Source: Microbacter margulisiae (GTDB taxonomy: Bacteria > Bacteroidota > Bacteroidia > Bacteroidales > Paludibacteraceae). Taken from it: 64,000 nt of DNA. The DNA lies in the NCBI RefSeq assembly GCF_014192515.1, contig NZ_JACHYB010000001.1, positions 620,001-684,000 on the forward strand, written 5' to 3'. Each line of letters begins with the position of its first letter. Position 1 is the first letter of the stretch. Below the pieces are notes generated by a model that saw only the letters and a list, made by a program, of their open reading frames with translations, was not told the origin of the DNA and did no database searches. Position numbers and translations under genes: made by a program. Of the stretch, positions 1 through 64,000 are shown in pieces.

Positions 1-432
1 AATCTGGGCGATAACTTTTTTGCAAAAATACCTGTTTCGAGAGAAGGCTACCGTGCTATCCCCATGCTGAAAGAAGCCGGTATCAATGTCACTGCCACGG
101 CCATTTTTACCCAACAACAAGCATTGATAGCGGCCAGGGCAGGTGCCGATTGGGTGGCTCCCTACGTGAACCGTCTGGACAACATCTCGTCACATGGCAT
201 CGAAGTAGTGAAACACATCGTAGACAATATCGAACACTTCAAACTGGAAACGAAAGTGCTTGCCGCCAGTTTCAAAACCGTTGACCAGGTGCATCGCGTC
301 AGTATGGTGGGAAGCCATGCCGCTACCATCAGTTTCGATGTACTTGAACGCCTGCGCAGCCACCCCATGACCGACATGAGTCTGGAATGGTTCGAAAGAG
401 ACGGCGCCGGACTGTATGATATCGAATTCTAA
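1..432 (+). CDS. fsa: Fructose-6-phosphate aldolase / transaldolase (TalC-FSA family), 3' part
   Basis: The reading frame is open from base 1, so the 5' end lies outside the window; 143 codons are visible. It is a class I (Schiff-base) aldolase of the small transaldolase family, which cleaves or transfers dihydroxyacetone or glycolaldehyde units in sugar-phosphate metabolism in the cytosol. The segment AKIPVS near the left edge aligns with the active-site VKIPVT of E. coli FSA, making Lys9 of the visible fragment (bases 25-27) the probable Schiff-base lysine. Further family signatures are the GADWVAPYVNR and KVLAASFKT blocks and a C-terminal stretch ending WFERDGAGL. The family is about 215-220 residues, so roughly 75 are missing. 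Choosing between true transaldolase and FSA activity is inference. Confidence 0.88.
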   Translation, partial: NLGDNFFAKIPVSREGYRAIPMLKEAGINVTATAIFTQQQALIAARAGADWVAPYVNRLDNISSHGIEVVKHIVDNIEHFKLETKVLAASFKTVDQVHRVSMVGSHAATISFDVLERLRSHPMTDMSLEWFERDGAGLYDIEF

Positions 433-506
433 GCTGGATATAATCCCCGTCGAAAAGTAGTTGGCGTCTATGGATGAAGTCTTGCAAACAGAATTTTAGA
501 GACGGC

Positions 507-540
507 TTTGTCTAAATTGTCAATAAAAGGTGTATCTTTG
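507..540 (+). promoter_or_regulatory. Putative promoter of tatA
   Basis: TATCTTTG at 533-540 matches the Bacteroidota -7 element TAnnTTTG exactly. TTTG at 507-510 lies 22 bases upstream, somewhat longer than the usual spacing for a -33 element. The predicted start is about 50 bases before the tatA ATG. Confidence 0.5.
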
Positions 541-592
541 CCTCTGATTCATTCACGAAACACTGTTCAATCCAATTATAAAATCTATTCGT

Positions 593-796
593 ATGCACAC
601 GTTATTGTTTCTCAGTTCCGAGCATATCATCATTATCGCGTTGGTAGTGCTTTTATTGTTTGGCGGCAAAAAGATTCCCGAACTCATGCATGGCCTTGGC
701 AAAGGGGTCAAAAGTTTTAAAGACGGCATGAATGAAGTGGGAGAGGAGATGAAAAAAGAGGTCAAACAAGACGACAAAGAAGCCGATAAAAAGTAA
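593..796 (+). CDS. tatA: Sec-independent translocase subunit TatA/TatE
   Basis: A 67-residue single-span protein that forms the pore-like oligomer of the twin-arginine translocation system, which moves folded proteins across the inner membrane. A short hydrophobic N-terminal helix (about residues 9-22) is followed by the FGGKKIPEL hinge and an amphipathic helix with GLGKGVKSFKDG, then a Lys/Glu/Asp-rich tail. All are standard for TatA. tatC is not in the window, so the partner is encoded elsewhere. The ATG at 593 sits downstream of a good -7 element at 533-540. A longer frame in another phase over the same DNA is a shadow. Confidence 0.92.
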   Translation: MHTLLFLSSEHIIIIALVVLLLFGGKKIPELMHGLGKGVKSFKDGMNEVGEEMKKEVKQDDKEADKK

Positions 797-834
797 GAGA
801 TTCATCGTCAGGCATTCCTTTCCTAAAGCACAAG

Positions 835-871
835 AGTTCGTTATTGCACCCTGCAGTGATGAACTTTTTTT
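835..871 (+). terminator. Hairpin and T-run after tatA
   Basis: AGTTC (835-839) pairs with GAACT (861-865), with a small inner CAC/GTG pairing, and seven T residues follow from 865. It lies between the convergent tatA and coaD genes and reads as a weak intrinsic terminator for tatA. Confidence 0.4.
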
Positions 872-881
872 ATGTTTTATC

Positions 882-1334
882 CTAAAGTGTTACGTTAGGT
901 GGTAAAAATTGAGTAATGTCTTTGTTGTAGAACAGCAGGTCGCGTACTACTGTGGATGAAATAAACGAATAGGCAGGGTTGGTATTGAGAATGACTGTTT
1001 CGATACCGATCAGTTGACGGTTGGCGTCGGCAATAGTGCGTTCATATTCAAAATCACTTACGGAACGAACCCCACGCAGGATAAATGAAGCTTCTTCCTG
1101 TTTGGCAAAGTTGACTGTCAAGTCATCGTATGATTTAATTTTCACGCGCGGTTCATTGGCAAATGCCTGCCGAATCATTTCCAGCCGCTTTTCAATCGTA
1201 AAGAATGTCTTTTTGGTTTGATTGATCCCTACGCCGATAACGATTTCGTCGAACAGATCCAATCCTCGCAGCACAATATCGTAATGGCCTATGGTGAACG
1301 GATCGAAAGTCCCGGGAAAGATGGCTCGTTTCAT
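882..1334 (-). CDS. coaD: Phosphopantetheine adenylyltransferase
   Basis: A 150-residue nucleotidyltransferase that adenylates 4'-phosphopantetheine to dephospho-CoA, the penultimate step of CoA synthesis. The N-terminus [14 protein letters not shown] carries the family signature, and T14-I-G-H17 is the (T/H)xGH nucleotide-binding motif. ISSTVVRDL near residue 125 is the second conserved block. The frame extends six codons upstream to 1352, but the ATG at 1334 puts the first beta strand immediately after the start, as in homologues. The length matches the usual 155-160 residues. The type III pantothenate kinase of the same pathway (coaX) is about 22 kb away. Confidence 0.95.
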
Positions 1335-1415
1335 ACAAATGATGTTTGTCAATTAAAAAACCTTGAAATGCACTCAGGGCTCTCCGGACATGCATTTCAA
1401 GGTTGATGATTTTAA

Positions 1416-2759
1416 TTATAGTTTTGCTTTAATTGCTTTTGTAGCTTCTTCGTAGCCTGGTTTTTCGAGCAAAGCAAACATGTTTTTCTTATAGTCTTCT
1501 ACACCGGGTTGGTCAAACGGATTGATTCCTAATATGTATCCGCTGATGCCACATGCTTTTTCAAAGAAATAGATCATTTGTCCCAGATAGAGTTCTTTAA
1601 GTTCCGGAAGTTCCAGTTTCAGGTTAGGAACACCTCCGTCCACGTGAGCGATCATAGTTCCGAGTTCAGCCATTTTGTTTACTTCGTCCACACGTTTTCC
1701 GGCCAGATAATTCAAACCGTCAAGGTTGGCCTCATCTGAAGGAACACGCACTTCGTGGTTAGACTGCTGAACAGACACTACGGTTTCAAAGATAGTGCGT
1801 TCACCCTGTTGAATCCATTGCCCCATGGAATGGAGGTCGGTTGTAAAGTCAACAGCAGCCGGGAAAATACCTTTGTTTTCTTTTCCTTCACTTTCGCCGT
1901 AGAGCTGTTTCCACCATTCGTTGAAATAGTGTAGTTTTGGATGGAAGTTGACCAGTATTTCAGTCTTTTTTCCACTTTGATAGAGCGCATTGCGAACAGC
2001 AGCATAGAGTGCAGCAGGATTTTGATCGAACGGAATCTCTGGCCCGCAGAGATTTTCGAAATGCATGGCTCCTGCAATGAGATCGCGGATGCTAAACCCG
2101 GCAACGGCAATAGGCAATAAACCTACCGGTGTCAATACGGAATAGCGGCCTCCGACGCTATCTTCAATAACAAAGGTTTTGTATCCTTCCTGAGTGGCTA
2201 AAGTGCGTAATGCTCCTCTGGCTTTGTCGGTAACAGCTACAATTAATTGTTGGGCAGAAGCTTTACCCTGCTGAGCTTCCAGTTGCTCTCTCAGTAGTCG
2301 GAATGCTAACGCTGGTTCTGTGGTGGTTCCTGATTTGGAGATAGAGATAATTCCGAATTTTTTATTTTTCAGGAATGACTGGAGTTCGAACAGGTAATCT
2401 TCGCAGATGTTGTGTCCTGCATAAACGATTAGTGGATTTTTACGGGTTGCCTGCATTGCATCGAAGCTGCAGGACAGCGCGTCTATTACTGCTTTTGCTC
2501 CCAGATAGCTTCCTCCGATACCGATGACTACAACAACTTCACAATTGTCGCGCAATGTCTTGGCTGTTGCTTCCAATTCTTCAATTTCAGCTTCGCTAAT
2601 GGAAGAAGGCAGATGCAACCATCCGAGAAAATCATTTCCAAGACCTATTCCTTCGTGCAGAAGAGAATTGGCATCATTGGCTCTTTTTTCGTAACTGTCG
2701 AGAACGTCTTTCGAAACAAAATTACTTGTTTTGTCAATGTTCAGTTTAATAGTTTTCAT
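1416..2759 (-). CDS. pgi: Glucose-6-phosphate isomerase
   Basis: Interconverts glucose 6-phosphate and fructose 6-phosphate in glycolysis. The 447-residue length is typical of the short bacterial PGI group found in Bacteroidales. [15 protein letters not shown] (about 75-90) and the phosphate-binding SKSGTT loop (141-146) are clear, and [14 protein letters not shown] and the C-terminal [12 protein letters not shown] blocks are also present. The gene is last in a minus-strand group lysS-gpsA-pgi, an arrangement known from other Bacteroidales, 46 bases after gpsA. Several frames opposite it are shadows. Confidence 0.97.
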
Positions 2760-2805
2760 ACGTTTATTTTTATTGTGCTGATTTTGTGTTTGTCAATAAT
2801 AATGA

Positions 2806-3804
2806 TCAGTGCATCAGTTTGGTCAGTGCCCTGATTTGCAATACAGGCGATGCCCGGTTGTACAGAATGTTGTATACCGCCTCCATAATAGGCATCTGTA
2901 CATGAAAGCTTTCATTGATTTCTTTAATGCATTTCACTCCGTAATATCCTTCGGCGATCATTTCCATTTCAATTTGTGCTGTTTTTACAGAATATCCTTT
3001 CCCGATCATATTACCGAAAGTACGGTTGCGGCTGAATTTGGAATAACCGGTTACAAGCAAGTCTCCCAGATATGCCGATTCATCAATGCTACGGGGGAGG
3101 GGATGAATTGCACTACTAAACCGTTGCATTTCCTGAATGGCATTTGACATCAATACAGCTTGAAAGTTATCTCCATATTTTAGTCCGTGGCATACTCCTG
3201 CCGCAATAGCATATACATTTTTAAGTACACTGGCGTATTCAATTCCTGTAACGTCTTCCGTTGTGCTTGTTCGTATATAATGATTAGAAAATACTTGTGT
3301 CAGCGCTTTTGCTTTTTCCCTGTCTGCACAAGCAATTGTTAAATAGGATAATTTTTCGAGCGCGACTTCTTCAGCATGACAAGGACCTGCAAGTACAGCA
3401 AGGTTTTCCCGCGAAACATTATAGAACTGCTGGAAATAATCGGTGATAATGAGATTTTCTTCAGGCACAATACCTTTAATGGCAGAAATGATTATTTTGT
3501 CTTTCAGTGGAACCCTCAGCTTTTTCAAATGTTGTTTGAGAAATGGGGACGGTGTTGCAAAAATGATGGTATCAACCTGTTTTACCAGATCGTTGATCTT
3601 GTTGGTGAAAAAAATACGTTCTGTATCGAATTTCAGTCCTGTAAGGTAAGATGGATTTTTACTGACACGTTTGAATTCATCAATCTGATCCTGACGGCGC
3701 ATATACCAGTAAATGGTCTCCTGTGTACTCAGTAGAATTTTGGCTATGGCAGTCGCCCAGCTTCCTCCTCCAATAACACCAATTTTTGTCGGCTTGTATG
3801 CCAT
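2806..3804 (-). CDS. gpsA: Glycerol-3-phosphate dehydrogenase (NAD(P)+)
   Basis: Reduces dihydroxyacetone phosphate to sn-glycerol 3-phosphate for phospholipid synthesis. The Rossmann motif GVIGGGSWATAIAK lies at the N-terminus, followed by FATPSPFLKQHLKKL, the catalytic-lysine region SVLKNVYAIAAG, and the C-terminal helical domain. With this ATG the protein is 332 residues, the usual family length, and the Rossmann strand begins at residue 7. Upstream ATGs at 3837 (three bases before the end of lysS) and 3867 are in frame and would add 11 or 21 residues. I prefer 3804 by comparison with family N-termini, but 3837 is possible. Middle gene of lysS-gpsA-pgi. Confidence 0.94.
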   Translation of the reverse strand: MAYKPTKIGVIGGGSWATAIAKILLSTQETIYWYMRRQDQIDEFKRVSKNPSYLTGLKFDTERIFFTNKINDLVKQVDTIIFATPSPFLKQHLKKLRVPLKDKIIISAIKGIVPEENLIITDYFQQFYNVSRENLAVLAGPCHAEEVALEKLSYLTIACADREKAKALTQVFSNHYIRTSTTEDVTGIEYASVLKNVYAIAAGVCHGLKYGDNFQAVLMSNAIQEMQRFSSAIHPLPRSIDESAYLGDLLVTGYSKFSRNRTFGNMIGKGYSVKTAQIEMEMIAEGYYGVKCIKEINESFHVQMPIMEAVYNILYNRASPVLQIRALTKLMH

Positions 3805-3839
3805 GGTTGTTTTGGATTCCTCTGTAGTTTTTTGCATGA

Positions 3840-5567
3840 TTAATTCCGTTTTGTGGATTGTAACCATTGATTCACTTCGTCGAGTGTCGGATTTTGGAGC
3901 CCCAGTTTATTCTTTTTATTGTATCCGCAAAGATCCTGATGAAACTTGTTTGGATTCAATCCCTTTATAGCATCGACAGTTATCAGGTTCATGCCGTAAA
4001 ATACACTGACCCATTCTTCAGGAATTCCAAGAGCTGTGTAGGCTTCTTTTGAATCTCTCCGTTGTATTTTTTCAGGACGCATTTGCGGGAAAAGCAATAC
4101 TTCCTGAATGGTCTGCTGGTTTGTCATGATCATGACCAAACGATCCATGCCGATCCCCATCCCCGAAGTTGGGGGCATGCCATACTCCAGTGCACGCAGG
4201 AAATCCTGATCGATAAACATGGCTTCATCATCTCCTTTTTCGCTAAGCCTTAATTGCTCTTCGAAACGGGCACGCTGATCAATCGGATCATTCAATTCGG
4301 AATAAGCATTTGCCAGCTCTTTCCCATTTACCATTAACTCGAAGCGCTCCGTCAATTCGGGATTATTACGGTGGCGCTTGCACAGAGGTGACATTTCAAT
4401 GGGATAATCGGTAATGAAAGTCGGTTGGATGTATTTACTTTCGCATTTTTCGCCGAAAATTTCATCAATTAGTTTTCCTTTACCCATAGTGTCGTCAATT
4501 TCAATATGCAGGGTTTTACATACATCACGCAGTTGTTCTTCTGCCATTCCATTAATATCAATGCCGGTATGTTCCCTGATGGCATCAATCATGGTAATGC
4601 GTTTGAAAGGACGCTTGAAGCTGATTATATTGTCTCCGACAGGAATTTCAGTAGTGCCATTTACTGTCAGGCATATATGTTCGAGCATAGCTTCCGTGAA
4701 ATCCATCATCCAGTTGTAATCTTTGTAGGAGACATAGATTTCCATTGCTGTAAATTCCGGATTATGCGTTCTATCCATTCCTTCGTTGCGAAAATTACGC
4801 GAGAATTCGTAAACCCCTTCAAATCCACCAACAATGAGTCGTTTCAAATATAATTCATTAGCTACCCGTAGATATAACGGGATATCCAAAGCATTATGAT
4901 GTGTGATGAAAGGACGTGCGGCAGCTCCTCCCGGGATAGGTTGCAAAACAGGCGTATCTACTTCGACGTATCCTCTTTCGTTGAAAAAATTTCGCATCGA
5001 ATTGAACACTTGGGTGCGTTTTAAAAAGATGGATTTTATGCCGTCGTTTACCATCAGGTCAACATAACGTTGGCGGTAGCGCTGTTCGGGATCTTCAAAC
5101 GCATCGTAAGCTACCCCATCTTTATACTTGACGATGGGCAGTGGACGCAAAGATTTACTAAGGACGGTTAGTTCCTGCGCATGCACCGAAATTTCGCCCA
5201 TTTGAGTGCGGAAAACAAAACCTTTGATGCCAATGAAATCCCCAATATCCAATAATTTTTTAAAGACTACATTATATAATGTTTTTTCTTCGTCATAGCT
5301 TATATCATCACGCGTAATATAGACCTGAATACGCCCGGCAGAGTCTTGTAGTTCAACGAAAGACGCCTTTCCCATAATACGCCGGCTCATCATTCTTCCG
5401 GCAATGGTAACCTGACGCAATGGCGTTACATCATCACTAAATTCTGCTTTAATTGAATTGGAGAGGGCATTTACCGGGAAAGCATCAGCAGGATATGGAT
5501 TGATATTCAAAGCTCGTAATTGTGCTAAACTATCCCGTCGTAAAAGCTCTTGTTCACTTAATTCCAT
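3840..5567 (-). CDS. lysS: Lysyl-tRNA synthetase, class II
   Basis: Charges tRNA-Lys with lysine. It has the N-terminal OB-fold anticodon-binding domain (about 50-175, with GRMMSRRIMGKASFVELQD) and a class II catalytic core with motif 2 (FRNEGMDRTHNPEF) and motif 3 (GMGIGMDRLVMIM). About 75 residues follow motif 3, an extension typical of Bacteroidota LysS. The start chosen is MELSEQELL. Five codons upstream, MKRKT at 5582 is also in frame. First gene of lysS-gpsA-pgi, with a perfect -7 element just upstream. Confidence 0.96.
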   Translation of the reverse strand: MELSEQELLRRDSLAQLRALNINPYPADAFPVNALSNSIKAEFSDDVTPLRQVTIAGRMMSRRIMGKASFVELQDSAGRIQVYITRDDISYDEEKTLYNVVFKKLLDIGDFIGIKGFVFRTQMGEISVHAQELTVLSKSLRPLPIVKYKDGVAYDAFEDPEQRYRQRYVDLMVNDGIKSIFLKRTQVFNSMRNFFNERGYVEVDTPVLQPIPGGAAARPFITHHNALDIPLYLRVANELYLKRLIVGGFEGVYEFSRNFRNEGMDRTHNPEFTAMEIYVSYKDYNWMMDFTEAMLEHICLTVNGTTEIPVGDNIISFKRPFKRITMIDAIREHTGIDINGMAEEQLRDVCKTLHIEIDDTMGKGKLIDEIFGEKCESKYIQPTFITDYPIEMSPLCKRHRNNPELTERFELMVNGKELANAYSELNDPIDQRARFEEQLRLSEKGDDEAMFIDQDFLRALEYGMPPTSGMGIGMDRLVMIMTNQQTIQEVLLFPQMRPEKIQRRDSKEAYTALGIPEEWVSVFYGMNLITVDAIKGLNPNKFHQDLCGYNKKNKLGLQNPTLDEVNQWLQSTKRN

Positions 5568-5595
5568 AGTTTTTCTTTTCAAACGTATTAAGTTG

Positions 5596-5603
5596 CAAAG
5601 ATA
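5596..5603 (-). promoter_or_regulatory. Putative -7 element of the lysS-gpsA-pgi operon
   Basis: On the minus strand this reads TATCTTTG, an exact TAnnTTTG match, about 29 bases before the lysS ATG. No convincing -33 TTG is seen at the expected distance. Confidence 0.5.
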
Positions 5604-5763
5604 TGCCTTTTTGGCGAAAGGGGGAGCGCTTACCCCTGAAAATGTATGATTCGCTTTCTATAATCCAGCTTTTCTCAACTGTTTTTAATTCAGAATGGTT
5701 GCAATAGAGGAATAAATTGCAGCTATTTTCGCAAAATGAGGTAAAGAGTCTTCAAAATGAGCC

Positions 5764-5771
5764 TATCTTTG
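5764..5771 (+). promoter_or_regulatory. Putative -7 element of msrAB
   Basis: TATCTTTG, an exact match to the Bacteroidota -7 element, lies about 98 bases before the msrAB ATG. No clear -33 partner is seen. The 285-base intergenic stretch from lysS holds nothing else I recognise. Confidence 0.45.
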
Positions 5772-5868
5772 CATAAAAATGGGTGTCAGCTAATAATTGA
5801 AGGAAAATCATATGTTTCTTATATGTCAATTTGTTGCAGATACTTTTTGAAAATCATCAATAAATTAT

Positions 5869-6717
5869 ATGGAATTCAGAAAACTAACTATCGAAGAAGA
5901 AAATATCATTGTTCATAAAGCTACGGAGCATCCATATTCCGGGTCTCTTTTATACAACAAGAAAAAAGGGCTATATCTTTGCAAGCGATGCCAGACCCCT
6001 TTGTTCCGTTCTGACGATAAATTCAACTCGCATTGCGGGTGGCCGAGCTTTGATGATGAAATAGAGGGTGCTGTCCGCCGGCAACCTGATGCGGATGGTA
6101 GTCGTACCGAAATAGTGTGTGCGGCTTGTGGTGCACATCTTGGGCATGTTTTTGAAGGTGAAATGATGACTCCTAAAAATGTTCGTCATTGTGTTAATTC
6201 ATTATCTTTAGAATTTCAACCTGACGAATCGGAAAAGTTGCAAACGGCGTGGTTTGCTTCCGGCTGTTTTTGGGGTACAGAATATCATTTTAATAAGGCA
6301 AACGGCGTGGTGGAAACTACCGTTGGTTTCATGGGAGGACATGTAGAGCATCCTACTTATTCACAGGTATGCACAGGTACTACAGGCCATTTGGAAACCA
6401 CGGAAGTTATGTTTGATCCTTTGCAGACAAGCTATGAGGAGTTGGTAAAGCTCTTTTTTGAGACACATGACTTCACGCAAACTGATGGGCAAGGGCCGGA
6501 TATCGGTTCTCAATATCTTTCTGCTATTTTTTATGCAGATGACGCACAAAAAGCGATTGCTGAAAAGTATATCCGCATTTTAAATGACAAGGGATATAAG
6601 GTAGCCACAGCGTTACGCCCTGCTGAGACATTTTGGCCGGCGGAAGATTATCATCAGGATTATTATGACCACAAAGGCACAACGCCCTATTGTCATATTT
6701 ATCGTGCCATCTTCTGA
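5869..6717 (+). CDS. msrAB: Bifunctional methionine sulfoxide reductase, MsrB-MsrA fusion
   Basis: Repairs both stereoisomers of oxidised methionine. Residues 1-117 are MsrB: zinc cysteines C38/C41 (CKRC) and C84/C87 (CAAC), the GWPSFDD block, GHVFEGE, and the catalytic cysteine C108 in RHCVNS. Residues 126-282 are MsrA: the GCFWG motif with catalytic C133, GFMGGHVEHPTYSQV, and YHQDYYD near the C-terminus. The order is MsrB first, the reverse of the A-B order in several well-known fusions. No signal peptide is present, so a cytosolic role is inferred. It stands alone between lysS and hisC. Confidence 0.95.
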   Translation: MEFRKLTIEEENIIVHKATEHPYSGSLLYNKKKGLYLCKRCQTPLFRSDDKFNSHCGWPSFDDEIEGAVRRQPDADGSRTEIVCAACGAHLGHVFEGEMMTPKNVRHCVNSLSLEFQPDESEKLQTAWFASGCFWGTEYHFNKANGVVETTVGFMGGHVEHPTYSQVCTGTTGHLETTEVMFDPLQTSYEELVKLFFETHDFTQTDGQGPDIGSQYLSAIFYADDAQKAIAEKYIRILNDKGYKVATALRPAETFWPAEDYHQDYYDHKGTTPYCHIYRAIF

Positions 6718-6765
6718 TTTTACTCGCAATAAATGTTTTGAGACTATTCTAACGTTTAATATATT

Positions 6766-7809
6766 ATGGCAGATCTAACATCATTGGTTCGAAAGAACAT
6801 TTTAGCATTGAAGCCCTATTCGTGTGCACGCGATGAGTTTCATGGCGAAGCTTCGGCTTTTCTCGATGCCAACGAAAATCCGTTTAATAATCCTTATAAC
6901 CGATATCCTGATCCTTTGCAATGGAAACTGAAAGAATCAATTACGGCGAAAAAGAAGGTTCCTTCAACACATGTTTTTTTGGGAAATGGAAGCGATGAAG
7001 CTATTGATTTGGTTTTTCGTGTCTTTTGTGAACCGGCACAGGACAATGTGGTAGCCATTGCTCCAACTTATGGGATGTATGAAGTCAGTGCTGATATTAA
7101 TCAGATAGAATACCGCAAAGTACATTTAAATGACGATTTTACATTGAATGCCAAAAAATTACTTGCGGCTACGGATGATCACACAAAAGTGATTTTTCTT
7201 TGTTCCCCAAACAATCCAAGTGGCAATTTACTGGATCGTCATGAAGTATTGCATGTGCTGGAAAATTTTGGAGGGATTGTGGTCATTGATGAAGCTTATA
7301 TTGATTTCTCCCCCGAAACAAGCTGGATTGAACAGCTTCGGCATTTTCCTAATCTTATTGTATTGCAAACTTTTTCGAAAGCCTGGGGATTAGCAGGAGT
7401 ACGCCTGGGGATGGCTTTTGCTTCGCCTGAAATTATCCTTTTGTTTAATAAGGTGAAGTATCCCTACAATGTAAATATTTTGACACAGGATCTGGTATTG
7501 GAACACTTGCAGTTTGAATCGCGTAAACGCGCCTGGGTTGAATTGTTGCTCAAAGAACGCGAACGCTTGATCAGTGATTTACTCAAAATTGCATATGTGA
7601 AAACAATTTATCCATCGTCTGCGAATTTTGTTTTGGTTAAAGTGCATGATGCCAATGCTGTTTATAGCTACTTAGTCGAAAAGAGCATTGTAGTGCGCAA
7701 TCGCACCAATGTGATTTTGTGCGAAGGTTGTTTGCGCATCACTGTTGGATCTCCTGATGAAAATAATTTGTTAATCAAGGTTTTGAAAACGTACAATGAA
7801 AGCTTGTAG
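6766..7809 (+). CDS. hisC: Histidinol-phosphate aminotransferase
   Basis: A fold-type I PLP aminotransferase that converts imidazole-acetol phosphate and glutamate to histidinol phosphate in histidine synthesis. Features seen: FLDANENPFNNPYNRYPDP near the N-terminus, LGNGSDEAID, SPNNPSGN, VIDEAYIDF, and the PLP lysine K205 in TFSKAWGLAG (codon 7378-7380). The 347-residue length is normal. No other his gene is nearby, and it follows msrAB by 48 bases, so its assignment rests on sequence rather than operon context. A related aromatic or cobalamin-type aminotransferase is a less likely alternative. Confidence 0.9.
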   Translation: MADLTSLVRKNILALKPYSCARDEFHGEASAFLDANENPFNNPYNRYPDPLQWKLKESITAKKKVPSTHVFLGNGSDEAIDLVFRVFCEPAQDNVVAIAPTYGMYEVSADINQIEYRKVHLNDDFTLNAKKLLAATDDHTKVIFLCSPNNPSGNLLDRHEVLHVLENFGGIVVIDEAYIDFSPETSWIEQLRHFPNLIVLQTFSKAWGLAGVRLGMAFASPEIILLFNKVKYPYNVNILTQDLVLEHLQFESRKRAWVELLLKERERLISDLLKIAYVKTIYPSSANFVLVKVHDANAVYSYLVEKSIVVRNRTNVILCEGCLRITVGSPDENNLLIKVLKTYNESL

Positions 7810-7832
7810 TTTCATTTGATTCAGAATATCAG

Positions 7833-7861
7833 GAATCAAAAGCTGATTCATTCTGTTTTTT
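7833..7861 (+). terminator. Weak hairpin after hisC
   Basis: GAATCA (7833-7838) and TGATTC (7844-7849) form a six-pair stem with a five-base loop. A run of six T residues follows, but starts seven bases away, so termination here is only suggestive. Confidence 0.3.
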
Positions 7862-7872
7862 ACCGGCAAGAG

Positions 7873-7902
7873 TTGTTAGAGTGATAAAAAATAGTACCTT
7901 TG
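7873..7902 (+). promoter_or_regulatory. Promoter of tRNA-Ser
   Basis: TTG at 7873-7875, 19 bases, then TACCTTTG at 7895-7902. Both elements and the spacing fit the Bacteroidota -33/-7 consensus. The predicted start is about 17 bases before the mature tRNA. Confidence 0.6.
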
Positions 7903-7924
7903 TAACGCTTTTTGTTAAACGTAA

Positions 7925-8011
7925 GGAAAGTTGCCAGAGTGGTCGAACGGGGCAGACTCGAAATCTGTTGTACCCTTCGGGGTACCGGGGGTTCGAATCC
8001 CTCACTTTCCG
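7925..8011 (+). tRNA. tRNA-Ser, anticodon CGA
   Basis: The acceptor GGAAAGT (7925-7931) pairs with ACTTTCC (8004-8010), with discriminator G8011. The anticodon stem GCAGA/TCTGT encloses the loop CTCGAAA, giving anticodon CGA, which reads UCG. The long variable arm with TACCC/GGGTA pairing and the T-arm GGTTCGAATCC confirm a serine tRNA. CCA is not fully encoded: only CA follows the discriminator. A remnant of a tyrosine recombinase lies 250 bases downstream, as expected when a tRNA 3' end has served as an integration site. Confidence 0.95.
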
Positions 8012-8037
8012 CAATTACAATTTCAAAAAATGCTTAT

Positions 8038-8070
8038 AGCTCGTAAAATCAATGATTTACGAGCTTTTTT
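8038..8070 (+). terminator. Intrinsic terminator after tRNA-Ser
   Basis: A perfect 10-pair stem, AGCTCGTAAA (8038-8047) with TTTACGAGCT (8056-8065), an eight-base loop and a T-run 8065-8070. It terminates the tRNA transcript. Confidence 0.8.
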
Positions 8071-8190
8071 GTTTTTCGGGAATAGTCAAAATATTCAATT
8101 TTCATCAATCTTTAGGAGATCCATTCGGGTACCCAAAGATTTACAAGTTCCGGGTAACCGATTTATTCAAAAATTATTCATAATCAAGTA

Positions 8191-8205
8191 GTTCAATCAT
8201 TGAAC
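8191..8205. repeat. Perfect 15-base palindrome
   Basis: GTTCAATCATTGAAC has seven-base arms around one central base. It lies 58 bases upstream of the integrase remnant and could be an operator or a relic of the integrated element. No second copy was noticed in the window. Confidence 0.5.
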
Positions 8206-8262
8206 ATCTTGTATGAGAGTTAAAGAACAACTATTTTTGAACATTCTAAAAGGTTACCACTA

Positions 8263-8592
8263 ATGAATGCCAAGCTTTCCATTCTCTTTTATGCAAAGAG
8301 AGCAAAAACAACAACAGAAGGATTAATCCCCATTTATCTAAGAGTTACAGTTGATGGCGAGCGTATCGAACTGTCAACCAAACGTTACACCCATCCCGAC
8401 AAATGGTCTGTCGAAGGCAACCGTATGAAAGGCACTACGGCAGAAGCCAAAGCCGTTAATGCTTATCTTGACACCCTAAAGGCCAAAGTATATGATTATC
8501 AGCAACAACTTATCCGAGAAGATGAGGAGGTGAATGCAGAAAACATGCGTAACAAGATATTAATTATAACCCGTAGCGCATTTGTGATTTGA
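8263..8592 (+). pseudogene. Truncated tyrosine recombinase (integrase), N-terminal arm domain only
   Basis: The 109-codon frame begins like Bacteroidota site-specific integrases of roughly 400 residues: an arm-type DNA-binding domain with LSILFYAKRAKTTTEGLIPI and RVTVDGERIELST, then a helix with KAKVYDYQQQL. Similarity to the family stops near residue 96, after ENMRNKIL. The frame closes at 8592 without any core-binding or catalytic domain (no R..H-x-x-R..Y). It is therefore the 5' stump of an integrase, not a working enzyme. Its position just after tRNA-Ser fits an old integrative element that used the tRNA as attachment site. The rest of the element is not recognisable. Confidence 0.75.
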
Positions 8593-8799
8593 ACTGGGAA
8601 AAATTTGTCGACGCTTAAGTGACATAGAGCTAATCACAATAGATGTGACAGCGGAATCTTTATATGTTGCTTTTGACCATTCACTGTTTAGAATTATTCC
8701 TGAAGCGCTCAGGTCAAAGATTGAACGTGGAGTTGATATCGTCATAGGCAAAAACTGTTTTATTATTGGCAGTATCTTGTGCTCTATAAGAGTTAAGCG
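8593..8799. other. Junction DNA between integrase stump and OmpA gene; unassigned plus-strand frame
   Basis: Immediately after the integrase stump a plus-strand frame is open from about 8591 to 8881, with the first ATG at 8645. It reads like a protein fragment (VTAESLYVAFDHSLF, then ALRSKIERGVDIVIG), but I recognise no family. It runs into the antisense of the OmpA gene, so only its first part could be real. It may be the tail of a gene fused by deletion. A minus-strand frame over the same bases looks like a shadow. Confidence 0.25.
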
Positions 8800-11505
8800 T
8801 TATTTGATTTCATATTGTGGCGTTGAATTAAATTCTGAACTGATAATCCAGTTTTTTATGGCTTTCTTATATGTAAATTGATTTCCATTATGAAGTTTTA
8901 TTAGTTGATTCTGATTAAGATATCGATTCCTAATGATTTTAAATTCAGATCTACGATTCTCTTGTTGTTGTGCTTCGGTAGGCGGAATGCCATTTTTTTC
9001 TTTGAAAATTAAATGATGTTTGCCATATCCTTTAGAAATGAATTGTTGATGACTAATTCCATGCATAATTAAATAATTAGCAACTGCATTGGCCCGCTGT
9101 TTGGATAAAGCATTATTATATGCATTAGATCCACGGGAATCACAATAAGAATAAATTTCAACTTTTACGGGATATTTTTTTAATATTGTTACGAGCGAAT
9201 CTAATGTTAATTTGGCATCTGAACGAATATCCCATTTATTGAAATTGTAGAAGATCTTTCCAATATGAGCCTGAAAAGGTCTCAAAAATAAAGGGTGGGG
9301 AATAACAACGGTGCTATCTTTAATTGTTGAATCAATTTTTAATGCTAGGCAATCACTTAAATAATGGGGGGCAAATACTTTTATGTTTCCGTTGAATGGC
9401 ATTTTGAATGAGCTTTTAAAAACGCCATAACTATTTGTTTTTGCTATTTGTATTAAATGGTTTAATTGATTATAAATAAAAACGGTTGCACTCGGGAAGG
9501 GTAGAGAGGTCTGGAAATTTTTCACAATTCCTGTTATGCTTATTGAATGATCAATAGGTATCAGCTGAAAATTAATATTAAATACAGATGATGAAGCCGT
9601 AGAAACAGTTTGCATAACATTTCGTTTGCTGATATCAAAAAAGCGTAGCGTATCAGTTGGATTGAATCCAACAGCCTGGGCTTCTGACGTGAGAATAATA
9701 GGCATATCTAAGCCATTAATTGGACAATCTTTTAAAGAATAAATCCCAGATGAATCGGCTTGTACAAAGGATAATACCTTAAGCGTAGTCGGGTCAATTA
9801 ATGTAACAAAAATATTGGTGTGATGATTTTGTGTGAAATGAACTAAACTCATATTTTTTACTGATACTTTTCCATTAATAGAAATACAAGATGCATTTGT
9901 CCATGTTGAAGCGTGCAGAGATATTCCCCAAAACCATGAATTGATAGTTCGGACATTCCCAAAATCATTGGCTTGAATGTCATCTAAATCATTTTGTTGC
10001 ACTGCCGGTGCTGGAATGAATTGCATTGGATTTCCATTCCCGTTCCATGCATGTGAAGGAGTAATAGATCCATACATACTGTTATCAATACCGGGTCCTG
10101 TGAGATTATCCTGATCATTTTTTAAATCAGATCCAACAGATGTAAGTTGGCTATCGTCCCAGTATATGCGAATGTGATTGGTTTTAGCAGGAGCTACACA
10201 GTCAATATTAACCCCCCCCTTATTAATTTCAGCATCATAGATAGGTAAATTACCTCTACCGATGTTGTCCACAACAACTAATTCAATTTTTGAGTTTTCA
10301 GGAAAAATTTTTCCGTGATTGTCTCGCCCATCCCAAAGATAGGTATTTAATCCTTTCTTGCAGTTTGGAATCTCAATAATTCTATTTGATAATGAATCTG
10401 CTGGTGTGTGTTGGATTACCAGACGGCAATCAGATGGTTGTTGCAAAATGAAACGAATCAGATAGGGACCTGGATAACAACCAATAACACCTGGATTTCC
10501 GAAAGAAGGAGTTTTGGGTGGTTTGGCAAAAGAATACACAGTTGAATCAGGTAGGTTTAAAAAAATTGGGAATCCATTATTAAATGTTGGAGATATTTTG
10601 TCGTTACGTGAGATTCTATCTTCCAGCCAATTTCCTTTGTCGACCACTCCATATGCTGTCATTGCTACATTAAAATCAATTGGTTCAAATCCTTGTTCAA
10701 ATGTGATGCGATAGACTACTCCGTCTGAAGTCATTGCATAAAATGTTGGTGATGCATCTGCTGTGATAGTGTTGCCAAATGTACGTGGGTCTATTGCTAC
10801 AAGACCCCATTTTGCTGAATGTACTCTTCCATTAAATTTTTTACCAGTAGAAGTGGCTACAGTAAGATCAAAATACGGAGAATATATCCATTCGTTTTTT
10901 GATGTTGAAGAACGTCCTCCATCATTACTTATGTAAAACTCAATCCAATATTCACCATTCATTTTTGGTTTGAATACCAAAGGCCTATACCCTTTTGACA
11001 TAGATCTATTGATGTCTGGCCCTTCTATCGCCTGATTGTATGAATCAATATGACCAATGCCATTAGAAGGCAAAAGAATAGGCCTTTGAGCTAGTGTTCC
11101 GTCAGGAGCATAAATGAGCATATATACGTTTTTTGCTTTTCCAGGGCTTTTCCTATAAAATTTATAATGAAGAGTGGAGTCTTTGATATAGCTGGCGGCA
11201 ACTAATCCGCTGCCATATTTTTGCCAATTAAACCCATAAAAAAAGCGTTCTGTGTTGTAATCTTTAATATGAAAATAGATTCTGTTACTTACTGGGCAAT
11301 GTAAATAAGATCCATTATTTCGAGAAGGTAATATAGCTAAACCTGTACACATATCAGCGTTTGGCGAAACAGATTTTGTCCCTTCGCAATAACCAGATTG
11401 CATGCAATAAAACAAGAAGAGCATCCCCCAAGAAACTTTAAATATTTGCATTAGAAAAAGGTGTTTTATGGTATAGTTGCTTGGATCATAAGTTAGTTGT
11501 TTCAT
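8800..11505 (-). CDS. Large secreted protein with C-terminal OmpA domain
   Basis: A protein of about 901 residues from this ATG; starts at 11559 and 11451 are also in frame, and all three precede a hydrophobic signal segment ending near QSGYCEG. The long N-terminal part is beta-rich with no family I can name. Around residues 360-425 a GLNTYLWDGRDNHGK segment resembles FlgD-like Ig units. Two repeats near 540-600 and 660-720 (SINGKVSVK..., SITGIVKNF...) look like carboxypeptidase-regulatory-type beta sandwiches. Residues about 745-860 form an OmpA peptidoglycan-binding domain (SYCDSRGSNAYNNALSKQRA and the NRRSEFKI end). Such proteins anchor outer-membrane structures to the cell wall. Odd feature: a G8 tract at 10212-10219. 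It lies next to an integrase stump and may be accessory. Confidence 0.75.
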   Translation of the reverse strand: MKQLTYDPSNYTIKHLFLMQIFKVSWGMLFLFYCMQSGYCEGTKSVSPNADMCTGLAILPSRNNGSYLHCPVSNRIYFHIKDYNTERFFYGFNWQKYGSGLVAASYIKDSTLHYKFYRKSPGKAKNVYMLIYAPDGTLAQRPILLPSNGIGHIDSYNQAIEGPDINRSMSKGYRPLVFKPKMNGEYWIEFYISNDGGRSSTSKNEWIYSPYFDLTVATSTGKKFNGRVHSAKWGLVAIDPRTFGNTITADASPTFYAMTSDGVVYRITFEQGFEPIDFNVAMTAYGVVDKGNWLEDRISRNDKISPTFNNGFPIFLNLPDSTVYSFAKPPKTPSFGNPGVIGCYPGPYLIRFILQQPSDCRLVIQHTPADSLSNRIIEIPNCKKGLNTYLWDGRDNHGKIFPENSKIELVVVDNIGRGNLPIYDAEINKGGVNIDCVAPAKTNHIRIYWDDSQLTSVGSDLKNDQDNLTGPGIDNSMYGSITPSHAWNGNGNPMQFIPAPAVQQNDLDDIQANDFGNVRTINSWFWGISLHASTWTNASCISINGKVSVKNMSLVHFTQNHHTNIFVTLIDPTTLKVLSFVQADSSGIYSLKDCPINGLDMPIILTSEAQAVGFNPTDTLRFFDISKRNVMQTVSTASSSVFNINFQLIPIDHSISITGIVKNFQTSLPFPSATVFIYNQLNHLIQIAKTNSYGVFKSSFKMPFNGNIKVFAPHYLSDCLALKIDSTIKDSTVVIPHPLFLRPFQAHIGKIFYNFNKWDIRSDAKLTLDSLVTILKKYPVKVEIYSYCDSRGSNAYNNALSKQRANAVANYLIMHGISHQQFISKGYGKHHLIFKEKNGIPPTEAQQQENRRSEFKIIRNRYLNQNQLIKLHNGNQFTYKKAIKNWIISSEFNSTPQYEIK
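10212..10219 (-). repeat. G8 homopolymer inside the OmpA-domain gene
   Basis: Eight consecutive G on the coding strand span the K-G-G-V codons at residues 429-432 (start at 11505). With nine G the next codon is TAA. With seven G a TAG follows after five codons. Either change removes the C-terminal half including the OmpA domain. Confidence 0.8.
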
Positions 11506-11617
11506 AATACATTGAATTATATTTTGTATTCTTTGAGTTGAAATTAAAAGATCCCCCATTTTGCAATACGCTATCTGAATTTTTCTATCAAATAAAAAGG
11601 ATCTCTTAGTAAAACTA

Positions 11618-11647
11618 CAAATTTATACATTATTCATAGCGTAGCAA
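11618..11647 (-). promoter_or_regulatory. Putative promoter of the large OmpA protein gene
   Basis: Minus-strand TAAATTTG (11625 to 11618) matches TAnnTTTG, and a TTG at 11647-11645 lies 19 bases upstream of it. The predicted leader is about 105 bases to the ATG at 11505, which argues against the short-leader start at 11559 but does not exclude it. Confidence 0.4.
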
Positions 11648-11768
11648 GGTTTTGATTTAGTTAAACCGAAAGCCTTTCAATAATAAAAAAACAAAAATAT
11701 TTTTTTTCGTGCAACGTTTTCTCCTAACGTTCATCTTATAAATAAATTGTATGAACATAAGATGGTGA

Positions 11769-12434
11769 ATGAAAAGTTTATTATTGCTCTTTGTTTTATT
11801 GGGATTTTTAGAATCTTGTAGTCAGGAAGATAGCTTATCATACAATGAATGTGTGGTAAGTTTGGCTACTGTTGAACAGGTAGTTTCTTCTAAAGATTTT
11901 CTACTTAAATTGGATAATGACACTGTTTTATATCCTGTTGATAATGTTGTAAATACATTTGAGCCAGTTAAATTGGGACGTGTCTTGATTAACTATACAA
12001 TTTTAGGGAAGAATCAGGCTAATGGTGATTATAATTATGCCATACGGTTGAATGATGCAACTAATGTTGTAACTAAAGAAATTACGCGTTTTTCTGATGT
12101 ATTGCAGGATAGTTTGGGGAATGACCCGGTTAACGTGTCTGATTGTTGGATTGGAAGCCATTTTTTGAATATAGCTTATTCTTATTATGGAGCAAACGCA
12201 AATCATTTTATTAGCTTGGTTCAGATCCCTTCCATCGTTGCTGGACAAGACGCCGACATTAATTTAGAGTTAAGGCATAATGCTTACGGAGATAATTCAA
12301 AGAATCTGTATCATAATGTGATTTCTTTCGATCTCAGATCTTTGCAATTAATTAATACTTTGCCGGTGAAATTAATGCTTAAAGTGAAAAATCTTAAAGG
12401 AGCCGATACTGTCTACTCATTAGTTTATAAATAA
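11769..12434 (+). CDS. NigD-like lipoprotein
   Basis: A 221-residue predicted lipoprotein: a hydrophobic N-terminus with lipobox LESC (Cys17) and Ser at +2. The body resembles the NigD-like family of Bacteroidales. After a short N-terminal beta segment (FLLKLDNDTVLYP) comes GRVLINYTILG, then YNYAIRLNDATNVVTKEI, and a C-terminal beta domain ending LMLKVKNLKGADTVYSLVYK. NigD itself was first noted in a Bacteroides bacteriocin (nig) operon, but the wider family has no settled function. It stands alone, divergent from the OmpA-domain gene and followed by a good terminator. The family call is moderate. Confidence 0.6.
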   Translation: MKSLLLLFVLLGFLESCSQEDSLSYNECVVSLATVEQVVSSKDFLLKLDNDTVLYPVDNVVNTFEPVKLGRVLINYTILGKNQANGDYNYAIRLNDATNVVTKEITRFSDVLQDSLGNDPVNVSDCWIGSHFLNIAYSYYGANANHFISLVQIPSIVAGQDADINLELRHNAYGDNSKNLYHNVISFDLRSLQLINTLPVKLMLKVKNLKGADTVYSLVYK

Positions 12435-12541
12435 AGATGGTTTGAATGCAACCTATTAAATCTACACATAACTTTTTAGATGGTCAGTCTTTGTGAAAAG
12501 GCACGCATTCATTATTTTTTTGGTTTTTGGTTAGATGGGAG

Positions 12542-12573
12542 TCCGGTCCACTGTGAAGTGGCCGGATTTTTTT
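12542..12573 (+). terminator. Intrinsic terminator before the LutB-like gene
   Basis: TCCGG and CCACT on the left (with one bulged T at 12547) pair with AGTGG and CCGGA on the right around a GTGA tetraloop. Seven T residues follow (12567-12573). It is GC-rich in an AT-rich region. It closes the NigD-like transcript about 108 bases downstream of its stop codon. Confidence 0.75.
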
Positions 12574-12594
12574 GTGTGAGCTTTAAACTTTTAC

Positions 12595-12602
12595 TATCTT
12601 TG
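12595..12602 (+). promoter_or_regulatory. Putative -7 element of the LutB-like gene
   Basis: TATCTTTG is an exact -7 match only 15 bases before the first possible TTG start (12617) and 30 before the next (12632). The leader would be very short. Confidence 0.5.
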
Positions 12603-12616
12603 ACCCCGATTTACAA

Positions 12617-14008
12617 TTGTCGGGCTCTATCTTGAAAACAACATTGAAAGCAACCACTCAATTTCATAAAGATGCTGCAAAAATTGCTTTTAATGAGCGG
12701 CACCGCAAAACGTTACAGTTTAATATCTCACGATATGATCTAGCAGTAGAACGAGGTTATAAAAGATATGAAAACCTCTCTCTGGCTAAAGATCGTGCAG
12801 CTTATATTAAACGTTTTATGTTGGCTCACTGGGATGAATATTTGCTGCAATTTGAAACAAATATAACCCAAAGAGGAGCAAAGGTACTTTGGGCCATGAA
12901 TGCACAAGAAGTTGTTTTATATGTAAATCAGATTTTGACAGAGCATCAGGCAAAGTTGTTGGTGAAAAGCAAATCAATGACAACAGAAGAAGTCTCTTTG
13001 AATGAAGTAGTGCAAAAACTTGGATGTGAATCTGTGGAAACAGATTTAGGAGAATTTATAGTGCAGGTGGCAGGAGAACGTCCCTATCATATTGTTACTC
13101 CGGCAATGCATAAATCGAAAGAAGATATTGCTGCACTTTTTCATGATAAATTTGAGACTCCGATTGATAGTTCACCGGAAGAGCTTACAGCATACGTTCG
13201 TGCTTTGTTACGTAAAAAATTCATTGCAGCAGATGTTGGAGTAACGGGTGCTAATTTTTTAATTGCAGATATAGGTGCTGTTGCAGTGACTGAAAACGAA
13301 GGAAATGCTTTGATGAGCACTTCTTTTCCGAAATTGCATATTGTGATAGCAGGTATTGAAAAGATAATACCGGAAATGAGGCAATTGGGTCTGTTTCAAC
13401 CTTTACTGGCAACATTAGGGACTGGTCAACAGGTGACCGCATATAATACTATTTTTGCGGGACCACGCCAACAAGGCGAAATAGATGGCCCTGAAGAAAT
13501 GGTTGTCATCCTGTTAGATAATGGACGTACAGCGGTATATGAAGATGATGAAGTAGCTGAAGTGCTTTCTTGTATCCGATGTGGGGCTTGTTTAAATGCT
13601 TGTCCTGTTTATAAAACGATTGGAGGATATACTTATAATGCAACATATAGCGGGCCTATCGGATCTGTGATTACTCCTTTTTTTAAGGGAATGAAAGAAA
13701 TGGGGCATTTAAGTTTTGCCTGTAGTTTGTGCGAGAAATGTGCAGAAGTTTGTCCGGTTCGGATTCCATTGCCAAAATTACTTCTTGTTAATCGCCGCAA
13801 AGTGGTCGAAGGAACTACGCGTCCTTTAGTTGAAAAGATTAGCATGAAGGCATTTGGATTGATCACAGGAAAACGTTTCTGGTTTGACCTTTTGCCTGCG
13901 AATATAAAAAATATTGGTGCTGCTCCTTTGAATTTTACATTATGGGGACCGCGCCGTAAGATGCCTGTTTTTCACCGATCATTTACAAAACAATGGAATG
14001 ATCGCTAA
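12617..14008 (+). CDS. lutB: LutB/YkgF-type iron-sulfur protein (LUD domain)
   Basis: About 460 residues. An N-terminal LUD domain (about 60-290, including FIAADVGVTGANFLIADIGAVAV and NEGNALMST) is followed by two 4Fe-4S clusters: CIRCGACLNACPVY (about 318-331) and CSLCEKCAEVCPVRIP (about 368-383). A LutB C-terminal region ends in PVFHRSFTKQW. LutB works with LutA and LutC in oxidation of L-lactate to pyruvate. Neither partner is adjacent here, so the lactate role is by family only. No ATG starts the frame: TTG at 12617 or 12632 must be used. A -7 element at 12595-12602 makes 12632 attractive. Confidence 0.85.
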   Translation: MSGSILKTTLKATTQFHKDAAKIAFNERHRKTLQFNISRYDLAVERGYKRYENLSLAKDRAAYIKRFMLAHWDEYLLQFETNITQRGAKVLWAMNAQEVVLYVNQILTEHQAKLLVKSKSMTTEEVSLNEVVQKLGCESVETDLGEFIVQVAGERPYHIVTPAMHKSKEDIAALFHDKFETPIDSSPEELTAYVRALLRKKFIAADVGVTGANFLIADIGAVAVTENEGNALMSTSFPKLHIVIAGIEKIIPEMRQLGLFQPLLATLGTGQQVTAYNTIFAGPRQQGEIDGPEEMVVILLDNGRTAVYEDDEVAEVLSCIRCGACLNACPVYKTIGGYTYNATYSGPIGSVITPFFKGMKEMGHLSFACSLCEKCAEVCPVRIPLPKLLLVNRRKVVEGTTRPLVEKISMKAFGLITGKRFWFDLLPANIKNIGAAPLNFTLWGPRRKMPVFHRSFTKQWNDR

Positions 14009-14047
14009 TATAACATATACGTTTGATTACGACTAAATTTCTTTTTT

Positions 14048-14527
14048 ATGTTAAACTCAAAACAACTGAACGCTCTTCCTCTTCTTATTATTATTGCGTT
14101 AATCGTGGGTGCTTGTAATAGTCAATCCGGTAACTGGCAAAAATTGAATCAACAATTTCTAGATAATAATAAGACCCAAGCAAATGTCGTGACTACCTCG
14201 ACTGGATTACAATATAAAGTCATTACAAGAGGCGTAGGATTAAAACCCAATGCTGGAAGCTATGTCCAATTACTTTACACAGGGAAACTTATCGATGGTA
14301 CTGTTTTTGACACAACGGTAAATGATACTACATTAGTCAATAGCCCTCGGTCTATGTATGTTTCGAGTTTGGTGTCTGGATTTCAGGAAGCCTTGTTGAA
14401 AATGAATACCGGCTCTACTTTTGAAATTTATATTCCTCAATCGTTAGGCTATGGATCTACAGCAATGGGGAATATTCCTGCATATTCTACCCTTATTTTT
14501 GATGTGCAACTGGTTGGTTTCCAGTGA
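14048..14527 (+). CDS. FKBP-type peptidyl-prolyl isomerase lipoprotein
   Basis: 159 residues. A signal sequence with lipobox VGAC (Cys23) is followed by a short linker and an FKBP domain from about residue 50: STGLQYKVITRG, then LLYTGKLIDGTVFDTT, GFQEALLKMNTGS, IPQSLGYGS, IPAYSTLIFDVQLVGF. These are the strands and loops that make the FK506-binding pocket. It is predicted to fold or chaperone exported proteins at the membrane or cell surface. It lies 39 bases after the LutB-like gene, possibly co-transcribed, with no obvious functional link. Confidence 0.9.
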   Translation: MLNSKQLNALPLLIIIALIVGACNSQSGNWQKLNQQFLDNNKTQANVVTTSTGLQYKVITRGVGLKPNAGSYVQLLYTGKLIDGTVFDTTVNDTTLVNSPRSMYVSSLVSGFQEALLKMNTGSTFEIYIPQSLGYGSTAMGNIPAYSTLIFDVQLVGFQ

Positions 14528-14693
14528 CATGTTATTTATTAATAGTAATATTTTGATTACTATTTAATTTTTTAACTCATGCGTGTTTCTTCCTGAATTT
14601 TGCATGAGTTTTGTTTATCCATCATAAGTGATTCATAGTTTTGACTGTATATTATTGATGGAATTTATTCTGTATAGGCAAAAACGATTTTAA

Positions 14694-16154
14694 ATGCTTC
14701 TATTCATGAATAAGATGCTCCTTTTTTTTACTTCTCGTCATTATCGCTTATTTTCTGCATTACTTTTGCTTGCTTTGTCGTTGGAAAATATTCAGGCTGA
14801 ATCGCATGCATTATCTGTTTTTTTAAAAACGCCGGAATTATCATGCGCAAATGTAGGCGTTCTTGTGAAAGAGATAAAGAACAATAAGATTATAGCTGAT
14901 TATCAATCTAATAAAGTATTACTCCCGGGATCAAATTTAAAATTGATTACTACTGCTACTGCGTTAAATTTGCTGGGGCCGGATTTTAAATTTCAAACGC
15001 CACTGCAATATGACGGCAATATTGATCGAGACGGCATTTTACATGGCAATATTTATATTGTGGGGACAGGGGATCCGACTATTGGTTCTGAAAAATTTGA
15101 TGACATAAACTTTATTGACCAGTGGGTAAATGCTGTGAAAAATATTGGTATTAAAGCTATTGAAGGTCGTATTGTTGCTGATGTCTCTGCTTTTGATCGA
15201 GAAGTAATTCCTCCCAACTGGGTTTGGGAAGATATGGGTAATTATTATGCAGCAGGCGATTATGGCTTATCTTTAGATGATAATATGTGTCGTTTAACGT
15301 TTCGTACAGGAAGTGTGGGCTCTACTCCTGTCATTGTCTCAGTGGCTCCCGAGTTTCATCCTATTATTTTTCATAATTATCTGAAGGCTTCTTCCGTGAA
15401 TGCCGACGACAGCTATTTGCATGGTGCTCCTTTTAGCTACCAAAGAACTATAACCGGAACTATACCTGCCAATCGTGCCTCATTTGTTGTTAAAGGAGAT
15501 TTGCCAAATCCTCCTTTAGCATTAGCAACTTATTTTACGTGGGAATTAACTCGAAAAGGGATTGCAGTGAAAGGTACGCCTACAGATACTCTTCCTGATT
15601 TACTTAGCTCAAGGCATACGTTTTATGTTCATTATTCACCTGATCTGAATACTATTATTGATAAAACGAATATTGAAAGTAATAATTTATTTGCTGAACA
15701 TATTTTTAAGCGATTGGCTTTGATCGATTACCCGGTTGCTACCCGCGAGGAGGCAACGCATATGGTAAAACAGTTTTGGAGTAATCATCAGTTTGATACA
15801 ACTTCTTTGTTTATGGAAGATGGGTGCGGTTTATCTCCATTTGATGGTGTTACTCCTTCTTTTTTGGTACATTTGTTGATTTATATGAGGACTGAGAATC
15901 CTTATGGAAATCAGTTACTGAATTCTCTACCTGTTGCCGGAGTAAATGGAACATTGCGTAACTTTTTAGCTAATACTCCTTTAGAAGGTAAAGTACGTGC
16001 GAAAAGTGGTTCTATTATGCGGGTATTATGTTATTCGGGTTATTTGCAACACAATAATAAAGACTATGTCTTTTCGATTATGACAAATAATTTCTGCGGA
16101 TCTTCGTTGAATGTGCGCAAAGCAATTGAAAAGTTTTTGCTTTCCATTCATTGA
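14694..16154 (+). CDS. dacB: D-alanyl-D-alanine carboxypeptidase/endopeptidase, PBP4 (DacB) type
   Basis: A periplasmic serine peptidase (S13) that trims peptidoglycan cross-links. A signal peptide lies in the first about 36 residues (ATGs at 14694 and 14706 are both possible). The three active-site motifs are visible: SNLK (SxxK, about residue 80) in LLPGSNLKLITTATALN, SNN (SxN) in NIESNNLFAEHIFK, and KSG (KTG equivalent) in VRAKSGSI. The large insertion between motifs 1 and 2 typical of class C PBPs is present. At 486 residues it has the usual length. It is convergent with the GT39 gene. Confidence 0.93.
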   Translation: MLLFMNKMLLFFTSRHYRLFSALLLLALSLENIQAESHALSVFLKTPELSCANVGVLVKEIKNNKIIADYQSNKVLLPGSNLKLITTATALNLLGPDFKFQTPLQYDGNIDRDGILHGNIYIVGTGDPTIGSEKFDDINFIDQWVNAVKNIGIKAIEGRIVADVSAFDREVIPPNWVWEDMGNYYAAGDYGLSLDDNMCRLTFRTGSVGSTPVIVSVAPEFHPIIFHNYLKASSVNADDSYLHGAPFSYQRTITGTIPANRASFVVKGDLPNPPLALATYFTWELTRKGIAVKGTPTDTLPDLLSSRHTFYVHYSPDLNTIIDKTNIESNNLFAEHIFKRLALIDYPVATREEATHMVKQFWSNHQFDTTSLFMEDGCGLSPFDGVTPSFLVHLLIYMRTENPYGNQLLNSLPVAGVNGTLRNFLANTPLEGKVRAKSGSIMRVLCYSGYLQHNNKDYVFSIMTNNFCGSSLNVRKAIEKFLLSIH

Positions 16155-16170
16155 AAAAATATCTTCGTAT

Positions 16171-17655
16171 TTATTTCACAGGAATCTGATGGTCTTTAGC
16201 CGGAGGCATGTATCCTTGGCATGCATATACCGCAAACCTTCGTCTGATATTTCCGTTATGATCTTTCAATAGAATTGAATCCAGTGGTTGCACTTTTTTG
16301 AAATATTTCAAAAGGTATGGTTCGACATTTCCTTTAAGCGATTTGTTGTGTTGATTAAACGACGAAGTAATGTATAGCCCGTTGTGGCTGGATAAAGCAT
16401 TTAATGCTGTATCGTTCAACGCAAACTGATATGCATCTTGTGCAATCAGATTTCCGGCATACACATGCGTTGGTAGATAAAAATTGAGCTCAGCCGCTGT
16501 TTTATATGAATCATCAGAAAATACAAAATAATTGGGATGACTGTGTTGCAATGTTTTGACTTTTCCTGCAAGTTGTTTCCATCCCCACCACGTATCGTCT
16601 GAATTAATCGGAACGACCATATATCCAATTTCAATAATTGCCAGAAGATGAATGAATAGAGAAATCCAAATTTGCCAACGAATTGATTTCCATGTTTTGA
16701 AATATACTACAGCTATGATGGCTGCGGAAAGAAATGCTGGCATCATCCAGTTTATTTTTACCCAGTAAAAAAGGGAAACAGCTGTAAAAAAGAAGATAAC
16801 AGGAAGTGAAAACGAGGCGGCAAAAAGCTGTTTGTCATCTATTGGAGAGCGTGTGAAATATTTTTTCAGTAGATAATAGCCTGCTTTAAAAATAACCAGA
16901 TAGAACACAGGTAAGACTAAAAACAATTGGGATCCGAAACTCCCCAAAAACAATATAGGTTGAAAATGAAATGAATCAATACTTGAAGCCCGTTGTGTGG
17001 ACTGATATTTGAATGAGATGAAATGATTGTTTATGTTCCAGATCGCTACTGGTGATACGGCTAAACAACAGAAAACAACAAACAATAAGAATTGCCAGGA
17101 AATTAATTTGCGACGATGTGTAGGAGATAACAGCAGGAAAAGAACCATTCCGGCAGGAAGGAAGAGTCCTGTATATTTGCTGTCAAATGTTAGTCCTACA
17201 ACAATACCTGCGAGTATCCAATCAATAATCCGATGATGCATAACAGCACGATACATTAACAATAAGCTTATTGCCCAAAACAACAACAACGGAACATCAG
17301 GCGTACTATTAATGCAAAGCACTGTCATCAAAGGTGTTGTTGCTATTAAAATAAAAGCTTTACGTAAGGTTTCTCCTTCTAATATTTCCTTTAGAAACAA
17401 ATAAAAAACATATAAAGTCAAAGATGTTATCAGAAAATCTGCCAAATGAAGTGAAAGCGCACTGTGCCCCAATATAATGCTGAAAAATCTCAACATATAA
17501 GCGATCATAGGAGGATGATCAAAATAGGAGAGAGCTATGTGATCGCTATAATAAAAATAATATGCATCTTGAGGCATCAAGCCCATCATCGATGCCAGCA
17601 ATATCCGTAAGGCAGTAAATACTAAAATAACGCCGAAAATTTCTTTCTTCTTCAT
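16171..17655 (-). CDS. GT39-family (ArnT/PMT-like) membrane glycosyltransferase
   Basis: 494 residues with about ten to twelve predicted membrane helices and a C-terminal soluble part of about 150 residues. The first periplasmic loop contains PQDAYYFYYSDHIALSYFDHPP, matching the acidic active-site loop and the Y-x-D-H-P-P signature of bacterial GT39 enzymes. These move a sugar from a polyprenyl-phosphate donor to lipid A, protein or glycan. Acceptor and donor cannot be told from sequence. Frames opposite it are shadows. A perfect -7 element lies about 37 bases upstream. Confidence 0.88.
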   Translation of the reverse strand: MKKKEIFGVILVFTALRILLASMMGLMPQDAYYFYYSDHIALSYFDHPPMIAYMLRFFSIILGHSALSLHLADFLITSLTLYVFYLFLKEILEGETLRKAFILIATTPLMTVLCINSTPDVPLLLFWAISLLLMYRAVMHHRIIDWILAGIVVGLTFDSKYTGLFLPAGMVLFLLLSPTHRRKLISWQFLLFVVFCCLAVSPVAIWNINNHFISFKYQSTQRASSIDSFHFQPILFLGSFGSQLFLVLPVFYLVIFKAGYYLLKKYFTRSPIDDKQLFAASFSLPVIFFFTAVSLFYWVKINWMMPAFLSAAIIAVVYFKTWKSIRWQIWISLFIHLLAIIEIGYMVVPINSDDTWWGWKQLAGKVKTLQHSHPNYFVFSDDSYKTAAELNFYLPTHVYAGNLIAQDAYQFALNDTALNALSSHNGLYITSSFNQHNKSLKGNVEPYLLKYFKKVQPLDSILLKDHNGNIRRRFAVYACQGYMPPAKDHQIPVK

Positions 17656-17691
17656 CTTGACAGAGAGGTCTTGTTAGTGTTATATCTCGGA

Positions 17692-17699
17692 CAAAGATA
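17692..17699 (-). promoter_or_regulatory. Putative -7 element of the GT39 gene
   Basis: The minus strand reads TATCTTTG, giving a leader of about 30 bases to the ATG at 17655. Confidence 0.5.
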
Positions 17700-17741
17700 C
17701 TCAAAGTTTTGTTGTGATTAATCCTTGTTGTACCATAAAAC

Positions 17742-17771
17742 ATGCCTCCGTAAAAAGGCATACGGAGGCAT
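17742..17771 (-). terminator. Perfect 10-pair hairpin in the 17.7-18.0 kb gap
   Basis: ATGCCTCCGT (17742-17751) and ACGGAGGCAT (17762-17771) pair perfectly around a 10-base loop. On the minus strand it is followed by GTTTTATG, so it may end transcripts from the small secreted-protein gene. The rest of the 17656-17991 gap shows only the GT39 promoter. Confidence 0.45.
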
Positions 17772-17991
17772 TTGGGGGTGTCTAATTAAAAAACTGTCCG
17801 TTTTTCGTCCCCATTGTCTTTTGCCATAGTAAGAAACATATTGATCTACTAAGAGGAAAGTCCACTACAAACAAAGATAGTCTATGTCATATCTTTTGTT
17901 TATACTGACCTTTGAATATTGTCTGTATTGCTATCTATTAATGGCTTAATAGATGAATAAATGCGTAATAAACATGTCAGATTCTTGGCAA

Positions 17992-18351
17992 TTATGCCAT
18001 GAACGGAGGTGCTCGGAGGGAATGAATCACCTGATATACTGAGTAAGCAGATCTCAAGTGATAAATAGTTCGGATTTTTGAAGCATGCGTCAATTTTGCA
18101 AAGACACAAGATGAAAGATAATAATTGAAAACATCAAATTGATATGTTACTGATGATGAACTTACTATCCGTGGTGTTCCCTTAGGAGGGTGTGTGGCAG
18201 GAACTGGGATTGGTATTTTTTTTGTCGGGTGCTGGCAATATTTTACCAGCGTAATTTTTGCTTTAGAGCGAAAGTGTTTTACAGGCGTTTTCGCAGAAGA
18301 TAATTGTGCAAATCCCATGAAAAATAGATACAGCCCGATTGTGAGCAGTAA
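17992..18351 (-). CDS. Small secreted protein of unknown function
   Basis: A 119-codon frame beginning MLLLTIGLYLFFMGFAQ, a good signal peptide with a likely cut after SSA, then a basic and proline-rich mature part (KIPIPVPATHPPKGTP) and a beta-like region (SVTYQFDVFNYY). I recognise no family. The frame also opens farther upstream at 18417, but that is above the perfect -7 element at 18406-18413, so the start at 18351 fits better. It could be a small secreted Bacteroidota protein or a chance frame. The signal peptide plus promoter are the main support. An overlapping minus frame at 17900-18109 is rejected. Confidence 0.45.
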   Translation of the reverse strand, partial: LLLTIGLYLFFMGFAQLSSAKTPVKHFRSKAKITLVKYCQHPTKKIPIPVPATHPPKGTPRIVSSSSVTYQFDVFNYYLSSCVFAKLTHASKIRTIYHLRSAYSVYQVIHSLRAPPFMA

Positions 18352-18405
18352 CATTTCTATTGATTTTGAGGGACGACGTGTCTTCACTTTTATTGATTTT
18401 AGTGC

Positions 18406-18413
18406 CAAAGATA
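18406..18413 (-). promoter_or_regulatory. Putative -7 element of the small secreted-protein gene
   Basis: The minus strand reads TATCTTTG, about 55 bases before the ATG at 18351. No clear -33 TTG is seen. Confidence 0.4.
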
Positions 18414-18582
18414 CCAATTATTCTTTATTGTTCCTCGTTTAAACTGGTTTAACCGCTTCTTTTATGAAATAATAATAAGCTCACTAATTGCAATTTAATT
18501 AAAAACGACATTTTCAAAAATTATTTACTAACGATAGTGCAGCCTGCTTGTGTAAAGAGCATAAACGGAAACGATTTTTTAT

Positions 18583-18590
18583 TACTTTTG
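18583..18590 (+). promoter_or_regulatory. Putative -7 element of DUF3822-rsmD
   Basis: TACTTTTG fits TAnnTTTG and lies 43 bases before the DUF3822 ATG. Confidence 0.45.
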
Positions 18591-18632
18591 CATTACAAAC
18601 CGTCCATCAGGGCCATTTTTTTTGCGTAAATT

Positions 18633-19457
18633 ATGCATGAACGTTATCTGCCTTCGAAACTTCAATCAGATGCACTTCATTTGTATCATTTCATTTTGAA
18701 AATTGATCATGTAATGTGGGCATGGTTTATTGTGGAAAGAAAAACTAAATTGTTGGTTGCTGGGAATCAGGGAACTTATAATTCGTTTAAGGAAATAGAG
18801 GCCGAATTGAATCAATGGGACATCAATGGTTTTGGCAAATCCAGTCTAATTATTTTTTCGGAAGATAGCCTGTTTGTGCCGCGTCCGTTTTTTAATCAAG
18901 ACTACAGACAAGATCTATTCCAGTTCTGCAATGAATTAAAAGAAGATTTTGTTCTTGAACATGTTGACTTGGAATATCTTGACATGGTAGGTCTTTTCCT
19001 TGTGCCTAAAAAAATTTATGAGTTTGCGCATCATTTCTTGCCGGATATTAAATATTGCCATGTCTCTTCTACATTGCTTTGTGCTGCTTATCAATTGTCA
19101 AAAAGGTCATTTCAGCCGGTTATGGTTATCGGCCTTTATCCCGAAATTATGTTTGTAGCGTTAGCTGACGGAGGAAAAATCTTATTATTAAATCATTTTA
19201 AAGTAATTACACCGGAAGATTTATTGTATTGGATAATGCGCTTGTTTGAACAATTTGAATTAGAAAGCTCGTCTGCCTTGGTACATTTATCAGGGAATAA
19301 GACGATTATTACTGAAAAGATATTTTATCTCAGAACATATCTGAAAAAGGTTTCTGTATTGCCCTTTCCATCTACCATTCCGGTGACGTCGGACGTCCCT
19401 GAAGATTTATATCATTCATTTACTGACTTGGTTTATTATATCCTATGCGAATCATAA
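18633..19457 (+). CDS. DUF3822 family protein
   Basis: 274 residues, soluble, no signal peptide. It belongs to the Bacteroidota family DUF3822, which is usually encoded directly before rsmD, as here. The fold is probably actin/ASKHA-like (two related halves: an N-terminal half to about residue 125, then LVPKKIYEFAHHFLPDIK onward, with VMVIGLYPEIMFVALADGGKILLLN resembling a short phosphate-loop strand pair). That is inference from pattern, and the cellular role is unknown. It overlaps the start of rsmD by 13 bases, suggesting coupled translation. Confidence 0.8.
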   Translation: MHERYLPSKLQSDALHLYHFILKIDHVMWAWFIVERKTKLLVAGNQGTYNSFKEIEAELNQWDINGFGKSSLIIFSEDSLFVPRPFFNQDYRQDLFQFCNELKEDFVLEHVDLEYLDMVGLFLVPKKIYEFAHHFLPDIKYCHVSSTLLCAAYQLSKRSFQPVMVIGLYPEIMFVALADGGKILLLNHFKVITPEDLLYWIMRLFEQFELESSSALVHLSGNKTIITEKIFYLRTYLKKVSVLPFPSTIPVTSDVPEDLYHSFTDLVYYILCES

Positions 19458-19990
19458 GTGGAGCTTTTAAAGGGAGAAAATTTACTCCCCCGACTAATAT
19501 TACGGCACGGCCAACAACAGACTTTGCCAAAGAATCGCTGTTTAATGTGCTCAATAATCGCTTTGAATGGGAGTCGATTTCTGCCTTAGATTTGTTTGCA
19601 GGAACAGGAAGCATTAGCTATGAACTTGTATCCAGAGGAGTCCCAAATGTCACTGCGGTTGAAATGAGCGAAAGGCATCTTACGTTTATTCACCACGTAA
19701 TACAGGAACTGAATATGAAAAGTGCGCTGTATCCTGTTCGAATGGATGTGTTCCGGTATGTCAAATCGGCTCGTCACGCTCAGTTCGATATTATTTTTGC
19801 CGATCCTCCTTATGCAATGAATGAATTGCCAGCTCTGCCGGATTTAATTTTTCAAAATAATATACTGAAAGAAGGAGGATTGTTTATTTTGGAACATTCC
19901 AGAAAAAATCATTTTGAGAGCCATCCTAATTTTATGGAAGAACGTTCTTATGGGAATGTACATTTCAGTTTTTTTGAGAAGAAGGATTGA
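19445..19990 (+). CDS. rsmD: 16S rRNA (guanine966-N2)-methyltransferase RsmD
   Basis: An SAM-dependent methyltransferase that modifies G966 of 16S rRNA. The N-terminus MRIISGAFKGRKF and RPTTDFAKESLFN are the RsmD signature, DLFAGTGS (about 55-62) is SAM motif I, and FADPPY (motif IV, about 118-123) is the catalytic N-methyltransferase motif. At 181 residues the length is normal. The start overlaps DUF3822, and the last 26 bases overlap the convergent CNNM gene. Confidence 0.95.
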   Translation: MRIISGAFKGRKFTPPTNITARPTTDFAKESLFNVLNNRFEWESISALDLFAGTGSISYELVSRGVPNVTAVEMSERHLTFIHHVIQELNMKSALYPVRMDVFRYVKSARHAQFDIIFADPPYAMNELPALPDLIFQNNILKEGGLFILEHSRKNHFESHPNFMEERSYGNVHFSFFEKKD

Positions 19991-21236
19991 TAAGCAATTT
20001 GACCAATTCAATCCGATTCTGTCCCATTTTTAAAATTCGAAATTCAAAGCTTTCGATTTGAATAACCTCATTCACTTTTGGTAAATGCTGGAGATAATGC
20101 AGAATGAGACCTGCAAGTGTCATATAGATCTCTGATTCAGGTAAGTTAAGATGCAATTGATGATTTACCGTTTCAATTTCCAAACGAGCAGATAAGATAT
20201 AGGATGTATCATCGATCTGTTTCATGACTAATGCATTTTTGTCGTGCTCATCTTCTATTTCACCAAAGATCTCCTCTAGGATATCTTCCAGTGTCACAAT
20301 TCCAGCAGTGCCACCAAATTCGTCTACTACAACTGCCAGACTTTTGTGCATCTGATTCAGAAGCTTCATCAAATGATGAGCCGGCATAGTTTCGGGGACA
20401 ATAGGTACACTGTTGACATAATTTTTCCATATTTCAGGATGTCTCAACATTTCTGAGGAATGGATATATCCTACAATATTATCAATATCATTTTGATAAA
20501 GAATAATCTTCGAATGCCCGGTGTCAATAAACAGTTGCTTTAATTGTTCGGTAGTGGCTGTCTGCTGGTCGATTGCAATTAATTCTGTTCGAGGCACCAT
20601 GCAATCACGTAGTTTGACGGAGGAAAAGTCCAGCGCATTTTGTAAGATTTCTTCTTCCGGATCAATGATTTCTTCTTTTTCAATTTGTTGGTTTATATTT
20701 TCCTGCACCAAATAATCAAAATCAACACGTGAAAATGAAGATATGGGTTTATGATGGATAGATATGTGTAAAAGACCGAATATAAGCTTATATAGTTGAA
20801 TAATAATCCAGACAAGGGGATATAATATAACATAAAATAGCCCGAACAAAATGGAGAAAGACCTTAAAAATAGATTTGGATTTGACCGGCTAATGACTTT
20901 CGGTAAGTATTCGCCAAATATTAATAAGAAAGTTGAAGCAACCAGTGTTTGAATGAGTGTAATGAAGATGTCACTGTGGGTAAAAGTAAAAAATGGTGTT
21001 GTAATTTCGGCTAACTTGCTAGTGAAAATTACAATGGCAATGGTGTTACCAACCAATGTTGTGACAATAAATTGTTCCTGATGATGAAAAAGAAATGATA
21101 ACAAAATAGATGAAAAACGATAGGGTCTTTTTTCCAATTCAAAACGTAATTGACTTGCAGAGATCAAGGCAATTTCCATGCCTGAGAAAAAGGCTGCAAA
21201 TAGAAAGGCTATTAATATCAACAAATAAAGCCACAT
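19965..21236 (-). CDS. CNNM/CorC-type hemolysin-family protein (GldE-like)
   Basis: 423 residues. The N-terminal DUF21/CNNM membrane domain has about four helices (FFSGMEIALISASQLR motif, residues about 16-31), then a CBS pair (about 205-330, with MVPRTELIAID and VVVDEFGGTAGIVTLEDILEEIFGEI), then a C-terminal CorC/HlyC transporter-associated domain. Members are linked to Mg2+ or Co2+ homeostasis, and the Bacteroidota subgroup includes GldE, named from gliding motility. Downstream member of the coaX-OMP-lptC group, six bases after lptC. The 3' end overlaps rsmD convergently. Confidence 0.9.
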   Translation of the reverse strand: MWLYLLILIAFLFAAFFSGMEIALISASQLRFELEKRPYRFSSILLSFLFHHQEQFIVTTLVGNTIAIVIFTSKLAEITTPFFTFTHSDIFITLIQTLVASTFLLIFGEYLPKVISRSNPNLFLRSFSILFGLFYVILYPLVWIIIQLYKLIFGLLHISIHHKPISSFSRVDFDYLVQENINQQIEKEEIIDPEEEILQNALDFSSVKLRDCMVPRTELIAIDQQTATTEQLKQLFIDTGHSKIILYQNDIDNIVGYIHSSEMLRHPEIWKNYVNSVPIVPETMPAHHLMKLLNQMHKSLAVVVDEFGGTAGIVTLEDILEEIFGEIEDEHDKNALVMKQIDDTSYILSARLEIETVNHQLHLNLPESEIYMTLAGLILHYLQHLPKVNEVIQIESFEFRILKMGQNRIELVKLLINPSSQKN

Positions 21237-21242
21237 AGTGAA

Positions 21243-21932
21243 CTATTTTGCATGAATCGGTGTGGGTGTTTTTGTTACCTGTTTTGTATCGGAAGCAGCT
21301 TTTGGAGCAGTAGAAGCATTAGCAACTGGGCTCACCGGAATAATTCCTTCCGGACTGCGTATCGTGTATTTTGTCAATGATTGGTTTGAATCAAAACCAA
21401 TACCGATAATAATTTTGCTTGACTGCGTAACCCGTATTAAAGAATCGGAATAAATGCGTTGATCATGCTGGCTCCAAAACAGCTGGGGGGTTTCGAATGT
21501 TTCTCCCTGAAGGTTCAGCGCTTTTACTTTCCCATCTAATTGCCAGAGTTGCTGACCGATAAAGTAACGTGCGCTGTCGCATCGGATTGATCCGTCTACA
21601 TGATAATTTTTATCAAAACGCTGTAAAATAATTCCTTTAGGAAAATACCAATAAGGCATTGATGCTCTGTCGTATACATACCATATTGGAGTCGTGATAC
21701 GATATCTGGTGATTCCTGAGTCAGAAATTAACGTTGTTACGCGCGTTTCGATTAAACTTGGTAGTTTATTTCGGTTAACAGATATGTCCACTGTCTTTGG
21801 ATGGATGTCCGAACAAGCTGCCATAAAGCACAAAACAACCACCCAGAAGGCAGTTGTTATGTTTTTCCTTTTTATTCGCGGAGAAGAGAGCCGCTCTTTG
21901 TGCAACTGAAATCTCATCAAATTATAATTCAC
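21243..21932 (-). CDS. lptC: LPS export protein LptC
   Basis: 229 residues. A basic N-terminus and a single hydrophobic segment ending in FMAACSD (a possible lipobox) are followed by a beta-jellyroll of repeated short strands (LISDSGITRYRITTPIWYVYDRASMPYWYFPKGI, then QLWQLDGKVKALN, then IYSDSLIRVTQSS). This is the LptC pattern of Bacteroidota. LptC links the LptBFG transporter to the LPS bridge. The C-terminus carries an Ala/Thr/Pro-rich tail. The first ATG overlaps the preceding OMP gene by 11 bases; the ATG at 21917 avoids the overlap. Its place after coaX and the OMP gene is typical. Confidence 0.88.
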   Translation of the reverse strand: MNYNLMRFQLHKERLSSPRIKRKNITTAFWVVVLCFMAACSDIHPKTVDISVNRNKLPSLIETRVTTLISDSGITRYRITTPIWYVYDRASMPYWYFPKGIILQRFDKNYHVDGSIRCDSARYFIGQQLWQLDGKVKALNLQGETFETPQLFWSQHDQRIYSDSLIRVTQSSKIIIGIGFDSNQSLTKYTIRSPEGIIPVSPVANASTAPKAASDTKQVTKTPTPIHAK

Positions 21933-23211
21933 GTTTAAAGAACCAAAGTTCGTCCAGAGTTAAATCAAGCGAGAATCGGAAGTAATTCTCCCGTAAAGTT
22001 GTCGGACTTGATTTGCCTATAATGCCATACTCAAACGTTGTATTTACAATAGATCGGGAAGTTCTCAACGGGAATCCAAAACCACATGAAATGCTCATCA
22101 TTGTTGGTGAATATCCATTGACATTGATATAAGATGTGGAATAGTTAGCTCCGAAACGGAATCTCATACGTTGCCAATATGACTGTCCGTAAGGATTGTT
22201 TATGTATTCACCTCCCAAAGAGAATTTTATTCTGTTTTTCAATGAATCAGTTTTACCAAAGTATTTGGAATTCGCCCATTGCTGCATTAAGAAATCAGCA
22301 CCAAGCGTGATTCTATTATCATGCATATATGTAGCACCAAATCCAAATTGTGTTGGAGTTTCAAAATAATTGGAACTTTCTGCATTTGCAATAGTAACGG
22401 TATCTATCCCATAGGTATTTTCTGTATAATGGCCATGCATACCTACTTTGGGCTCAAACATCGCTCCGATTGTCAATCCATCAACTTTCCCTATGTTTGT
22501 AGTGTATTGAAGGCCGTACCGCAGACTTAATGTGCTGACATGCAGGCTAAGCGACTGTGCTGTTGACGTGAAGGTATGACTTGCATCTGATGAATCGGCA
22601 ATCGATAAAGACTTATAGTAATTGTTGCTACCAAAGAGATAATTTGCATTAACCCCTAATGCCAGATGCTTTCCTAGCTTGACAGAGATTCCACCATACA
22701 ATTGCGATATACTTCCATTCCCATTGAAAGACTGAAGATAAAGCACTGTGTCGGTACGACCGGGCAGATCCTGGGCGGTACCTGTAATACTTTTCAGTCG
22801 CCCCTGGGTTGTAAAATTATACCCTGCAACAGAATAGGGGACTAGTCCGATACCAGCAGCCATCCACTTCGCCAACGGAAATTGGAAAGCCACATAATCT
22901 AACCCTCCGTTGAAAGTAGAAGCATGTGTACCGGCTTCTGAAAAGCTTGATTTGACTCCGGAAACGCCAAAGTCAAACAGAAATGTTAGAGAGTCCATGG
23001 CAGAATAGGAAGCCGGGTTAGCAGGATTGATAGTGGTATGATCTCTCAAACCGATACCAATTCCTCCCATAGCCTGACTTTTTCCAAAGCCAAGATCACG
23101 TAATTCACCATATCCATAGCGTGAATATGGGGAATTTGTATTGTTTTGTGCCGATAAAGTGAGGCAAATAAATGAGGCAGCAAGTGCCCAAACGATTCTT
23201 TTAAATTGCAT
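21922..23211 (-). CDS. Outer-membrane beta-barrel protein of the coaX-lptC locus
   Basis: 429 residues with a signal peptide cut near LSAQ. The mature start SPYSRYGYGELRDLGFGKSQAMGGIGIGLRD and NPANPASYSAMDSLTF resemble the FadL/PorV-like barrel superfamily common in Bacteroidota. The rest alternates short amphipathic strands, ending in a C-terminal strand with FSLDLTLDELWFFKREL. Its conserved place between coaX and lptC suggests an envelope role, but no substrate is known. It overlaps coaX by 11 bases and lptC by 11, indicating tight translational coupling. Confidence 0.75.
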   Translation of the reverse strand: MQFKRIVWALAASFICLTLSAQNNTNSPYSRYGYGELRDLGFGKSQAMGGIGIGLRDHTTINPANPASYSAMDSLTFLFDFGVSGVKSSFSEAGTHASTFNGGLDYVAFQFPLAKWMAAGIGLVPYSVAGYNFTTQGRLKSITGTAQDLPGRTDTVLYLQSFNGNGSISQLYGGISVKLGKHLALGVNANYLFGSNNYYKSLSIADSSDASHTFTSTAQSLSLHVSTLSLRYGLQYTTNIGKVDGLTIGAMFEPKVGMHGHYTENTYGIDTVTIANAESSNYFETPTQFGFGATYMHDNRITLGADFLMQQWANSKYFGKTDSLKNRIKFSLGGEYINNPYGQSYWQRMRFRFGANYSTSYINVNGYSPTMMSISCGFGFPLRTSRSIVNTTFEYGIIGKSSPTTLRENYFRFSLDLTLDELWFFKREL

Positions 23212-23929
23212 TATGGTCTAATATTCGGTTAAGGCCTACTAATACTAAATTTTTCACTGCAAAGATGGGCTTTTTTAAGCTGCTTTCAAAGTAAATTGAA
23301 TCGCCACCCGTTAAAAAAACAGAAAGTGAATCATACTTTTCTTCTATTGTGGAAATAAAGCCTTCCATCTCAAATAAAACTCCATACATGATACCAGCCA
23401 TGATCGCTTTTTCTGTCGATTGGCCAATAAAATTAGTCCACTTAGTTGTCGGATGAAGTAACGGAAGTTGATGTGTATAATCCTTTAATGCCCGGAAACG
23501 GCTTTGTAATCCAATGGAAATATTACCGCCTACAAAAGCATTATCTTTCGAAACAACATCATATGTGATTGCCGTTCCCATGTCAATGATCAATAAATTG
23601 TTGTTAGGCTTAATGAAATTTGCCCCGACGGCTGCCGCAATGCGATCAACGCCTAACGTTGCAGGTGTTTGGTAATGATTGACAAGAGGTATGGGTGTTT
23701 CCTGTGTCAGAATAATATGATGGAGATTCCTTTGGTAAAACAATTCTAAAATTGATTTTGAGAATCCGGCGACAGAACACACTGCAACCTGATTAATGGG
23801 GAATTTATCCAATAATGCTACCATGTCTTTTACATCAGGCATTACTCCGGATGTTTCCTCAAGTATCGATGTTTGGTCAAAAACAGCAATCTTGGTTGAT
23901 GTGTTACCCTGATCAATAACTAAATTCAT
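23201..23929 (-). CDS. coaX: Type III pantothenate kinase
   Basis: Phosphorylates pantothenate in the first committed step of CoA synthesis. ASKHA fold: phosphate 1 motif MNLVIDQGNTSTKIAVF at the N-terminus, GVDRIAAAVGA (about 98-108), LLIIDMGTAITYDVV (about 117-131, phosphate 2), and FLTGGDS (about 206-212, adenosine motif). At 242 residues it has the usual length. Type III kinases need a monovalent cation and are not feedback-inhibited by CoA. First gene of the coaX-OMP-lptC-CNNM group. Confidence 0.95.
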   Translation of the reverse strand: MNLVIDQGNTSTKIAVFDQTSILEETSGVMPDVKDMVALLDKFPINQVAVCSVAGFSKSILELFYQRNLHHIILTQETPIPLVNHYQTPATLGVDRIAAAVGANFIKPNNNLLIIDMGTAITYDVVSKDNAFVGGNISIGLQSRFRALKDYTHQLPLLHPTTKWTNFIGQSTEKAIMAGIMYGVLFEMEGFISTIEEKYDSLSVFLTGGDSIYFESSLKKPIFAVKNLVLVGLNRILDHNAI

Positions 23930-23976
23930 AAAGTCATCGCCTAGTTGCTGATAGTGGATGGATTCTGATGAGTGTA

Positions 23977-24014
23977 TTCAAAAAAAGGAAACTCTATGAG
24001 CTTCCTTTTTTGAA
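23977..24014 (-). terminator. Intrinsic terminator after rplS
   Basis: A long A/T-rich stem with a GGAA-type core, 23977-23994 with 23998-24014, has A-rich and T-rich flanks so that it can act on either strand. It sits 24 bases beyond the rplS stop codon and before coaX. Confidence 0.75.
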
Positions 24015-24037
24015 GAACTGATGTCAATCTATCTTTT

Positions 24038-24385
24038 TTAGATTCGTTTTTCTTTAATGCGAGCCTTTTTACCTGTCAAACTACGCAAGTAATAGAGTTT
24101 TGCTCTGCGTACTTTTCCTACTTTATTCAGAGTAATACTTTCAATATAGGGAGAATCCATGGGAAATATCCGCTCAACGCCTACATTGTCAGACATCTTA
24201 CGAACTGTGAAACGCTTTTTGTTTCCATGTCCTGCAATTTTAATTACTACTCCTTTGTACAGCTGAATACGTTCTTTGTTCCCTTCAATAATGCGGTAAG
24301 CTACGGTAATCGTATCACCACTTTTGAATGCTGGAAGTTCACGTTCAACTGCAAATGCTTGTTCTGCAACTTTAACTAAATCCAT
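24038..24385 (-). CDS. rplS: 50S ribosomal protein L19
   Basis: 115 residues from the ATG at 24385. Homologues begin MDL(I/V)K(I/V)AE at this point; a TTG three codons upstream is not needed. Family signatures are [39 protein letters not shown], and the basic C-terminus [21 protein letters not shown]19 sits at the 30S-50S interface. It is monocistronic here, with a matching promoter and terminator. Confidence 0.97.
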
Positions 24386-24468
24386 TTGTGTCAATTATTT
24401 AATTAAGTAAGTAGCCGCAACAATAACAGTTCTCTCTATACTACCAGCGGTTGCGCCTAAATGAACTG

Positions 24469-24498
24469 CAAAGATACTCATTTTATCTGAAACAACAA
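24469..24498 (-). promoter_or_regulatory. Promoter of rplS
   Basis: Minus-strand TATCTTTG (24476 to 24469) with TTG (24498-24496) 19 bases upstream: both elements and spacing match the Bacteroidota consensus. The leader is about 75 bases, long enough for autogenous control, but no specific structure was identified. Confidence 0.6.
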
Positions 24499-24531
24499 TG
24501 CTTTGATAATGAAAAAGGCCTATGCCCGAGA

Positions 24532-25371
24532 TTATTCTACAGAATTAGAGGCTTCGAAGTGAGCATGAGCATGTGGTATCTCGTGATCTTTCAGCGGAAG
24601 ATCATCTTTGAATTTCAATCCTGATTTGGTAATTATGCAGGCTGAAAAATTTTCATCAGGAACTAACATAGTATTTTGCTGAGAACTGAGATGATTGAAA
24701 AGAATCATTTTCTTTTTTGCATCATATTGTAACGTCAGAGCATAGCGTGATGAATAGGGGATGATGACTCTGGAGAGCATGATATTTTTCCGTTGAATAA
24801 ATGGGTTACCCAAATGAACCTGATTATCTTCAAATGATAAAATATCAATCGTTTTGAAGTTTACTTCTGCAGAATAACGGGACCAGCCTAAAAGCACATA
24901 ATCTGTCTTCCTGTGATTTTTGATTGGAATTGCCTCATAATATAAGGCTCCGTACCAATTGTACGGCAGAATGATCCCAGTTTCTTGTGGCAGATAGACA
25001 CGAGAATTTTGTATCAGCCGAAATATAGCGTTATCCTGCTGGCGTTGAATGAAACAATTGAAATGATAGTCACCGGATTGTATGATATAATTCCAAGTGT
25101 AAATGCGTAATTTCTGATCTGTTGAATACACTTTCCCTGCATATTGCAATGAATCGAAAGGGTAGTCAAATGATGATGGAAGTGATAGTATTGAGTTGAA
25201 TTGTCGGCAAATAGAGTCATTTATAGACTGACGTTGTGTATCTGTTTTCGCGTTATATAAATGATCAAACAAGATATGTAATTTATGTTCATTGTGTACG
25301 AGTGAGCCGGATTGTGCTTGCACCAGCCATCCGATGGTCAAAAGTAAAATTATAAAGCGAAAACGACACAT
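24532..25371 (-). CDS. Secreted protein of unknown function
   Basis: 279 residues: signal peptide MCRFRFIILLLTIGWLVQAQ, then a beta-rich soluble domain (FNSILSLPSSFDYPFDS, YTWNYIIQSGDYHFNCFIQ, YVLLGWSRYS) and a His-rich C-terminus (HEIPHAHAHFEAS). I recognise no named family, although proteins of this look are frequent near yebC in Bacteroidales. It lies 36 bases after yebC on the same strand and is probably co-transcribed with it. The location is periplasmic or outer-membrane-attached, by inference from the signal peptide. Confidence 0.7.
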   Translation of the reverse strand: MCRFRFIILLLTIGWLVQAQSGSLVHNEHKLHILFDHLYNAKTDTQRQSINDSICRQFNSILSLPSSFDYPFDSLQYAGKVYSTDQKLRIYTWNYIIQSGDYHFNCFIQRQQDNAIFRLIQNSRVYLPQETGIILPYNWYGALYYEAIPIKNHRKTDYVLLGWSRYSAEVNFKTIDILSFEDNQVHLGNPFIQRKNIMLSRVIIPYSSRYALTLQYDAKKKMILFNHLSSQQNTMLVPDENFSACIITKSGLKFKDDLPLKDHEIPHAHAHFEASNSVE

Positions 25372-25407
25372 TCTCGTTAATTTCCTATAATCTAGTGTTT
25401 TGTAAGA

Positions 25408-26124
25408 TTATGATTCTTTCATGTTGTGATAAACATTCTGAACATCTTCGTCTTCTTCGAGACGTTCAATCAGTTTCATCACCTGAGCCTGTTCTTCTTC
25501 TGTAAGTTCTTTTGTTTCGTTGGGGATACGTTCGAATTCAGCATTGATAATTTCAAACTGATTTTCTTCGAGCCATTTCTGAATCTTGTTGAAAGATTCG
25601 AATTCGCCGTATAAGACGAGATTATCGTCTTCTTCGAACACTTCGTCAACACCGTAGTCAATCAATTCCAATTCAATATTTTCGAGATTGATATCAGTTT
25701 TAGCAGCTACACGGAATACACTTTTCCTTTCGAACAAAAAGGCAAGGCTGCCTGTTGTTCCTAAGGAACCACCCAGTTTATTAAAATGACTCCGTACGTT
25801 TGCCACAGTCCGGGTGGCATTATCGGTAGCTGTTTCTACAACGATGGCAATACCATGTGGAGCATATCCTTCATATACCATTTCTTTGTAGTCAGCTTCA
25901 TCCTTAGAAATAGCTTTTTTTATAGCGCGTTCCACATTTTCCTTGGGCATATTTTCAGCCTTTGCATTTTGAATTAATGCTCGTAGTCTGGGGTTATTGT
26001 TCGGATCAGGACCACCCGCTTTAACTGCAATTGAGATTTCCTTCCCCAGTTTGGTAAATACGCGGGCCATATTACCCCATCTTTTCATTTTTCGTGCTTT
26101 CCTATATTCAAATGCTCTTCCCAT
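25408..26124 (-). CDS. yebC: YebC/PmpR family regulator (TACO1-like)
   Basis: 238 residues. The N-terminus FEYRKARKMKRWGNMARVFTKLGKEI and NPRLRALIQNAKAENMPKENVERAIKKA are the YebC signature. The middle domain has YEGYAPHGIAIVVETATDN and the C-terminus is acidic. Members were described as DNA-binding regulators, and the YebC/TACO1 group also aids translation of difficult peptide stretches; which applies here cannot be decided from sequence. It has the usual length. Confidence 0.93.
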   Translation of the reverse strand: MGRAFEYRKARKMKRWGNMARVFTKLGKEISIAVKAGGPDPNNNPRLRALIQNAKAENMPKENVERAIKKAISKDEADYKEMVYEGYAPHGIAIVVETATDNATRTVANVRSHFNKLGGSLGTTGSLAFLFERKSVFRVAAKTDINLENIELELIDYGVDEVFEEDDNLVLYGEFESFNKIQKWLEENQFEIINAEFERIPNETKELTEEEQAQVMKLIERLEEDEDVQNVYHNMKES

Positions 26125-26176
26125 GTTGATAACACTATATATAGTTCTTAATTAATTGGTTGAATAGTTTTTCTTA

Positions 26177-27049
26177 TTATTTTTTTTCATGCAATGTGGG
26201 CAATTCACCGCCACCGCTTAAGTGAATGTTCCAGCTTATTTTGATTCCCACCGAATAGAGTTTTACCTGGTTTACAAGATCAGATCCGGGAAGCCCACCG
26301 TATAAATAATAATTGTACATCAATGGGGTACTGGTATAAGTACGGCGTAAATTATTTAGTCCAAGATCACCGTATAGGCTGAACGTTAGGAATGAATTTT
26401 TCTGGCGCCTTAACAGATAACCAATTTCGAACGAAGCCATATAAGTACTTTTGAATGAAGTTGTTCCATGTAGACCCTTGATGTCATTTGACGTGAAGCC
26501 CAATTCAGGAATATTACTGATGGTTGCGTTCAGGTCAGGATAGTAGCCGGTTGTGGTTACGTTACCTGAAGTCACGCGGTAGGTTGATCCGAGCGGAAAG
26601 GAGACCTTTAGTCCACCCGCTGCAAAGAGGGCGTTGCCTGTGGGTAGATAATAACGGTAATTGACCATTAAAGGAATAGACATTTGATATGCTACATCTA
26701 CTTCTTTTGTGTTGTTGAGTTTGAAGTTGACATTGCATGGTTGTCCATCGCTGTCGACCGTGTAGTTTGTAAATGTGTAGTTGTTTGCAAAAGAAGCAAA
26801 CGAGGTGTAGTTGGTAAAATTAAGTCCGGTGGAAAGCCCCCAGTGTTCATTCTTGAAAAAAGCGACACCTATGCCTAGCCCCATACCCGGACCATCAGCA
26901 CGATTTCCGCCTGTATTCAAATAACTGAGTGCATTTACTCCCAACGAAGCAGACCCGTTTATTTCAAATCCTTTCAAATAAGTCCCTTTCTGCGCAAATA
27001 GCGCAAGCGAAACTCCTAACAATAACCATATAAAAAGTGGTCTTTTCAT
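26177..27049 (-). CDS. Outer-membrane beta-barrel protein (PorT/OMP_b-brl type)
   Basis: 290 residues with signal peptide MKRPLFIWLLLGVSLALFAQ. Alternating amphipathic strands with Gly/aromatic pairs (GPGMGLGIGVAFFKNEHWGLSTGLNFTNY, VAYQMSIPLMVNYRYYLPTG, YMASFEIGYLLRRQKNSFLTFSLYGDLGLNNL) predict a small barrel of eight to ten strands. The substrate is unknown. It follows the small lipoprotein gene by 81 bases and may form a two-gene unit with it. Confidence 0.72.
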   Translation of the reverse strand: MKRPLFIWLLLGVSLALFAQKGTYLKGFEINGSASLGVNALSYLNTGGNRADGPGMGLGIGVAFFKNEHWGLSTGLNFTNYTSFASFANNYTFTNYTVDSDGQPCNVNFKLNNTKEVDVAYQMSIPLMVNYRYYLPTGNALFAAGGLKVSFPLGSTYRVTSGNVTTTGYYPDLNATISNIPELGFTSNDIKGLHGTTSFKSTYMASFEIGYLLRRQKNSFLTFSLYGDLGLNNLRRTYTSTPLMYNYYLYGGLPGSDLVNQVKLYSVGIKISWNIHLSGGGELPTLHEKK

Positions 27050-27130
27050 TATATAAAGAAGAAAAATAAGTTATGTACAAAAAGGATGATGCTGTTTATT
27101 TATAAAACAATCTGATAATCTCTTAAGTTA

Positions 27131-27481
27131 TCAGGGTGTGGTATGTACTGACACTGAATCGGATTGTAATTTCGTGCCTTTCAATGTTGTTACTACTACA
27201 TAATAAGCACCGTTCAAACCAGTTGAATCATAGTAATACTGGGCTGTAGCACCCTGAATTGCCTGATTGTTCAAATACCACTGATAAGAGGTATAATCAT
27301 TTGCGCTATTGTTACAAATAACCATACGTCCACTCCAGCGTACCGTGATAACGGGGAAGATATCATTGGTTGGAGTTTGTACAACGGCACTTGTCCCTGA
27401 TGAAATTGTTTCAGCTGGATTGCACGAATTGACCAATATAATAAGAATTAATGCAGAAAATAGCAAAAATATATATTTCAT
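27131..27481 (-). CDS. Small lipoprotein with Ig/PKD-like domain
   Basis: 116 residues from the ATG at 27481 (a nine-codon-longer start exists). Signal sequence MKYIFLLFSALILIILVNSC with lipobox VNSC. The mature part has a Ser/Thr-rich linker and a short beta domain with YTSYQWYLNNQAIQGATAQYY, the W-Y-x-x-N-x-x-I-x-G-A-T signature seen in Ig- or PKD-like surface repeats of Bacteroidota. Probably surface-exposed, perhaps paired with the adjacent barrel protein. Confidence 0.7.
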   Translation of the reverse strand: MKYIFLLFSALILIILVNSCNPAETISSGTSAVVQTPTNDIFPVITVRWSGRMVICNNSANDYTSYQWYLNNQAIQGATAQYYYDSTGLNGAYYVVVTTLKGTKLQSDSVSVHTTP

Positions 27482-27659
27482 ATGATGTAATGTGTTGTTA
27501 AAAGGCATACGTAACTTCGTGTGGCAATCATAACAATATTCTTTTTATATAATTAAATTGAATGTCATGGGAACGATGTAATCGTTAAACCGGCTACAAA
27601 TGTACGCAATTTATTTCAATTGAGCCATCCGATGACGTAATCCTTTTGCGTGCCGAATA

Positions 27660-29405
27660 TCAGTCTAGTTCTAGTTTAAATGTTTTACGCAAATGGGTTA
27701 AAGCATCGTTTTTTTTCTGGAGCCAGGTATAACGGTCCTGCGAAGTAAATAGCGCATTGTCATCTTGCTGTGTTTCATCCAATTCAAATTCAAATGTCAG
27801 AAAGTCATTGCGGAGCTCTTCCAGCAGATAGATTTTCAGGTTGTCGAAAATTTCACTGAATGACTTTTGTTGTATCGGTTGATCAAACACCATACGGATA
27901 GAGTCGCTTCCTGTTAACGTTGGCAGGTGGTTGAGCATATAGTTTCTTGCATATATCTGATCGGCTATTTTGTCGTTGGCAAACTTCAGCCATGCATTTT
28001 GTAATGCTTCGGGGCTAACAGGTTCATGTTGTTTAACTTTGTATTCGCCTGCCTGATTTTCGGTAACCATTTGCGTGATTTCCTGAGGGGTTGTCCGAAT
28101 GGATATAGAGGGAGGCACCACAGCTTGCTTTTTTTGCACTGGTTCCTGATAGCGTCCAATACTCGAAGATGGATGTGTTGTTACGTATTGTGTGGCAACA
28201 ACATTATTCTGTAGTTGAGTATTGTTTAGCGTTGGAGCAGGAGCAGGAGAGGATACCCTAATCTTTTCGATGGATTTATGCTCAACAGTCTCATCAGTCA
28301 CAACTTTTTTTTTATCGTTCCATTGACAGAGTCTGATCAGTAGCAATTCGGTGAGCAATCTTTTGTTACGACTGGTGCGAAAATTCAAATCACATTCGTT
28401 GGAGAGTGTCAATGCATCGAACAAAAAAACAGGATTGCATTGGGCCGCTTGCTTTACGTATAACTCCCTGATAGCATTACCCATTTCAAGCAATTGGACA
28501 GTTGCAGAATTTTTGCACATCAACAAGTCACGGAAATAGCCGCTCATACCTGTTACAAAGTTTTGAGCATCAAATCCCTTGTTCAGAATTTCGTTAAATA
28601 ATAGCAATGCATCCGCTACACGATTGCTAAGAAAGCAATCGGTCAACCTGAAATAGTAGTCATAATCGAGTACATTCAGATTTTCGATTACAGCTTGATA
28701 AGTTATATTCCCGCTACAGAAACTAACAACCTGATCGAATATAGAAAGAGCGTCACGCATTCCTCCGTCAGCTTTTTGTGCAATGACATTCAGGGCTTCA
28801 GGTTCAGCTGTGATACCTTCCTTCTCAGCAATGGAGGCAAGATGTTCTACAATATCATTGATGCCGATGCGTACAAAATCATAAATTTGGCAACGCGAAA
28901 GAATAGTGGGTATGATTTTATGTTTTTCGGTAGTGGCCAAAATAAAAATAGCATGGGCAGGAGGTTCTTCCAGCGTTTTGAGAAATGCATTGAACGCTGC
29001 CTGTGATAGCATATGCACCTCGTCGATAATATATACACTATAATTACCTATCTGGGGGGGAATACGTACCTGATCAATAAGGGAACGAATGTCGTCAACG
29101 GAGTTGTTCGATGCAGCATCGAGTTCGTGAATGTTGTATGAACGCTGTTCGTTGAAAGTACGGCATGACTCGCATTCGTTGCAAGCTTCAAACTCAGGCG
29201 TCAGATGTTCGCAGTTGATTGTTTTTGCAAAAATACGGGCACATGATGTTTTTCCTACTCCACGAGGCCCGCAAAACAGGTAAGCATGAGCCAAGTGATT
29301 AGTTTTGATGGCATTCTTCAGTGTGGCTGTGAGTGCCGATTGCCCTACTACTGATTCGAATGTGGTGGGACGGTATTTTCGTGCAGAAACAATGAAATTA
29401 TTCAT
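27660..29405 (-). CDS. dnaX: DNA polymerase III subunits gamma and tau
   Basis: Clamp-loader ATPase. Walker A GPRGVGKT (46-53), zinc cysteines C65, C75, C78, C81, Walker B DEVHMLS, and the sensor-1 segment ILATTEKHKI with arginine finger in SRCQIYDF. Domain III runs to about residue 362. Beyond it is a low-complexity linker (about 365-450: Pro, Gln, Ser, Val rich) and a tau-type C-terminal domain, total 581 residues. At the end of domain III an A9 run (28305-28313) encodes K365-K367; one base gained or lost there gives a stop after 370 or 368 residues. This suggests a gamma form made by slippage, as in other bacteria. Confidence 0.96.
   Translation of the reverse strand: MNNFIVSARKYRPTTFESVVGQSALTATLKNAIKTNHLAHAYLFCGPRGVGKTSCARIFAKTINCEHLTPEFEACNECESCRTFNEQRSYNIHELDAASNNSVDDIRSLIDQVRIPPQIGNYSVYIIDEVHMLSQAAFNAFLKTLEEPPAHAIFILATTEKHKIIPTILSRCQIYDFVRIGINDIVEHLASIAEKEGITAEPEALNVIAQKADGGMRDALSIFDQVVSFCSGNITYQAVIENLNVLDYDYYFRLTDCFLSNRVADALLLFNEILNKGFDAQNFVTGMSGYFRDLLMCKNSATVQLLEMGNAIRELYVKQAAQCNPVFLFDALTLSNECDLNFRTSRNKRLLTELLLIRLCQWNDKKKVVTDETVEHKSIEKIRVSSPAPAPTLNNTQLQNNVVATQYVTTHPSSSIGRYQEPVQKKQAVVPPSISIRTTPQEITQMVTENQAGEYKVKQHEPVSPEALQNAWLKFANDKIADQIYARNYMLNHLPTLTGSDSIRMVFDQPIQQKSFSEIFDNLKIYLLEELRNDFLTFEFELDETQQDDNALFTSQDRYTWLQKKNDALTHLRKTFKLELD
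28305..28313 (-). promoter_or_regulatory. Candidate slippage (recoding) site in dnaX: A9
   Basis: Coding-strand GAT-AAA-AAA-AAA-GTT. With ten A, or a -1 ribosomal shift, the reading is AGT-TGT-GAC-TGA. With eight A it is AAG-TTG-TGA. Both alternative frames stop at once, leaving AAA+ domains I-III only. No clear downstream hairpin or upstream Shine-Dalgarno stimulator was seen, so polymerase slippage is the better fit. Confidence 0.55.
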
Positions 29406-29949
29406 CAGTTAATTATTTATTGTTTAGTCATAATGTTATGTAGGAATTTCTCTTCCGGTCATCCCTCTGTATGGTTTTGCCGTTGCTGCTCTTTTTCGAA
29501 TCAGTTTGAAAAACAGTAAAGTTTGCTTATTGAAAAGTGGACAGTAAGGCTTTTGACTTATCATTATTGAACGAAGCAAATATAGCAAAGATTTCTGAAG
29601 CATTTGACTAATTCGCCTCTATTACGGTGCCTCATCGATGTGTTTTATTAATTATGTACATTAGTTTTATCGATTGCTAAAGGACGATCGCGAAAGAAAG
29701 TTTTGAAGCAAAAAAAGTGGCTTGGTAAAAATGTAAGCAAATAACAAAAGTCACTTACAAAAAATATTTATAAATACTAGAAATAGATTATAAACGATGC
29801 CCATTATTTAGGATGCCTGTAATTGAGCATACTCGCTCTATGCGTTTAATTAAGGGTATTGCAATAATGCACCTATGGCGATAATTAACACCGTGATACT
29901 AATTCTGGTTTCATAGCACATTTGTGTGCCGGTATCTTTTTTTAACCTT
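29406..29949. other. Non-coding stretch between dnaX and the integrase remnant
   Basis: About 540 AT-rich bases. Apart from a possible dnaX -7 element I see no gene, RNA or repeat. The right half may be more of the decayed integrase or its element, but no frame is readable. Confidence 0.5.
29577..29584 (-). promoter_or_regulatory. Possible -7 element of dnaX
   Basis: Minus-strand TATATTTG, about 172 bases before the dnaX ATG. The long leader and lack of a -33 element make this weak. Confidence 0.3.
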
Positions 29950-30277
29950 TATTGATAGCCCTGATTGAATAAAATTAAACATGCAATTAGGTGCATCTTT
30001 TCTATTGATGATATAATCCACAAGTTCGGATAAAGTCATTTGGGGAAGTCTTGCATAAATTTTATCGCACTGATGCCTGTAACTTTTTATTATATCTTCT
30101 GCTTTTTTCGAATAGACTCTCGATTTAGTGGATCCATCTTTTTGATGTCGGACTCAATTACATAAACGGAGTGAGGATTGAAGTGTTTTTCCGATTATGG
30201 GTAACTTTGATTATTACATCATAGGTTCCATCTTGTCTTTTTCTATTCAATTAGACAACTGCCTTAAAAGTAGCCAT
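29950..30277 (-). pseudogene. Decayed tyrosine recombinase (integrase) remnant
   Basis: Read on the minus strand from the ATG at 30277, the translation is MATFKAVV-stop-LNRKRQDGTYDVIIKVTHNRK and then TPF. This is the N-terminus of Bacteroidota integrases, which start MATFKAVVLK..KRxDGTYN.KIRVTHNR. After about 30163 the similarity continues in another frame (YVIESDIKKMDPLNRES), then from about 30100 in a third (AEDIIKSYRHQCDKIYARLPQMTLSELVDYI). So there is one early stop and at least two frameshifts, and no catalytic domain. It lies 178 bases downstream of the 3' end of tRNA-Gly on the same strand, as an integrase of a tRNA-targeting element would. Confidence 0.65.
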
Positions 30278-30397
30278 AACTTGAATATTTTAGTAGGATT
30301 ATTTGAAAATGTTAGACCAAAACGATCCTTTTCTGTTTGGATTTAACAATTTTATAACATTTACCTACAAGAAGTAGTCTAATTAACGACAAAATCA

Positions 30398-30432
30398 AAT
30401 AAAAAGAGAGCCTGAATTGAATCAAACTCTCT
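30398..30432 (-). terminator. Intrinsic terminator after tRNA-Gly
   Basis: An 11-pair stem (two G-U pairs), 30405-30415 with 30422-30432, six-base loop, and a T-rich tail on the minus strand (30404 downward). It lies 23 bases past the tRNA 3' end. Confidence 0.75.
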
Positions 30433-30454
30433 CAATCATCTTAGTATATTTAAG

Positions 30455-30530
30455 TGGAGCGGAAAACGGGACTCGAACCCGCGACCCTCAGCTTGGGAAG
30501 CTGATGCTCTACCAACTGAGCTACTTCCGC
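30455..30530 (-). tRNA. tRNA-Gly, anticodon CCC
   Basis: On the minus strand the acceptor GCGGAAG pairs with TTTCCGC. The D-arm is GCTCAGTTGGTAGAGC, the anticodon stem TCAGC/GCTGA holds loop TTCCCAA (anticodon CCC, reads GGG), and the T-arm is GCGGG-TTCGAGT-CCCGT. The discriminator T is followed by an encoded CCA (30457-30455). A decayed integrase lies downstream. Confidence 0.95.
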
Positions 30531-30548
30531 GTTGTTTGAAAAGCCGTG

Positions 30549-30556
30549 CAAAGATA
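30549..30556 (-). promoter_or_regulatory. Putative -7 element of tRNA-Gly
   Basis: Minus-strand TATCTTTG, 18 bases before the tRNA 5' end. The -33 element is not clear. Confidence 0.5.
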
Positions 30557-30657
30557 GTAGTTTTTTTGAAATATAGAGGCCCTTCTACGTTGTTTTTGAA
30601 TCAACGAACCTCATATTTTAGATCGTCAAATAATGAGGTTCGTTAATTTTTTGTATA

Positions 30658-31845
30658 TTATGGGATAATGCCTAAGAGTTGTGCATTCCGTGTTATTTTT
30701 GCAATAGCTTCATCAATTTGCTCGAATGTGTGTGTAGCCATTAATGAAAACCGAATTAATGTATCTTCTGGTGGAACAGCAGGCGAAACTACAGGATTTA
30801 CAAATATTCCGTCATCCATTAGTTTCCGGGTAAGAATAAATGTTTTTTCGTTATCACGTACAAACAGAGGTATAATTGGAGTTTCGGTATGGCCAATATC
30901 AAAGCCTGCTTTACGAAATCCATCTAAAGCCCTTGCTGTATTTGCCCATAGTTGATCTTTACGCCAAGTCTCTTCGGCAATGACGTCAAGTGCTGCAAGC
31001 ACGCATCCTGTAGAAGCCGGAGTGATACTTGCGCTAAATATCAATGTACGCGAATTGTGTTTCAGATAATTGATAATGCTTTTATCAGCAGCTACAAAAC
31101 CTCCGATTGTTGCTAAAGATTTGCTAAATGTGCCCATGATGACATCCACATCATCCGTTACGCCGTAGTGCTCACAAATGCCTGCGCTCGTTTGTCCAAA
31201 GACTCCCAATGAATGAGCTTCGTCAATCATGATAGAAGCATCATATTTTTTAGCCAGATCAACCATTTCCGGTAGTTTGGCTATGTCTCCTTCCATACTA
31301 AAAACGCCATCTGCAACGATTAGTTTAATCTTATCAGATTCGCATCGCTTCAGTTGGCGTTCTAACGATTCCATATCGTTATGCTTATATTTAAGCTGAT
31401 TAGCAAACGAAAGCCGACGACCTTCAATAATTGATGCGTGATCTAATTCGTCATAAAGGAGATAATCATCCTTCCCAGCTAAACAAGGAATGACGCCTGA
31501 ATTCACAGAAAATCCAGTAGCATAGACTAAGGCTTCATCTTTATGAACCAATTTGGCTAATCTTTCTTCCAACTCGAGATGAATATCGAGTGTCCCATTT
31601 AGGAAACGAGAACCAGCACATCCTGTTCCATATTTTTCTATTGCTTTAATCGCACCTTCCTTAATACGGGGATGGTTTGTTAACCCAAGATAACTATTTG
31701 ATCCAAACATCAAGACAGGTTTGCCGTGGATTGTAACAACAGTATCTTGATCAGATTCAATTGCACGAAAATAGGGATAAACCCCAGCAGCTTGATACTT
31801 CTGAGGAGCATCAAACAAAGACATTTTTTCGCTAAGTAGACTCAC
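30658..31845 (-). CDS. spt: Serine palmitoyltransferase (alpha-oxoamine synthase family)
   Basis: 395 residues, fold-type I PLP enzyme. It resembles the Bacteroides serine palmitoyltransferase along its whole length: QKYxAxGVYPYFR near the N-terminus, VLMFGSNSYLGLTN, KYGTGCAGSRFLNGT, VDGVFSMEGD-like ADGVFSMEGDIAKLPE, DEAHSLGVFG, and the PLP lysine in GTFSKSLATIGGF. The enzyme condenses L-serine with a long acyl-CoA (or acyl-ACP) to 3-ketosphinganine, the first step of sphingolipid synthesis. The closely related activities KBL and BioF are less likely. Monocistronic, with a good -7 element. Confidence 0.85.
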   Translation of the reverse strand: MSLLSEKMSLFDAPQKYQAAGVYPYFRAIESDQDTVVTIHGKPVLMFGSNSYLGLTNHPRIKEGAIKAIEKYGTGCAGSRFLNGTLDIHLELEERLAKLVHKDEALVYATGFSVNSGVIPCLAGKDDYLLYDELDHASIIEGRRLSFANQLKYKHNDMESLERQLKRCESDKIKLIVADGVFSMEGDIAKLPEMVDLAKKYDASIMIDEAHSLGVFGQTSAGICEHYGVTDDVDVIMGTFSKSLATIGGFVAADKSIINYLKHNSRTLIFSASITPASTGCVLAALDVIAEETWRKDQLWANTARALDGFRKAGFDIGHTETPIIPLFVRDNEKTFILTRKLMDDGIFVNPVVSPAVPPEDTLIRFSLMATHTFEQIDEAIAKITRNAQLLGIIP

Positions 31846-31874
31846 GATAATGATAGTTTTTTGGTTAGTGCGTG

Positions 31875-31882
31875 CAAAGGTA
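31875..31882 (-). promoter_or_regulatory. Putative -7 element of the serine palmitoyltransferase gene
   Basis: Minus-strand TACCTTTG, 30 bases before the ATG. No clear -33 element. Confidence 0.5.
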
Positions 31883-32265
31883 TAAAAATTAATTTAGCAT
31901 CGCCATCACCACAATTGAAAAAAATGTTGTGAAAAATATTTTTCTTTTTATATATTATATATCAATGTGTTGTGTGCGCCATTGACTTTAATGTATGCTT
32001 TCTTGATATTTGTATTCAATGTGGACTTTATCTGCTCTTTTATTTATAAAACGCTTACATGTAGCTTTTTGTGTATTTTCAGATAAACCATAGACTTTGT
32101 TTCTATAAAAAAGTTCTATTTACAGTGGTATTCCTTTCAAAGAGCAAGAATCAGGTAAAATATGCAACTTTTTGATTAAATATACGCTTAGAATCTTTTG
32201 GATTATAACTATATGGCAATAATCTGGTTATTTTGGAGCCAGATAATATGTCCTCAAATATTATT
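31883..32265. other. AT-rich intergenic stretch with one inverted repeat
   Basis: No gene is visible. ATCTGG (32222-32227) and CCAGAT (32239-32244) form a short hairpin 22 bases past the permease stop; it has no T-run and is only a weak terminator candidate. Confidence 0.5.
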
Positions 32266-33738
32266 TTAATGTATTTTCTCCTCTTCGGCTTCGTATAATT
32301 TTCTGGTAATACTGTGCTTACGCCCATAAGTGAAATAAATTATAAAACCGATCAGCATCCATAGAATAAGACGTAACCATGTATCTAAAGGCAGGGAAGC
32401 CATTTGGGCCAGACAAACTCCAGCACCCAAAATGGGAATAACAGGTACCCATGGCGTTTTAAAAGATCTTGGTGCATCGGGTTCTTTTTTCCGAAGAATA
32501 ATAACGCCAATGGACACAATCGTAAAAGCTAAAAGAGTTCCTATAGAGACTAATTCTCCCAGAAGTCCTATTGGAAAAAGACCTGCGAATAACGCGGCAA
32601 AGCTTCCAGTTACAATTGTGGTAATATGTGGAGTTTTGAAGCGTGGATGTGTTTTTGCAAAACTTTTCCATAAAAGGCCATCTCCAGCCATTGTGAAAAA
32701 AATGCGTGATTGTCCTAATAACAATACCAATACGACAGAGCTTAACCCTGCAATGGCACCAATTTTAATAATCGGACGTAACCAAATCAGGCTTTTCCCT
32801 GCTGTGTCAATAGCTAATGCAATTGGGGCAGGAACGTTTAAGTTATGATAATTGACAATCCCAGTTAATGTTAAGCTTACGGCTACATATAATAAAGTAC
32901 AAATTAGCAACGAGACCAAAATACCAATAGGCATATCCCGTTTGGGATTTTTTGCTTCTTGTGCTGTAGTGGAAATTGCATCGAACCCAATGTAAGCAAA
33001 AAATACAACAGCAGCTCCTGTCAAAATTCCCGAAAAACCATATTGTCCCCACGTGCCGGTGTTTTTAGGGATGAATGGTGTCCAGTTTTGCATATGTATA
33101 TGGCTGATGCCAAATCCTACAAAAAGCAATATAACGGTTACTTTAATAAGAACAATGATGTTGTTGACCTTTGCTGATTCTTTAATGCCGATTACCAATA
33201 GCGTTGTCATCAATCCTATTATAAACATAGCCGGAAAGTTGATAATAGCACCACTATGATGCCATCCTGTTGAATCATAGAGAAATGGACTTTGGGCTAT
33301 CGAAGCAGGTAAGGTAATTCCGAAATCTTGCAAAAAGCTGATTACATAACCGGACCACCCAACTGCGACAGTGGCAGATCCAAACAGATATTCTAAAATC
33401 AAATCCCAACCAATTATCCAGGCAATGAATTCACCCATAGTAGCATACCCATATGTATATGCACTTCCGGAGACAGGAATCATGGAAGCAAATTCGGCAT
33501 AGCAGAGTCCAGCAAAAAGGCTTCCTAAGGCTGATAATATAAATGAGAGTGCAATTGCTGGTCCGGCATGCATTTCAGCAGCTGTTCCCGTTAATACAAA
33601 AATACCAGCTCCAATGACGGCTCCTATGCCTAATAGAACTAAATTCGTTGCACTTAAATGTCGACGTAATGTGTTATGGTTTTCTGACTGTTCAATCAAT
33701 TGGGCAATTGATTTTTTAATAAAAAGGTTATTGCTCAT
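32266..33738 (-). CDS. APC-superfamily amino-acid permease (cationic amino-acid transporter type)
   Basis: 490 residues with 12 to 13 predicted membrane helices. The N-terminal helix 1 motif GIGAVIGAGIFVLTGT is the unwound substrate-binding GxG segment of APC transporters. SGSAYTYGYATMGEFIAWIIGWDLILEY and AYIGFDAISTTAQEAKNPKRDMPIGI are further CAT/YfnA-subfamily signatures. It likely imports an amino acid with a cation; the substrate is not decidable. Monocistronic, divergent from deoC. Confidence 0.9.
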   Translation of the reverse strand: MSNNLFIKKSIAQLIEQSENHNTLRRHLSATNLVLLGIGAVIGAGIFVLTGTAAEMHAGPAIALSFILSALGSLFAGLCYAEFASMIPVSGSAYTYGYATMGEFIAWIIGWDLILEYLFGSATVAVGWSGYVISFLQDFGITLPASIAQSPFLYDSTGWHHSGAIINFPAMFIIGLMTTLLVIGIKESAKVNNIIVLIKVTVILLFVGFGISHIHMQNWTPFIPKNTGTWGQYGFSGILTGAAVVFFAYIGFDAISTTAQEAKNPKRDMPIGILVSLLICTLLYVAVSLTLTGIVNYHNLNVPAPIALAIDTAGKSLIWLRPIIKIGAIAGLSSVVLVLLLGQSRIFFTMAGDGLLWKSFAKTHPRFKTPHITTIVTGSFAALFAGLFPIGLLGELVSIGTLLAFTIVSIGVIILRKKEPDAPRSFKTPWVPVIPILGAGVCLAQMASLPLDTWLRLILWMLIGFIIYFTYGRKHSITRKLYEAEEEKIH

Positions 33739-33826
33739 CGGACTTAATGGGAATAGTTGTGAGTAAAATATTGCAGTTTAAAACCATCAACGCTATATGA
33801 GTGATAATTCAAAACGATATGTGTTG

Positions 33827-33834
33827 CAAAAGTA
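33827..33834 (-). promoter_or_regulatory. Putative -7 element of the permease gene
   Basis: Minus-strand TACTTTTG fits TAnnTTTG, about 89 bases before the ATG. Confidence 0.45.
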
Positions 33835-33954
33835 CATTTTTTATTGAGATAACCGATAAATGTTCAGAAAAATACCTGCTAAAATCAGATACAAAAAGCT
33901 TCATGGAACTGTTTCTGTTACGAAAACAAAGGATATTTTCTGATGAAAAAGTAA

Positions 33955-33962
33955 TATCTTTG
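33955..33962 (+). promoter_or_regulatory. Putative -7 element of deoC
   Basis: TATCTTTG, an exact match, 140 bases before the deoC ATG; a hairpin with a T-run follows within about 30 bases of the predicted start. Confidence 0.5.
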
Positions 33963-33988
33963 CAAGCTATGTAAAAAAACAAGAATAA

Positions 33989-34020
33989 AAAGGGCTTCAA
34001 AAGAATCCCTTTACTTTTTT
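33989..34020 (+). terminator. Terminator-like hairpin in the deoC leader
   Basis: AAAGGGCTTC (33989-33998) pairs with GAATCCCTTT (34003-34012) with one mismatch around AAAA, then T6 at 34015-34020. It lies between the deoC -7 element and its ATG, so it could be an attenuator or the end of a roughly 50-base RNA. Confidence 0.55.
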
Positions 34021-34101
34021 ATTATAAGAGTCAGATATTCAGCAAAACACAAACTTATTTGTAATTTGCGTCATGCATCTTTAATAACAAATTATTATTT
34101 C

Positions 34102-34980
34102 ATGAAAGATTTTAATGCCTTTTTTCAGGGTTATGATGTCGAGTTAAACGACAAAGAAATTGCAGAATTGACAGCACGGCTATTAGAAGAAAAATCTCAA
34201 GTAAATACTCCTCCAGAGATATACAAGCAATGTTTTAATTCTATTGATTTAACATCTCTGAATACTGCTGATAATGTAACGAATATTCGAAATATGGTCG
34301 AAAAAGTGAATGCTTTTTCAATCATATTTCCCGATATTCCTTCTGTGGCGGCTATATGCGTATATCCTAATTTTGCTGGCGTTGTCCATGATACTTTAAC
34401 AGTTCCTGTGCTTGTAGCCGCTGTATCGGCAGGATTTCCGTCATCTCAAACATTTGTGGAAGTCAAAGTCGCTGAAACTTCATTGGCAGTTCATGAAGGA
34501 GCATCTGAGATTGATGTTGTCATTTCCGTAGGTGCTTTTCTGAACAAACAATACGAAGATGTTTTTGACGAACTGGTTGAAATTAAAGCAGCTTGCCGAC
34601 ATGCCCATTTGAAAGTGATTTTAGAAACCGGAACCTTAAAACAGGCTGCAGAAATCAAAAAAGCCTCTTTATTGGCAATGGAAGCAGGGGCTGATTTTAT
34701 TAAAACATCGACAGGAAAAACAAATCCTGCCTCTACTCCTGAAGCCGCTTACGTTATGTGCACTGCGATCAAAGAATTTTATCAAAAAACTGGTCGAAAA
34801 GTTGGGTTTAAACCTGCTGGTGGGATTGTTACCCCTGCCGATGCGATAGTTTATTATACTATTGTAAAAGAAATATTGGGGAATGAATGGCTTAACAACC
34901 AACTATTTCGGTTAGGAGCCAGTCGTTTAGCGAATAACTTACTTACAGCGATTTATGATAAGGAAGTGACTTATTTTTAA
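34102..34980 (+). CDS. deoC: Deoxyribose-phosphate aldolase
   Basis: Splits 2-deoxyribose 5-phosphate into acetaldehyde and glyceraldehyde 3-phosphate in deoxynucleoside breakdown. 292 residues from the ATG at 34102, which matches family N-termini better than the frame's first ATG at 34066. Signatures: CIDLTSLNT-like SIDLTSLNTADN, VAAICVYPNF, EIDVVISVGAFL, LKVILETG, the Schiff-base lysine in ADFIKTSTGK, and GFKPAGGI. First gene of a long co-directional run. The leader carries a possible attenuator. Confidence 0.95.
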   Translation: MKDFNAFFQGYDVELNDKEIAELTARLLEEKSQVNTPPEIYKQCFNSIDLTSLNTADNVTNIRNMVEKVNAFSIIFPDIPSVAAICVYPNFAGVVHDTLTVPVLVAAVSAGFPSSQTFVEVKVAETSLAVHEGASEIDVVISVGAFLNKQYEDVFDELVEIKAACRHAHLKVILETGTLKQAAEIKKASLLAMEAGADFIKTSTGKTNPASTPEAAYVMCTAIKEFYQKTGRKVGFKPAGGIVTPADAIVYYTIVKEILGNEWLNNQLFRLGASRLANNLLTAIYDKEVTYF

Positions 34981-35037
34981 GGACGGAACTAGCTATGTTT
35001 ATTGAATAGCTTTTCAATAACACTTAAAACAAAACTC

Positions 35038-37167
35038 ATGAAACACCTGCGTTCTTTTTTGTTTATTACAATGTGTTTATCAACATCGTCATTTTTATCA
35101 TCACAAACCATACGTTATCCTGAAACACCAAAATGCGATACGGTGGATGATTATTTTGGCACAAAAGTTGCCGACCCATATCGTTGGTTGGAAAATGAAA
35201 ATTCCTTAGCTACATCTAATTGGATTAAGAAACAGAATGCTCTGACAGATTCTTATCTGGATACAATTCCTTTTCGCAAAGCGATAAAAAAGGACCTGAC
35301 GCAAATGTGGAATTATCCCAGGCAAAGCGTTCCTGTAAAAGCCGGAGATAATTACTTGTTATTTAAGAACAATGGGATTCAGAATCAATCTGTTTTATAC
35401 AAGCAGGATAGTAAAACAGACAAAGAAACGTTATTATTGGATCCAAACATTTTATCGAAAACTGGTACTGTAGCGTTGAATACATGGGCTGTTTCAAATG
35501 ATAATCGGTATATTGCTTATGCTCTTGCTACAGGAGGTTCTGACTGGACAGAAATCAGAGTTATGACAATAGATGGCAAGCAGTTACCGGATGTGTTGAA
35601 ATGGGTAAAATTTTCAGATATTGCATGGTACAAAAACGGTTTTTTTTATAGTTGTTATGATGCTCCGACCGGAAATGTATTAACACAACAAAATCAATTT
35701 CAAAAGATTTATTATCATCAATTAGGAACACCTCAAAGCGCAGATATTTTAATTTATCAGGACAGCCAGCATCCACTGCGTACTTTTTCGGCACAAACAA
35801 CTGCTGACGAACATTTTATATTCATTTATGGTGCAGACGCGTCAAGTGGTAATAATTTGATAGTTGGTAATTTACGAAAAGGTCTCCATACTCCGCTGCA
35901 TGTTTTTGTCTCCGGTTTCGATCACGATTATGCTGTTATTGATAACATAGGAGATGATTTAATTGTGAAAACTAATGCTGAAGCTCCTAATTATCAAATT
36001 ATCAAAGTCAATACAGCAGATTGGAAAGTTTCAACATTGATACCGGAAAAAACAGATGTGTTACAACAAGCCACAATAGTAGATCACAAACTAGTGGTAC
36101 TTTATTTACATAATGCTTATAATGAATTGTTGTTATACCAGACCAATGGGATTTTCGACAAGAAGATATCTTTGCCTGGTATGGGTACGGTCACCTCGCT
36201 TAGCGGGAAACAAAAAGATAAAGTTTTGTTTTATGATTATACCTCTTTTACCTGTGCTGATAATATCTACAAACTCCCCATAGATAATATGGCAGTGCCG
36301 CAATTAATTTATTCCACAAAACTGCCATTTACTACTTCGGACTTTGTCACAGATCAAATCTTCTACACTTCGAAAGATGGTACCAGAGTGCCCATGTTTA
36401 TTGTTCACAATAAAAATTTGATACGAAACGGGGAAAATCCATTATTACTCTATGGTTATGGCGGGTTTAATATCAGTATTACTCCTACTTTTAGTGCCAG
36501 TCGTATGCTATTTCTTAAAAATGGAGGCATTTGGGTGACGGCAAATATTCGCGGGGGTGGAGAGTTTGGTGAAAAATGGCATCAGGCAGGTATATTATCT
36601 CATAAGCAAAATGTATTTGATGATTTCATTGCTGCAGCAGAATATTTAATTAAAGAGAAATATACATCTTCTTCAAAATTAGCGATTCAGGGAGCTTCAA
36701 ACGGCGGATTGCTGATTGGAGCCTGTATGACACAACGTCCGGATTTGTTCAAAGTAGCGATTCCTCAGGTAGGAGTTATGGACATGTTACGCTATCAAAA
36801 ATTCACTATTGGATGGTCTTGGGCAAGTGATTATGGGACAAGCGATAATGAAGATCAGTTTCATTATTTATTGAAATACTCTCCTTTACAAAATATCAGG
36901 CCGGGAGTTGCCTATCCTGCTACTTTTGTAACTACCGGAGATCACGATGATCGGGTTGTTCCCGCACATTCATTCAAATTTATAAGCACATTGCAAGCCG
37001 ATCAAGAAGGGTCAAATCCGGTCTTAATTCATATTGAACATATGGCTGGACATGGAGCAGGCAAGCCAATTTCAAAATACATTGATGAAGCAGCTGATAT
37101 ATGGACATTCATCTTTGAGAATTTGCATATATCATTTAAACCCATACATTTTATTAGTACAAAATAA
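35038..37167 (+). CDS. Prolyl oligopeptidase family serine peptidase (S9A), secreted
   Basis: 710 residues from ATG 35038 (the in-frame TTG at 35002 is less likely). Signal peptide MKHLRSFLFITMCLSTSSFLSSQ, then YPETPKCDTVDDYFGTKVADPYRWLEN, the S9A start. A seven-bladed beta-propeller follows (about 80-430), then an alpha/beta hydrolase domain with nucleophile serine in GASNGGLLIGA, Asp in TGDHDDRVVPAHS and His in HMAGHGAGKP. It cleaves short proline-containing peptides, here outside the cytoplasm. It follows deoC by 57 bases. Confidence 0.93.
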   Translation: MKHLRSFLFITMCLSTSSFLSSQTIRYPETPKCDTVDDYFGTKVADPYRWLENENSLATSNWIKKQNALTDSYLDTIPFRKAIKKDLTQMWNYPRQSVPVKAGDNYLLFKNNGIQNQSVLYKQDSKTDKETLLLDPNILSKTGTVALNTWAVSNDNRYIAYALATGGSDWTEIRVMTIDGKQLPDVLKWVKFSDIAWYKNGFFYSCYDAPTGNVLTQQNQFQKIYYHQLGTPQSADILIYQDSQHPLRTFSAQTTADEHFIFIYGADASSGNNLIVGNLRKGLHTPLHVFVSGFDHDYAVIDNIGDDLIVKTNAEAPNYQIIKVNTADWKVSTLIPEKTDVLQQATIVDHKLVVLYLHNAYNELLLYQTNGIFDKKISLPGMGTVTSLSGKQKDKVLFYDYTSFTCADNIYKLPIDNMAVPQLIYSTKLPFTTSDFVTDQIFYTSKDGTRVPMFIVHNKNLIRNGENPLLLYGYGGFNISITPTFSASRMLFLKNGGIWVTANIRGGGEFGEKWHQAGILSHKQNVFDDFIAAAEYLIKEKYTSSSKLAIQGASNGGLLIGACMTQRPDLFKVAIPQVGVMDMLRYQKFTIGWSWASDYGTSDNEDQFHYLLKYSPLQNIRPGVAYPATFVTTGDHDDRVVPAHSFKFISTLQADQEGSNPVLIHIEHMAGHGAGKPISKYIDEAADIWTFIFENLHISFKPIHFISTK

Positions 37168-37202
37168 GGAGGCTTTATATCTTTCACAAACATGAAATTA
37201 CA

Positions 37203-38306
37203 ATGAAACGAAATTATTGGATTGGATTCTTATTGATTATATGTGTAAACTCATTTACCATAAGTTATGCGCAGATTAAAACGAAAATTCCATTATTTAT
37301 CGGGACCTACACAGGACAAGGCAGCAACGGAATTTATCGAAGTTGGTTTGATTCTCAAACAGGTAAACTATATGCCCCTGAATTGGTTGCCAAAATAACA
37401 AATCCAAGTTATATTGCAATTTCAGCAAATAACAAATATATCTGGTCGGTTGGCGAAATGGATTCAACTTATTGTTTATCTTCATTTTCTATAGACCATA
37501 TGGATTCTTTGCATTACATTAACAGCCAAACGGGTAAAGGTGGGCTTAGTTGTCATATCGCAGAATTACAACCGATGAGATGGTTAGGAGCTGCCAGTTA
37601 TGGTAGTGGATTGGTAACGTTTTATCCCATTGAAGCTAATGGGGCAATTGGTTCCCTAGCAACTGTAGACCATCATTGGGGGAGGGTTCCAAGAGCCCAT
37701 TGTATTTTGCCGGATCCGAAAGGTCGCTTTATCTATTCAGCTGATTTAGGAACTGATAAAGTTTTGATTTACACTATTGAACAAAATAAACTTCGTCCAT
37801 TTGGTGAAATAGATCTTCCTAAAGGAGTTGGCCCACGTCATATTGATTTTTCTCCAAATGCAAAATGGATGGCTGTTGTGAATGAGCTGGGAAGCCGGAT
37901 CATTATTATAAGAAGAGATACCAGCGGTGCATTTGGTGTTATCGTGCATAATATTTCAACTTTGCCAGCTAAGTTTAAAGGCTATAACGGGGCTGCAGGA
38001 ATCCACTTTTCAACTGATGGCCGTTTCTTATATGCTTCAAACCGTGGAGATAACAGCATTGTGGTATGCTCCTTTAATGAGCACACAGGAAATGTGAAAC
38101 CAATACAATGGATTAGGAATGACATAAACTGGCCTCGAAATTTCACGTTAGATCCGACGGGTAAATATTTGATTGTTGCTAATCAATATGGCAACAGCAT
38201 GGTTGTTCTTAAACGCAACCCTGAAACGGGTTTATTGGCCTCTATGCATGAGGTGATAAAACTGGCTCAGCCTGTTTGTCTGAAATTTCTTCATTATAGT
38301 AAGTAA
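37203..38306 (+). CDS. Secreted lactonase, 6-phosphogluconolactonase (YbhE) type beta-propeller
   Basis: 367 residues. N-terminal signal peptide ending ISYAQ, then a seven-bladed propeller with PLFIGTYTGQGSNGIYR at the first blade, NPSYIAISANNKYIWSVGE, GRVPRAHCILPDPKGRFIYSADLGTDKVLIY and GAAGIHFSTDGRFLYASNRGDNSIVV, the pattern of the lactonase family. Cytosolic members hydrolyse 6-phosphogluconolactone. Because this one is exported, a different sugar lactone is a reasonable alternative. It lies 35 bases after the peptidase gene. Confidence 0.85.
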   Translation: MKRNYWIGFLLIICVNSFTISYAQIKTKIPLFIGTYTGQGSNGIYRSWFDSQTGKLYAPELVAKITNPSYIAISANNKYIWSVGEMDSTYCLSSFSIDHMDSLHYINSQTGKGGLSCHIAELQPMRWLGAASYGSGLVTFYPIEANGAIGSLATVDHHWGRVPRAHCILPDPKGRFIYSADLGTDKVLIYTIEQNKLRPFGEIDLPKGVGPRHIDFSPNAKWMAVVNELGSRIIIIRRDTSGAFGVIVHNISTLPAKFKGYNGAAGIHFSTDGRFLYASNRGDNSIVVCSFNEHTGNVKPIQWIRNDINWPRNFTLDPTGKYLIVANQYGNSMVVLKRNPETGLLASMHEVIKLAQPVCLKFLHYSK

Positions 38307-38330
38307 AATATTTGATTATAAGTTGTTTGT

Positions 38331-38984
38331 ATGATTCAATTAGAGAACATTACAAAACGGTTCGGATCGTTGCAAGTGCTTAAAGGAATTGATTTTTCAG
38401 TGAATAAGAGCGAGATAGTTTCCATTGTGGGGCCAAGTGGAGCAGGGAAGACCACGCTGTTACACATTATGGGAACATTGGAACGTCCAGATGCGGGTTC
38501 AGTAGTTATTGATTCTATTCCGATACAGTCATTAGATCAGAAAAAACTTTCTCTTTTTCGTAATCAACATATTGGGTTTGTATTTCAGATTCCTCAGTTA
38601 TTGCCGGAATTTTCAGCGTTGGAAAATGTAATGCTACCTGCTTTGATTGCTAAGAAAAACTATAAAACAACAGAAACAGAAGCCAGAGAATTACTCCAGT
38701 TTCTTCATGTAGAAGAGCGGGCACAACACAAGCCAAATGAAATGTCGGGAGGTGAACGGCAACGTGTTGCTATTGCAAGAGCATTGATAAACCGGCCATC
38801 TATTATATTGGCCGACGAGCCTTCCGGAAGCTTGGATTCAAAGAATAAAGAGGAATTACATCGGTTGTTTTTTGATGTTCGCGATCGTTTTTCCCTGACA
38901 ATTGTTATTGTAACACATGATAAAGAAGTTTCAGCTTTATCAGATCGTATTGTTACAATGAGGGATGGTATGATTGATCATTAA
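38331..38984 (+). CDS. ABC transporter ATP-binding protein, LolD/MacB type
   Basis: 217 residues, a single nucleotide-binding domain: Walker [10 protein letters not shown] (about 35-43), Q-loop [22 protein letters not shown], signature [15 protein letters not shown], Walker [10 protein letters not shown]-loop IVTHD. The [16 protein letters not shown] segment is typical of LolD, which powers lipoprotein release from the inner membrane. No permease gene (LolC/E or MacB type) is adjacent, so the partner must be elsewhere. Part of the deoC-to-solute-binding-protein run. Confidence 0.88.
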
Positions 38985-39062
38985 AATGTTCTTTCTAAAT
39001 CATTCAAGACGAGATTTGCAAACACAAAACATATTTAATGTGATATAAATAATTGACAGGCA

Positions 39063-39935
39063 GTGAAAAAGATCGCTTTTATCATTAATCCGAGATCAGG
39101 AGTTCGTTCAAAATCCCAATATCCGAGATTGATTCAAAAATATTTTCCTGAAAACGAGTATGAAACAGTACTTTATAACACGAATGCTCCTAATGACGGA
39201 TTTTATCAAACAAAAAAATATGTTCAGGAAGGCTATGATGCAGTGGTAGCGATAGGCGGCGACGGAACAGTTAACGAGGTTGCTAGTGCGCTGTTGGGTA
39301 CATCTGTTGCATTGGGAGTCGTTCCTGCCGGATCTGGCAATGGATTGGCATTGCATCTTAAAATGTCAGGACAACCGTCAGTGGCACTGAGAAAAATCAG
39401 TAAACGACACGAAATGCTTATTGATGGCTGTATGTTAAATGATACTCCGTTTTTTTGTACTGCAGGAGTAGGCTATGATGCTTATATAGCCAATCGTTTT
39501 GCTGAAGCTGGAAGGCGAGGTCCGGTGGTGTATGTAGGCGAGGTCATTTTTCAATATTTTGATTATAAGCCACAAAGGTATAAATTAACAATTGACGGAC
39601 AAGAAACGATCGAACGAAAGGCATTTTTAATTACTTTTGCCAATGCAGCCCAATGGGGCAATAACGTGATTATAGCTCCGAATGCTTCTATTGATGATGG
39701 ACTTTTGGATGTAGTTGTGATGTCGGAGTTTCCAATTTACGAAGCACCTAAAATCAGTTTACATTTACTTGCAAGGCAACTGGATAAGACCCGATATGTA
39801 GAGACTTTCAAATGTAAAACATTAAAAGTAGAAAGGAAAAATCCTGATTATGTGCATTTTGATGGCGAACCAGGTATGATGGGAAAGAAGCTGAAAATAA
39901 AAGTGTTACCTAAGGTTCTTAAAGTGTGGGCGTAA
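39063..39935 (+). CDS. Diacylglycerol/sphingosine kinase family protein (DagK/YegS type)
   Basis: 290 residues starting at GTG 39063; the N-terminus KKIAFIINPRSG begins right at this codon, so GTG is the likely start. Signatures of the lipid kinase catalytic domain: VVAIGGDGTVNEVASALLG, LGVVPAGSGNGLALHL, and the C-terminal ANAAQWGNNVIIAPNASIDDGLLDVVV with VHFDGEPG. It phosphorylates a lipid alcohol (diacylglycerol, or in sphingolipid makers perhaps a sphingoid base). The second option fits the serine palmitoyltransferase gene in this window but is inference. Confidence 0.85.
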   Translation: MKKIAFIINPRSGVRSKSQYPRLIQKYFPENEYETVLYNTNAPNDGFYQTKKYVQEGYDAVVAIGGDGTVNEVASALLGTSVALGVVPAGSGNGLALHLKMSGQPSVALRKISKRHEMLIDGCMLNDTPFFCTAGVGYDAYIANRFAEAGRRGPVVYVGEVIFQYFDYKPQRYKLTIDGQETIERKAFLITFANAAQWGNNVIIAPNASIDDGLLDVVVMSEFPIYEAPKISLHLLARQLDKTRYVETFKCKTLKVERKNPDYVHFDGEPGMMGKKLKIKVLPKVLKVWA

Positions 39936-39976
39936 TGATAAACGATTTGGAAAGAAGCAAAGATATTTGAGATAAT

Positions 39977-42727
39977 ATGGACGATAATAACGATACATTC
40001 TCTGACGACTTAACCGAAGAGGTTTTAGATAACTCTTCAGATAATAATATTGATGGTCAATCTATTATTGAATCATCAAAAGCTCATTCTGATTATCATA
40101 TTCCTAACCCACATGATGATCAGATTAAACACCATTTGTCTGGAATGTACCAGAACTGGTTTCTTGACTACGCTTCGTATGTTATTTTGGAACGAGCTGT
40201 CCCGCATATTTATGATGGGCTGAAACCTGTTCAACGGAGAATTCTCCATTCCATGAAGCGTATGGATGATGGACGGTATAATAAAGTAGCTAATATTGTA
40301 GGACATACCATGCAATTCCATCCACATGGAGATGCCTCTATTGGTGATGCATTGGTGCAATTAGGACAGAAGGATTTACTGGTTGATTGTCAAGGTAACT
40401 GGGGAAATATTTTAACAGGTGATGGAGCTGCAGCTCCTCGATATATTGAGGCAAAACTTTCAAAATTTGCTCTCGAAGTTTTATTTAATCCAAAAACTAC
40501 CGTCTGGAAACTGTCGTATGATGGCCGGAACAAAGAACCGGTAGCGCTTCCTGCAAAATTTCCATTATTGCTGGCACAAGGAGTCGAAGGGATTGCTGTT
40601 GGTTTAAATGTGAAGATTCTGCCACATAATTTCAATGAATTGCTTGACGCTTCGATAGCATACTTGAAAAACGAACCATTTATTCTTTATCCCGATTTTC
40701 AAACTGGCGGTTATGTCGATGTGTCCAAATATAATGACGGAGAACGAGGAGGAACTGTCAAAGTCAGGGCTAAAATCAATAAAATAGACAATAAAACTTT
40801 GGTTATTAATGATATACCGTTTGGAGCCAATACCTCTAAATTAATCGAATCAATTTTGAAGGCCAATGAGAAAGGGAAAATAAAGATTCGTAAGGTAGAT
40901 GATAATACAGCACAAAAAGCAGAAATTGTAATCTATTTACAACCAGGTGTTTCATCTGATAAAACCATTGATGCGTTGTATGCTTTTACAGAATGCGAAC
41001 GCAGCATATCTCCAAATTGCTGCGTCATCAAAGATAATAAGCCTTATTTTATTAATGTCACTCATCTACTGCAGCAAAGCGTTGTTCACACAAAGTCCTT
41101 GTTGAAACTGGAGTTAGAAATCGAACGGAGCGAATTATTGGAGGCTTTACATTTTGCATCACTGGAAATGATTTTCATTCATGAGCGGATTTATAAAGAC
41201 AAACCATTTGAAGAAAGTGCAACTATTGATGATGCTATTAATCATGTCCGTGCGCGATTAGCGCCGTTCACAGCCAACTTTGTCAGGGAGGTGACAAATG
41301 AAGATATTATTCGCCTGTTTGAGATCAAGACAAAGCGTTTTCTAAAATTTAGTGTCGAAAAAGCGGAAGATGAAATTACTTCTATTCGGGAACAGCTTAA
41401 ACAAATTGATTTTCATTTAGCTCATCTTGTTGAATACACGATTGATTGGTATCAAAAACTGAAAGATAAATATGGTGCACGTTATCCGAGATGTACAGAA
41501 ATTCGGAATTTTGAAACAATTGAAGCAGCCAAAGTAGTTGAAGCCAACGAAAAATTATATGTTAACTATGAAGAAGGCTTTATAGGAACAGGCCTTAAAA
41601 AAGATACATTTCTATGTAATTGCTCTGATATAGACGATGTTATCATTTTATTTAAAGATGGAAAATATAAAGTGGTAAAAGTAGCTGAAAAGTTATTTGT
41701 AGGCAAAAATATTCTTTACATATCCCTCTTCAAGAAAAATGATAAGCGTACAATTTATAACTTGGTGTACAGAAATGGTAGAAACGGAGCTTATTATATG
41801 AAACGTTTTGCCGTGACCGGTGTGACACGGGATAAGGAATACGACGTAACACAAGGAAAAGAAAATTCCAAAATCCTGTATTTTAGTGCCAATCCTAATG
41901 GAGAAGCAGAAGTCATTCGTATTGCATTAAAGCCCAAGCCAAGAATAAAAAATCTGGTTTTAGAAAAGGATTTTAGCACGATTGCTATTAAGGGTCGTCA
42001 GTCGATGGGAAATTTGTTGACAAAAAACGATATTCTGAAAATCAGTTTGAAACATAAAGGAGCTTCAACATTGGGAGGTCGGGATGTATGGTTTGATCAT
42101 GATGTGTTGCGCTTGAATTATGATGGGCGTGGTGATTATCTTGGTGAATTTCAAAGTGAAGACTTGATTTTGGTTATTCATAAAAACGGGGAATACTACA
42201 CATCCAATTTTGACTTGACAAATCATTATGAACCAGATATTCTGGTAATTGAACAATTTGATAAAGACAAAGTGTGGTCAGCTATACTTTTTGATGCCGA
42301 ACAGGGATATCCATATTTAAAGCGTTTCATGTTTGAATCCACTTCCAAACCGGTCAATTTTCTTGGAGATCACTCAGATTCTTATTTGATACATCTTTCA
42401 GGTGAAGAATTTCCTCAATTTGAGCTTTCTTTTGGCGGAGATGACATAGACAAAGAACCTGTTGTCATTGATGTGGAGGAATTTGTAGGTGTGAAAAGTT
42501 GCAAGGCAAAAGGAAAACGTTTGACGACATGGCAACTGTTATCTGTGAAGGAACTTGAACCTAAAGCCGTTGCCGATGATCAGGATGAAAATCCGTCTTC
42601 GGATGAAGAAGGTTTTGAAATTTTAGAGGAGCCTAAAGTGCCGGATGCGTCACGAGAGGTAGAAAAGAATCTACCGGATACAGATTTTAATATTGATGAG
42701 ATTACAGGTCAGACTACACTTTTTTAA
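39977..42727 (+). CDS. parC: DNA topoisomerase IV/gyrase subunit A, ParC-like
   Basis: 916 residues. After an acidic N-terminal region of about 45 residues comes the breakage-reunion domain: MYQNWFLDYASYVILERAVPHIYDGLKPVQRRILHSM, the QFHPHGDASIGDALVQLGQ helix, and active-site Y156 in APRYIEAKLS. A long coiled-coil arm follows near 420-480, then a C-terminal beta-pinwheel lacking an obvious gyrase GyrA-box, which favours topoisomerase IV (decatenation). The tail after about 850 is acidic. parE is not adjacent. It is 41 bases after the lipid kinase and 9 before the solute-binding protein. Confidence 0.88.
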   Translation: MDDNNDTFSDDLTEEVLDNSSDNNIDGQSIIESSKAHSDYHIPNPHDDQIKHHLSGMYQNWFLDYASYVILERAVPHIYDGLKPVQRRILHSMKRMDDGRYNKVANIVGHTMQFHPHGDASIGDALVQLGQKDLLVDCQGNWGNILTGDGAAAPRYIEAKLSKFALEVLFNPKTTVWKLSYDGRNKEPVALPAKFPLLLAQGVEGIAVGLNVKILPHNFNELLDASIAYLKNEPFILYPDFQTGGYVDVSKYNDGERGGTVKVRAKINKIDNKTLVINDIPFGANTSKLIESILKANEKGKIKIRKVDDNTAQKAEIVIYLQPGVSSDKTIDALYAFTECERSISPNCCVIKDNKPYFINVTHLLQQSVVHTKSLLKLELEIERSELLEALHFASLEMIFIHERIYKDKPFEESATIDDAINHVRARLAPFTANFVREVTNEDIIRLFEIKTKRFLKFSVEKAEDEITSIREQLKQIDFHLAHLVEYTIDWYQKLKDKYGARYPRCTEIRNFETIEAAKVVEANEKLYVNYEEGFIGTGLKKDTFLCNCSDIDDVIILFKDGKYKVVKVAEKLFVGKNILYISLFKKNDKRTIYNLVYRNGRNGAYYMKRFAVTGVTRDKEYDVTQGKENSKILYFSANPNGEAEVIRIALKPKPRIKNLVLEKDFSTIAIKGRQSMGNLLTKNDILKISLKHKGASTLGGRDVWFDHDVLRLNYDGRGDYLGEFQSEDLILVIHKNGEYYTSNFDLTNHYEPDILVIEQFDKDKVWSAILFDAEQGYPYLKRFMFESTSKPVNFLGDHSDSYLIHLSGEEFPQFELSFGGDDIDKEPVVIDVEEFVGVKSCKAKGKRLTTWQLLSVKELEPKAVADDQDENPSSDEEGFEILEEPKVPDASREVEKNLPDTDFNIDEITGQTTLF

Positions 42728-42736
42728 TTCTTTGTA

Positions 42737-43561
42737 ATGAGAGATCTTTCCCTTAAAAGATTCAAGAGAAAAACAATTATTATTGATTTAATTCTCTTGT
42801 TACTAGCGGGATATCTTATTTATGCATTACGATTTTCCAGTGGAGTCAGAGATTTAGATGTGATTCGTTCTAAAGGTTTTTTGCGTGTTGCTATTCGGGA
42901 TAATCAAATCGATTATATGTATCGAGGCGACTCTATTGCGGGATTTCAATATGAGCTGATTCGTGATTTATGTGACAACGAGCTGCATGTAAAGCCAAAA
43001 TTTATTCGTGTACGTTCTTTGCATGCAGCAATCAGTGATTTGTTGGATGGTAAAGTAGATATTATTGCTCAAAATATACCCTTAACTTCAGAAACAAAGC
43101 AATCACTCACCATTTCATATCCTATCCTAATTTCACGTGCGGTACTTGTCCAGCGTAAAGATTCAAACGGTAAAGGAAACATTACTAACCAATTAGAATT
43201 AGGGAAGCAGCAGGTGACGTTGTCTAAAGGATCATATTACATTCAATTGATTAGACATTTGGCTCATGAAATGAGTGATACCATCTATATCAATCAAATG
43301 AATGTGTATGATTCGGAAGAACTTATACTGTTGGTTGCGAAAGGTACAATTCCCTATGCAGTTACCGATGAACGTGTTGCTCAATATTTTGCCAAGCGTT
43401 TCACAGGTATAGATGTGTCATTGCCAGTTGGATTTTCGCAACAGCAAGGGTGGGGAATGAATCCTCTGACACCAAACTTTATTAATTTAGTCAATAACTG
43501 GTTAGATCGTTTTGAGAAAACAAATGAATTTCATCAGTTATATGGCAAATATTACAACTGA
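42737..43561 (+). CDS. Membrane-anchored solute-binding protein, MltF N-domain type
   Basis: 274 residues. A basic N-terminus and one membrane segment (about 13-30) are followed by a family 3 periplasmic solute-binding fold: GFLRVAIRDNQIDYMYRGDSIAGFQYELIRDLCD, DLLDGKVDIIAQNIPLTSETKQ, and a C-terminal GWGMNPLTPNFINLVNNWL. This is the first domain of MltF murein transglycosylases, but the catalytic lysozyme-like domain is absent, so it may sense or bind muropeptides or amino acids instead. It starts 9 bases after parC. Confidence 0.78.
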   Translation: MRDLSLKRFKRKTIIIDLILLLLAGYLIYALRFSSGVRDLDVIRSKGFLRVAIRDNQIDYMYRGDSIAGFQYELIRDLCDNELHVKPKFIRVRSLHAAISDLLDGKVDIIAQNIPLTSETKQSLTISYPILISRAVLVQRKDSNGKGNITNQLELGKQQVTLSKGSYYIQLIRHLAHEMSDTIYINQMNVYDSEELILLVAKGTIPYAVTDERVAQYFAKRFTGIDVSLPVGFSQQQGWGMNPLTPNFINLVNNWLDRFEKTNEFHQLYGKYYN

Positions 43562-43588
43562 CAAATCTTTCGATTTCCATTGAATTCG

Positions 43589-43993
43589 TTAATTATAGCT
43601 TCTAAAGGTGTAAATGCTATCATTTTCGGATAAACGCAGTCTACTCAAAGAAATAGAGACAATCTTAAACCGTTTTTCCAGACTATTCCAGTAGAAATGA
43701 GACGGAATATACCAATTATCTACTACCTGAAGAATTAATGAATCTCCTATCTGATGAAACTCACCAAGTAAAACTCCTCCGTTAGGATTTGTATTTCGGT
43801 TCATATTTTGCACTTCAAAGGTATAATTGTCGAAGTTATAAAAAATGCTGTCTCGTACAATTGTTTGAGTTGGAGTTGAAATTGTCATTAGTTGCCATTT
43901 GCCATTCAAATCCGGATTATAATTATGGCATCCAGCCAGTAAAAAAATTCCCATCAGTAAACAGGAAATAAGCAGATATTTCTTTATGTTCAT
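43589..43993 (-). CDS. Small lipocalin-like lipoprotein
   Basis: 134 residues from ATG 43993: MNIKKYLLISCLLMGIFLLAGC with lipobox LAGC, then a single beta domain (LNGKWQLMTISTPTQ, YNFDNYTFEVQNMN, LGEFHQIGDSLILQVVDNWY, RLSENDSIYTFR). The G-K-W-x-L start suggests the lipocalin-like lipoproteins common in Bacteroidales. The frame opens 25 codons further upstream inside cmk, but the signal peptide fixes the start. Probably in one transcript with porQ and cmk. Function unknown. Confidence 0.68.
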   Translation of the reverse strand: MNIKKYLLISCLLMGIFLLAGCHNYNPDLNGKWQLMTISTPTQTIVRDSIFYNFDNYTFEVQNMNRNTNPNGGVLLGEFHQIGDSLILQVVDNWYIPSHFYWNSLEKRFKIVSISLSRLRLSENDSIYTFRSYN

Positions 43994-44013
43994 ATTTTTA
44001 ATAGTTTGTGATA

Positions 44014-44724
44014 TTAAGACCATTGTTGAGTTGTGTGAATTGTATTTTGATAAGCATTTAAGAGCCACTGAAATTGTTCATCGATAGATAGATAGCTATT
44101 ATCTAAGACTAAGGCGTCATCCGCCTTGCGAAGAGGGCTGGCTTTTCGTTGTGTATCTCTATTGTCGCGTTCTATTACGTTTGCTAAAACTTCTTCAAAT
44201 GTGATATTGTGGTTGACAGCGGCCATCTCTGCGAACCTTCGTTTAGCTCTGATCTCAGGTGATGCCGTAACGAATATTTTCAACTCTGCGTGGGGAAAAA
44301 CCACAGTACCAATATCTCTGCCATCCATAACAATTCCCTTAGACTGCCCCATGTGTTGTTGCAATTTAACCATGGCTTCTCTAACAAAAGGTATTGCGCT
44401 GACCAAACTAGCAGCTTGCGCCACATCAAGAGAACGAATGTCACGCTCTACGTTTATCCCATTGAGATATGTTTCCGATTCGCCGGTTGCATTAGATTTA
44501 AAACCAATACAAATTGACGGCAATAATTGTTTTAGTTTCTCCAAGTCAATTGGATTCTCACGAATTAATTGATTTTTTATACAATATAATGCTACTGCTC
44601 GATACATAGCTCCACTATCAATATAAATATAACCAATAGCTTTGGCTAATGTTTTTGCCATAGTGCTTTTTCCACAGGAAGAATATCCATCAATAGCAAT
44701 TATTATTTTAGAAATTATATCCAT
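44014..44724 (-). CDS. cmk: Cytidylate kinase
   Basis: 236 residues. Phosphorylates CMP and dCMP. P-loop [15 protein letters not shown] near residue 10, [13 protein letters not shown] (NMP binding), [26 protein letters not shown], and [23 protein letters not shown] near the C-terminus. The ATG at 44724 places the P-loop as in homologues; the earlier ATG at 44751 overlaps porQ and adds nine residues. It follows porQ by 23 bases, an order known in Bacteroidales. Confidence 0.95.
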
Positions 44725-44747
44725 GAAAATTAGATTATTACAATGAA

Positions 44748-45764
44748 TCATTGAATCCCGAAATCACTAAGTTTAGTAGTCAGTGAAAAATGATATGCTA
44801 AACTGCCCGCCTGATATTCCGCAATTGCGAATCCAATTCTTACTCGAGAAATATTAATGCCAAAACCACCTGAAAATCCTGATAATGAACGTATATTAGC
44901 GATGGATAACTCCGAAGCACGCCGATCGTTATATGCTACAGTTAAATAAAAGTGATTACTTGGCAAAAAATCTATCGCAAAAATCAAATGTCGAAAAAGC
45001 ATATTGACTACAGATCCTGAGGTGGCAATGGAGTCATTTTCTTGGTAATTCAAATTCCAACGCTGTAGGTTTGTAGCCGTAACTGTTAACTGAAAAGGAG
45101 CATGTTCAAACTTTTTGGTAATACCCATTTCAATTTCAAAAGGCAATGGTTCCCGGGCTTGATCCCCATTTATGGCATCATATGATGTAATTTGTGTTCC
45201 AATGTTTTTTGCAACTATTCCAAAGGATGTCAGGCTTGTTTCATCGTGAAAATGAAGGCCTACATTTGCTGACAATCCTACACTGCTATAAGCTTCGTAA
45301 TGCGAATATATTGGCTGAAATGCAACTCCAATGTTCCACTTATCGCTTAAAGTTCTGGCATAAATTAAATTTACAGCATAATCTTGTGCATTGAATGTCC
45401 CTGTACTTACATTGTCAGAGGTATAACCCTGGAACTGACCATAATTAATATACCGAATTCCTAAAGCCCAATGATTAGTTTCACTTGCATTGAACCCATA
45501 AATAGCTGATCCAAAATTAATTCCAGCTAAGTAATTGGTATAATTTAGGCCTAAGGCATTTTTAGTATCTTCACTCAGCAAGGCAGGATTATTAAAAGCA
45601 AGATTAATATCCTGATCATATAACGAAACATTGGTTCCACCCATTGCTCCTAAGTGAGCTGAAGCAGGTAAATCCAGAAAAGAGTATACCGTATTACCAG
45701 CCTGAGCATTCAGTTGTAAAACAGAAAGTATTAAAAAATAGAGCAGTATAAGTTTTTTGTTCAT
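44748..45764 (-). CDS. porQ: Type IX secretion system protein PorQ
   Basis: 338 residues with signal peptide ending LNAQ. A beta-barrel of the PorV/FadL-like superfamily: the N-terminal plug [43 protein letters not shown] is the PorQ hallmark, followed by about 14 strands and the end [17 protein letters not shown]. PorQ works with PorU, PorV and PorZ in the attachment complex that processes and anchors type IX secretion cargo at the cell surface. Its place directly before cmk is typical. It implies a type IX system elsewhere in this genome. Confidence 0.9.
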
Positions 45765-45824
45765 GAATGAAACAACGTCTTTTGTCTGTTTTTGCTATTT
45801 GAAAATCTTACTAGTAAAACGTTA

Positions 45825-46499
45825 TTATACAAGGAATATTTTCTGAAATGCCTTTTCTATTTTCATTTTAACTTCTGATAATTCCACTTTTCTTCCTAAT
45901 TCTTTTTCTATGGAAGTTACTCCTTTATCAACAAATCCACACGGATTAATAAACGAGAAGTAGCTCAAATCTGTAGATACATTTAAAGCAAATCCGTGCA
46001 TTGTTACAAAATGGCTGCTACGGACACCAATGGCACAAATTTTTCTGCTTCGAGAAGGATTATCTATATCTAACCAAACTCCTGTCGCCTTAGGCATACG
46101 ATCGGCTTTAATACCGTACTGAGCCAGTACATCGATAATAGCGGCTTCAACTTTATCTATGTATTGTTTTAACCCTAATTTGAAATTTTCTAAATCGAAT
46201 ATCGGATAACCCACTAATTGTCCCGGGCCATGATACGTTATATCTCCTCCGCGATTGGTTTGAAAAAACTCAGCTTTAGCTGCAATTAATTGAGCTTGGT
46301 TGATCAGTAAATTAGATATGATTCCATTTTTACCTAAAGTAAAGACGTGAGGATGCTCACATAATATTAAATAATTAGGAGTATCTTTCCCTTGTTGTTT
46401 GTCGGCAATAGTCTGATTAAATAATTCTTCCTGTTGCCCCCATGCTTCTTTATAAGAAATTAACCCCCAATCTATTATATTTATTTTTTGATTCATCAT
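45825..46499 (-). CDS. lipB: Octanoyltransferase LipB
   Basis: Transfers octanoate from acyl carrier protein to lipoyl domains, the start of lipoate synthesis. 224 residues with the family blocks EHPHVFTLGKNG, RGGDITYHGPGQLVGYPI, the acceptor lysine in RKICAIGVR and the catalytic cysteine in FINPCGF. It starts (ATG 46499, or the next codon) five bases after mtgA, forming an mtgA-lipB pair. lipA is not in the window. Confidence 0.95.
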   Translation of the reverse strand: MMNQKINIIDWGLISYKEAWGQQEELFNQTIADKQQGKDTPNYLILCEHPHVFTLGKNGIISNLLINQAQLIAAKAEFFQTNRGGDITYHGPGQLVGYPIFDLENFKLGLKQYIDKVEAAIIDVLAQYGIKADRMPKATGVWLDIDNPSRSRKICAIGVRSSHFVTMHGFALNVSTDLSYFSFINPCGFVDKGVTSIEKELGRKVELSEVKMKIEKAFQKIFLV

Positions 46500-46504
46500 A
46501 GTTA

Positions 46505-47188
46505 CTATTTTTCAAATGAAACTTTAGGAAGTTCACTCATTAGATGTAAAATTTTTGCCTGTCGTTCAAGCAAATATGCTGACGGATGTGCCGGATTAAA
46601 TTTACGTGGATTAGGTAACGACACTGCGATCAAAACTGCCTGTGATTTAGATAATTGTGATGCATGACAGTGAAAATAATGTTCTGCGGCAGCCTCAACT
46701 CCATAAATTCCATCTCCCGTTTCAATCACGTTCAGGTACACTTCCATTATATGCTCTTTCCCCCAACATGTTTCAATCAGTAAGGTAAAATAGGCTTCAA
46801 TAGCTTTCCGCACATATGATCTGTCTGGGAGAAGAAAGACATTTTTTGCAGTTTGTTGCGAAATGGTACTTCCACCTCTTATACGCCTGCTATGTTCGTT
46901 ATGTTTAAATGCTTCTTCTATAGCTTTTTCGTCAAAGCCGAAATGTTCCATAAACAAATTATCTTCAGATGCAATGACTGCTTGTACCATATTGGGAGAA
47001 ATCTTATCAAGTGGTTCCCATTTTTTTTCAATGACAGGTTTTTGTCCGTGAATAATTTTATCAGCTGATCTGACTATCATTAATGGAGTAATAAACACAG
47101 GCACAAAACGATAAACAATAACAGATAAAAGGCTGAACATAAAGCCAGCAAGCAGGATAATTCCAATGACTCTCCCAAATTTTTTCAT
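46505..47188 (-). CDS. mtgA: Monofunctional peptidoglycan transglycosylase
   Basis: 227 residues from ATG 47188 (seven codons after the frame's first Met). One N-terminal membrane helix, then a GT51 domain: AVIASEDNLFMEHFGFD with the catalytic Glu of the EDxxFxxHxG motif, RRIRGGSTISQQTAKNVFL, WGKEHIMEVYLNVIETGDGIYGVEAAA. It polymerises lipid II into glycan strands at the outer face of the inner membrane and lacks a transpeptidase domain. It shares a promoter with lipB. Confidence 0.93.
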   Translation of the reverse strand: MKKFGRVIGIILLAGFMFSLLSVIVYRFVPVFITPLMIVRSADKIIHGQKPVIEKKWEPLDKISPNMVQAVIASEDNLFMEHFGFDEKAIEEAFKHNEHSRRIRGGSTISQQTAKNVFLLPDRSYVRKAIEAYFTLLIETCWGKEHIMEVYLNVIETGDGIYGVEAAAEHYFHCHASQLSKSQAVLIAVSLPNPRKFNPAHPSAYLLERQAKILHLMSELPKVSFEK

Positions 47189-47211
47189 GATGAAGAATGA
47201 AAAGAACAATA

Positions 47212-47219
47212 CAAAGATA
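47212..47219 (-). promoter_or_regulatory. Putative -7 element of mtgA-lipB
   Basis: Minus-strand TATCTTTG, 24 bases before the mtgA ATG. It supports the start at 47188. Confidence 0.5.
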
Positions 47220-47286
47220 GTTAATTTTGTTCAGTTTCTTAGGGACAAGATAGCAAGTTTCATTAGGTAACTCCTTTTAATTTTGC

Positions 47287-47294
47287 TAACTTTG
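47287..47294 (+). promoter_or_regulatory. Putative -7 element of engB
   Basis: TAACTTTG fits TAnnTTTG, 58 bases before the engB ATG. It is divergent from the mtgA promoter about 70 bases away. Confidence 0.45.
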
Positions 47295-47351
47295 CATGGC
47301 TTATTCCAATAAAATTAAAGTGGTCTCACCACGAACACCCAATTGAGGTTT

Positions 47352-47957
47352 ATGAATATTTTTTCTTCTGAATTTATCAAAAGCAACACAGATGTTCGAT
47401 CTTGTCCTGAAACTGCATTACCGGAGTATGCTTTTATAGGCCGTTCTAATGTAGGCAAATCATCGTTAATCAACATGTTAACTCAAAAGAACGGTCTTGC
47501 ATTAACTTCTGGGAAACCAGGTAAGACGTTATTGATCAATCATTTTCTGATTAATAAAGAATGGTTTCTTGTTGATTTACCTGGTTATGGATTTGCGCAA
47601 ACAGGGCTGGCAGCCCGTGAACGATTGAGGAAAATGATTGATTCTTATATCCTGCTCCGTAAGCCATTAATTAATCTTTTTGTATTAATAGACTCCAGGC
47701 TTGAACCTCAATCGATTGATTTACAATTTATAGAATGGTTAGGTGTTCAAGAGATTCCTTTTTCAATTGTTTTTACAAAAACCGATAAGCTATCAGTAAC
47801 ACAGTTTCTGAACAATAGGAAAAAATATGAAGAAACTTTATTTCAGACATGGGAAACATTGCCTCTCATTTTTGAAACATCCTCAAAAACAGGAAAAGGA
47901 AGGGTCGAAATACTGAACTATATTGAGGAATTGAATGATCAATATGGCAAAAATTAG
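47352..47957 (+). CDS. engB: Ribosome biogenesis GTPase EngB (YihA/YsxC)
   Basis: 201 residues from ATG 47352 (a TTG three codons upstream is in frame). TRAFAC GTPase: G1 [10 protein letters not shown]2/switch region with [15 protein letters not shown]3 DLPGYGFA, G4 TKTDK, G5 ETSSKTGKG. Needed for 50S subunit assembly. The last four bases overlap the end of recR on the other strand. Confidence 0.95.
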
Positions 47958-48568
47958 TAACTAAAAGGAGTTCGGTTTACGATCGATCGTCCTAAAGTAA
48001 TTTCGTCTGCGTATTCTAATTCATTACCAATGGCTATGCCTCTGGCAATTGTTGTAATTTTAACTTGACACGCACTTAATTTTCTATACAAGTAATAGGC
48101 TGTCGTATCACCTTCCATTGTTGGACTTAGAGCCATGAAGATTTCCTGAATATCACCTTGTGCGACTCGTTCCACTAAACTGTCTATTTCCAGATCGCTT
48201 GGAGCAATGCCTTCCATTGGCGAAATGATTCCACCTAATACGTGATATAAGCCATTGAATTGCTGCGTATTTTCAATAGAAATCACATCTTTAATGTTTT
48301 CAACCACACATATGATGGACTGATCCCGGCCAGAATCTGCACAAATGTCGCAAATTTCAGTGTCAGAAATATTGTGACATCTTTTGCAATAATGAATTTC
48401 ATGTTTAAGCCGGATCAATGTATTCCCGAATTTTTCAACATCAGGGGTTGGTTGATGTAAAAGATACAAGACTAATCGTAATGCGGTCTTTTTACCTATG
48501 CCAGGCAGTTTTGAAAATTCATTTACAGCAGCTTCGAGTAAAGCAGATGGAAAGCTTTGGAAACTCAT
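47954..48568 (-). CDS. recR: Recombination protein RecR
   Basis: 204 residues. A helix-hairpin-helix N-terminus ([20 protein letters not shown]), a four-cysteine zinc finger [16 protein letters not shown] (about 58-73), a Toprim domain with [13 protein letters not shown] and [11 protein letters not shown], and a Walker-like C-terminus with [21 protein letters not shown]. It works with RecO and RecF in loading RecA at gaps. Convergent with engB. Confidence 0.96.
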
Positions 48569-48615
48569 GTGATACTAAAAATAGGTCTAATTATTGAGTT
48601 ATGGTTTTATATTGA

Positions 48616-48645
48616 ACAAAAGCTGCCTTATAAAGCAGCTTTTGT
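48616..48645 (-). terminator. Bidirectional terminator between recR and the rluB-like gene
   Basis: An 11-pair stem with ACAAAAGCTGC (48616-48626) and GCAGCTTTTGT (48635-48645), eight-base loop, A- and T-rich flanks. It ends the minus-strand rluB-like transcript 42 bases past its stop. Confidence 0.8.
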
Positions 48646-48686
48646 CTATATAGTTTAATAAATAGCAAACGAGAAGTTGAAAAACA

Positions 48687-49952
48687 TTATTCAAACGCAC
48701 CCATTTTCAACATGTTAACCTCTTTTTGTGTGAGGTATCTCCATGTTCCACGCGGTAACCCTTTCTTTGTCAGACCTGCAAAAAATACGCGATCCAAACG
48801 TTTAACCCGATAACCTAAATGGTCGAATATACGTCGTACGATACGATTACGTCCTGAGTGAATTTCAATGCCAATCTGTTTGTGGTCTTGTTCATCTACA
48901 TAATGAATTTCATCGGCATGTATTTCTCCGTCTTCCAACTCGATACCGGTATAAATTTTTTCCATGTCTGCTTTTGAAAGATTTTTATCTAAGAAAACAT
49001 GATAAATTTTCTTTTTATTATATTTCGGATGGGTTAGCTTTGACGCTAAATCACCATCATTTGTAAGTAAAAGCACTCCTGTCGTACTTCTATCCAAACG
49101 ACCTACTGGATAAATCCGTTCAGAACAAGCATTTTTGACCAGATCAAGCACTGTTTTCCGTTCTTTTGGATCGTCAACTGTGGTAACAAAATCTTTGGGT
49201 TTATTGAGCAGAAGATACACTTTTTTTTCAGACTGTACGGATTGATCATGAAATAAAACTTTATCCGTGGGCATAATTTTTGTGCCTAATTCCGTTACTA
49301 TTTCTCCATTTACGGATATAACGCCGGCTTTTATATATTCATCAGCTTCTCGTCGTGAACAAATCCCTGCATTTGCTAAAAACTTATTGAGTCTTACAGG
49401 CTCATTTGCGTTTGGAAGCGGGGCATAAGTTCGTGGTGCAGGCGTTGGTCTGTATGCCTGTTGGCGAGGACGGGAAGTGTTTCCGTTAAAGTTATTTCGT
49501 TGATTATTATAACTTTGTGAGGATTTTTGAGTTGAAAAATCTCTCCTTTCTTTATTATAGCTGTTGCCGTAATTTTCAGAGCGATTGCGATTAGGATCCT
49601 GAGATGAATAAGTTCTACGATTTGATGAGTCGTTTGAACTGCGGTATGATTTCGAATAGTCACGATTACCTCCTTCAAAAGAATTCCCATCATTAGAATA
49701 TGGTTTGTTGTTATAATTATTATAACCACGCTGTGTATTGTTTCTATTCGCATTGTCGCGTGAATATGGCCTTTGTTGAAAGTTATCACGTGATTTATAA
49801 TTGTTGCCTGAAAAGTTTGGTTTTTCTGATGATCCATGTACAGAAAAACGTTTCCGAGTTCTATTCTCTTTGTTAAAATTACCGTCACGGCTGGCATGTT
49901 CATTTCCTGACTGTTGATCAGAATTTTGCCAATTATTATCATTAAAGTCCAT
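48687..49952 (-). CDS. rluB: Pseudouridine synthase (RsuA/RluB family) with long Asn/Arg/Ser-rich N-terminus
   Basis: 421 residues. Residues 1-180 are low complexity, dominated by Asn, Arg, Ser, Tyr, Gly and Gln (for example RGYNNYNNKPYSND), and probably disordered. Residues about 185-245 form an S4 RNA-binding domain (VRLNKFLANAGICSRREADEYI). The rest is the catalytic domain with the active Asp in PVGRLDRSTTGVLLLTND and IEIHSGRNRIVRRIFDHLGYRV. RluB-type enzymes modify helix 80 of 23S rRNA; the exact target here is inferred. A second frame over the low-complexity part is a shadow. Confidence 0.9.
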   Translation of the reverse strand: MDFNDNNWQNSDQQSGNEHASRDGNFNKENRTRKRFSVHGSSEKPNFSGNNYKSRDNFQQRPYSRDNANRNNTQRGYNNYNNKPYSNDGNSFEGGNRDYSKSYRSSNDSSNRRTYSSQDPNRNRSENYGNSYNKERRDFSTQKSSQSYNNQRNNFNGNTSRPRQQAYRPTPAPRTYAPLPNANEPVRLNKFLANAGICSRREADEYIKAGVISVNGEIVTELGTKIMPTDKVLFHDQSVQSEKKVYLLLNKPKDFVTTVDDPKERKTVLDLVKNACSERIYPVGRLDRSTTGVLLLTNDGDLASKLTHPKYNKKKIYHVFLDKNLSKADMEKIYTGIELEDGEIHADEIHYVDEQDHKQIGIEIHSGRNRIVRRIFDHLGYRVKRLDRVFFAGLTKKGLPRGTWRYLTQKEVNMLKMGAFE

Positions 49953-50013
49953 TGTTGAAATAATTAATAAGGTTGGTATAGGACATGAATTATATAGATG
50001 AGTATTTGATTAT

Positions 50014-51870
50014 TTATTGTAAGTTCTCATCTATAAGTTTAATTTTCTTTTCAATCAAGTTTCGTTCTTCTTTTAGTCGTTCTATTTTGCGTTCAAGTTC
50101 TGTAACAATGGTATCTGATTTTTTTGATTTTGCTGTAATGAATCCAATATTGTTTTCGTATGTGGCAATTTCTGATTTCAGTGTGTCATAAGTCCGTAGC
50201 AATTTTTCCCGTTCTCGGAATAATTGATTGGAGTGATCCCCTTCAATCATTTTTTCAACTGTGTCTTTAAACGAAATGAGTTTCCGGTTGACAGCATCAA
50301 TATTCAATGCATCCATTTGCTTATTTACCGCATCTTTGAATGATTTAAATATTTTGTCTTTCTCTTTAAAAGGGACATGTCCAATCGTATGCCATTGGGA
50401 AAGTAATTCTTTCAAATGATCAAATGATTCTTGAACGTTATCAGTTTTTTTCAGTGCATTGATTTTATCTATCAACTCCTGTTTTAAATTCAAATTGCCC
50501 ATCTCTTCTACTTTTTTTGAAGAAAAGGTTTTTGCTTTTTCTTCAAAAAAATGATCACAAGCAGATACGAATCTTTTCCATAATGCATCAGAATATTTTT
50601 TTGCAACTGGGCCAATTGTTTTCCATTCCTTTTGGATCTGGATTAATATGTCAGTCGTATTTTTCCAGTCAGTGCTATCTTTCAATGATTCAGCTTTTTC
50701 ACAAAGAACTTTTTTCTTTTCATAATTTGCATCCAATTCAGCTTTGGAGGCTTTCATGAATTCGCTTTTTTGTTGGAAAAAATGATCACAAGTAGTTCGG
50801 AAACGTTCGTAGATTTTGATATTTTCTTTGCGAGGAGCGAAACCAACACCTTTCCATTGATGTTGCAATTCAATGATTTCGTTTGTTTTGTTTTCCCAAT
50901 CACGGAAGCTAATCAATTTAGAATAATCAATAGCCTCTACACGTTCACATAATTTTGTTTTAGCTTGTAAATTAAGTTCTTCCTGAGCTTTTAATCCAGC
51001 AAAAAACTCTTGGTGCTTTTTATTTACAACAGTAGATGCAGTTTTGAAACGTTCCCAGACTTCTTCTCTAAATTCACGTGCAACTGGACCTATTTCACGC
51101 CATTCTTCATGTAATTTTTGCAGCATACGCGAGGCTACAACAACATCTTTTTCAATCGCCAGTTTTTCGGCAGCAACACATAAAGCTATTTTTTGTTCCA
51201 GGTTTTTTTTGAAGTCATAATCGCGAAGCTCATTATTGATTTTAATCAGATCGTAAAAGCGTTCCATGTATCCATTATAGATTTTCCAAAGCTCATTGAC
51301 TTTCGTTTGAGGAATTGCGCCAATACTCTTCCATTCTTGTTGTAATTTTTTGAAAATAGGCAAACTCTCTCCAACATCACCTGATTCTGCAATTTCTTTT
51401 AACTGCTCTAAGATAGACAATTTCTTTTTGAGATTATCTTCTTTGGTCTTTTCAATATTTTCTGCATATGCATATTTCTGATCTTTGTATGTTTGAAGCA
51501 ATGCTTTAAATTGAAGTTCATCTTCGTCCGGAAGTGGGGTAAAGTCTGTTTCAATACCCCCATTTTCAACGAAAGTTTTTTTCTGTTGTTCAATTTCAAG
51601 CTTATGTTTGCGATAAAAATATTGCTTAATCCCTTCAACTTCTTCTTTGTCAATTTTTTCTATAGGATTTTTTAAAATTTCCTGGAGCTTCTCTATTAGA
51701 GCTGTTTTTGTTAATGAAGCAAATTCGCGGAAAGATTCATTTTCTTTGTTGACATCTATCTGCTCAACGGATTGTTCTTCTGACGCCTGTTGAAGGTCAG
51801 AATTTTCCGAATTTGTATACGATAAAGTCGATTCTGAGGATTGTGGCTTGATGTCATCAAGAGTGTCCAT
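50014..51870 (-). CDS. DUF349 repeat protein, coiled-coil
   Basis: 618 residues from ATG 51870. An acidic N-terminus is followed by five DUF349-type repeats, each with a (L/I)QxxWKxIG core: LQQEWKSIGAIP, LHEEWREIGPVA, LQHQWKGVGFAP, IQKEWKTIGPVA, LLSQWHTIGHVP, and an R/K/E-rich coiled coil at the C-terminus (ERKIERLKEERNLIEKKIKLIDENL). Soluble. The family is widespread in Bacteroidota and Actinobacteria, with no settled function; links to RNA or ribosome regulation have been suggested. Monocistronic. Confidence 0.88.
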   Translation of the reverse strand: MDTLDDIKPQSSESTLSYTNSENSDLQQASEEQSVEQIDVNKENESFREFASLTKTALIEKLQEILKNPIEKIDKEEVEGIKQYFYRKHKLEIEQQKKTFVENGGIETDFTPLPDEDELQFKALLQTYKDQKYAYAENIEKTKEDNLKKKLSILEQLKEIAESGDVGESLPIFKKLQQEWKSIGAIPQTKVNELWKIYNGYMERFYDLIKINNELRDYDFKKNLEQKIALCVAAEKLAIEKDVVVASRMLQKLHEEWREIGPVAREFREEVWERFKTASTVVNKKHQEFFAGLKAQEELNLQAKTKLCERVEAIDYSKLISFRDWENKTNEIIELQHQWKGVGFAPRKENIKIYERFRTTCDHFFQQKSEFMKASKAELDANYEKKKVLCEKAESLKDSTDWKNTTDILIQIQKEWKTIGPVAKKYSDALWKRFVSACDHFFEEKAKTFSSKKVEEMGNLNLKQELIDKINALKKTDNVQESFDHLKELLSQWHTIGHVPFKEKDKIFKSFKDAVNKQMDALNIDAVNRKLISFKDTVEKMIEGDHSNQLFREREKLLRTYDTLKSEIATYENNIGFITAKSKKSDTIVTELERKIERLKEERNLIEKKIKLIDENLQ

Positions 51871-51948
51871 GGGCAATATTGTTAGAGTGTTAAAAAGGAA
51901 CGATGAAGATCAAAACGAAAGTTCGATAATCACTTATTCAATGTGTTG

Positions 51949-51956
51949 CAAAATTA
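51949..51956 (-). promoter_or_regulatory. Putative -7 element of the DUF349 gene
   Basis: Minus-strand TAATTTTG fits TAnnTTTG, 79 bases before the ATG. Confidence 0.4.
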
Positions 51957-52124
51957 GCGACTTTTTTTCTCATTACAAAGTGTTTCGGAATATATTATGC
52001 GATCGCTTTTACTACAAAGCATCTATGCTAAAAATATTATTTGACAAAATCAGTGGTCAATAATATCAGTGTAATTTTTTTTGTTTTAAGACCTCTTGAT
52101 AGCTATAAATAGTTATTTTTCTTG

Positions 52125-52132
52125 TATTTTTG
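52125..52132 (+). promoter_or_regulatory. Putative -7 element of rfbB
   Basis: TATTTTTG fits TAnnTTTG, 44 bases before the rfbB ATG. The nearest TTG upstream (52096-52098) is 26 bases away, longer than usual. Confidence 0.4.
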
Positions 52133-52175
52133 TAGTCTGAAGGATTTAAATTCTGAAATATAAAAATATCTGATA

Positions 52176-53228
52176 ATGAAAAGTCTACTAATCACGGGTG
52201 GGGCAGGTTTTATTGGTTCGCATGTAGTTGATCTTTTTGTGAACAAATATCCTGACTATCAAATTATCACATTGGATGCTCTGACCTATGCGGGCAATTT
52301 GGAAAATCTGAACAATGTTTTGAGTAAGCCAAACCATATTTTTGAAAAAGAAGATGTTACAGACACAAATGCTATTCACCGTTTATTTGAAAAATATCAA
52401 TTTGATGGCATTATTCATTTAGCAGCCGAATCACACGTGGATCGCTCTATTACAGACCCATTATCATTTGTCAGAACGAATGTGTTGGGAACAGTAAATT
52501 TACTTCATGCAGCTAAAGAATTATGGAAGAACGCATATGAAGATAAACGGTTTTACCATATTTCTACAGATGAAGTCTATGGCTCATTAAGTCAGGAAGG
52601 TAAATTTCATGAAACAACCTCTTATGATCCTCGAAGCCCATATTCAGCATCAAAAGCAAGTTCAGATCATTTTGTCAGGGCGTTTCATCATACTTTTGGA
52701 TTACCTGTTGTTGTTTCCAATTGTTCAAATAATTATGGGGCACGACAGTTCCCTGAAAAATTGATTCCATTAGCTATCAATAATATTAAACATCAAAAAC
52801 CTATTCCTATATATGGGAGAGGCGAAAATATTCGTGATTGGCTTTATGTAAACGATCATGCTGCTGCTATTGATCTCATCTTTCATCATGGCGTAAATGG
52901 AGAAACTTATAATATTGGAGGAAATAATGAATGGTCGAATATTAGTTTAATCAGGCTATTATGTAAAATAATGGATAAAAAATTGGGGCGCGTATCAGGA
53001 GCCTCTGAGCAATTAATTACATTCATCACTGACAGAGCAGGGCACGATTTACGATACGCGATTGATTCATCAAAGCTGCAACATGACTTAGGATGGAAGC
53101 CATCATTACTATTTGAAGAAGGCTTGGAAAAAACAGTTGACTGGTATCTTGCTAATGAAAAATGGCTCGACGACATTACGTCCGGGGCATATCAACAGTA
53201 TTATAAAAAACAATACAATCTGAAATAA
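52176..53228 (+). CDS. rfbB: dTDP-glucose 4,6-dehydratase
   Basis: 350 residues, extended short-chain dehydrogenase. NAD-binding GGAGFIGSHVV (residues 7-17), HLAAESHVDRSI, catalytic STDEVYG (Thr, Asp, Glu) and YSASKASSD (Tyr-x3-Lys), NNYGARQFPEKLIP, GRGENIRDWLYVNDH. It makes dTDP-4-keto-6-deoxyglucose on the way to L-rhamnose and other deoxysugars for surface polysaccharides. The usual rfbA, rfbC and rfbD neighbours are absent. xseB follows after 34 bases. Confidence 0.95.
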   Translation: MKSLLITGGAGFIGSHVVDLFVNKYPDYQIITLDALTYAGNLENLNNVLSKPNHIFEKEDVTDTNAIHRLFEKYQFDGIIHLAAESHVDRSITDPLSFVRTNVLGTVNLLHAAKELWKNAYEDKRFYHISTDEVYGSLSQEGKFHETTSYDPRSPYSASKASSDHFVRAFHHTFGLPVVVSNCSNNYGARQFPEKLIPLAINNIKHQKPIPIYGRGENIRDWLYVNDHAAAIDLIFHHGVNGETYNIGGNNEWSNISLIRLLCKIMDKKLGRVSGASEQLITFITDRAGHDLRYAIDSSKLQHDLGWKPSLLFEEGLEKTVDWYLANEKWLDDITSGAYQQYYKKQYNLK

Positions 53229-53262
53229 GATAGCTACAAAATTTGAAATTCTATAGGATTAT

Positions 53263-53460
53263 ATGCCGAAATTTAAAAAAAGCTACTCTGAGTCTATTGA
53301 AGAACTGGAAAAATTATTGGAACAACTCGAAAAAAATGAGATTCCTTTAGAAGAACTGTCTGAAGTGGTAAAAAAGGCAACAGATTTAATTCATCAATGT
53401 CAAAAGCAATTGTTTGAAACTGACTCAGAAATTCAAAAATTGTTTGAAGATATCGGATGA
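53263..53460 (+). CDS. xseB: Exodeoxyribonuclease VII small subunit
   Basis: 65 residues, helical hairpin: YSESIEELEKLLEQLEKNEIPLEELSEVVKKATDLIHQCQKQL matches the XseB family over its full length. It binds the large subunit XseA to form exonuclease VII, which degrades single-stranded DNA. xseA is not adjacent. The stop codon is 9 bases from the convergent dgkA end. Confidence 0.9.
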   Translation: MPKFKKSYSESIEELEKLLEQLEKNEIPLEELSEVVKKATDLIHQCQKQLFETDSEIQKLFEDIG

Positions 53461-53469
53461 CGCATGTTT

Positions 53470-53856
53470 TCAGTGAAATAAATCAATGATTTTTGGGGCA
53501 AAAATGATGATGCCAATGATGGCAGAAGCAATGCTTACAATTAAAACTGCTCCTGCAGCAATATCTTTGACTATGCCGGCCTTATGATTCCATTCAGGAG
53601 AAACCAGATCAACTAATTTTTCAATAGCTGTATTAAATAACTCAGCAGCAATCACTATTCCTATACAGACAATAATAACACTCCACTCGAGTATGCTTAG
53701 ATGTAGAAGATAGGCAAGCGATATGGCTGCGATTGCCACAAAAACGTGCACCCGGATATTTACTTCGCCTTTATTGAGTGATGTTTTAATTCCACGAAGG
53801 GCGTATCGAAAGCTATTGATAAATCGCAGGAAAGAAGGAGATTTTGTTGTCGACAT
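53470..53856 (-). CDS. dgkA: Diacylglycerol kinase family membrane protein (DgkA/UndPK type)
   Basis: 128 residues with three membrane helices. SFRYALRGIKTSLNKGEVNIRVHVFVA at the start, then EWSVIIVCIGIVIAAELFNTAIEKLVDLV with the catalytic Glu and the NTAIEK motif, then HKAGIVKDIAAGAVL. Proteobacterial members use diacylglycerol; many Gram-positive members use undecaprenol, and which applies here is open. Last of the four-gene unit rlmD-GT2-marC-dgkA (gaps of 10, 2 and 3 bases). Confidence 0.9.
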   Translation of the reverse strand: MSTTKSPSFLRFINSFRYALRGIKTSLNKGEVNIRVHVFVAIAAISLAYLLHLSILEWSVIIVCIGIVIAAELFNTAIEKLVDLVSPEWNHKAGIVKDIAAGAVLIVSIASAIIGIIIFAPKIIDLFH

Positions 53857-53861
53857 ATTAA

Positions 53862-54458
53862 TTATTTGTGCATCATCAAGGCTCCAAAAATTGAGGCAAT
53901 ATTGGTTGCAAATAGTTTTACGGCTATAGCCAATAAAATTATGCCAAAGAATTTTCTCAAAATATAAATTCCGCCCTCACCAATCCATCGCTCTACTTTG
54001 TCTGTCATTCTCAGTACAATGTAAACAAAAATCATATTTAAAAGTAACGCGATTATAATATTGATCGTTTGGTATTCTGCTCTCAAAGACAGGAGAGAGG
54101 TAAATGATCCTGGTCCAGCAATTAGCGGGAAGGCCAGCGGTACAATGGACGCTACATTTGAAGGTCCATCCATTTTAAAAATTTCGACTCCTAATGTCAT
54201 CTCAAACGCCATAATAAAAATAATAATAGACCCAGCGACGGCAAATGATTTAATATCAACATTGAACATTCGCAGAATTATATCGCCGGCGAAAAGAAAA
54301 GCCAGCATTACGCCAAATGATACCGCAGTAACCATCAATGGATTAATCTTATTATTTTTTTGTTTTAGGTTGAGAATGATAGGGACTGAACCTAAAATAT
54401 CAATGATGGCAAACAAGACGACAAAAGCACTCGTAACTTCTAAAATATCAATTTTCAT
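53862..54458 (-). CDS. MarC family membrane protein
   Basis: 198 residues with six predicted membrane helices. MarC/YhgN family signature: FVVLFAIIDILGSVPIILNL, FAVAGSIIIFIMAFEMTLG, VPLAFPLIAGPGSFTSLL. Function of the family is not established; an early link to multiple antibiotic resistance has not held up. Third gene of the rlmD-GT2-marC-dgkA unit. Confidence 0.9.
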   Translation of the reverse strand: MKIDILEVTSAFVVLFAIIDILGSVPIILNLKQKNNKINPLMVTAVSFGVMLAFLFAGDIILRMFNVDIKSFAVAGSIIIFIMAFEMTLGVEIFKMDGPSNVASIVPLAFPLIAGPGSFTSLLSLRAEYQTINIIIALLLNMIFVYIVLRMTDKVERWIGEGGIYILRKFFGIILLAIAVKLFATNIASIFGALMMHK

Positions 54459-54460
54459 AT

Positions 54461-55336
54461 TTACTTCTGATTTTTAAGGTTATCAACTAAGCTCAAGGTT
54501 TGAGAATTGATCTGTTTTCTTTGTTGATCGAGTATCCAGCCCCATTTGTTAAAATATCGAATCATATTTACAACATGAATGACCAAAAGATAAAGTTTTT
54601 TGTAAGAACCTTGTTCATGAGCATGTGTAATATTTACTTCAGGATAAAAAACCGTATCATAGTGCTCATGTATCCTACGAGATAAGTCAATATCTTCCGG
54701 ATAGAGAAAAAAACGTTCATCAAATAACCCGACTTTTTGTAAAGCTTCAATTTTCAAAATTAAGAAACATCCGGATAAATACGGCACATTAAGCGTCTCA
54801 TTATAATCAAAATGTTTTAATTGAAATTTATCTATTCGCTTTCTTGTCCATTTTTCAGGGAAAAAACGCTTGGATATCAAGTCTAAGGGAGCCGGAAGCA
54901 ATTTACAAAGGTATTGCAGATCTCCATTAGGATAAAATATCTTGGGCATTAAGGCTCCAATTTTCGGATTGTTCTGCATAAATTTGATTATACGGAACAA
55001 AATTCTAGGTTCGAACGTGACATCTGGATTAATGACTGCATGATATACTATATTGTCATTGATAGAATGTTGAATTGCAATGTTGTGAGCGCGTCCAAAT
55101 CCAATATTGCGCTTATTCTTGATATATTCTACAGATAATGAATGAAAACGAATATCTTCTACCTGAGAGTTATCTATTATATAAATCGTATGGACGACAG
55201 ATGCCTGTTTTAGCAAATTAATCAGCAAAGCAATCAAATCAAACGATTGCCCATATCTAACAATAGAAACATTTAGATTTCTATCTTTCAATTCAGTTTT
55301 TAAAGGCATCTCACTTAGTGACGTATCATATTGCAT
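54461..55336 (-). CDS. Glycosyltransferase family 2 (rhamnosyltransferase-like)
   Basis: 291 residues, GT-A fold. Early strand SIVRYGQSFDLIALLINLLKQ, then IYIIDNS, a NIGFGRAHNIAI helix, and the metal-binding region HAVINPDVTF (variant D-x-D). YPNGDLQYLCKLLPAP, SGCFLILKIEALQKVGLFDERFFLYPEDIDLSRRI resembles WbbL-type rhamnosyltransferases. Probably adds a sugar to O-antigen or capsule precursors. Second gene of the rlmD unit. Confidence 0.87.
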   Translation of the reverse strand: MQYDTSLSEMPLKTELKDRNLNVSIVRYGQSFDLIALLINLLKQASVVHTIYIIDNSQVEDIRFHSLSVEYIKNKRNIGFGRAHNIAIQHSINDNIVYHAVINPDVTFEPRILFRIIKFMQNNPKIGALMPKIFYPNGDLQYLCKLLPAPLDLISKRFFPEKWTRKRIDKFQLKHFDYNETLNVPYLSGCFLILKIEALQKVGLFDERFFLYPEDIDLSRRIHEHYDTVFYPEVNITHAHEQGSYKKLYLLVIHVVNMIRYFNKWGWILDQQRKQINSQTLSLVDNLKNQK

Positions 55337-55346
55337 CTTATTATAT

Positions 55347-56762
55347 TTAACGTCGTGTCAATTGTACTACATTCTCAATATGTTGAGTATGAGGAAACAT
55401 ATCTACAGGTTGTACTTTTGTGACCACATAACTTTCATCAAGTAATTGCAGATCTCTTGCTTGTGTTGCCGGATTACAACTAACATAAACAATTCGTTTA
55501 GGACTCAATTCTAAGATTTTTTCAACAACCTGTTTATGCATTCCTGCTCTTGGTGGATCTGTAATCAACACATCAGGCGTACCATAAGTTGCCACGAAAT
55601 CATTATTCATTACATCTTTGATATCACCAGCAAAAAACAATGTATTATTTACGTGATTAAGCAAAGCATTTGCTTTTGCATCTTCAATAGCTTCAGGTAC
55701 ATACTCTATACCAATAACTTTAGCCACATTCTTTGCTATAAAGTTAGCGATTGTTCCCGTTCCAGTATAAAGATCATAAACTAATTCTTTCCCTGATAGT
55801 TGCGCAAACTCTCTGACAATTTTATAAAGTTCATAAGCCTGTTTGGAATTTGTTTGATAAAAGGATTTTGGTCCAATTTTAAACTGTAAAGATTCCATTT
55901 GTTCGACAATATAAGTACGGCCATGAAATAAATGCACTTGTTGATCAGTAATGCTATCATTTGCTTTTTCGTTAATGATATAGACAAGAGATGTTACCTG
56001 AGGGAAACTTTTGGAAATGAATTCGAGAAGTTTGTTTCTTAATTCTGCATTTTCAAAATAAAAGACCATGATAACCATTACTTCACCGGTAGTCGATGAG
56101 CGAATGATCATATTTCGAAGCCAGCCATTTTGTTTTCGCAAATCAAAAAAAGGCATATGATGCTCAATAGCATAAGCTTTAACGCTGTTCCGAATTTGAT
56201 TCGAAAGTTCGCTTTGTAACCAACAGCTTTTGATATCCAACACTTTATCGAATAAAGCAGGAATATGAAATCCTAGGGCATTTTTATCAACTGTATATTC
56301 TTGTTGGTCTGAATGAAGCTCATCCTGAGTCATCCATCGATTATTTGAGAAAGTGAATTCCAGTTTGTTTCGATAAAAGGTTGTTTGCAGACAGCCTAAA
56401 ATAGGTGATATTTCAGGCAATTCAATTTTTCCAATTCTTTCCAAATTATCTATAACTTGCTTACGCTTATAATGTAGTTGTTTTTCATAGGTTAAATGCT
56501 GCCATTTGCATCCACCGCAAGTACCAAAATGTTCACAAAAAGGGACGGCTCTATCTTCTGAGAAATGATGAAATAAAATAGCTTTTGCTTCTCCATAGCT
56601 CTTTCTCTTTTTTGTCAATTGAAGATCGACTATATCACCAGGGGCAACTGTAGGTATAAAGATAACCCAATTGTCGAGTTTGGCAATTGCTTTTCCTTCT
56701 GCAGCAATATCAACAATTGGAATATTAGTCAAAATAGGGAGTGATTTTTTGTTTGGTTTCAC
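55347..56762 (-). CDS. rlmD: 23S rRNA (uracil-C5)-methyltransferase, RlmD/RlmCD type
   Basis: 471 residues. An N-terminal TRAM domain (about 10-70) is followed by the iron-sulfur cysteines CEHFGTCGGCKWQH (about 77-90), and the SAM domain with YDLYTGTGTIANFIAKNV, DPPRAGMH and the catalytic cysteine in VYVSCNPATQARDL. It methylates uridines of 23S rRNA (U747 and/or U1939 type). First gene of rlmD-GT2-marC-dgkA. Its -7 element is so close that the leader would be only about 10 bases. Confidence 0.94.
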   Translation of the reverse strand: MKPNKKSLPILTNIPIVDIAAEGKAIAKLDNWVIFIPTVAPGDIVDLQLTKKRKSYGEAKAILFHHFSEDRAVPFCEHFGTCGGCKWQHLTYEKQLHYKRKQVIDNLERIGKIELPEISPILGCLQTTFYRNKLEFTFSNNRWMTQDELHSDQQEYTVDKNALGFHIPALFDKVLDIKSCWLQSELSNQIRNSVKAYAIEHHMPFFDLRKQNGWLRNMIIRSSTTGEVMVIMVFYFENAELRNKLLEFISKSFPQVTSLVYIINEKANDSITDQQVHLFHGRTYIVEQMESLQFKIGPKSFYQTNSKQAYELYKIVREFAQLSGKELVYDLYTGTGTIANFIAKNVAKVIGIEYVPEAIEDAKANALLNHVNNTLFFAGDIKDVMNNDFVATYGTPDVLITDPPRAGMHKQVVEKILELSPKRIVYVSCNPATQARDLQLLDESYVVTKVQPVDMFPHTQHIENVVQLTRR

Positions 56763-56778
56763 AAGATCTTTTTTATCG

Positions 56779-56786
56779 CAAAAATA
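56779..56786 (-). promoter_or_regulatory. Putative -7 element of rlmD
   Basis: Minus-strand TATTTTTG, 17 bases before the rlmD ATG. Confidence 0.4.
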
Positions 56787-57484
56787 AATATTTATTTCCG
56801 GGCTTGGAATATATTTGAACGCCTTTGACTATAAATTTTTCACCTACCCCTAATACTTATTGAAAATATTGAATTCTCAAGCAATAGAAATAAGTACATA
56901 TTACGTGTAATAAATTGTACTTCATTTGGTTAATTCAAAAAATGAAGGTCCTTTGTTATTTTTAAAATAGCAATTTTGGCAAACAGTGTTCTAACTGCAT
57001 AAATTTCATAGTGATCTGGTTGTAAATCGCTACAAAAATACTTTTTTGACTATGTAACTATTCTTTTATTCACATGTTGAAAGATTATATATGTAAATCA
57101 AATAGCTTATTGACATATGTAAAGTAAAAAAGTAACGCAATAAATCGTCTAAAATAACATTTGTGAATTTAATCATTTGAATCCTATAACAATAGCTTTT
57201 TGTATTTTGTAATAATCATATATCTAGTGTTTTATGTACTATATATAAATATAAAGTTGAGACATATTCTTGCGTAGTCAAATTTATGCTGCAAAAGTCA
57301 TTTTTATTGTTAAATTAAATTAGTAGTATACTGTTTACTTGGTATATATGAATATTACATAAAGTTTAAGTACACGATATTTTGAATAGCAAAATTACAA
57401 ATGAACATCCTGAGCATCATACCTAAATAGATGTCTGTAACGTATTATTTCGTACTGTACATATGTGTAATTTATATTCTCTAT
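56787..57484. other. Long AT-rich control region upstream of the Xre regulator
   Basis: About 700 bases with no gene and no tRNA. The composition is even more AT-rich than its neighbours. It contains TGTAAA at 57021-57026, 57092-57097 and 57118-57123, the same hexamer that clusters next to the regulator start. Confidence 0.5.
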
Positions 57485-57540
57485 TTTACAGTTGTAAATA
57501 TGCAATTTGTAAAGAAAATAGTTTACATTTGTAGTGTAAA
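57485..57540 (+). promoter_or_regulatory. Probable autoregulatory operator and promoter of the Xre gene
   Basis: TTTACA-GT-TGTAAA (57485-57498), TGTAAA (57508-57513) and TTTACA-N7-TGTAAA (57522-57540) are packed within 56 bases before the ATG at 57561. The last inverted repeat covers TACATTTG (57524-57531), a -7 element. A bound regulator would block the polymerase. Confidence 0.55.
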
Positions 57541-57560
57541 GAAATGATACATTTTTCATC

Positions 57561-58016
57561 ATGAAAGAACGAATTGCTCAAATCATTACACATGAACAAC
57601 TGACTTCAGGTAAATTTGCCTTAGCCATTGGGACACAAGCGTCAGTTATTTCTCACATCTTAAACGGGAGAAACAAGCCCAGTATGGAAATAATTCAAAA
57701 GATTCTTTCTGCTTATCCATCTATTAATCCGGACTGGCTTGTTTTAGGAAGAGGTAGTATGATGAGACAAACGAATGGATTAGAACAAACATCTTTGTTT
57801 GACATCTCAGAAAAAGACTCCAGTCTTACTTCCGTTAATCCTCAAACAAAATCTATAAAAAAAGAAGACCATCTCAAACCGATCACTTCCACATCCAATA
57901 TTCAATCTATTGAAAGTTTGAAAAACAAGAAAGTAAGTAAGATTACGGTTTATTATTCCGATATGACTTTTGAAGAATTTGTCCCATCAACAACAACCCA
58001 ATTTCAGACTGACTAA
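57561..58016 (+). CDS. Xre-family HTH transcriptional regulator
   Basis: 151 residues. Residues about 3-65 form an HTH_3 domain: MKERIAQIITHEQLTSGKFALAIGTQASVISHILNGRNKPSMEIIQKIL, where TQASVISHILNGRNKPS is the turn and recognition helix. A Ser/Thr/Lys-rich linker leads to a short conserved end, KVSKITVYYSDMTFEEF. It resembles the Bacteroidota regulators with this same DNA-binding domain. No clear effector domain is present. Probably self-regulated by the clustered half-sites just upstream. Its next downstream neighbour is pyrK, which has its own promoter. Confidence 0.88.
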   Translation: MKERIAQIITHEQLTSGKFALAIGTQASVISHILNGRNKPSMEIIQKILSAYPSINPDWLVLGRGSMMRQTNGLEQTSLFDISEKDSSLTSVNPQTKSIKKEDHLKPITSTSNIQSIESLKNKKVSKITVYYSDMTFEEFVPSTTTQFQTD

Positions 58017-58036
58017 TTGTTTGTTTTTATATCGAA

Positions 58037-58067
58037 TTTGAATCTCGTTCGGATTTTCGTACTTTTG
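58037..58067 (+). promoter_or_regulatory. Promoter of pyrK-pyrD
   Basis: TTTG (58037-58040), 19 bases, TACTTTTG (58060-58067). Both elements and the spacing are ideal for the Bacteroidota consensus, about 100 bases before the pyrK ATG. Confidence 0.6.
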
Positions 58068-58167
58068 TATGCAATTCAACATAAAGTTTATATTGTGGAT
58101 TTTAGCTCGTAATAGATTAAAATTTAGATATTTACTTTGAATTCTAACTATTTATTCCGGTGTGAGA

Positions 58168-58935
58168 ATGAAAAAATTTATCGGCGATTGGATTATCTCT
58201 GCAAATATTTCACTGAACAAAAGCAATTTTTTGTTGAAACTAACATATTCAGAACCTCTTCCTTTGATTTTGCCAGGGCAATTTGTTCAAATCAAAATTG
58301 ACAATGTATCTTCTGCATTTTTAAGGCGTACTTTTTCAATTAATTACGTAAATGTGGATAAAAAGGAAATTTGGATACTTATTCAGATCGTAGGAGACGG
58401 AACTCAGGCATTAAGCAAATCTAAACCAGGCGAGAAATTAAATTTGATTTTCCCATTAGGTAATGCATTTTCAATGCCTTATAGCAAAAAATCAAATCTC
58501 TTGCTGATTGGGGGAGGTGTAGGAATTGCACCTTTATTGTTTTTAGGATCTAAGTTGAAAGAAGAAGGCGTTACTCCCAATTTTTTAATAGGAGCAAAAA
58601 ATGCTGATGGTTTGATTGAGTTAGATGAATTTCATAAGCATGGCAATGTCTTTGTAACAACTGAGGATGGTTCTGTTGGTGAAAAAGGCTTTGTAACAGA
58701 GCACTCTGTTTTGCAAAACACTTTTGATAAAATCTATTCATGTGGCCCCACTCCTATGATGAAGGCTGTAGCACGATATGCCGAAAAATATTCGATTGAC
58801 TGCGAAGTTTCCTTAGAAAATAAAATGGCGTGTGGAATAGGAGCTTGTCTTTGTTGTGTTACACCTACACAACATGGACACCAATGTGTTTGTACGGAGG
58901 GACCTGTATTTAATACAAAAGAACTAGTATGGTAA
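58168..58935 (+). CDS. pyrK: Dihydroorotate dehydrogenase B electron-transfer subunit
   Basis: 255 residues from ATG 58168 (a GTG two codons upstream is in frame). Ferredoxin-reductase fold: FAD-binding [15 protein letters not shown]-binding [20 protein letters not shown] and [15 protein letters not shown], then a 2Fe-2S cluster site [21 protein letters not shown] plus a later Cys in CVCTEGPVF. It passes electrons from PyrD's FMN to NAD+. It overlaps pyrD by 7 bases. Confidence 0.95.
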
Positions 58936-59843
58936 ATTTAACGACAAAAATAGGCGGCTTATTGTTGCAAAACCCAGTTATAACAGCTTCAGGAACATTT
59001 GGATATGGCGAAGAATATGTTGATTTTATTGATATTAATCAATTAGGAGCTATATGTGTAAAAGGGACAACGCTTCATCACCGCGAAGGAAACCTATATC
59101 CAAGGATGGCAGAAACGCCAGCTGGCATGTTAAATGCCGTTGGACTTCAAAATAAAGGAGTGGATTATTTTATAAACTCCATAAACCCCCGACTAAAAGC
59201 TTTTCAAACCACATTTATAGTAAATGTGTCCGGTTCGGCACTGGATGATTATATTGAAACAGCTGAGAAGATTAATGCTGTAGATAATATACCTGCTATA
59301 GAACTTAATATTTCATGTCCCAATGTAAAGCAAGGGGGCATGGCATTTGGTGTTGATAAAGATGCAGCCGCTGAAGTAGTCAAAGAAGTTCGCAAAGTAT
59401 ATCATAAAACATTGATCGTAAAATTATCGCCTAATGTAACTGACATTAAAATCATAGCTAAAGCTGTTGAAAATGAAGGTGCAGATGCTGTTTCCTTGAT
59501 TAATACTTTGTTAGGAATGGCAATTGATGCTGAAATGCAAACTCCGGTTTTATCTACTATTACAGGTGGACTGTCAGGCCCATGTGTTAAACCAATTGCT
59601 TTGCGTATGGTATGGGAAGTTGCTCATACTGTGAATATTCCAGTTATTGGCATGGGAGGAATTAGCAATGCCCGGGATGCAGTTGAATTTTTTCTGGCGG
59701 GAGCTACTGCTATTCAGATTGGCACTGCTAATTTTATTGATCCTACGGTGAGTTTGAATGTATTGCAAGGAATCCAGGATTATCTGGAACGTCATCATTA
59801 TACTTCGATTTCCGAAATAATTGGAGCTTTAAAAATCAGTTGA
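58929..59843 (+). CDS. pyrD: Dihydroorotate dehydrogenase, class 1B catalytic subunit
   Basis: 304 residues, TIM barrel with FMN. Oxidises dihydroorotate to orotate in pyrimidine synthesis. [28 protein letters not shown], and the catalytic cysteine in [14 protein letters not shown] define class 1 enzymes; the adjacent pyrK makes it class 1B (NAD-linked). Later blocks [20 protein letters not shown] and [18 protein letters not shown] line the phosphate site. No other pyr gene is near. Confidence 0.96.
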
Positions 59844-59862
59844 CGTTGATTTGCCGATTAGA

Positions 59863-60357
59863 TTATACATGAATGTGCTCATAATTTACAAACGAGTAAC
59901 CAAATGGTATTTTATCTGTAGCCGGATGATATTCTGAAAAAACTTTTTTCCATTCGTCATCAACAATAGTAGGGAAAAAAGCATCGGCTTGAAATGTGGC
60001 ATAAATATGCGTTAGATACATTTTATCGGCTTTGGGAACAATTTGACTATATAGCGAACTCCCTCCAATAATAAATATCTCTTCTTCATTCTTACATATC
60101 TCCACCGCATCTTCTATCGAATGCACAGTAGCACATCCCTCAAATTCTAACAATTGATGGGTAACGACAATATTTTTTCGTTCCGGGAGTGCTCCTTTAG
60201 GAAGAGACAAAAAAGTATTGCGCCCCATAATAATGGGATGATTCAATGTAAGTCGTTTGAATCTTTTCAAATCGTCAGGAATATGGCATAATAATTGATT
60301 CTTATAACCAATCGCATGGTTTTCGGCTATAGCAGCAATAATGGATATTATCGGCAT
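59863..60357 (-). CDS. folA: Dihydrofolate reductase
   Basis: 164 residues. Reduces dihydrofolate to tetrahydrofolate. ISIIAAIAENHAIGYKNQLLCHIPDDLKRFKRLT shows the active-site Trp position replaced by Cys (LLCHIP where most have LPWHLP) and the catalytic Asp in PDD. HPIIMGRNTFLSLP, EIFIIGGSSLYSQIV and LTHIYATFQADAFFP complete the family pattern. The Cys in place of Trp is unusual and worth verifying. Convergent with pyrD. Confidence 0.93.
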   Translation of the reverse strand: MPIISIIAAIAENHAIGYKNQLLCHIPDDLKRFKRLTLNHPIIMGRNTFLSLPKGALPERKNIVVTHQLLEFEGCATVHSIEDAVEICKNEEEIFIIGGSSLYSQIVPKADKMYLTHIYATFQADAFFPTIVDDEWKKVFSEYHPATDKIPFGYSFVNYEHIHV

Positions 60358-60379
60358 ACACGTATTGTTTAGAGATTGA

Positions 60380-60387
60380 CAAAGATA
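60380..60387 (-). promoter_or_regulatory. Putative -7 element of folA
   Basis: Minus-strand TATCTTTG, 23 bases before the folA ATG. Confidence 0.5.
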
Positions 60388-60520
60388 TTACTTTTTGGAA
60401 AAATATGAAGAGTTAAAACTGAGGAGAAGATGAAATAATAAGACAAGCAAATAGCATTGAAAAATAATAAATATGCCAATTTATTGTTTCAGCACACGAT
60501 AGTTTTAGAAGAAAATAATC

Positions 60521-60528
60521 TAAATTTG
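60521..60528 (+). promoter_or_regulatory. Putative -7 element of maeB
   Basis: TAAATTTG fits TAnnTTTG and lies 43 bases before the ATG at 60571. This argues against the longer frame starting at 60457. Confidence 0.45.
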
Positions 60529-60570
60529 CAGCTCCTTTTAAGAAACACAATCAATTATTCATCTTATACA

Positions 60571-62874
60571 ATGGCAAAGTTCACAAAAGAAGACGCCCTC
60601 AATTACCACAGAATGGGCAAACCTGGAAAAATAGAAATTGTTCCAACTAAACCCTACAGTACTCAAACAGATTTATCGTTGGCTTACTCCCCTGGAGTAG
60701 CAGAGCCGTGTTTAGAAATTGAAAAAGATCCGAATGCAGCTTATGAATACACGACAAAAGGGAATTTAGTTGCTGTTATTTCGAATGGCACAGCTGTTTT
60801 GGGATTAGGTGATATTGGTGCATTAGCTGGTAAGCCGGTTATGGAAGGAAAAGGTCTTCTTTTTAAAATTTTTGCTGGCATTGATGTTTTTGATATTGAA
60901 ATCAACGAAAAAGATCCCGAAAAATTTATTCAAATTGTTAAAGCCATTTCTCCTACGTTTGGTGGTATTAATCTAGAAGATATTAAAGCTCCAGAATGCT
61001 TTGAAATTGAAACCCGTTTACGCGAAGAAGTAGATATTCCGATTATGCATGATGATCAACATGGAACGGCAATTATTTCTGCTGCAGGTTTGATCAATGC
61101 ACTTGAAATTGTAGGAAAAAAAATTGAAGATATTCGTATTGTAGTGAATGGAGCTGGTGCAGCTGCCAATTCCTGTGCCCGTTTGTATGTATTGCTTGGT
61201 GCTCGTAAAGAAAACATTATCATGGTAGACAGCAAGGGCGTTATTACAGCAGACAGGCAAAATTTAACCCCGCAAAAACAAGAATTTGCCACAGATCGTC
61301 AAGGTCTGAAAACTTTATCTGACGCAGTTTATGGAGCTGATGTTTTCTTAGGATTATCTGTTGCTGATGTTTTGACAAAAGAAATGGTTCGTACCATGGC
61401 TAAAGATCCTATTGTGTTTGCATTAGCCAATCCGAACCCCGAAATATCTTATGCTGATGCCATGGATTCGCGAGGAGATATTCTTTTTGCCACAGGACGT
61501 TCCGACTATCCGAACCAAATCAATAATGTATTAGGATTCCCATATATTTTCCGTGGCGCTTTAGATGTTCGCGCAACATCTATTAATGAAGAGATGAAAA
61601 AAGCAGCGGTATTGGCTATTGCCGATTTAGCCAAGCAACATGTTCCTGATGTTGTCAACGCTGCTTATAATTTGAATAAAATTTCTTTTGGTAGATCTTA
61701 TATTATTCCTAAGCCCCTTGATCCTCGTCTTTTAACCACGGTTGCCCCTGCAGTAGCAAAAGCTGCAATTGCATCCGGCGTTGCACGTAATCCAATTACT
61801 GACTGGGATGCATATAACGTAAAACTAAGAGAATTAATGGGATATGATAATAAAATGTTGCGTCATTTTACTGAAACAGCACGTCAGAATCCTAAACGAG
61901 TGGTTTTTTCAGAAGCTAATCACTTAAATATGCTGAGAGCAGCAGCTACCGCAAAAGCAGAAGGCGTATGTTTCCCAATTTTATTAGGGAATGAAGAACG
62001 TATTGAAAAGATGGCTGTTGAAAATAATATCGATTTGACCGGCATTGAGATTATAAATCTGCGTCATGATCGGGAAGAAGAGCGGCGTACCCTTTATGCT
62101 AAACATTTAACAGCTAAATGTGAACGTGATGGTATGACATTAACCGATGCACTGGAAAAAATGTTTGATCGGAGTTATTTTGGTATGATGATGGTTGAAA
62201 TGGGTAATGCAGATGCCATGATCACAGGTGCATATACCAACTTTATTGAAAACATAAATGCGGCTAAACAGGTGATTGGCATTCGTGATGGAATGAAACA
62301 TATTGCCGCAATGCATATTGCCAATACAAAAAAAGGGACCTTCTTTTTAGCCGATACGTTGTTCAATCGTCATCCGAATGAAGAAACATTAGTGGATATT
62401 GCTCGCTTAACAAATCAGGCTGTGAAATTTTTTGCTCATGATCCTGTTATGGCAATGCTTTCTTATTCCAATTTTGGCGTTGATAAACAAGGTAGCCCTG
62501 CAAGTATACATCGTGTAATTGACACTTTGCATCATATGTGTCCGGATATGGTTATCGATGGAGAAATGCAAGTAAATTTTGCATTAAATAAAATATTACG
62601 TGACGAAAAATATCCATTTACAAAACTAAAAGATAAAGAAGTTAACACATTGATTTTCCCTAATTTAAGTTCGGCAAACATAGCCAGCAAAATGATTTTG
62701 GAAATGGGAATATCAGACATGATTGGCCCAATTCAAATGGGACTAAAGAAACCAATTCATATTCTTGATGTTGAAAGTTCAGTTCGTGATATCGTTAATA
62801 TGACGATTATTGCTGTCATCGATGCTATTGTTGAAGAACAGAAAAGACAAAACAATATAGGGGAATTAGCGTAA
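60571..62874 (+). CDS. maeB: NADP-dependent malic enzyme with phosphotransacetylase-like tail
   Basis: 767 residues from the ATG MAKFTKEDALNYHRMG, the family start; an in-frame ATG 38 codons upstream lies before the promoter. Residues 1-430 are malic enzyme: SLAYSPGVAEPCLEI, GDIGALAGKPVMEGKG, IMHDDQHGTAIISAAGLINAL, and the NADP site IVVNGAGAAANSCARL. Residues about 430-767 are a phosphate acetyltransferase-like domain (KRVVFSEANHLNMLRAAATA), which in MaeB enzymes is regulatory (acetyl-CoA) rather than catalytic. It decarboxylates malate to pyruvate, giving NADPH. Confidence 0.95.
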   Translation: MAKFTKEDALNYHRMGKPGKIEIVPTKPYSTQTDLSLAYSPGVAEPCLEIEKDPNAAYEYTTKGNLVAVISNGTAVLGLGDIGALAGKPVMEGKGLLFKIFAGIDVFDIEINEKDPEKFIQIVKAISPTFGGINLEDIKAPECFEIETRLREEVDIPIMHDDQHGTAIISAAGLINALEIVGKKIEDIRIVVNGAGAAANSCARLYVLLGARKENIIMVDSKGVITADRQNLTPQKQEFATDRQGLKTLSDAVYGADVFLGLSVADVLTKEMVRTMAKDPIVFALANPNPEISYADAMDSRGDILFATGRSDYPNQINNVLGFPYIFRGALDVRATSINEEMKKAAVLAIADLAKQHVPDVVNAAYNLNKISFGRSYIIPKPLDPRLLTTVAPAVAKAAIASGVARNPITDWDAYNVKLRELMGYDNKMLRHFTETARQNPKRVVFSEANHLNMLRAAATAKAEGVCFPILLGNEERIEKMAVENNIDLTGIEIINLRHDREEERRTLYAKHLTAKCERDGMTLTDALEKMFDRSYFGMMMVEMGNADAMITGAYTNFIENINAAKQVIGIRDGMKHIAAMHIANTKKGTFFLADTLFNRHPNEETLVDIARLTNQAVKFFAHDPVMAMLSYSNFGVDKQGSPASIHRVIDTLHHMCPDMVIDGEMQVNFALNKILRDEKYPFTKLKDKEVNTLIFPNLSSANIASKMILEMGISDMIGPIQMGLKKPIHILDVESSVRDIVNMTIIAVIDAIVEEQKRQNNIGELA

Positions 62875-62880
62875 TTATCT

Positions 62881-63465
62881 ATGATTCAGATAGATGATAC
62901 TATAATTAGCAGAGATATTGTCCAGCAGAATTTTATATGTGATTTATCAAAATGTAAAGGTATCTGTTGCGTAGAAGGAGAGGAAGGAGCTCCAGTCACA
63001 GAAGAAGAAGCAAAACAAATTGAAGTTTTATTACCTTCTATTTGGGCCGATCTTTCAGTAGCAGCCAAAGAAGTGATAGAAAAACAAGGAATAACATATC
63101 TTGATCGAGATAATGATCTCTCGATTTCTATAGTTAATGGAGCCGAATGTGTTTTTGCTTTTCAGGATGCCGAGGGATATTGGAAATGTCGGATTGAAGA
63201 AGCTTTTGAGAAAGGGAAAACCTCTTTTAAAAAACCCATTTCATGTCATTTATATCCTGTAAGGCTTCAAAAACATAGAACTTTTACAGCTGTTAATTAT
63301 CATCAATGGCATATTTGTAAAGGAGGAATCGAACTTGGAGATCAAGAAAATAGGAAACTGTTTCAATTTTTGAAAGAGCCTTTGATTCGAAGATTTGGTG
63401 AAGATTGGTACCAGCAATTAATTGCGGTAGCCAATTACATAACCAACACAGAATTTAAAATGTAA
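62881..63465 (+). CDS. DUF3109 family cysteine-rich protein
   Basis: 194 residues, soluble. Cysteines in FICDLSKCKGICCVEGEEGAPVTEEEA, ECVFAF, YWKCRIEEAF, PISCHLYPVRL and WHICKGG suggest a metal site (iron or zinc) like that of the YkgJ-type families. This is DUF3109, common in Bacteroidota; function unknown. It begins 6 bases after maeB and is likely co-transcribed. aspS follows 30 bases on. Confidence 0.85.
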   Translation: MIQIDDTIISRDIVQQNFICDLSKCKGICCVEGEEGAPVTEEEAKQIEVLLPSIWADLSVAAKEVIEKQGITYLDRDNDLSISIVNGAECVFAFQDAEGYWKCRIEEAFEKGKTSFKKPISCHLYPVRLQKHRTFTAVNYHQWHICKGGIELGDQENRKLFQFLKEPLIRRFGEDWYQQLIAVANYITNTEFKM

Positions 63466-63495
63466 TAATAACCATTTAAGCAATTAGTTACATCA

Positions 63496-64000
63496 ATGTA
63501 TAGAACACATACCTGTGGCGAATTACGCCTTCAAAATGTCAACGAATCTGTGATTTTATCCGGTTGGGTACAACGCATTCGTAAAATGGGAGGAATGACT
63601 TTTGTTGATTTAAGGGATCGTTTTGGCATCACACAATTGGTATTTGATCAGGAAAAGAATCCAAAATTGTTTGAGAAAGCCAATCGATTAGGAAGAGAGT
63701 GGGTAATTCAATGTCAAGGTATTGTTGCTGAGCGTAGCAATAAAAATTTACATTTAAATACCGGCGAGATTGAAATTATCGCTGCTGAGTTAAGCATTCT
63801 CAATGAGTCGAAAATTCCTCCTTTTACCATCGAAGATGATACAGATGGAGGAGATGATTTAAGAATGGAGTACAGATATATTGATCTAAGGCGGAATACT
63901 GTGCGTAAAAATTTAGAATTACGTCACTTAATTGCATTGGAGGTTCGAAAATATTTAAGTGAGCATAATTTTTTAGAGGTTGAAACTCCTGTTTTAATTA
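63496..64000 (+). CDS. aspS: Aspartyl-tRNA synthetase, 5' part
   Basis: 168 codons are visible before the window ends. The N-terminal OB-fold anticodon-binding domain is clear: [44 protein letters not shown], and the linker [24 protein letters not shown] leading into class II motif 1 with FLEVETPVL at the right edge. It attaches aspartate to tRNA-Asp. Being cut by the window end, its discriminating/non-discriminating type cannot be judged. Confidence 0.96.

Follow-up and report, generated by a model that had tools for sequence, protein, structure and literature searches.

A predicted transcriptional slippage site at the gamma/tau boundary of dnaX in Microbacter margulisiae and its counterparts in the Bacteroidia

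Introduction

The dnaX gene of Thermus thermophilus is subject to transcriptional slippage (Larsen et al, 2000, as related in the accessible text of PMC1088944 and PMC5009743), and split dnaX genes carrying poly-A tracts have been collected with GeneTack (Antonov et al, 2013; PMC3711429, accessible text). Slippage on nine A in Thermus and poly-A split dnaX genes are thus both already published in these sources. Titles and abstracts, with most subscription papers outside the search scope, yielded no report of the trait in Bacteroidia or of dnaX genes split in the +1 direction. Here we describe a run of nine A in dnaX of Microbacter margulisiae, and compare it with dnaX loci from across the class.

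Results

A nine-A run directly behind clamp-loader domain III

The window, the whole 64,000-nucleotide stretch of DNA that we analyzed, holds a dnaX gene matching the NCBIfam models NF011531/PRK14971 (E = 9e-244) and TIGR02397 (E = 6.7e-134). Its features are:

27660..29405, minus strand: dnaX, DNA polymerase III subunit gamma/tau; open reading frame of 581 aa in the tau reading
28320..28682, minus strand: domain III (DNA_pol3_gamma3), residues 242-362; Pfam PF12169 scores 27.5 bits (cut-off 24.4)
28305..28313, minus strand: A9 run, codons 365-367 (AAA AAA AAA); slippage site proposed from sequence and relatives
28298..28300, minus strand: TGA reached with 8 or 11 A, predicting a 368- or 369-aa gamma
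28294..28296, minus strand: TGA reached with 10 or 13 A, or by a -1 ribosomal shift, predicting a 370- or 371-aa gamma
27660..28304, minus strand: linker and C-terminal domain present in tau alone; the ORF runs on in frame and matches the C-terminal profile

The plus strand reads T9 at 28305-28313 and the dnaX coding strand GAT AAA AAA AAA GTT, bearing out the initial annotation, which had assigned the nine A to K365-K367 of dnaX, with a tau of 581 residues. That annotation also placed the run directly after domain III, the final portion common to gamma and tau, and the profiles agree: PF12169 ends at residue 362, and TIGR02397 (dnaX_nterm), spanning residues 6-360, ends at 360. The run starts three residues past the shared gamma/tau part, at 63% of tau. 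We located the tau C-terminal domain with a profile built from intact relatives; the window protein, itself among the profile's own sequences, scores 126 bits.

When the run length is varied in silico, 9 or 12 A give products of 581 or 582 aa, and 8, 10 or 11 A give products of 368, 370 or 369 aa. The computed mass of the short products is 41.5-41.7 kDa. These lengths match the earlier proposal of stops within four codons in either other frame, which would yield a gamma-like protein of about 368-370 residues. At 7 of the gene's 555 codon positions the two other frames stop equally soon. The window gene thus has an intact frame-0 tau ORF with a nine-A run, and near stops in both other frames, as in Thermus-type slippage dnaX. 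It lacks the split-gene architecture of a 0-frame stop past the run with tau elsewhere, its tau lying in frame 0.

The A9 run is very probably a programmed transcriptional slippage site of the Thermus type, a prediction made from sequence comparison. RNA polymerase would realign the nascent RNA on the T9 template, producing dnaX mRNAs with variable numbers of A. Messages with 9 or 12 A would be translated into tau (581-582 aa), and those with other numbers would reach one of the two TGA stops and yield gamma (368-371 aa, about 41.6 kDa). A single dnaX gene would thereby provide both clamp-loader subunits. We infer that slippage occurs in Microbacter margulisiae and that gamma is used there, in some ratio to tau.

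The run recurs across the Bacteroidia

We scanned 274 dnaX loci, 272 of which include the N-terminal half (L059 and L060 do not). Removal of one duplicate (L088) left 251 Bacteroidia loci, plus 20 that belong to the phylum but to other classes, a sample and not a census; 13 further loci from the window family (L325-L337) lie outside the 251 and count only in the family figure. In the window genus, A9 or A11 is found in all eight loci, the window counted, and in each of the seven whose tau end is readable the two other frames terminate within four codons. Downstream of the run the bases vary by species while the run and near stops are kept, in keeping with the pattern that the initial annotation had named as its check. 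Beyond the genus this conservation is partial. In the window family the run is present in 32 of 49 loci and in 20 of 32 sampled genera, and absent from the other 12 genera. Across the class, the stretch from domain III to the tau C-terminal domain contains a run of at least nine A (A9-A13, most commonly A10, in 112 carriers) in 171 of 251 loci; the other 80 lack it. Since 80 of 251 Bacteroidia loci and 12 of 32 family genera manage without the run, the device is dispensable.

The position of the run is sharply restricted. The 251 genes contain no run of at least nine A in 267,546 b of N-terminal sequence, 168 in 64,977 b of linker and 7 in 97,385 b of C-terminal sequence; T runs of at least nine are absent from their N-terminal parts and linkers. 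The dnaX run in Bacteroidia is not a product of chance. Named carriers include Pedobacter, Sphingobacterium, Dyadobacter, Rufibacter, Hymenobacter, Chitinophaga, Aquimarina, Flagellimonas and a Chryseobacterium gleum bin; the Pedobacter and Chitinophaga loci include those of P. puniceum (L161) and C. terrae (L193). The single Bacteroides bin in the sample (L149) has no long run, with A5 only.

The subsamples differ in how they were drawn. Eighty loci were found by a KKK-containing peptide pattern and are therefore biased to the run, which 62 of them have; 59 were hand-picked, about one per family plus split-looking ones (run in 34); 25 were distinct newly added best matches (run in 9, all frame 0). 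Among the best 29 of 49 same-class genomes, all 29 have the run. The least biased subsample takes every dnaX match with an N-terminal half from 61 near-relative genomes, giving 57 loci besides the window. There the run is present in 36, with tau in frame 0 in 22, +1 in 7, +2 in 6 and unreadable in 1.

In other classes of the phylum, 7 of 20 loci have at least nine A. Five of them (L270-L274), which resemble the Chlorobi cases of Antonov et al (2013), carry A9-A10 about 18-27 codons past domain III with a frame-0 stop soon after; tau is in +2 in L272-L274.

Twin stops accompany the run

Near stops in both non-tau frames go with the run. Of 167 run-bearing loci in which the tau end could be read, 153 have stops within eight codons in both frames (the other 14 have an alternative stop more than eight codons away), as compared to 11 of 77 run-less loci, in which stops were measured behind the longest shorter run. 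Fisher's test gives p ~ 1e-33, a value inflated by treating related genomes as independent. On a tree of the N-terminal proteins, nine independent pairs that differ in the run can be drawn across supported branches; over 200 random pairings the stops typically agree with the run in six, oppose it in none and show no difference in three (median p 0.031, range 0.016-0.22).

Both stops lie within four codons in 72 of 114 frame-0 run-bearing genes (63%), against 711 of 5700 synonymous shuffles (12%), 369 of 5700 random N-terminal places (6%) and 107 of 2160 other linker places (5%).

The DNA frame of tau drifts while the run and stops persist

Of the 171 run-bearing Bacteroidia loci, 114 have tau in frame 0, 40 in +2 and 13 in +1, with 4 unreadable. 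Two loci with inconsistent frames (L138 and L163) are retained in these counts as +2. On the tree the tau frame must have changed at least 31 times, and the run must have been gained or lost at least 32 times. Nine families hold more than one tau frame (seven if L138, L163 and loci with weak matches to the tau profile are excluded). The DNA frame of tau thus drifts while the run and its stops persist. The initial annotation had called the tract an independent or conserved equivalent of the known systems; that alternative can now be sharpened to a tract present in several Bacteroidia orders, with at least 32 gains or losses on the tree.

In the 53 split genes, frame 0 gives gamma, and tau requires an altered run length. 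The tau frame is open from the run to the tau domain in 51 of them. Re-initiation at a separate tau ORF is unlikely in general, since 33 of 53 have no ATG between the run and the tau domain; an ATG within 25 codons is present in 5, and some ATG, GTG or TTG in 41, and individual genes may use it.

The accessible text of Antonov et al (2013; PMC3711429) treats orthologues shifted in both directions as a mark of transcriptional realignment. Stops in both frames, together with tau in both shifted frames, fit a polymerase that adds or drops bases, whereas a ribosome shifting by -1 reaches one frame. The initial annotation left the mechanism undecided; with the tau of relatives in all three DNA frames, the transcriptional route is favored, and its reading of the A9 tract is supported.

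A -1 ribosomal frameshift is an unlikely source of the predicted window gamma

An E. coli-type programmed -1 frameshift would have the ribosome slip on AAA AAA and terminate after SCD, giving a 370-aa gamma. We consider this unlikely for the window, even though the run offers an in-phase A_AAA_AAA. The window gamma boundary has no in-phase A_AAA_AAG. In relatives, an in-phase linker A_AAA_AAG with a -1 stop within five codons occurs in 19 of 188 frame-0 loci, mostly as the ends of A10 runs. One run-less split locus (L141, genome G247, family f30) reads AGA AAA AAG TAG, with an in-phase A_AAA_AAG abutting the 0-frame stop and tau in -1, which is the E. coli solution; two loci of the same family (L122 and L123) have A10. 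As a general -1 substitute, slippery heptamers fail: they occur in phase with a -1 stop within five codons in just 8 of 74 run-less frame-0 genes.

A -1 shift needs the -1 stop alone, yet both frames keep their stops, and in 13 run-bearing relatives tau is in +1, out of reach of such a shift. None of four SD-like motifs is present in the 25 nt upstream of the window run, and in relatives SD-like sites upstream of the run (14 of 171) are at background (122 of 1710 random N-terminal 25-mers). We found no stem-loop downstream of the window run (fold z +1.5). Downstream folds computed for 89 of the 171 run-bearing loci show a mean z of -0.40, with z < -2 in 10, compared to a mean of -0.16 with 2 below -2 for 40 run-less genes, and -0.31 with 1 below -2 for 40 N-terminal pieces. 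Downstream RNA structure is therefore in weak excess only, and not a general stimulator. A ribosomal contribution in some relatives is possible, and some could use both devices.

According to the accessible text of PMC9976891, Bacteroidia ribosomes do not recognize Shine-Dalgarno sequences, and low prfB frameshifting is reported in F. johnsoniae (PMC12421855, accessible text). Weak use of these signals and weak frameshifting by ribosomes may be the reason that RNA polymerase would do this job in Bacteroidia.

Two further sites belong beside these heptamers. The window linker contains a single in-phase A_AAA_AAG, at 28128-28134 on the minus strand, which is 60 codons beyond the run and meets a -1 stop only after 31 codons; the seven genus relatives lack it. 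In the window family, L021 and L038, from genera g17 and g15, both read TCA AAA AAA GCT, followed one codon later by a -1 stop; this may be a -1 frameshift site that substitutes for a long run.

DNA-level variation and chance

Variation of run length in the DNA itself (phase variation), or homopolymer errors in assemblies that mimic split genes, is a very improbable account. Mononucleotide runs do mutate, many of the sampled genomes are metagenome bins, and the frames of L138 and L163 are inconsistent. Against this, split genes are held by single-contig assemblies (G159, G208 and G339), and run length and frame, with tau in +1, are identical in three genomes of one genus (L128, L131 and L140); together these two observations mean that assembly error offers no general explanation. 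Twin stops are also found with in-frame and split genes alike. Loss of tau in some cells should be costly, since tau is essential in E. coli.

The window plus a further 400 kb of its genome (464 kb in all) contains 344 ORFs, called mechanically with a minimum length of 120 codons and totaling 389,526 b. These hold four runs of at least nine A, dnaX being one, where synonymous shuffles predict about 24.6 (15.00, 6.45, 2.25 and 0.85 for lengths 9 to 12), and no run of at least nine T, where about 7.7 are expected. Coding sequence in this genome thus avoids long A runs, and dnaX retains one at a domain boundary. Shorter runs are common: as the initial annotation remarked, other genes here have stretches of eight A or T (39 A8 and 4 T8 in the 344 ORFs). 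The three further A9 runs lie in minus-strand ORFs at L284:12691-13920, L279:10494-11879 and L289:1639-3105, the first of which, judged by eye, may encode ClpX. Avoidance of A runs in coding sequence is expected where the polymerase slips on them, following the argument in the accessible text of PMC1088944.

Lysine content and codon preference account for part of the run, because 2313 of 5700 synonymous shuffles of the frame-0 genes (41%) still have at least nine A at the site; by itself the run is weaker evidence than the stops. Although these shuffles, and the predominance of AAA among lysine codons (2379 against 1098 AAG in the N-terminal parts of run-bearing loci), are what a functionless AAA-rich lysine stretch in a low-complexity linker with chance stops nearby would lead one to expect, the position of the run, its association with twin stops and the 53 genes split at it with the tau frame kept make such a coincidence exceedingly improbable.

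A candidate +1 frameshift site in one Bacteroidales family

Three split loci among the 251 lack a long run: L141, and two that point to family f2 of genome G037. We surveyed this family, matching dnaX in 38 of 40 genomes and reading 30 loci. Tau is in +1 with no long run in 26 of the 30, from 11 genera (L295-L317 and L321-L323), in frame 0 in 3 and unreadable in 1.

All 26 share a phase-0 AGGCAA about 6-20 codons past domain III, and C at +7 and G at +12 do not vary either; the core is NNN AGG CAA TCR CRG GAG, and most flanking positions carry less than 0.7 bits. The +1-frame stop of L299 starts 5 bases before AGG, and the 0-frame stop of L321-L323 lies 9 bases past the first base of AGG, which together confine the shift to about four codons. 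In the N-terminal parts, 20 of 390 arginine codons are AGG. The 15-base core has 25 matches in 23 of the 40 family genomes, 21 of them at dnaX. Among 247 genomes of the order, an 18-base form matches in 2, each belonging to f2. The site is a candidate for +1 programmed ribosomal frameshifting. It is reminiscent of the yeast Ty1 site, CUU_AGG_C.

Another run-less oddity is L200, from an uncultured member of the Bacteroidales (CAMZFW010000113.1). It has an in-frame TAG six codons past domain III and no A run, with tau in the same frame, and could represent readthrough, another recoding site or an error.

Discussion

Taken together, our data make it somewhat likely that transcriptional slippage produces both DnaX products commonly, and perhaps ancestrally, across the Bacteroidia, possibly as their ribosomes cannot use SD-stimulated frameshifting. 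The run would free the DNA frame, letting tau drift over all three, and one Bacteroidales family would have exchanged the run for +1 ribosomal frameshifting at a conserved NNN_AGG_C, a third way of splitting dnaX.

If so, slippage in a core replication gene would be a common trait of a major bacterial class and not a Thermus oddity. The dnaX genes at 53 of the 251 sampled loci would look truncated or frameshifted though probably intact. Relatives with tau in three DNA frames would offer a natural experiment that separates polymerase slippage from ribosome slippage. With several recoding devices serving one gene in related lineages, the question of why cells want gamma would become testable by comparison and by experiment.

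Of the described systems, E. coli shares with the window the outcome predicted here, one gene for both subunits, with the split at roughly the same domain boundary. It differs in that the window boundary lacks an in-phase A_AAA_AAG, an SD-like stimulator and a stem-loop, and has stops in both frames. The split dnaX genes in the accessible text of Antonov et al (2013; PMC3711429) have poly-A at the gamma end and reach tau by a shift, as in the 40 Bacteroidia relatives with tau in +2 (equivalent to -1), and the same architecture occurs in some relatives at the phylum level. Some of the nine A10 dnaX genes in that set may come from Bacteroidia. In contrast, tau of the window is in frame 0, and where the 17 dnaX genes given there are all -1, 13 Bacteroidia relatives shift in the opposite direction. 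Thermus, as portrayed in the accessible sources, shares with the window nine A in the coding strand where the tau ORF is intact, stops soon after in the two other frames and, as predicted here, one gene for both subunits. Microbacter margulisiae belongs to another phylum, its slippage is predicted from sequence, and its Bacteroidia relatives include genes split in both directions.
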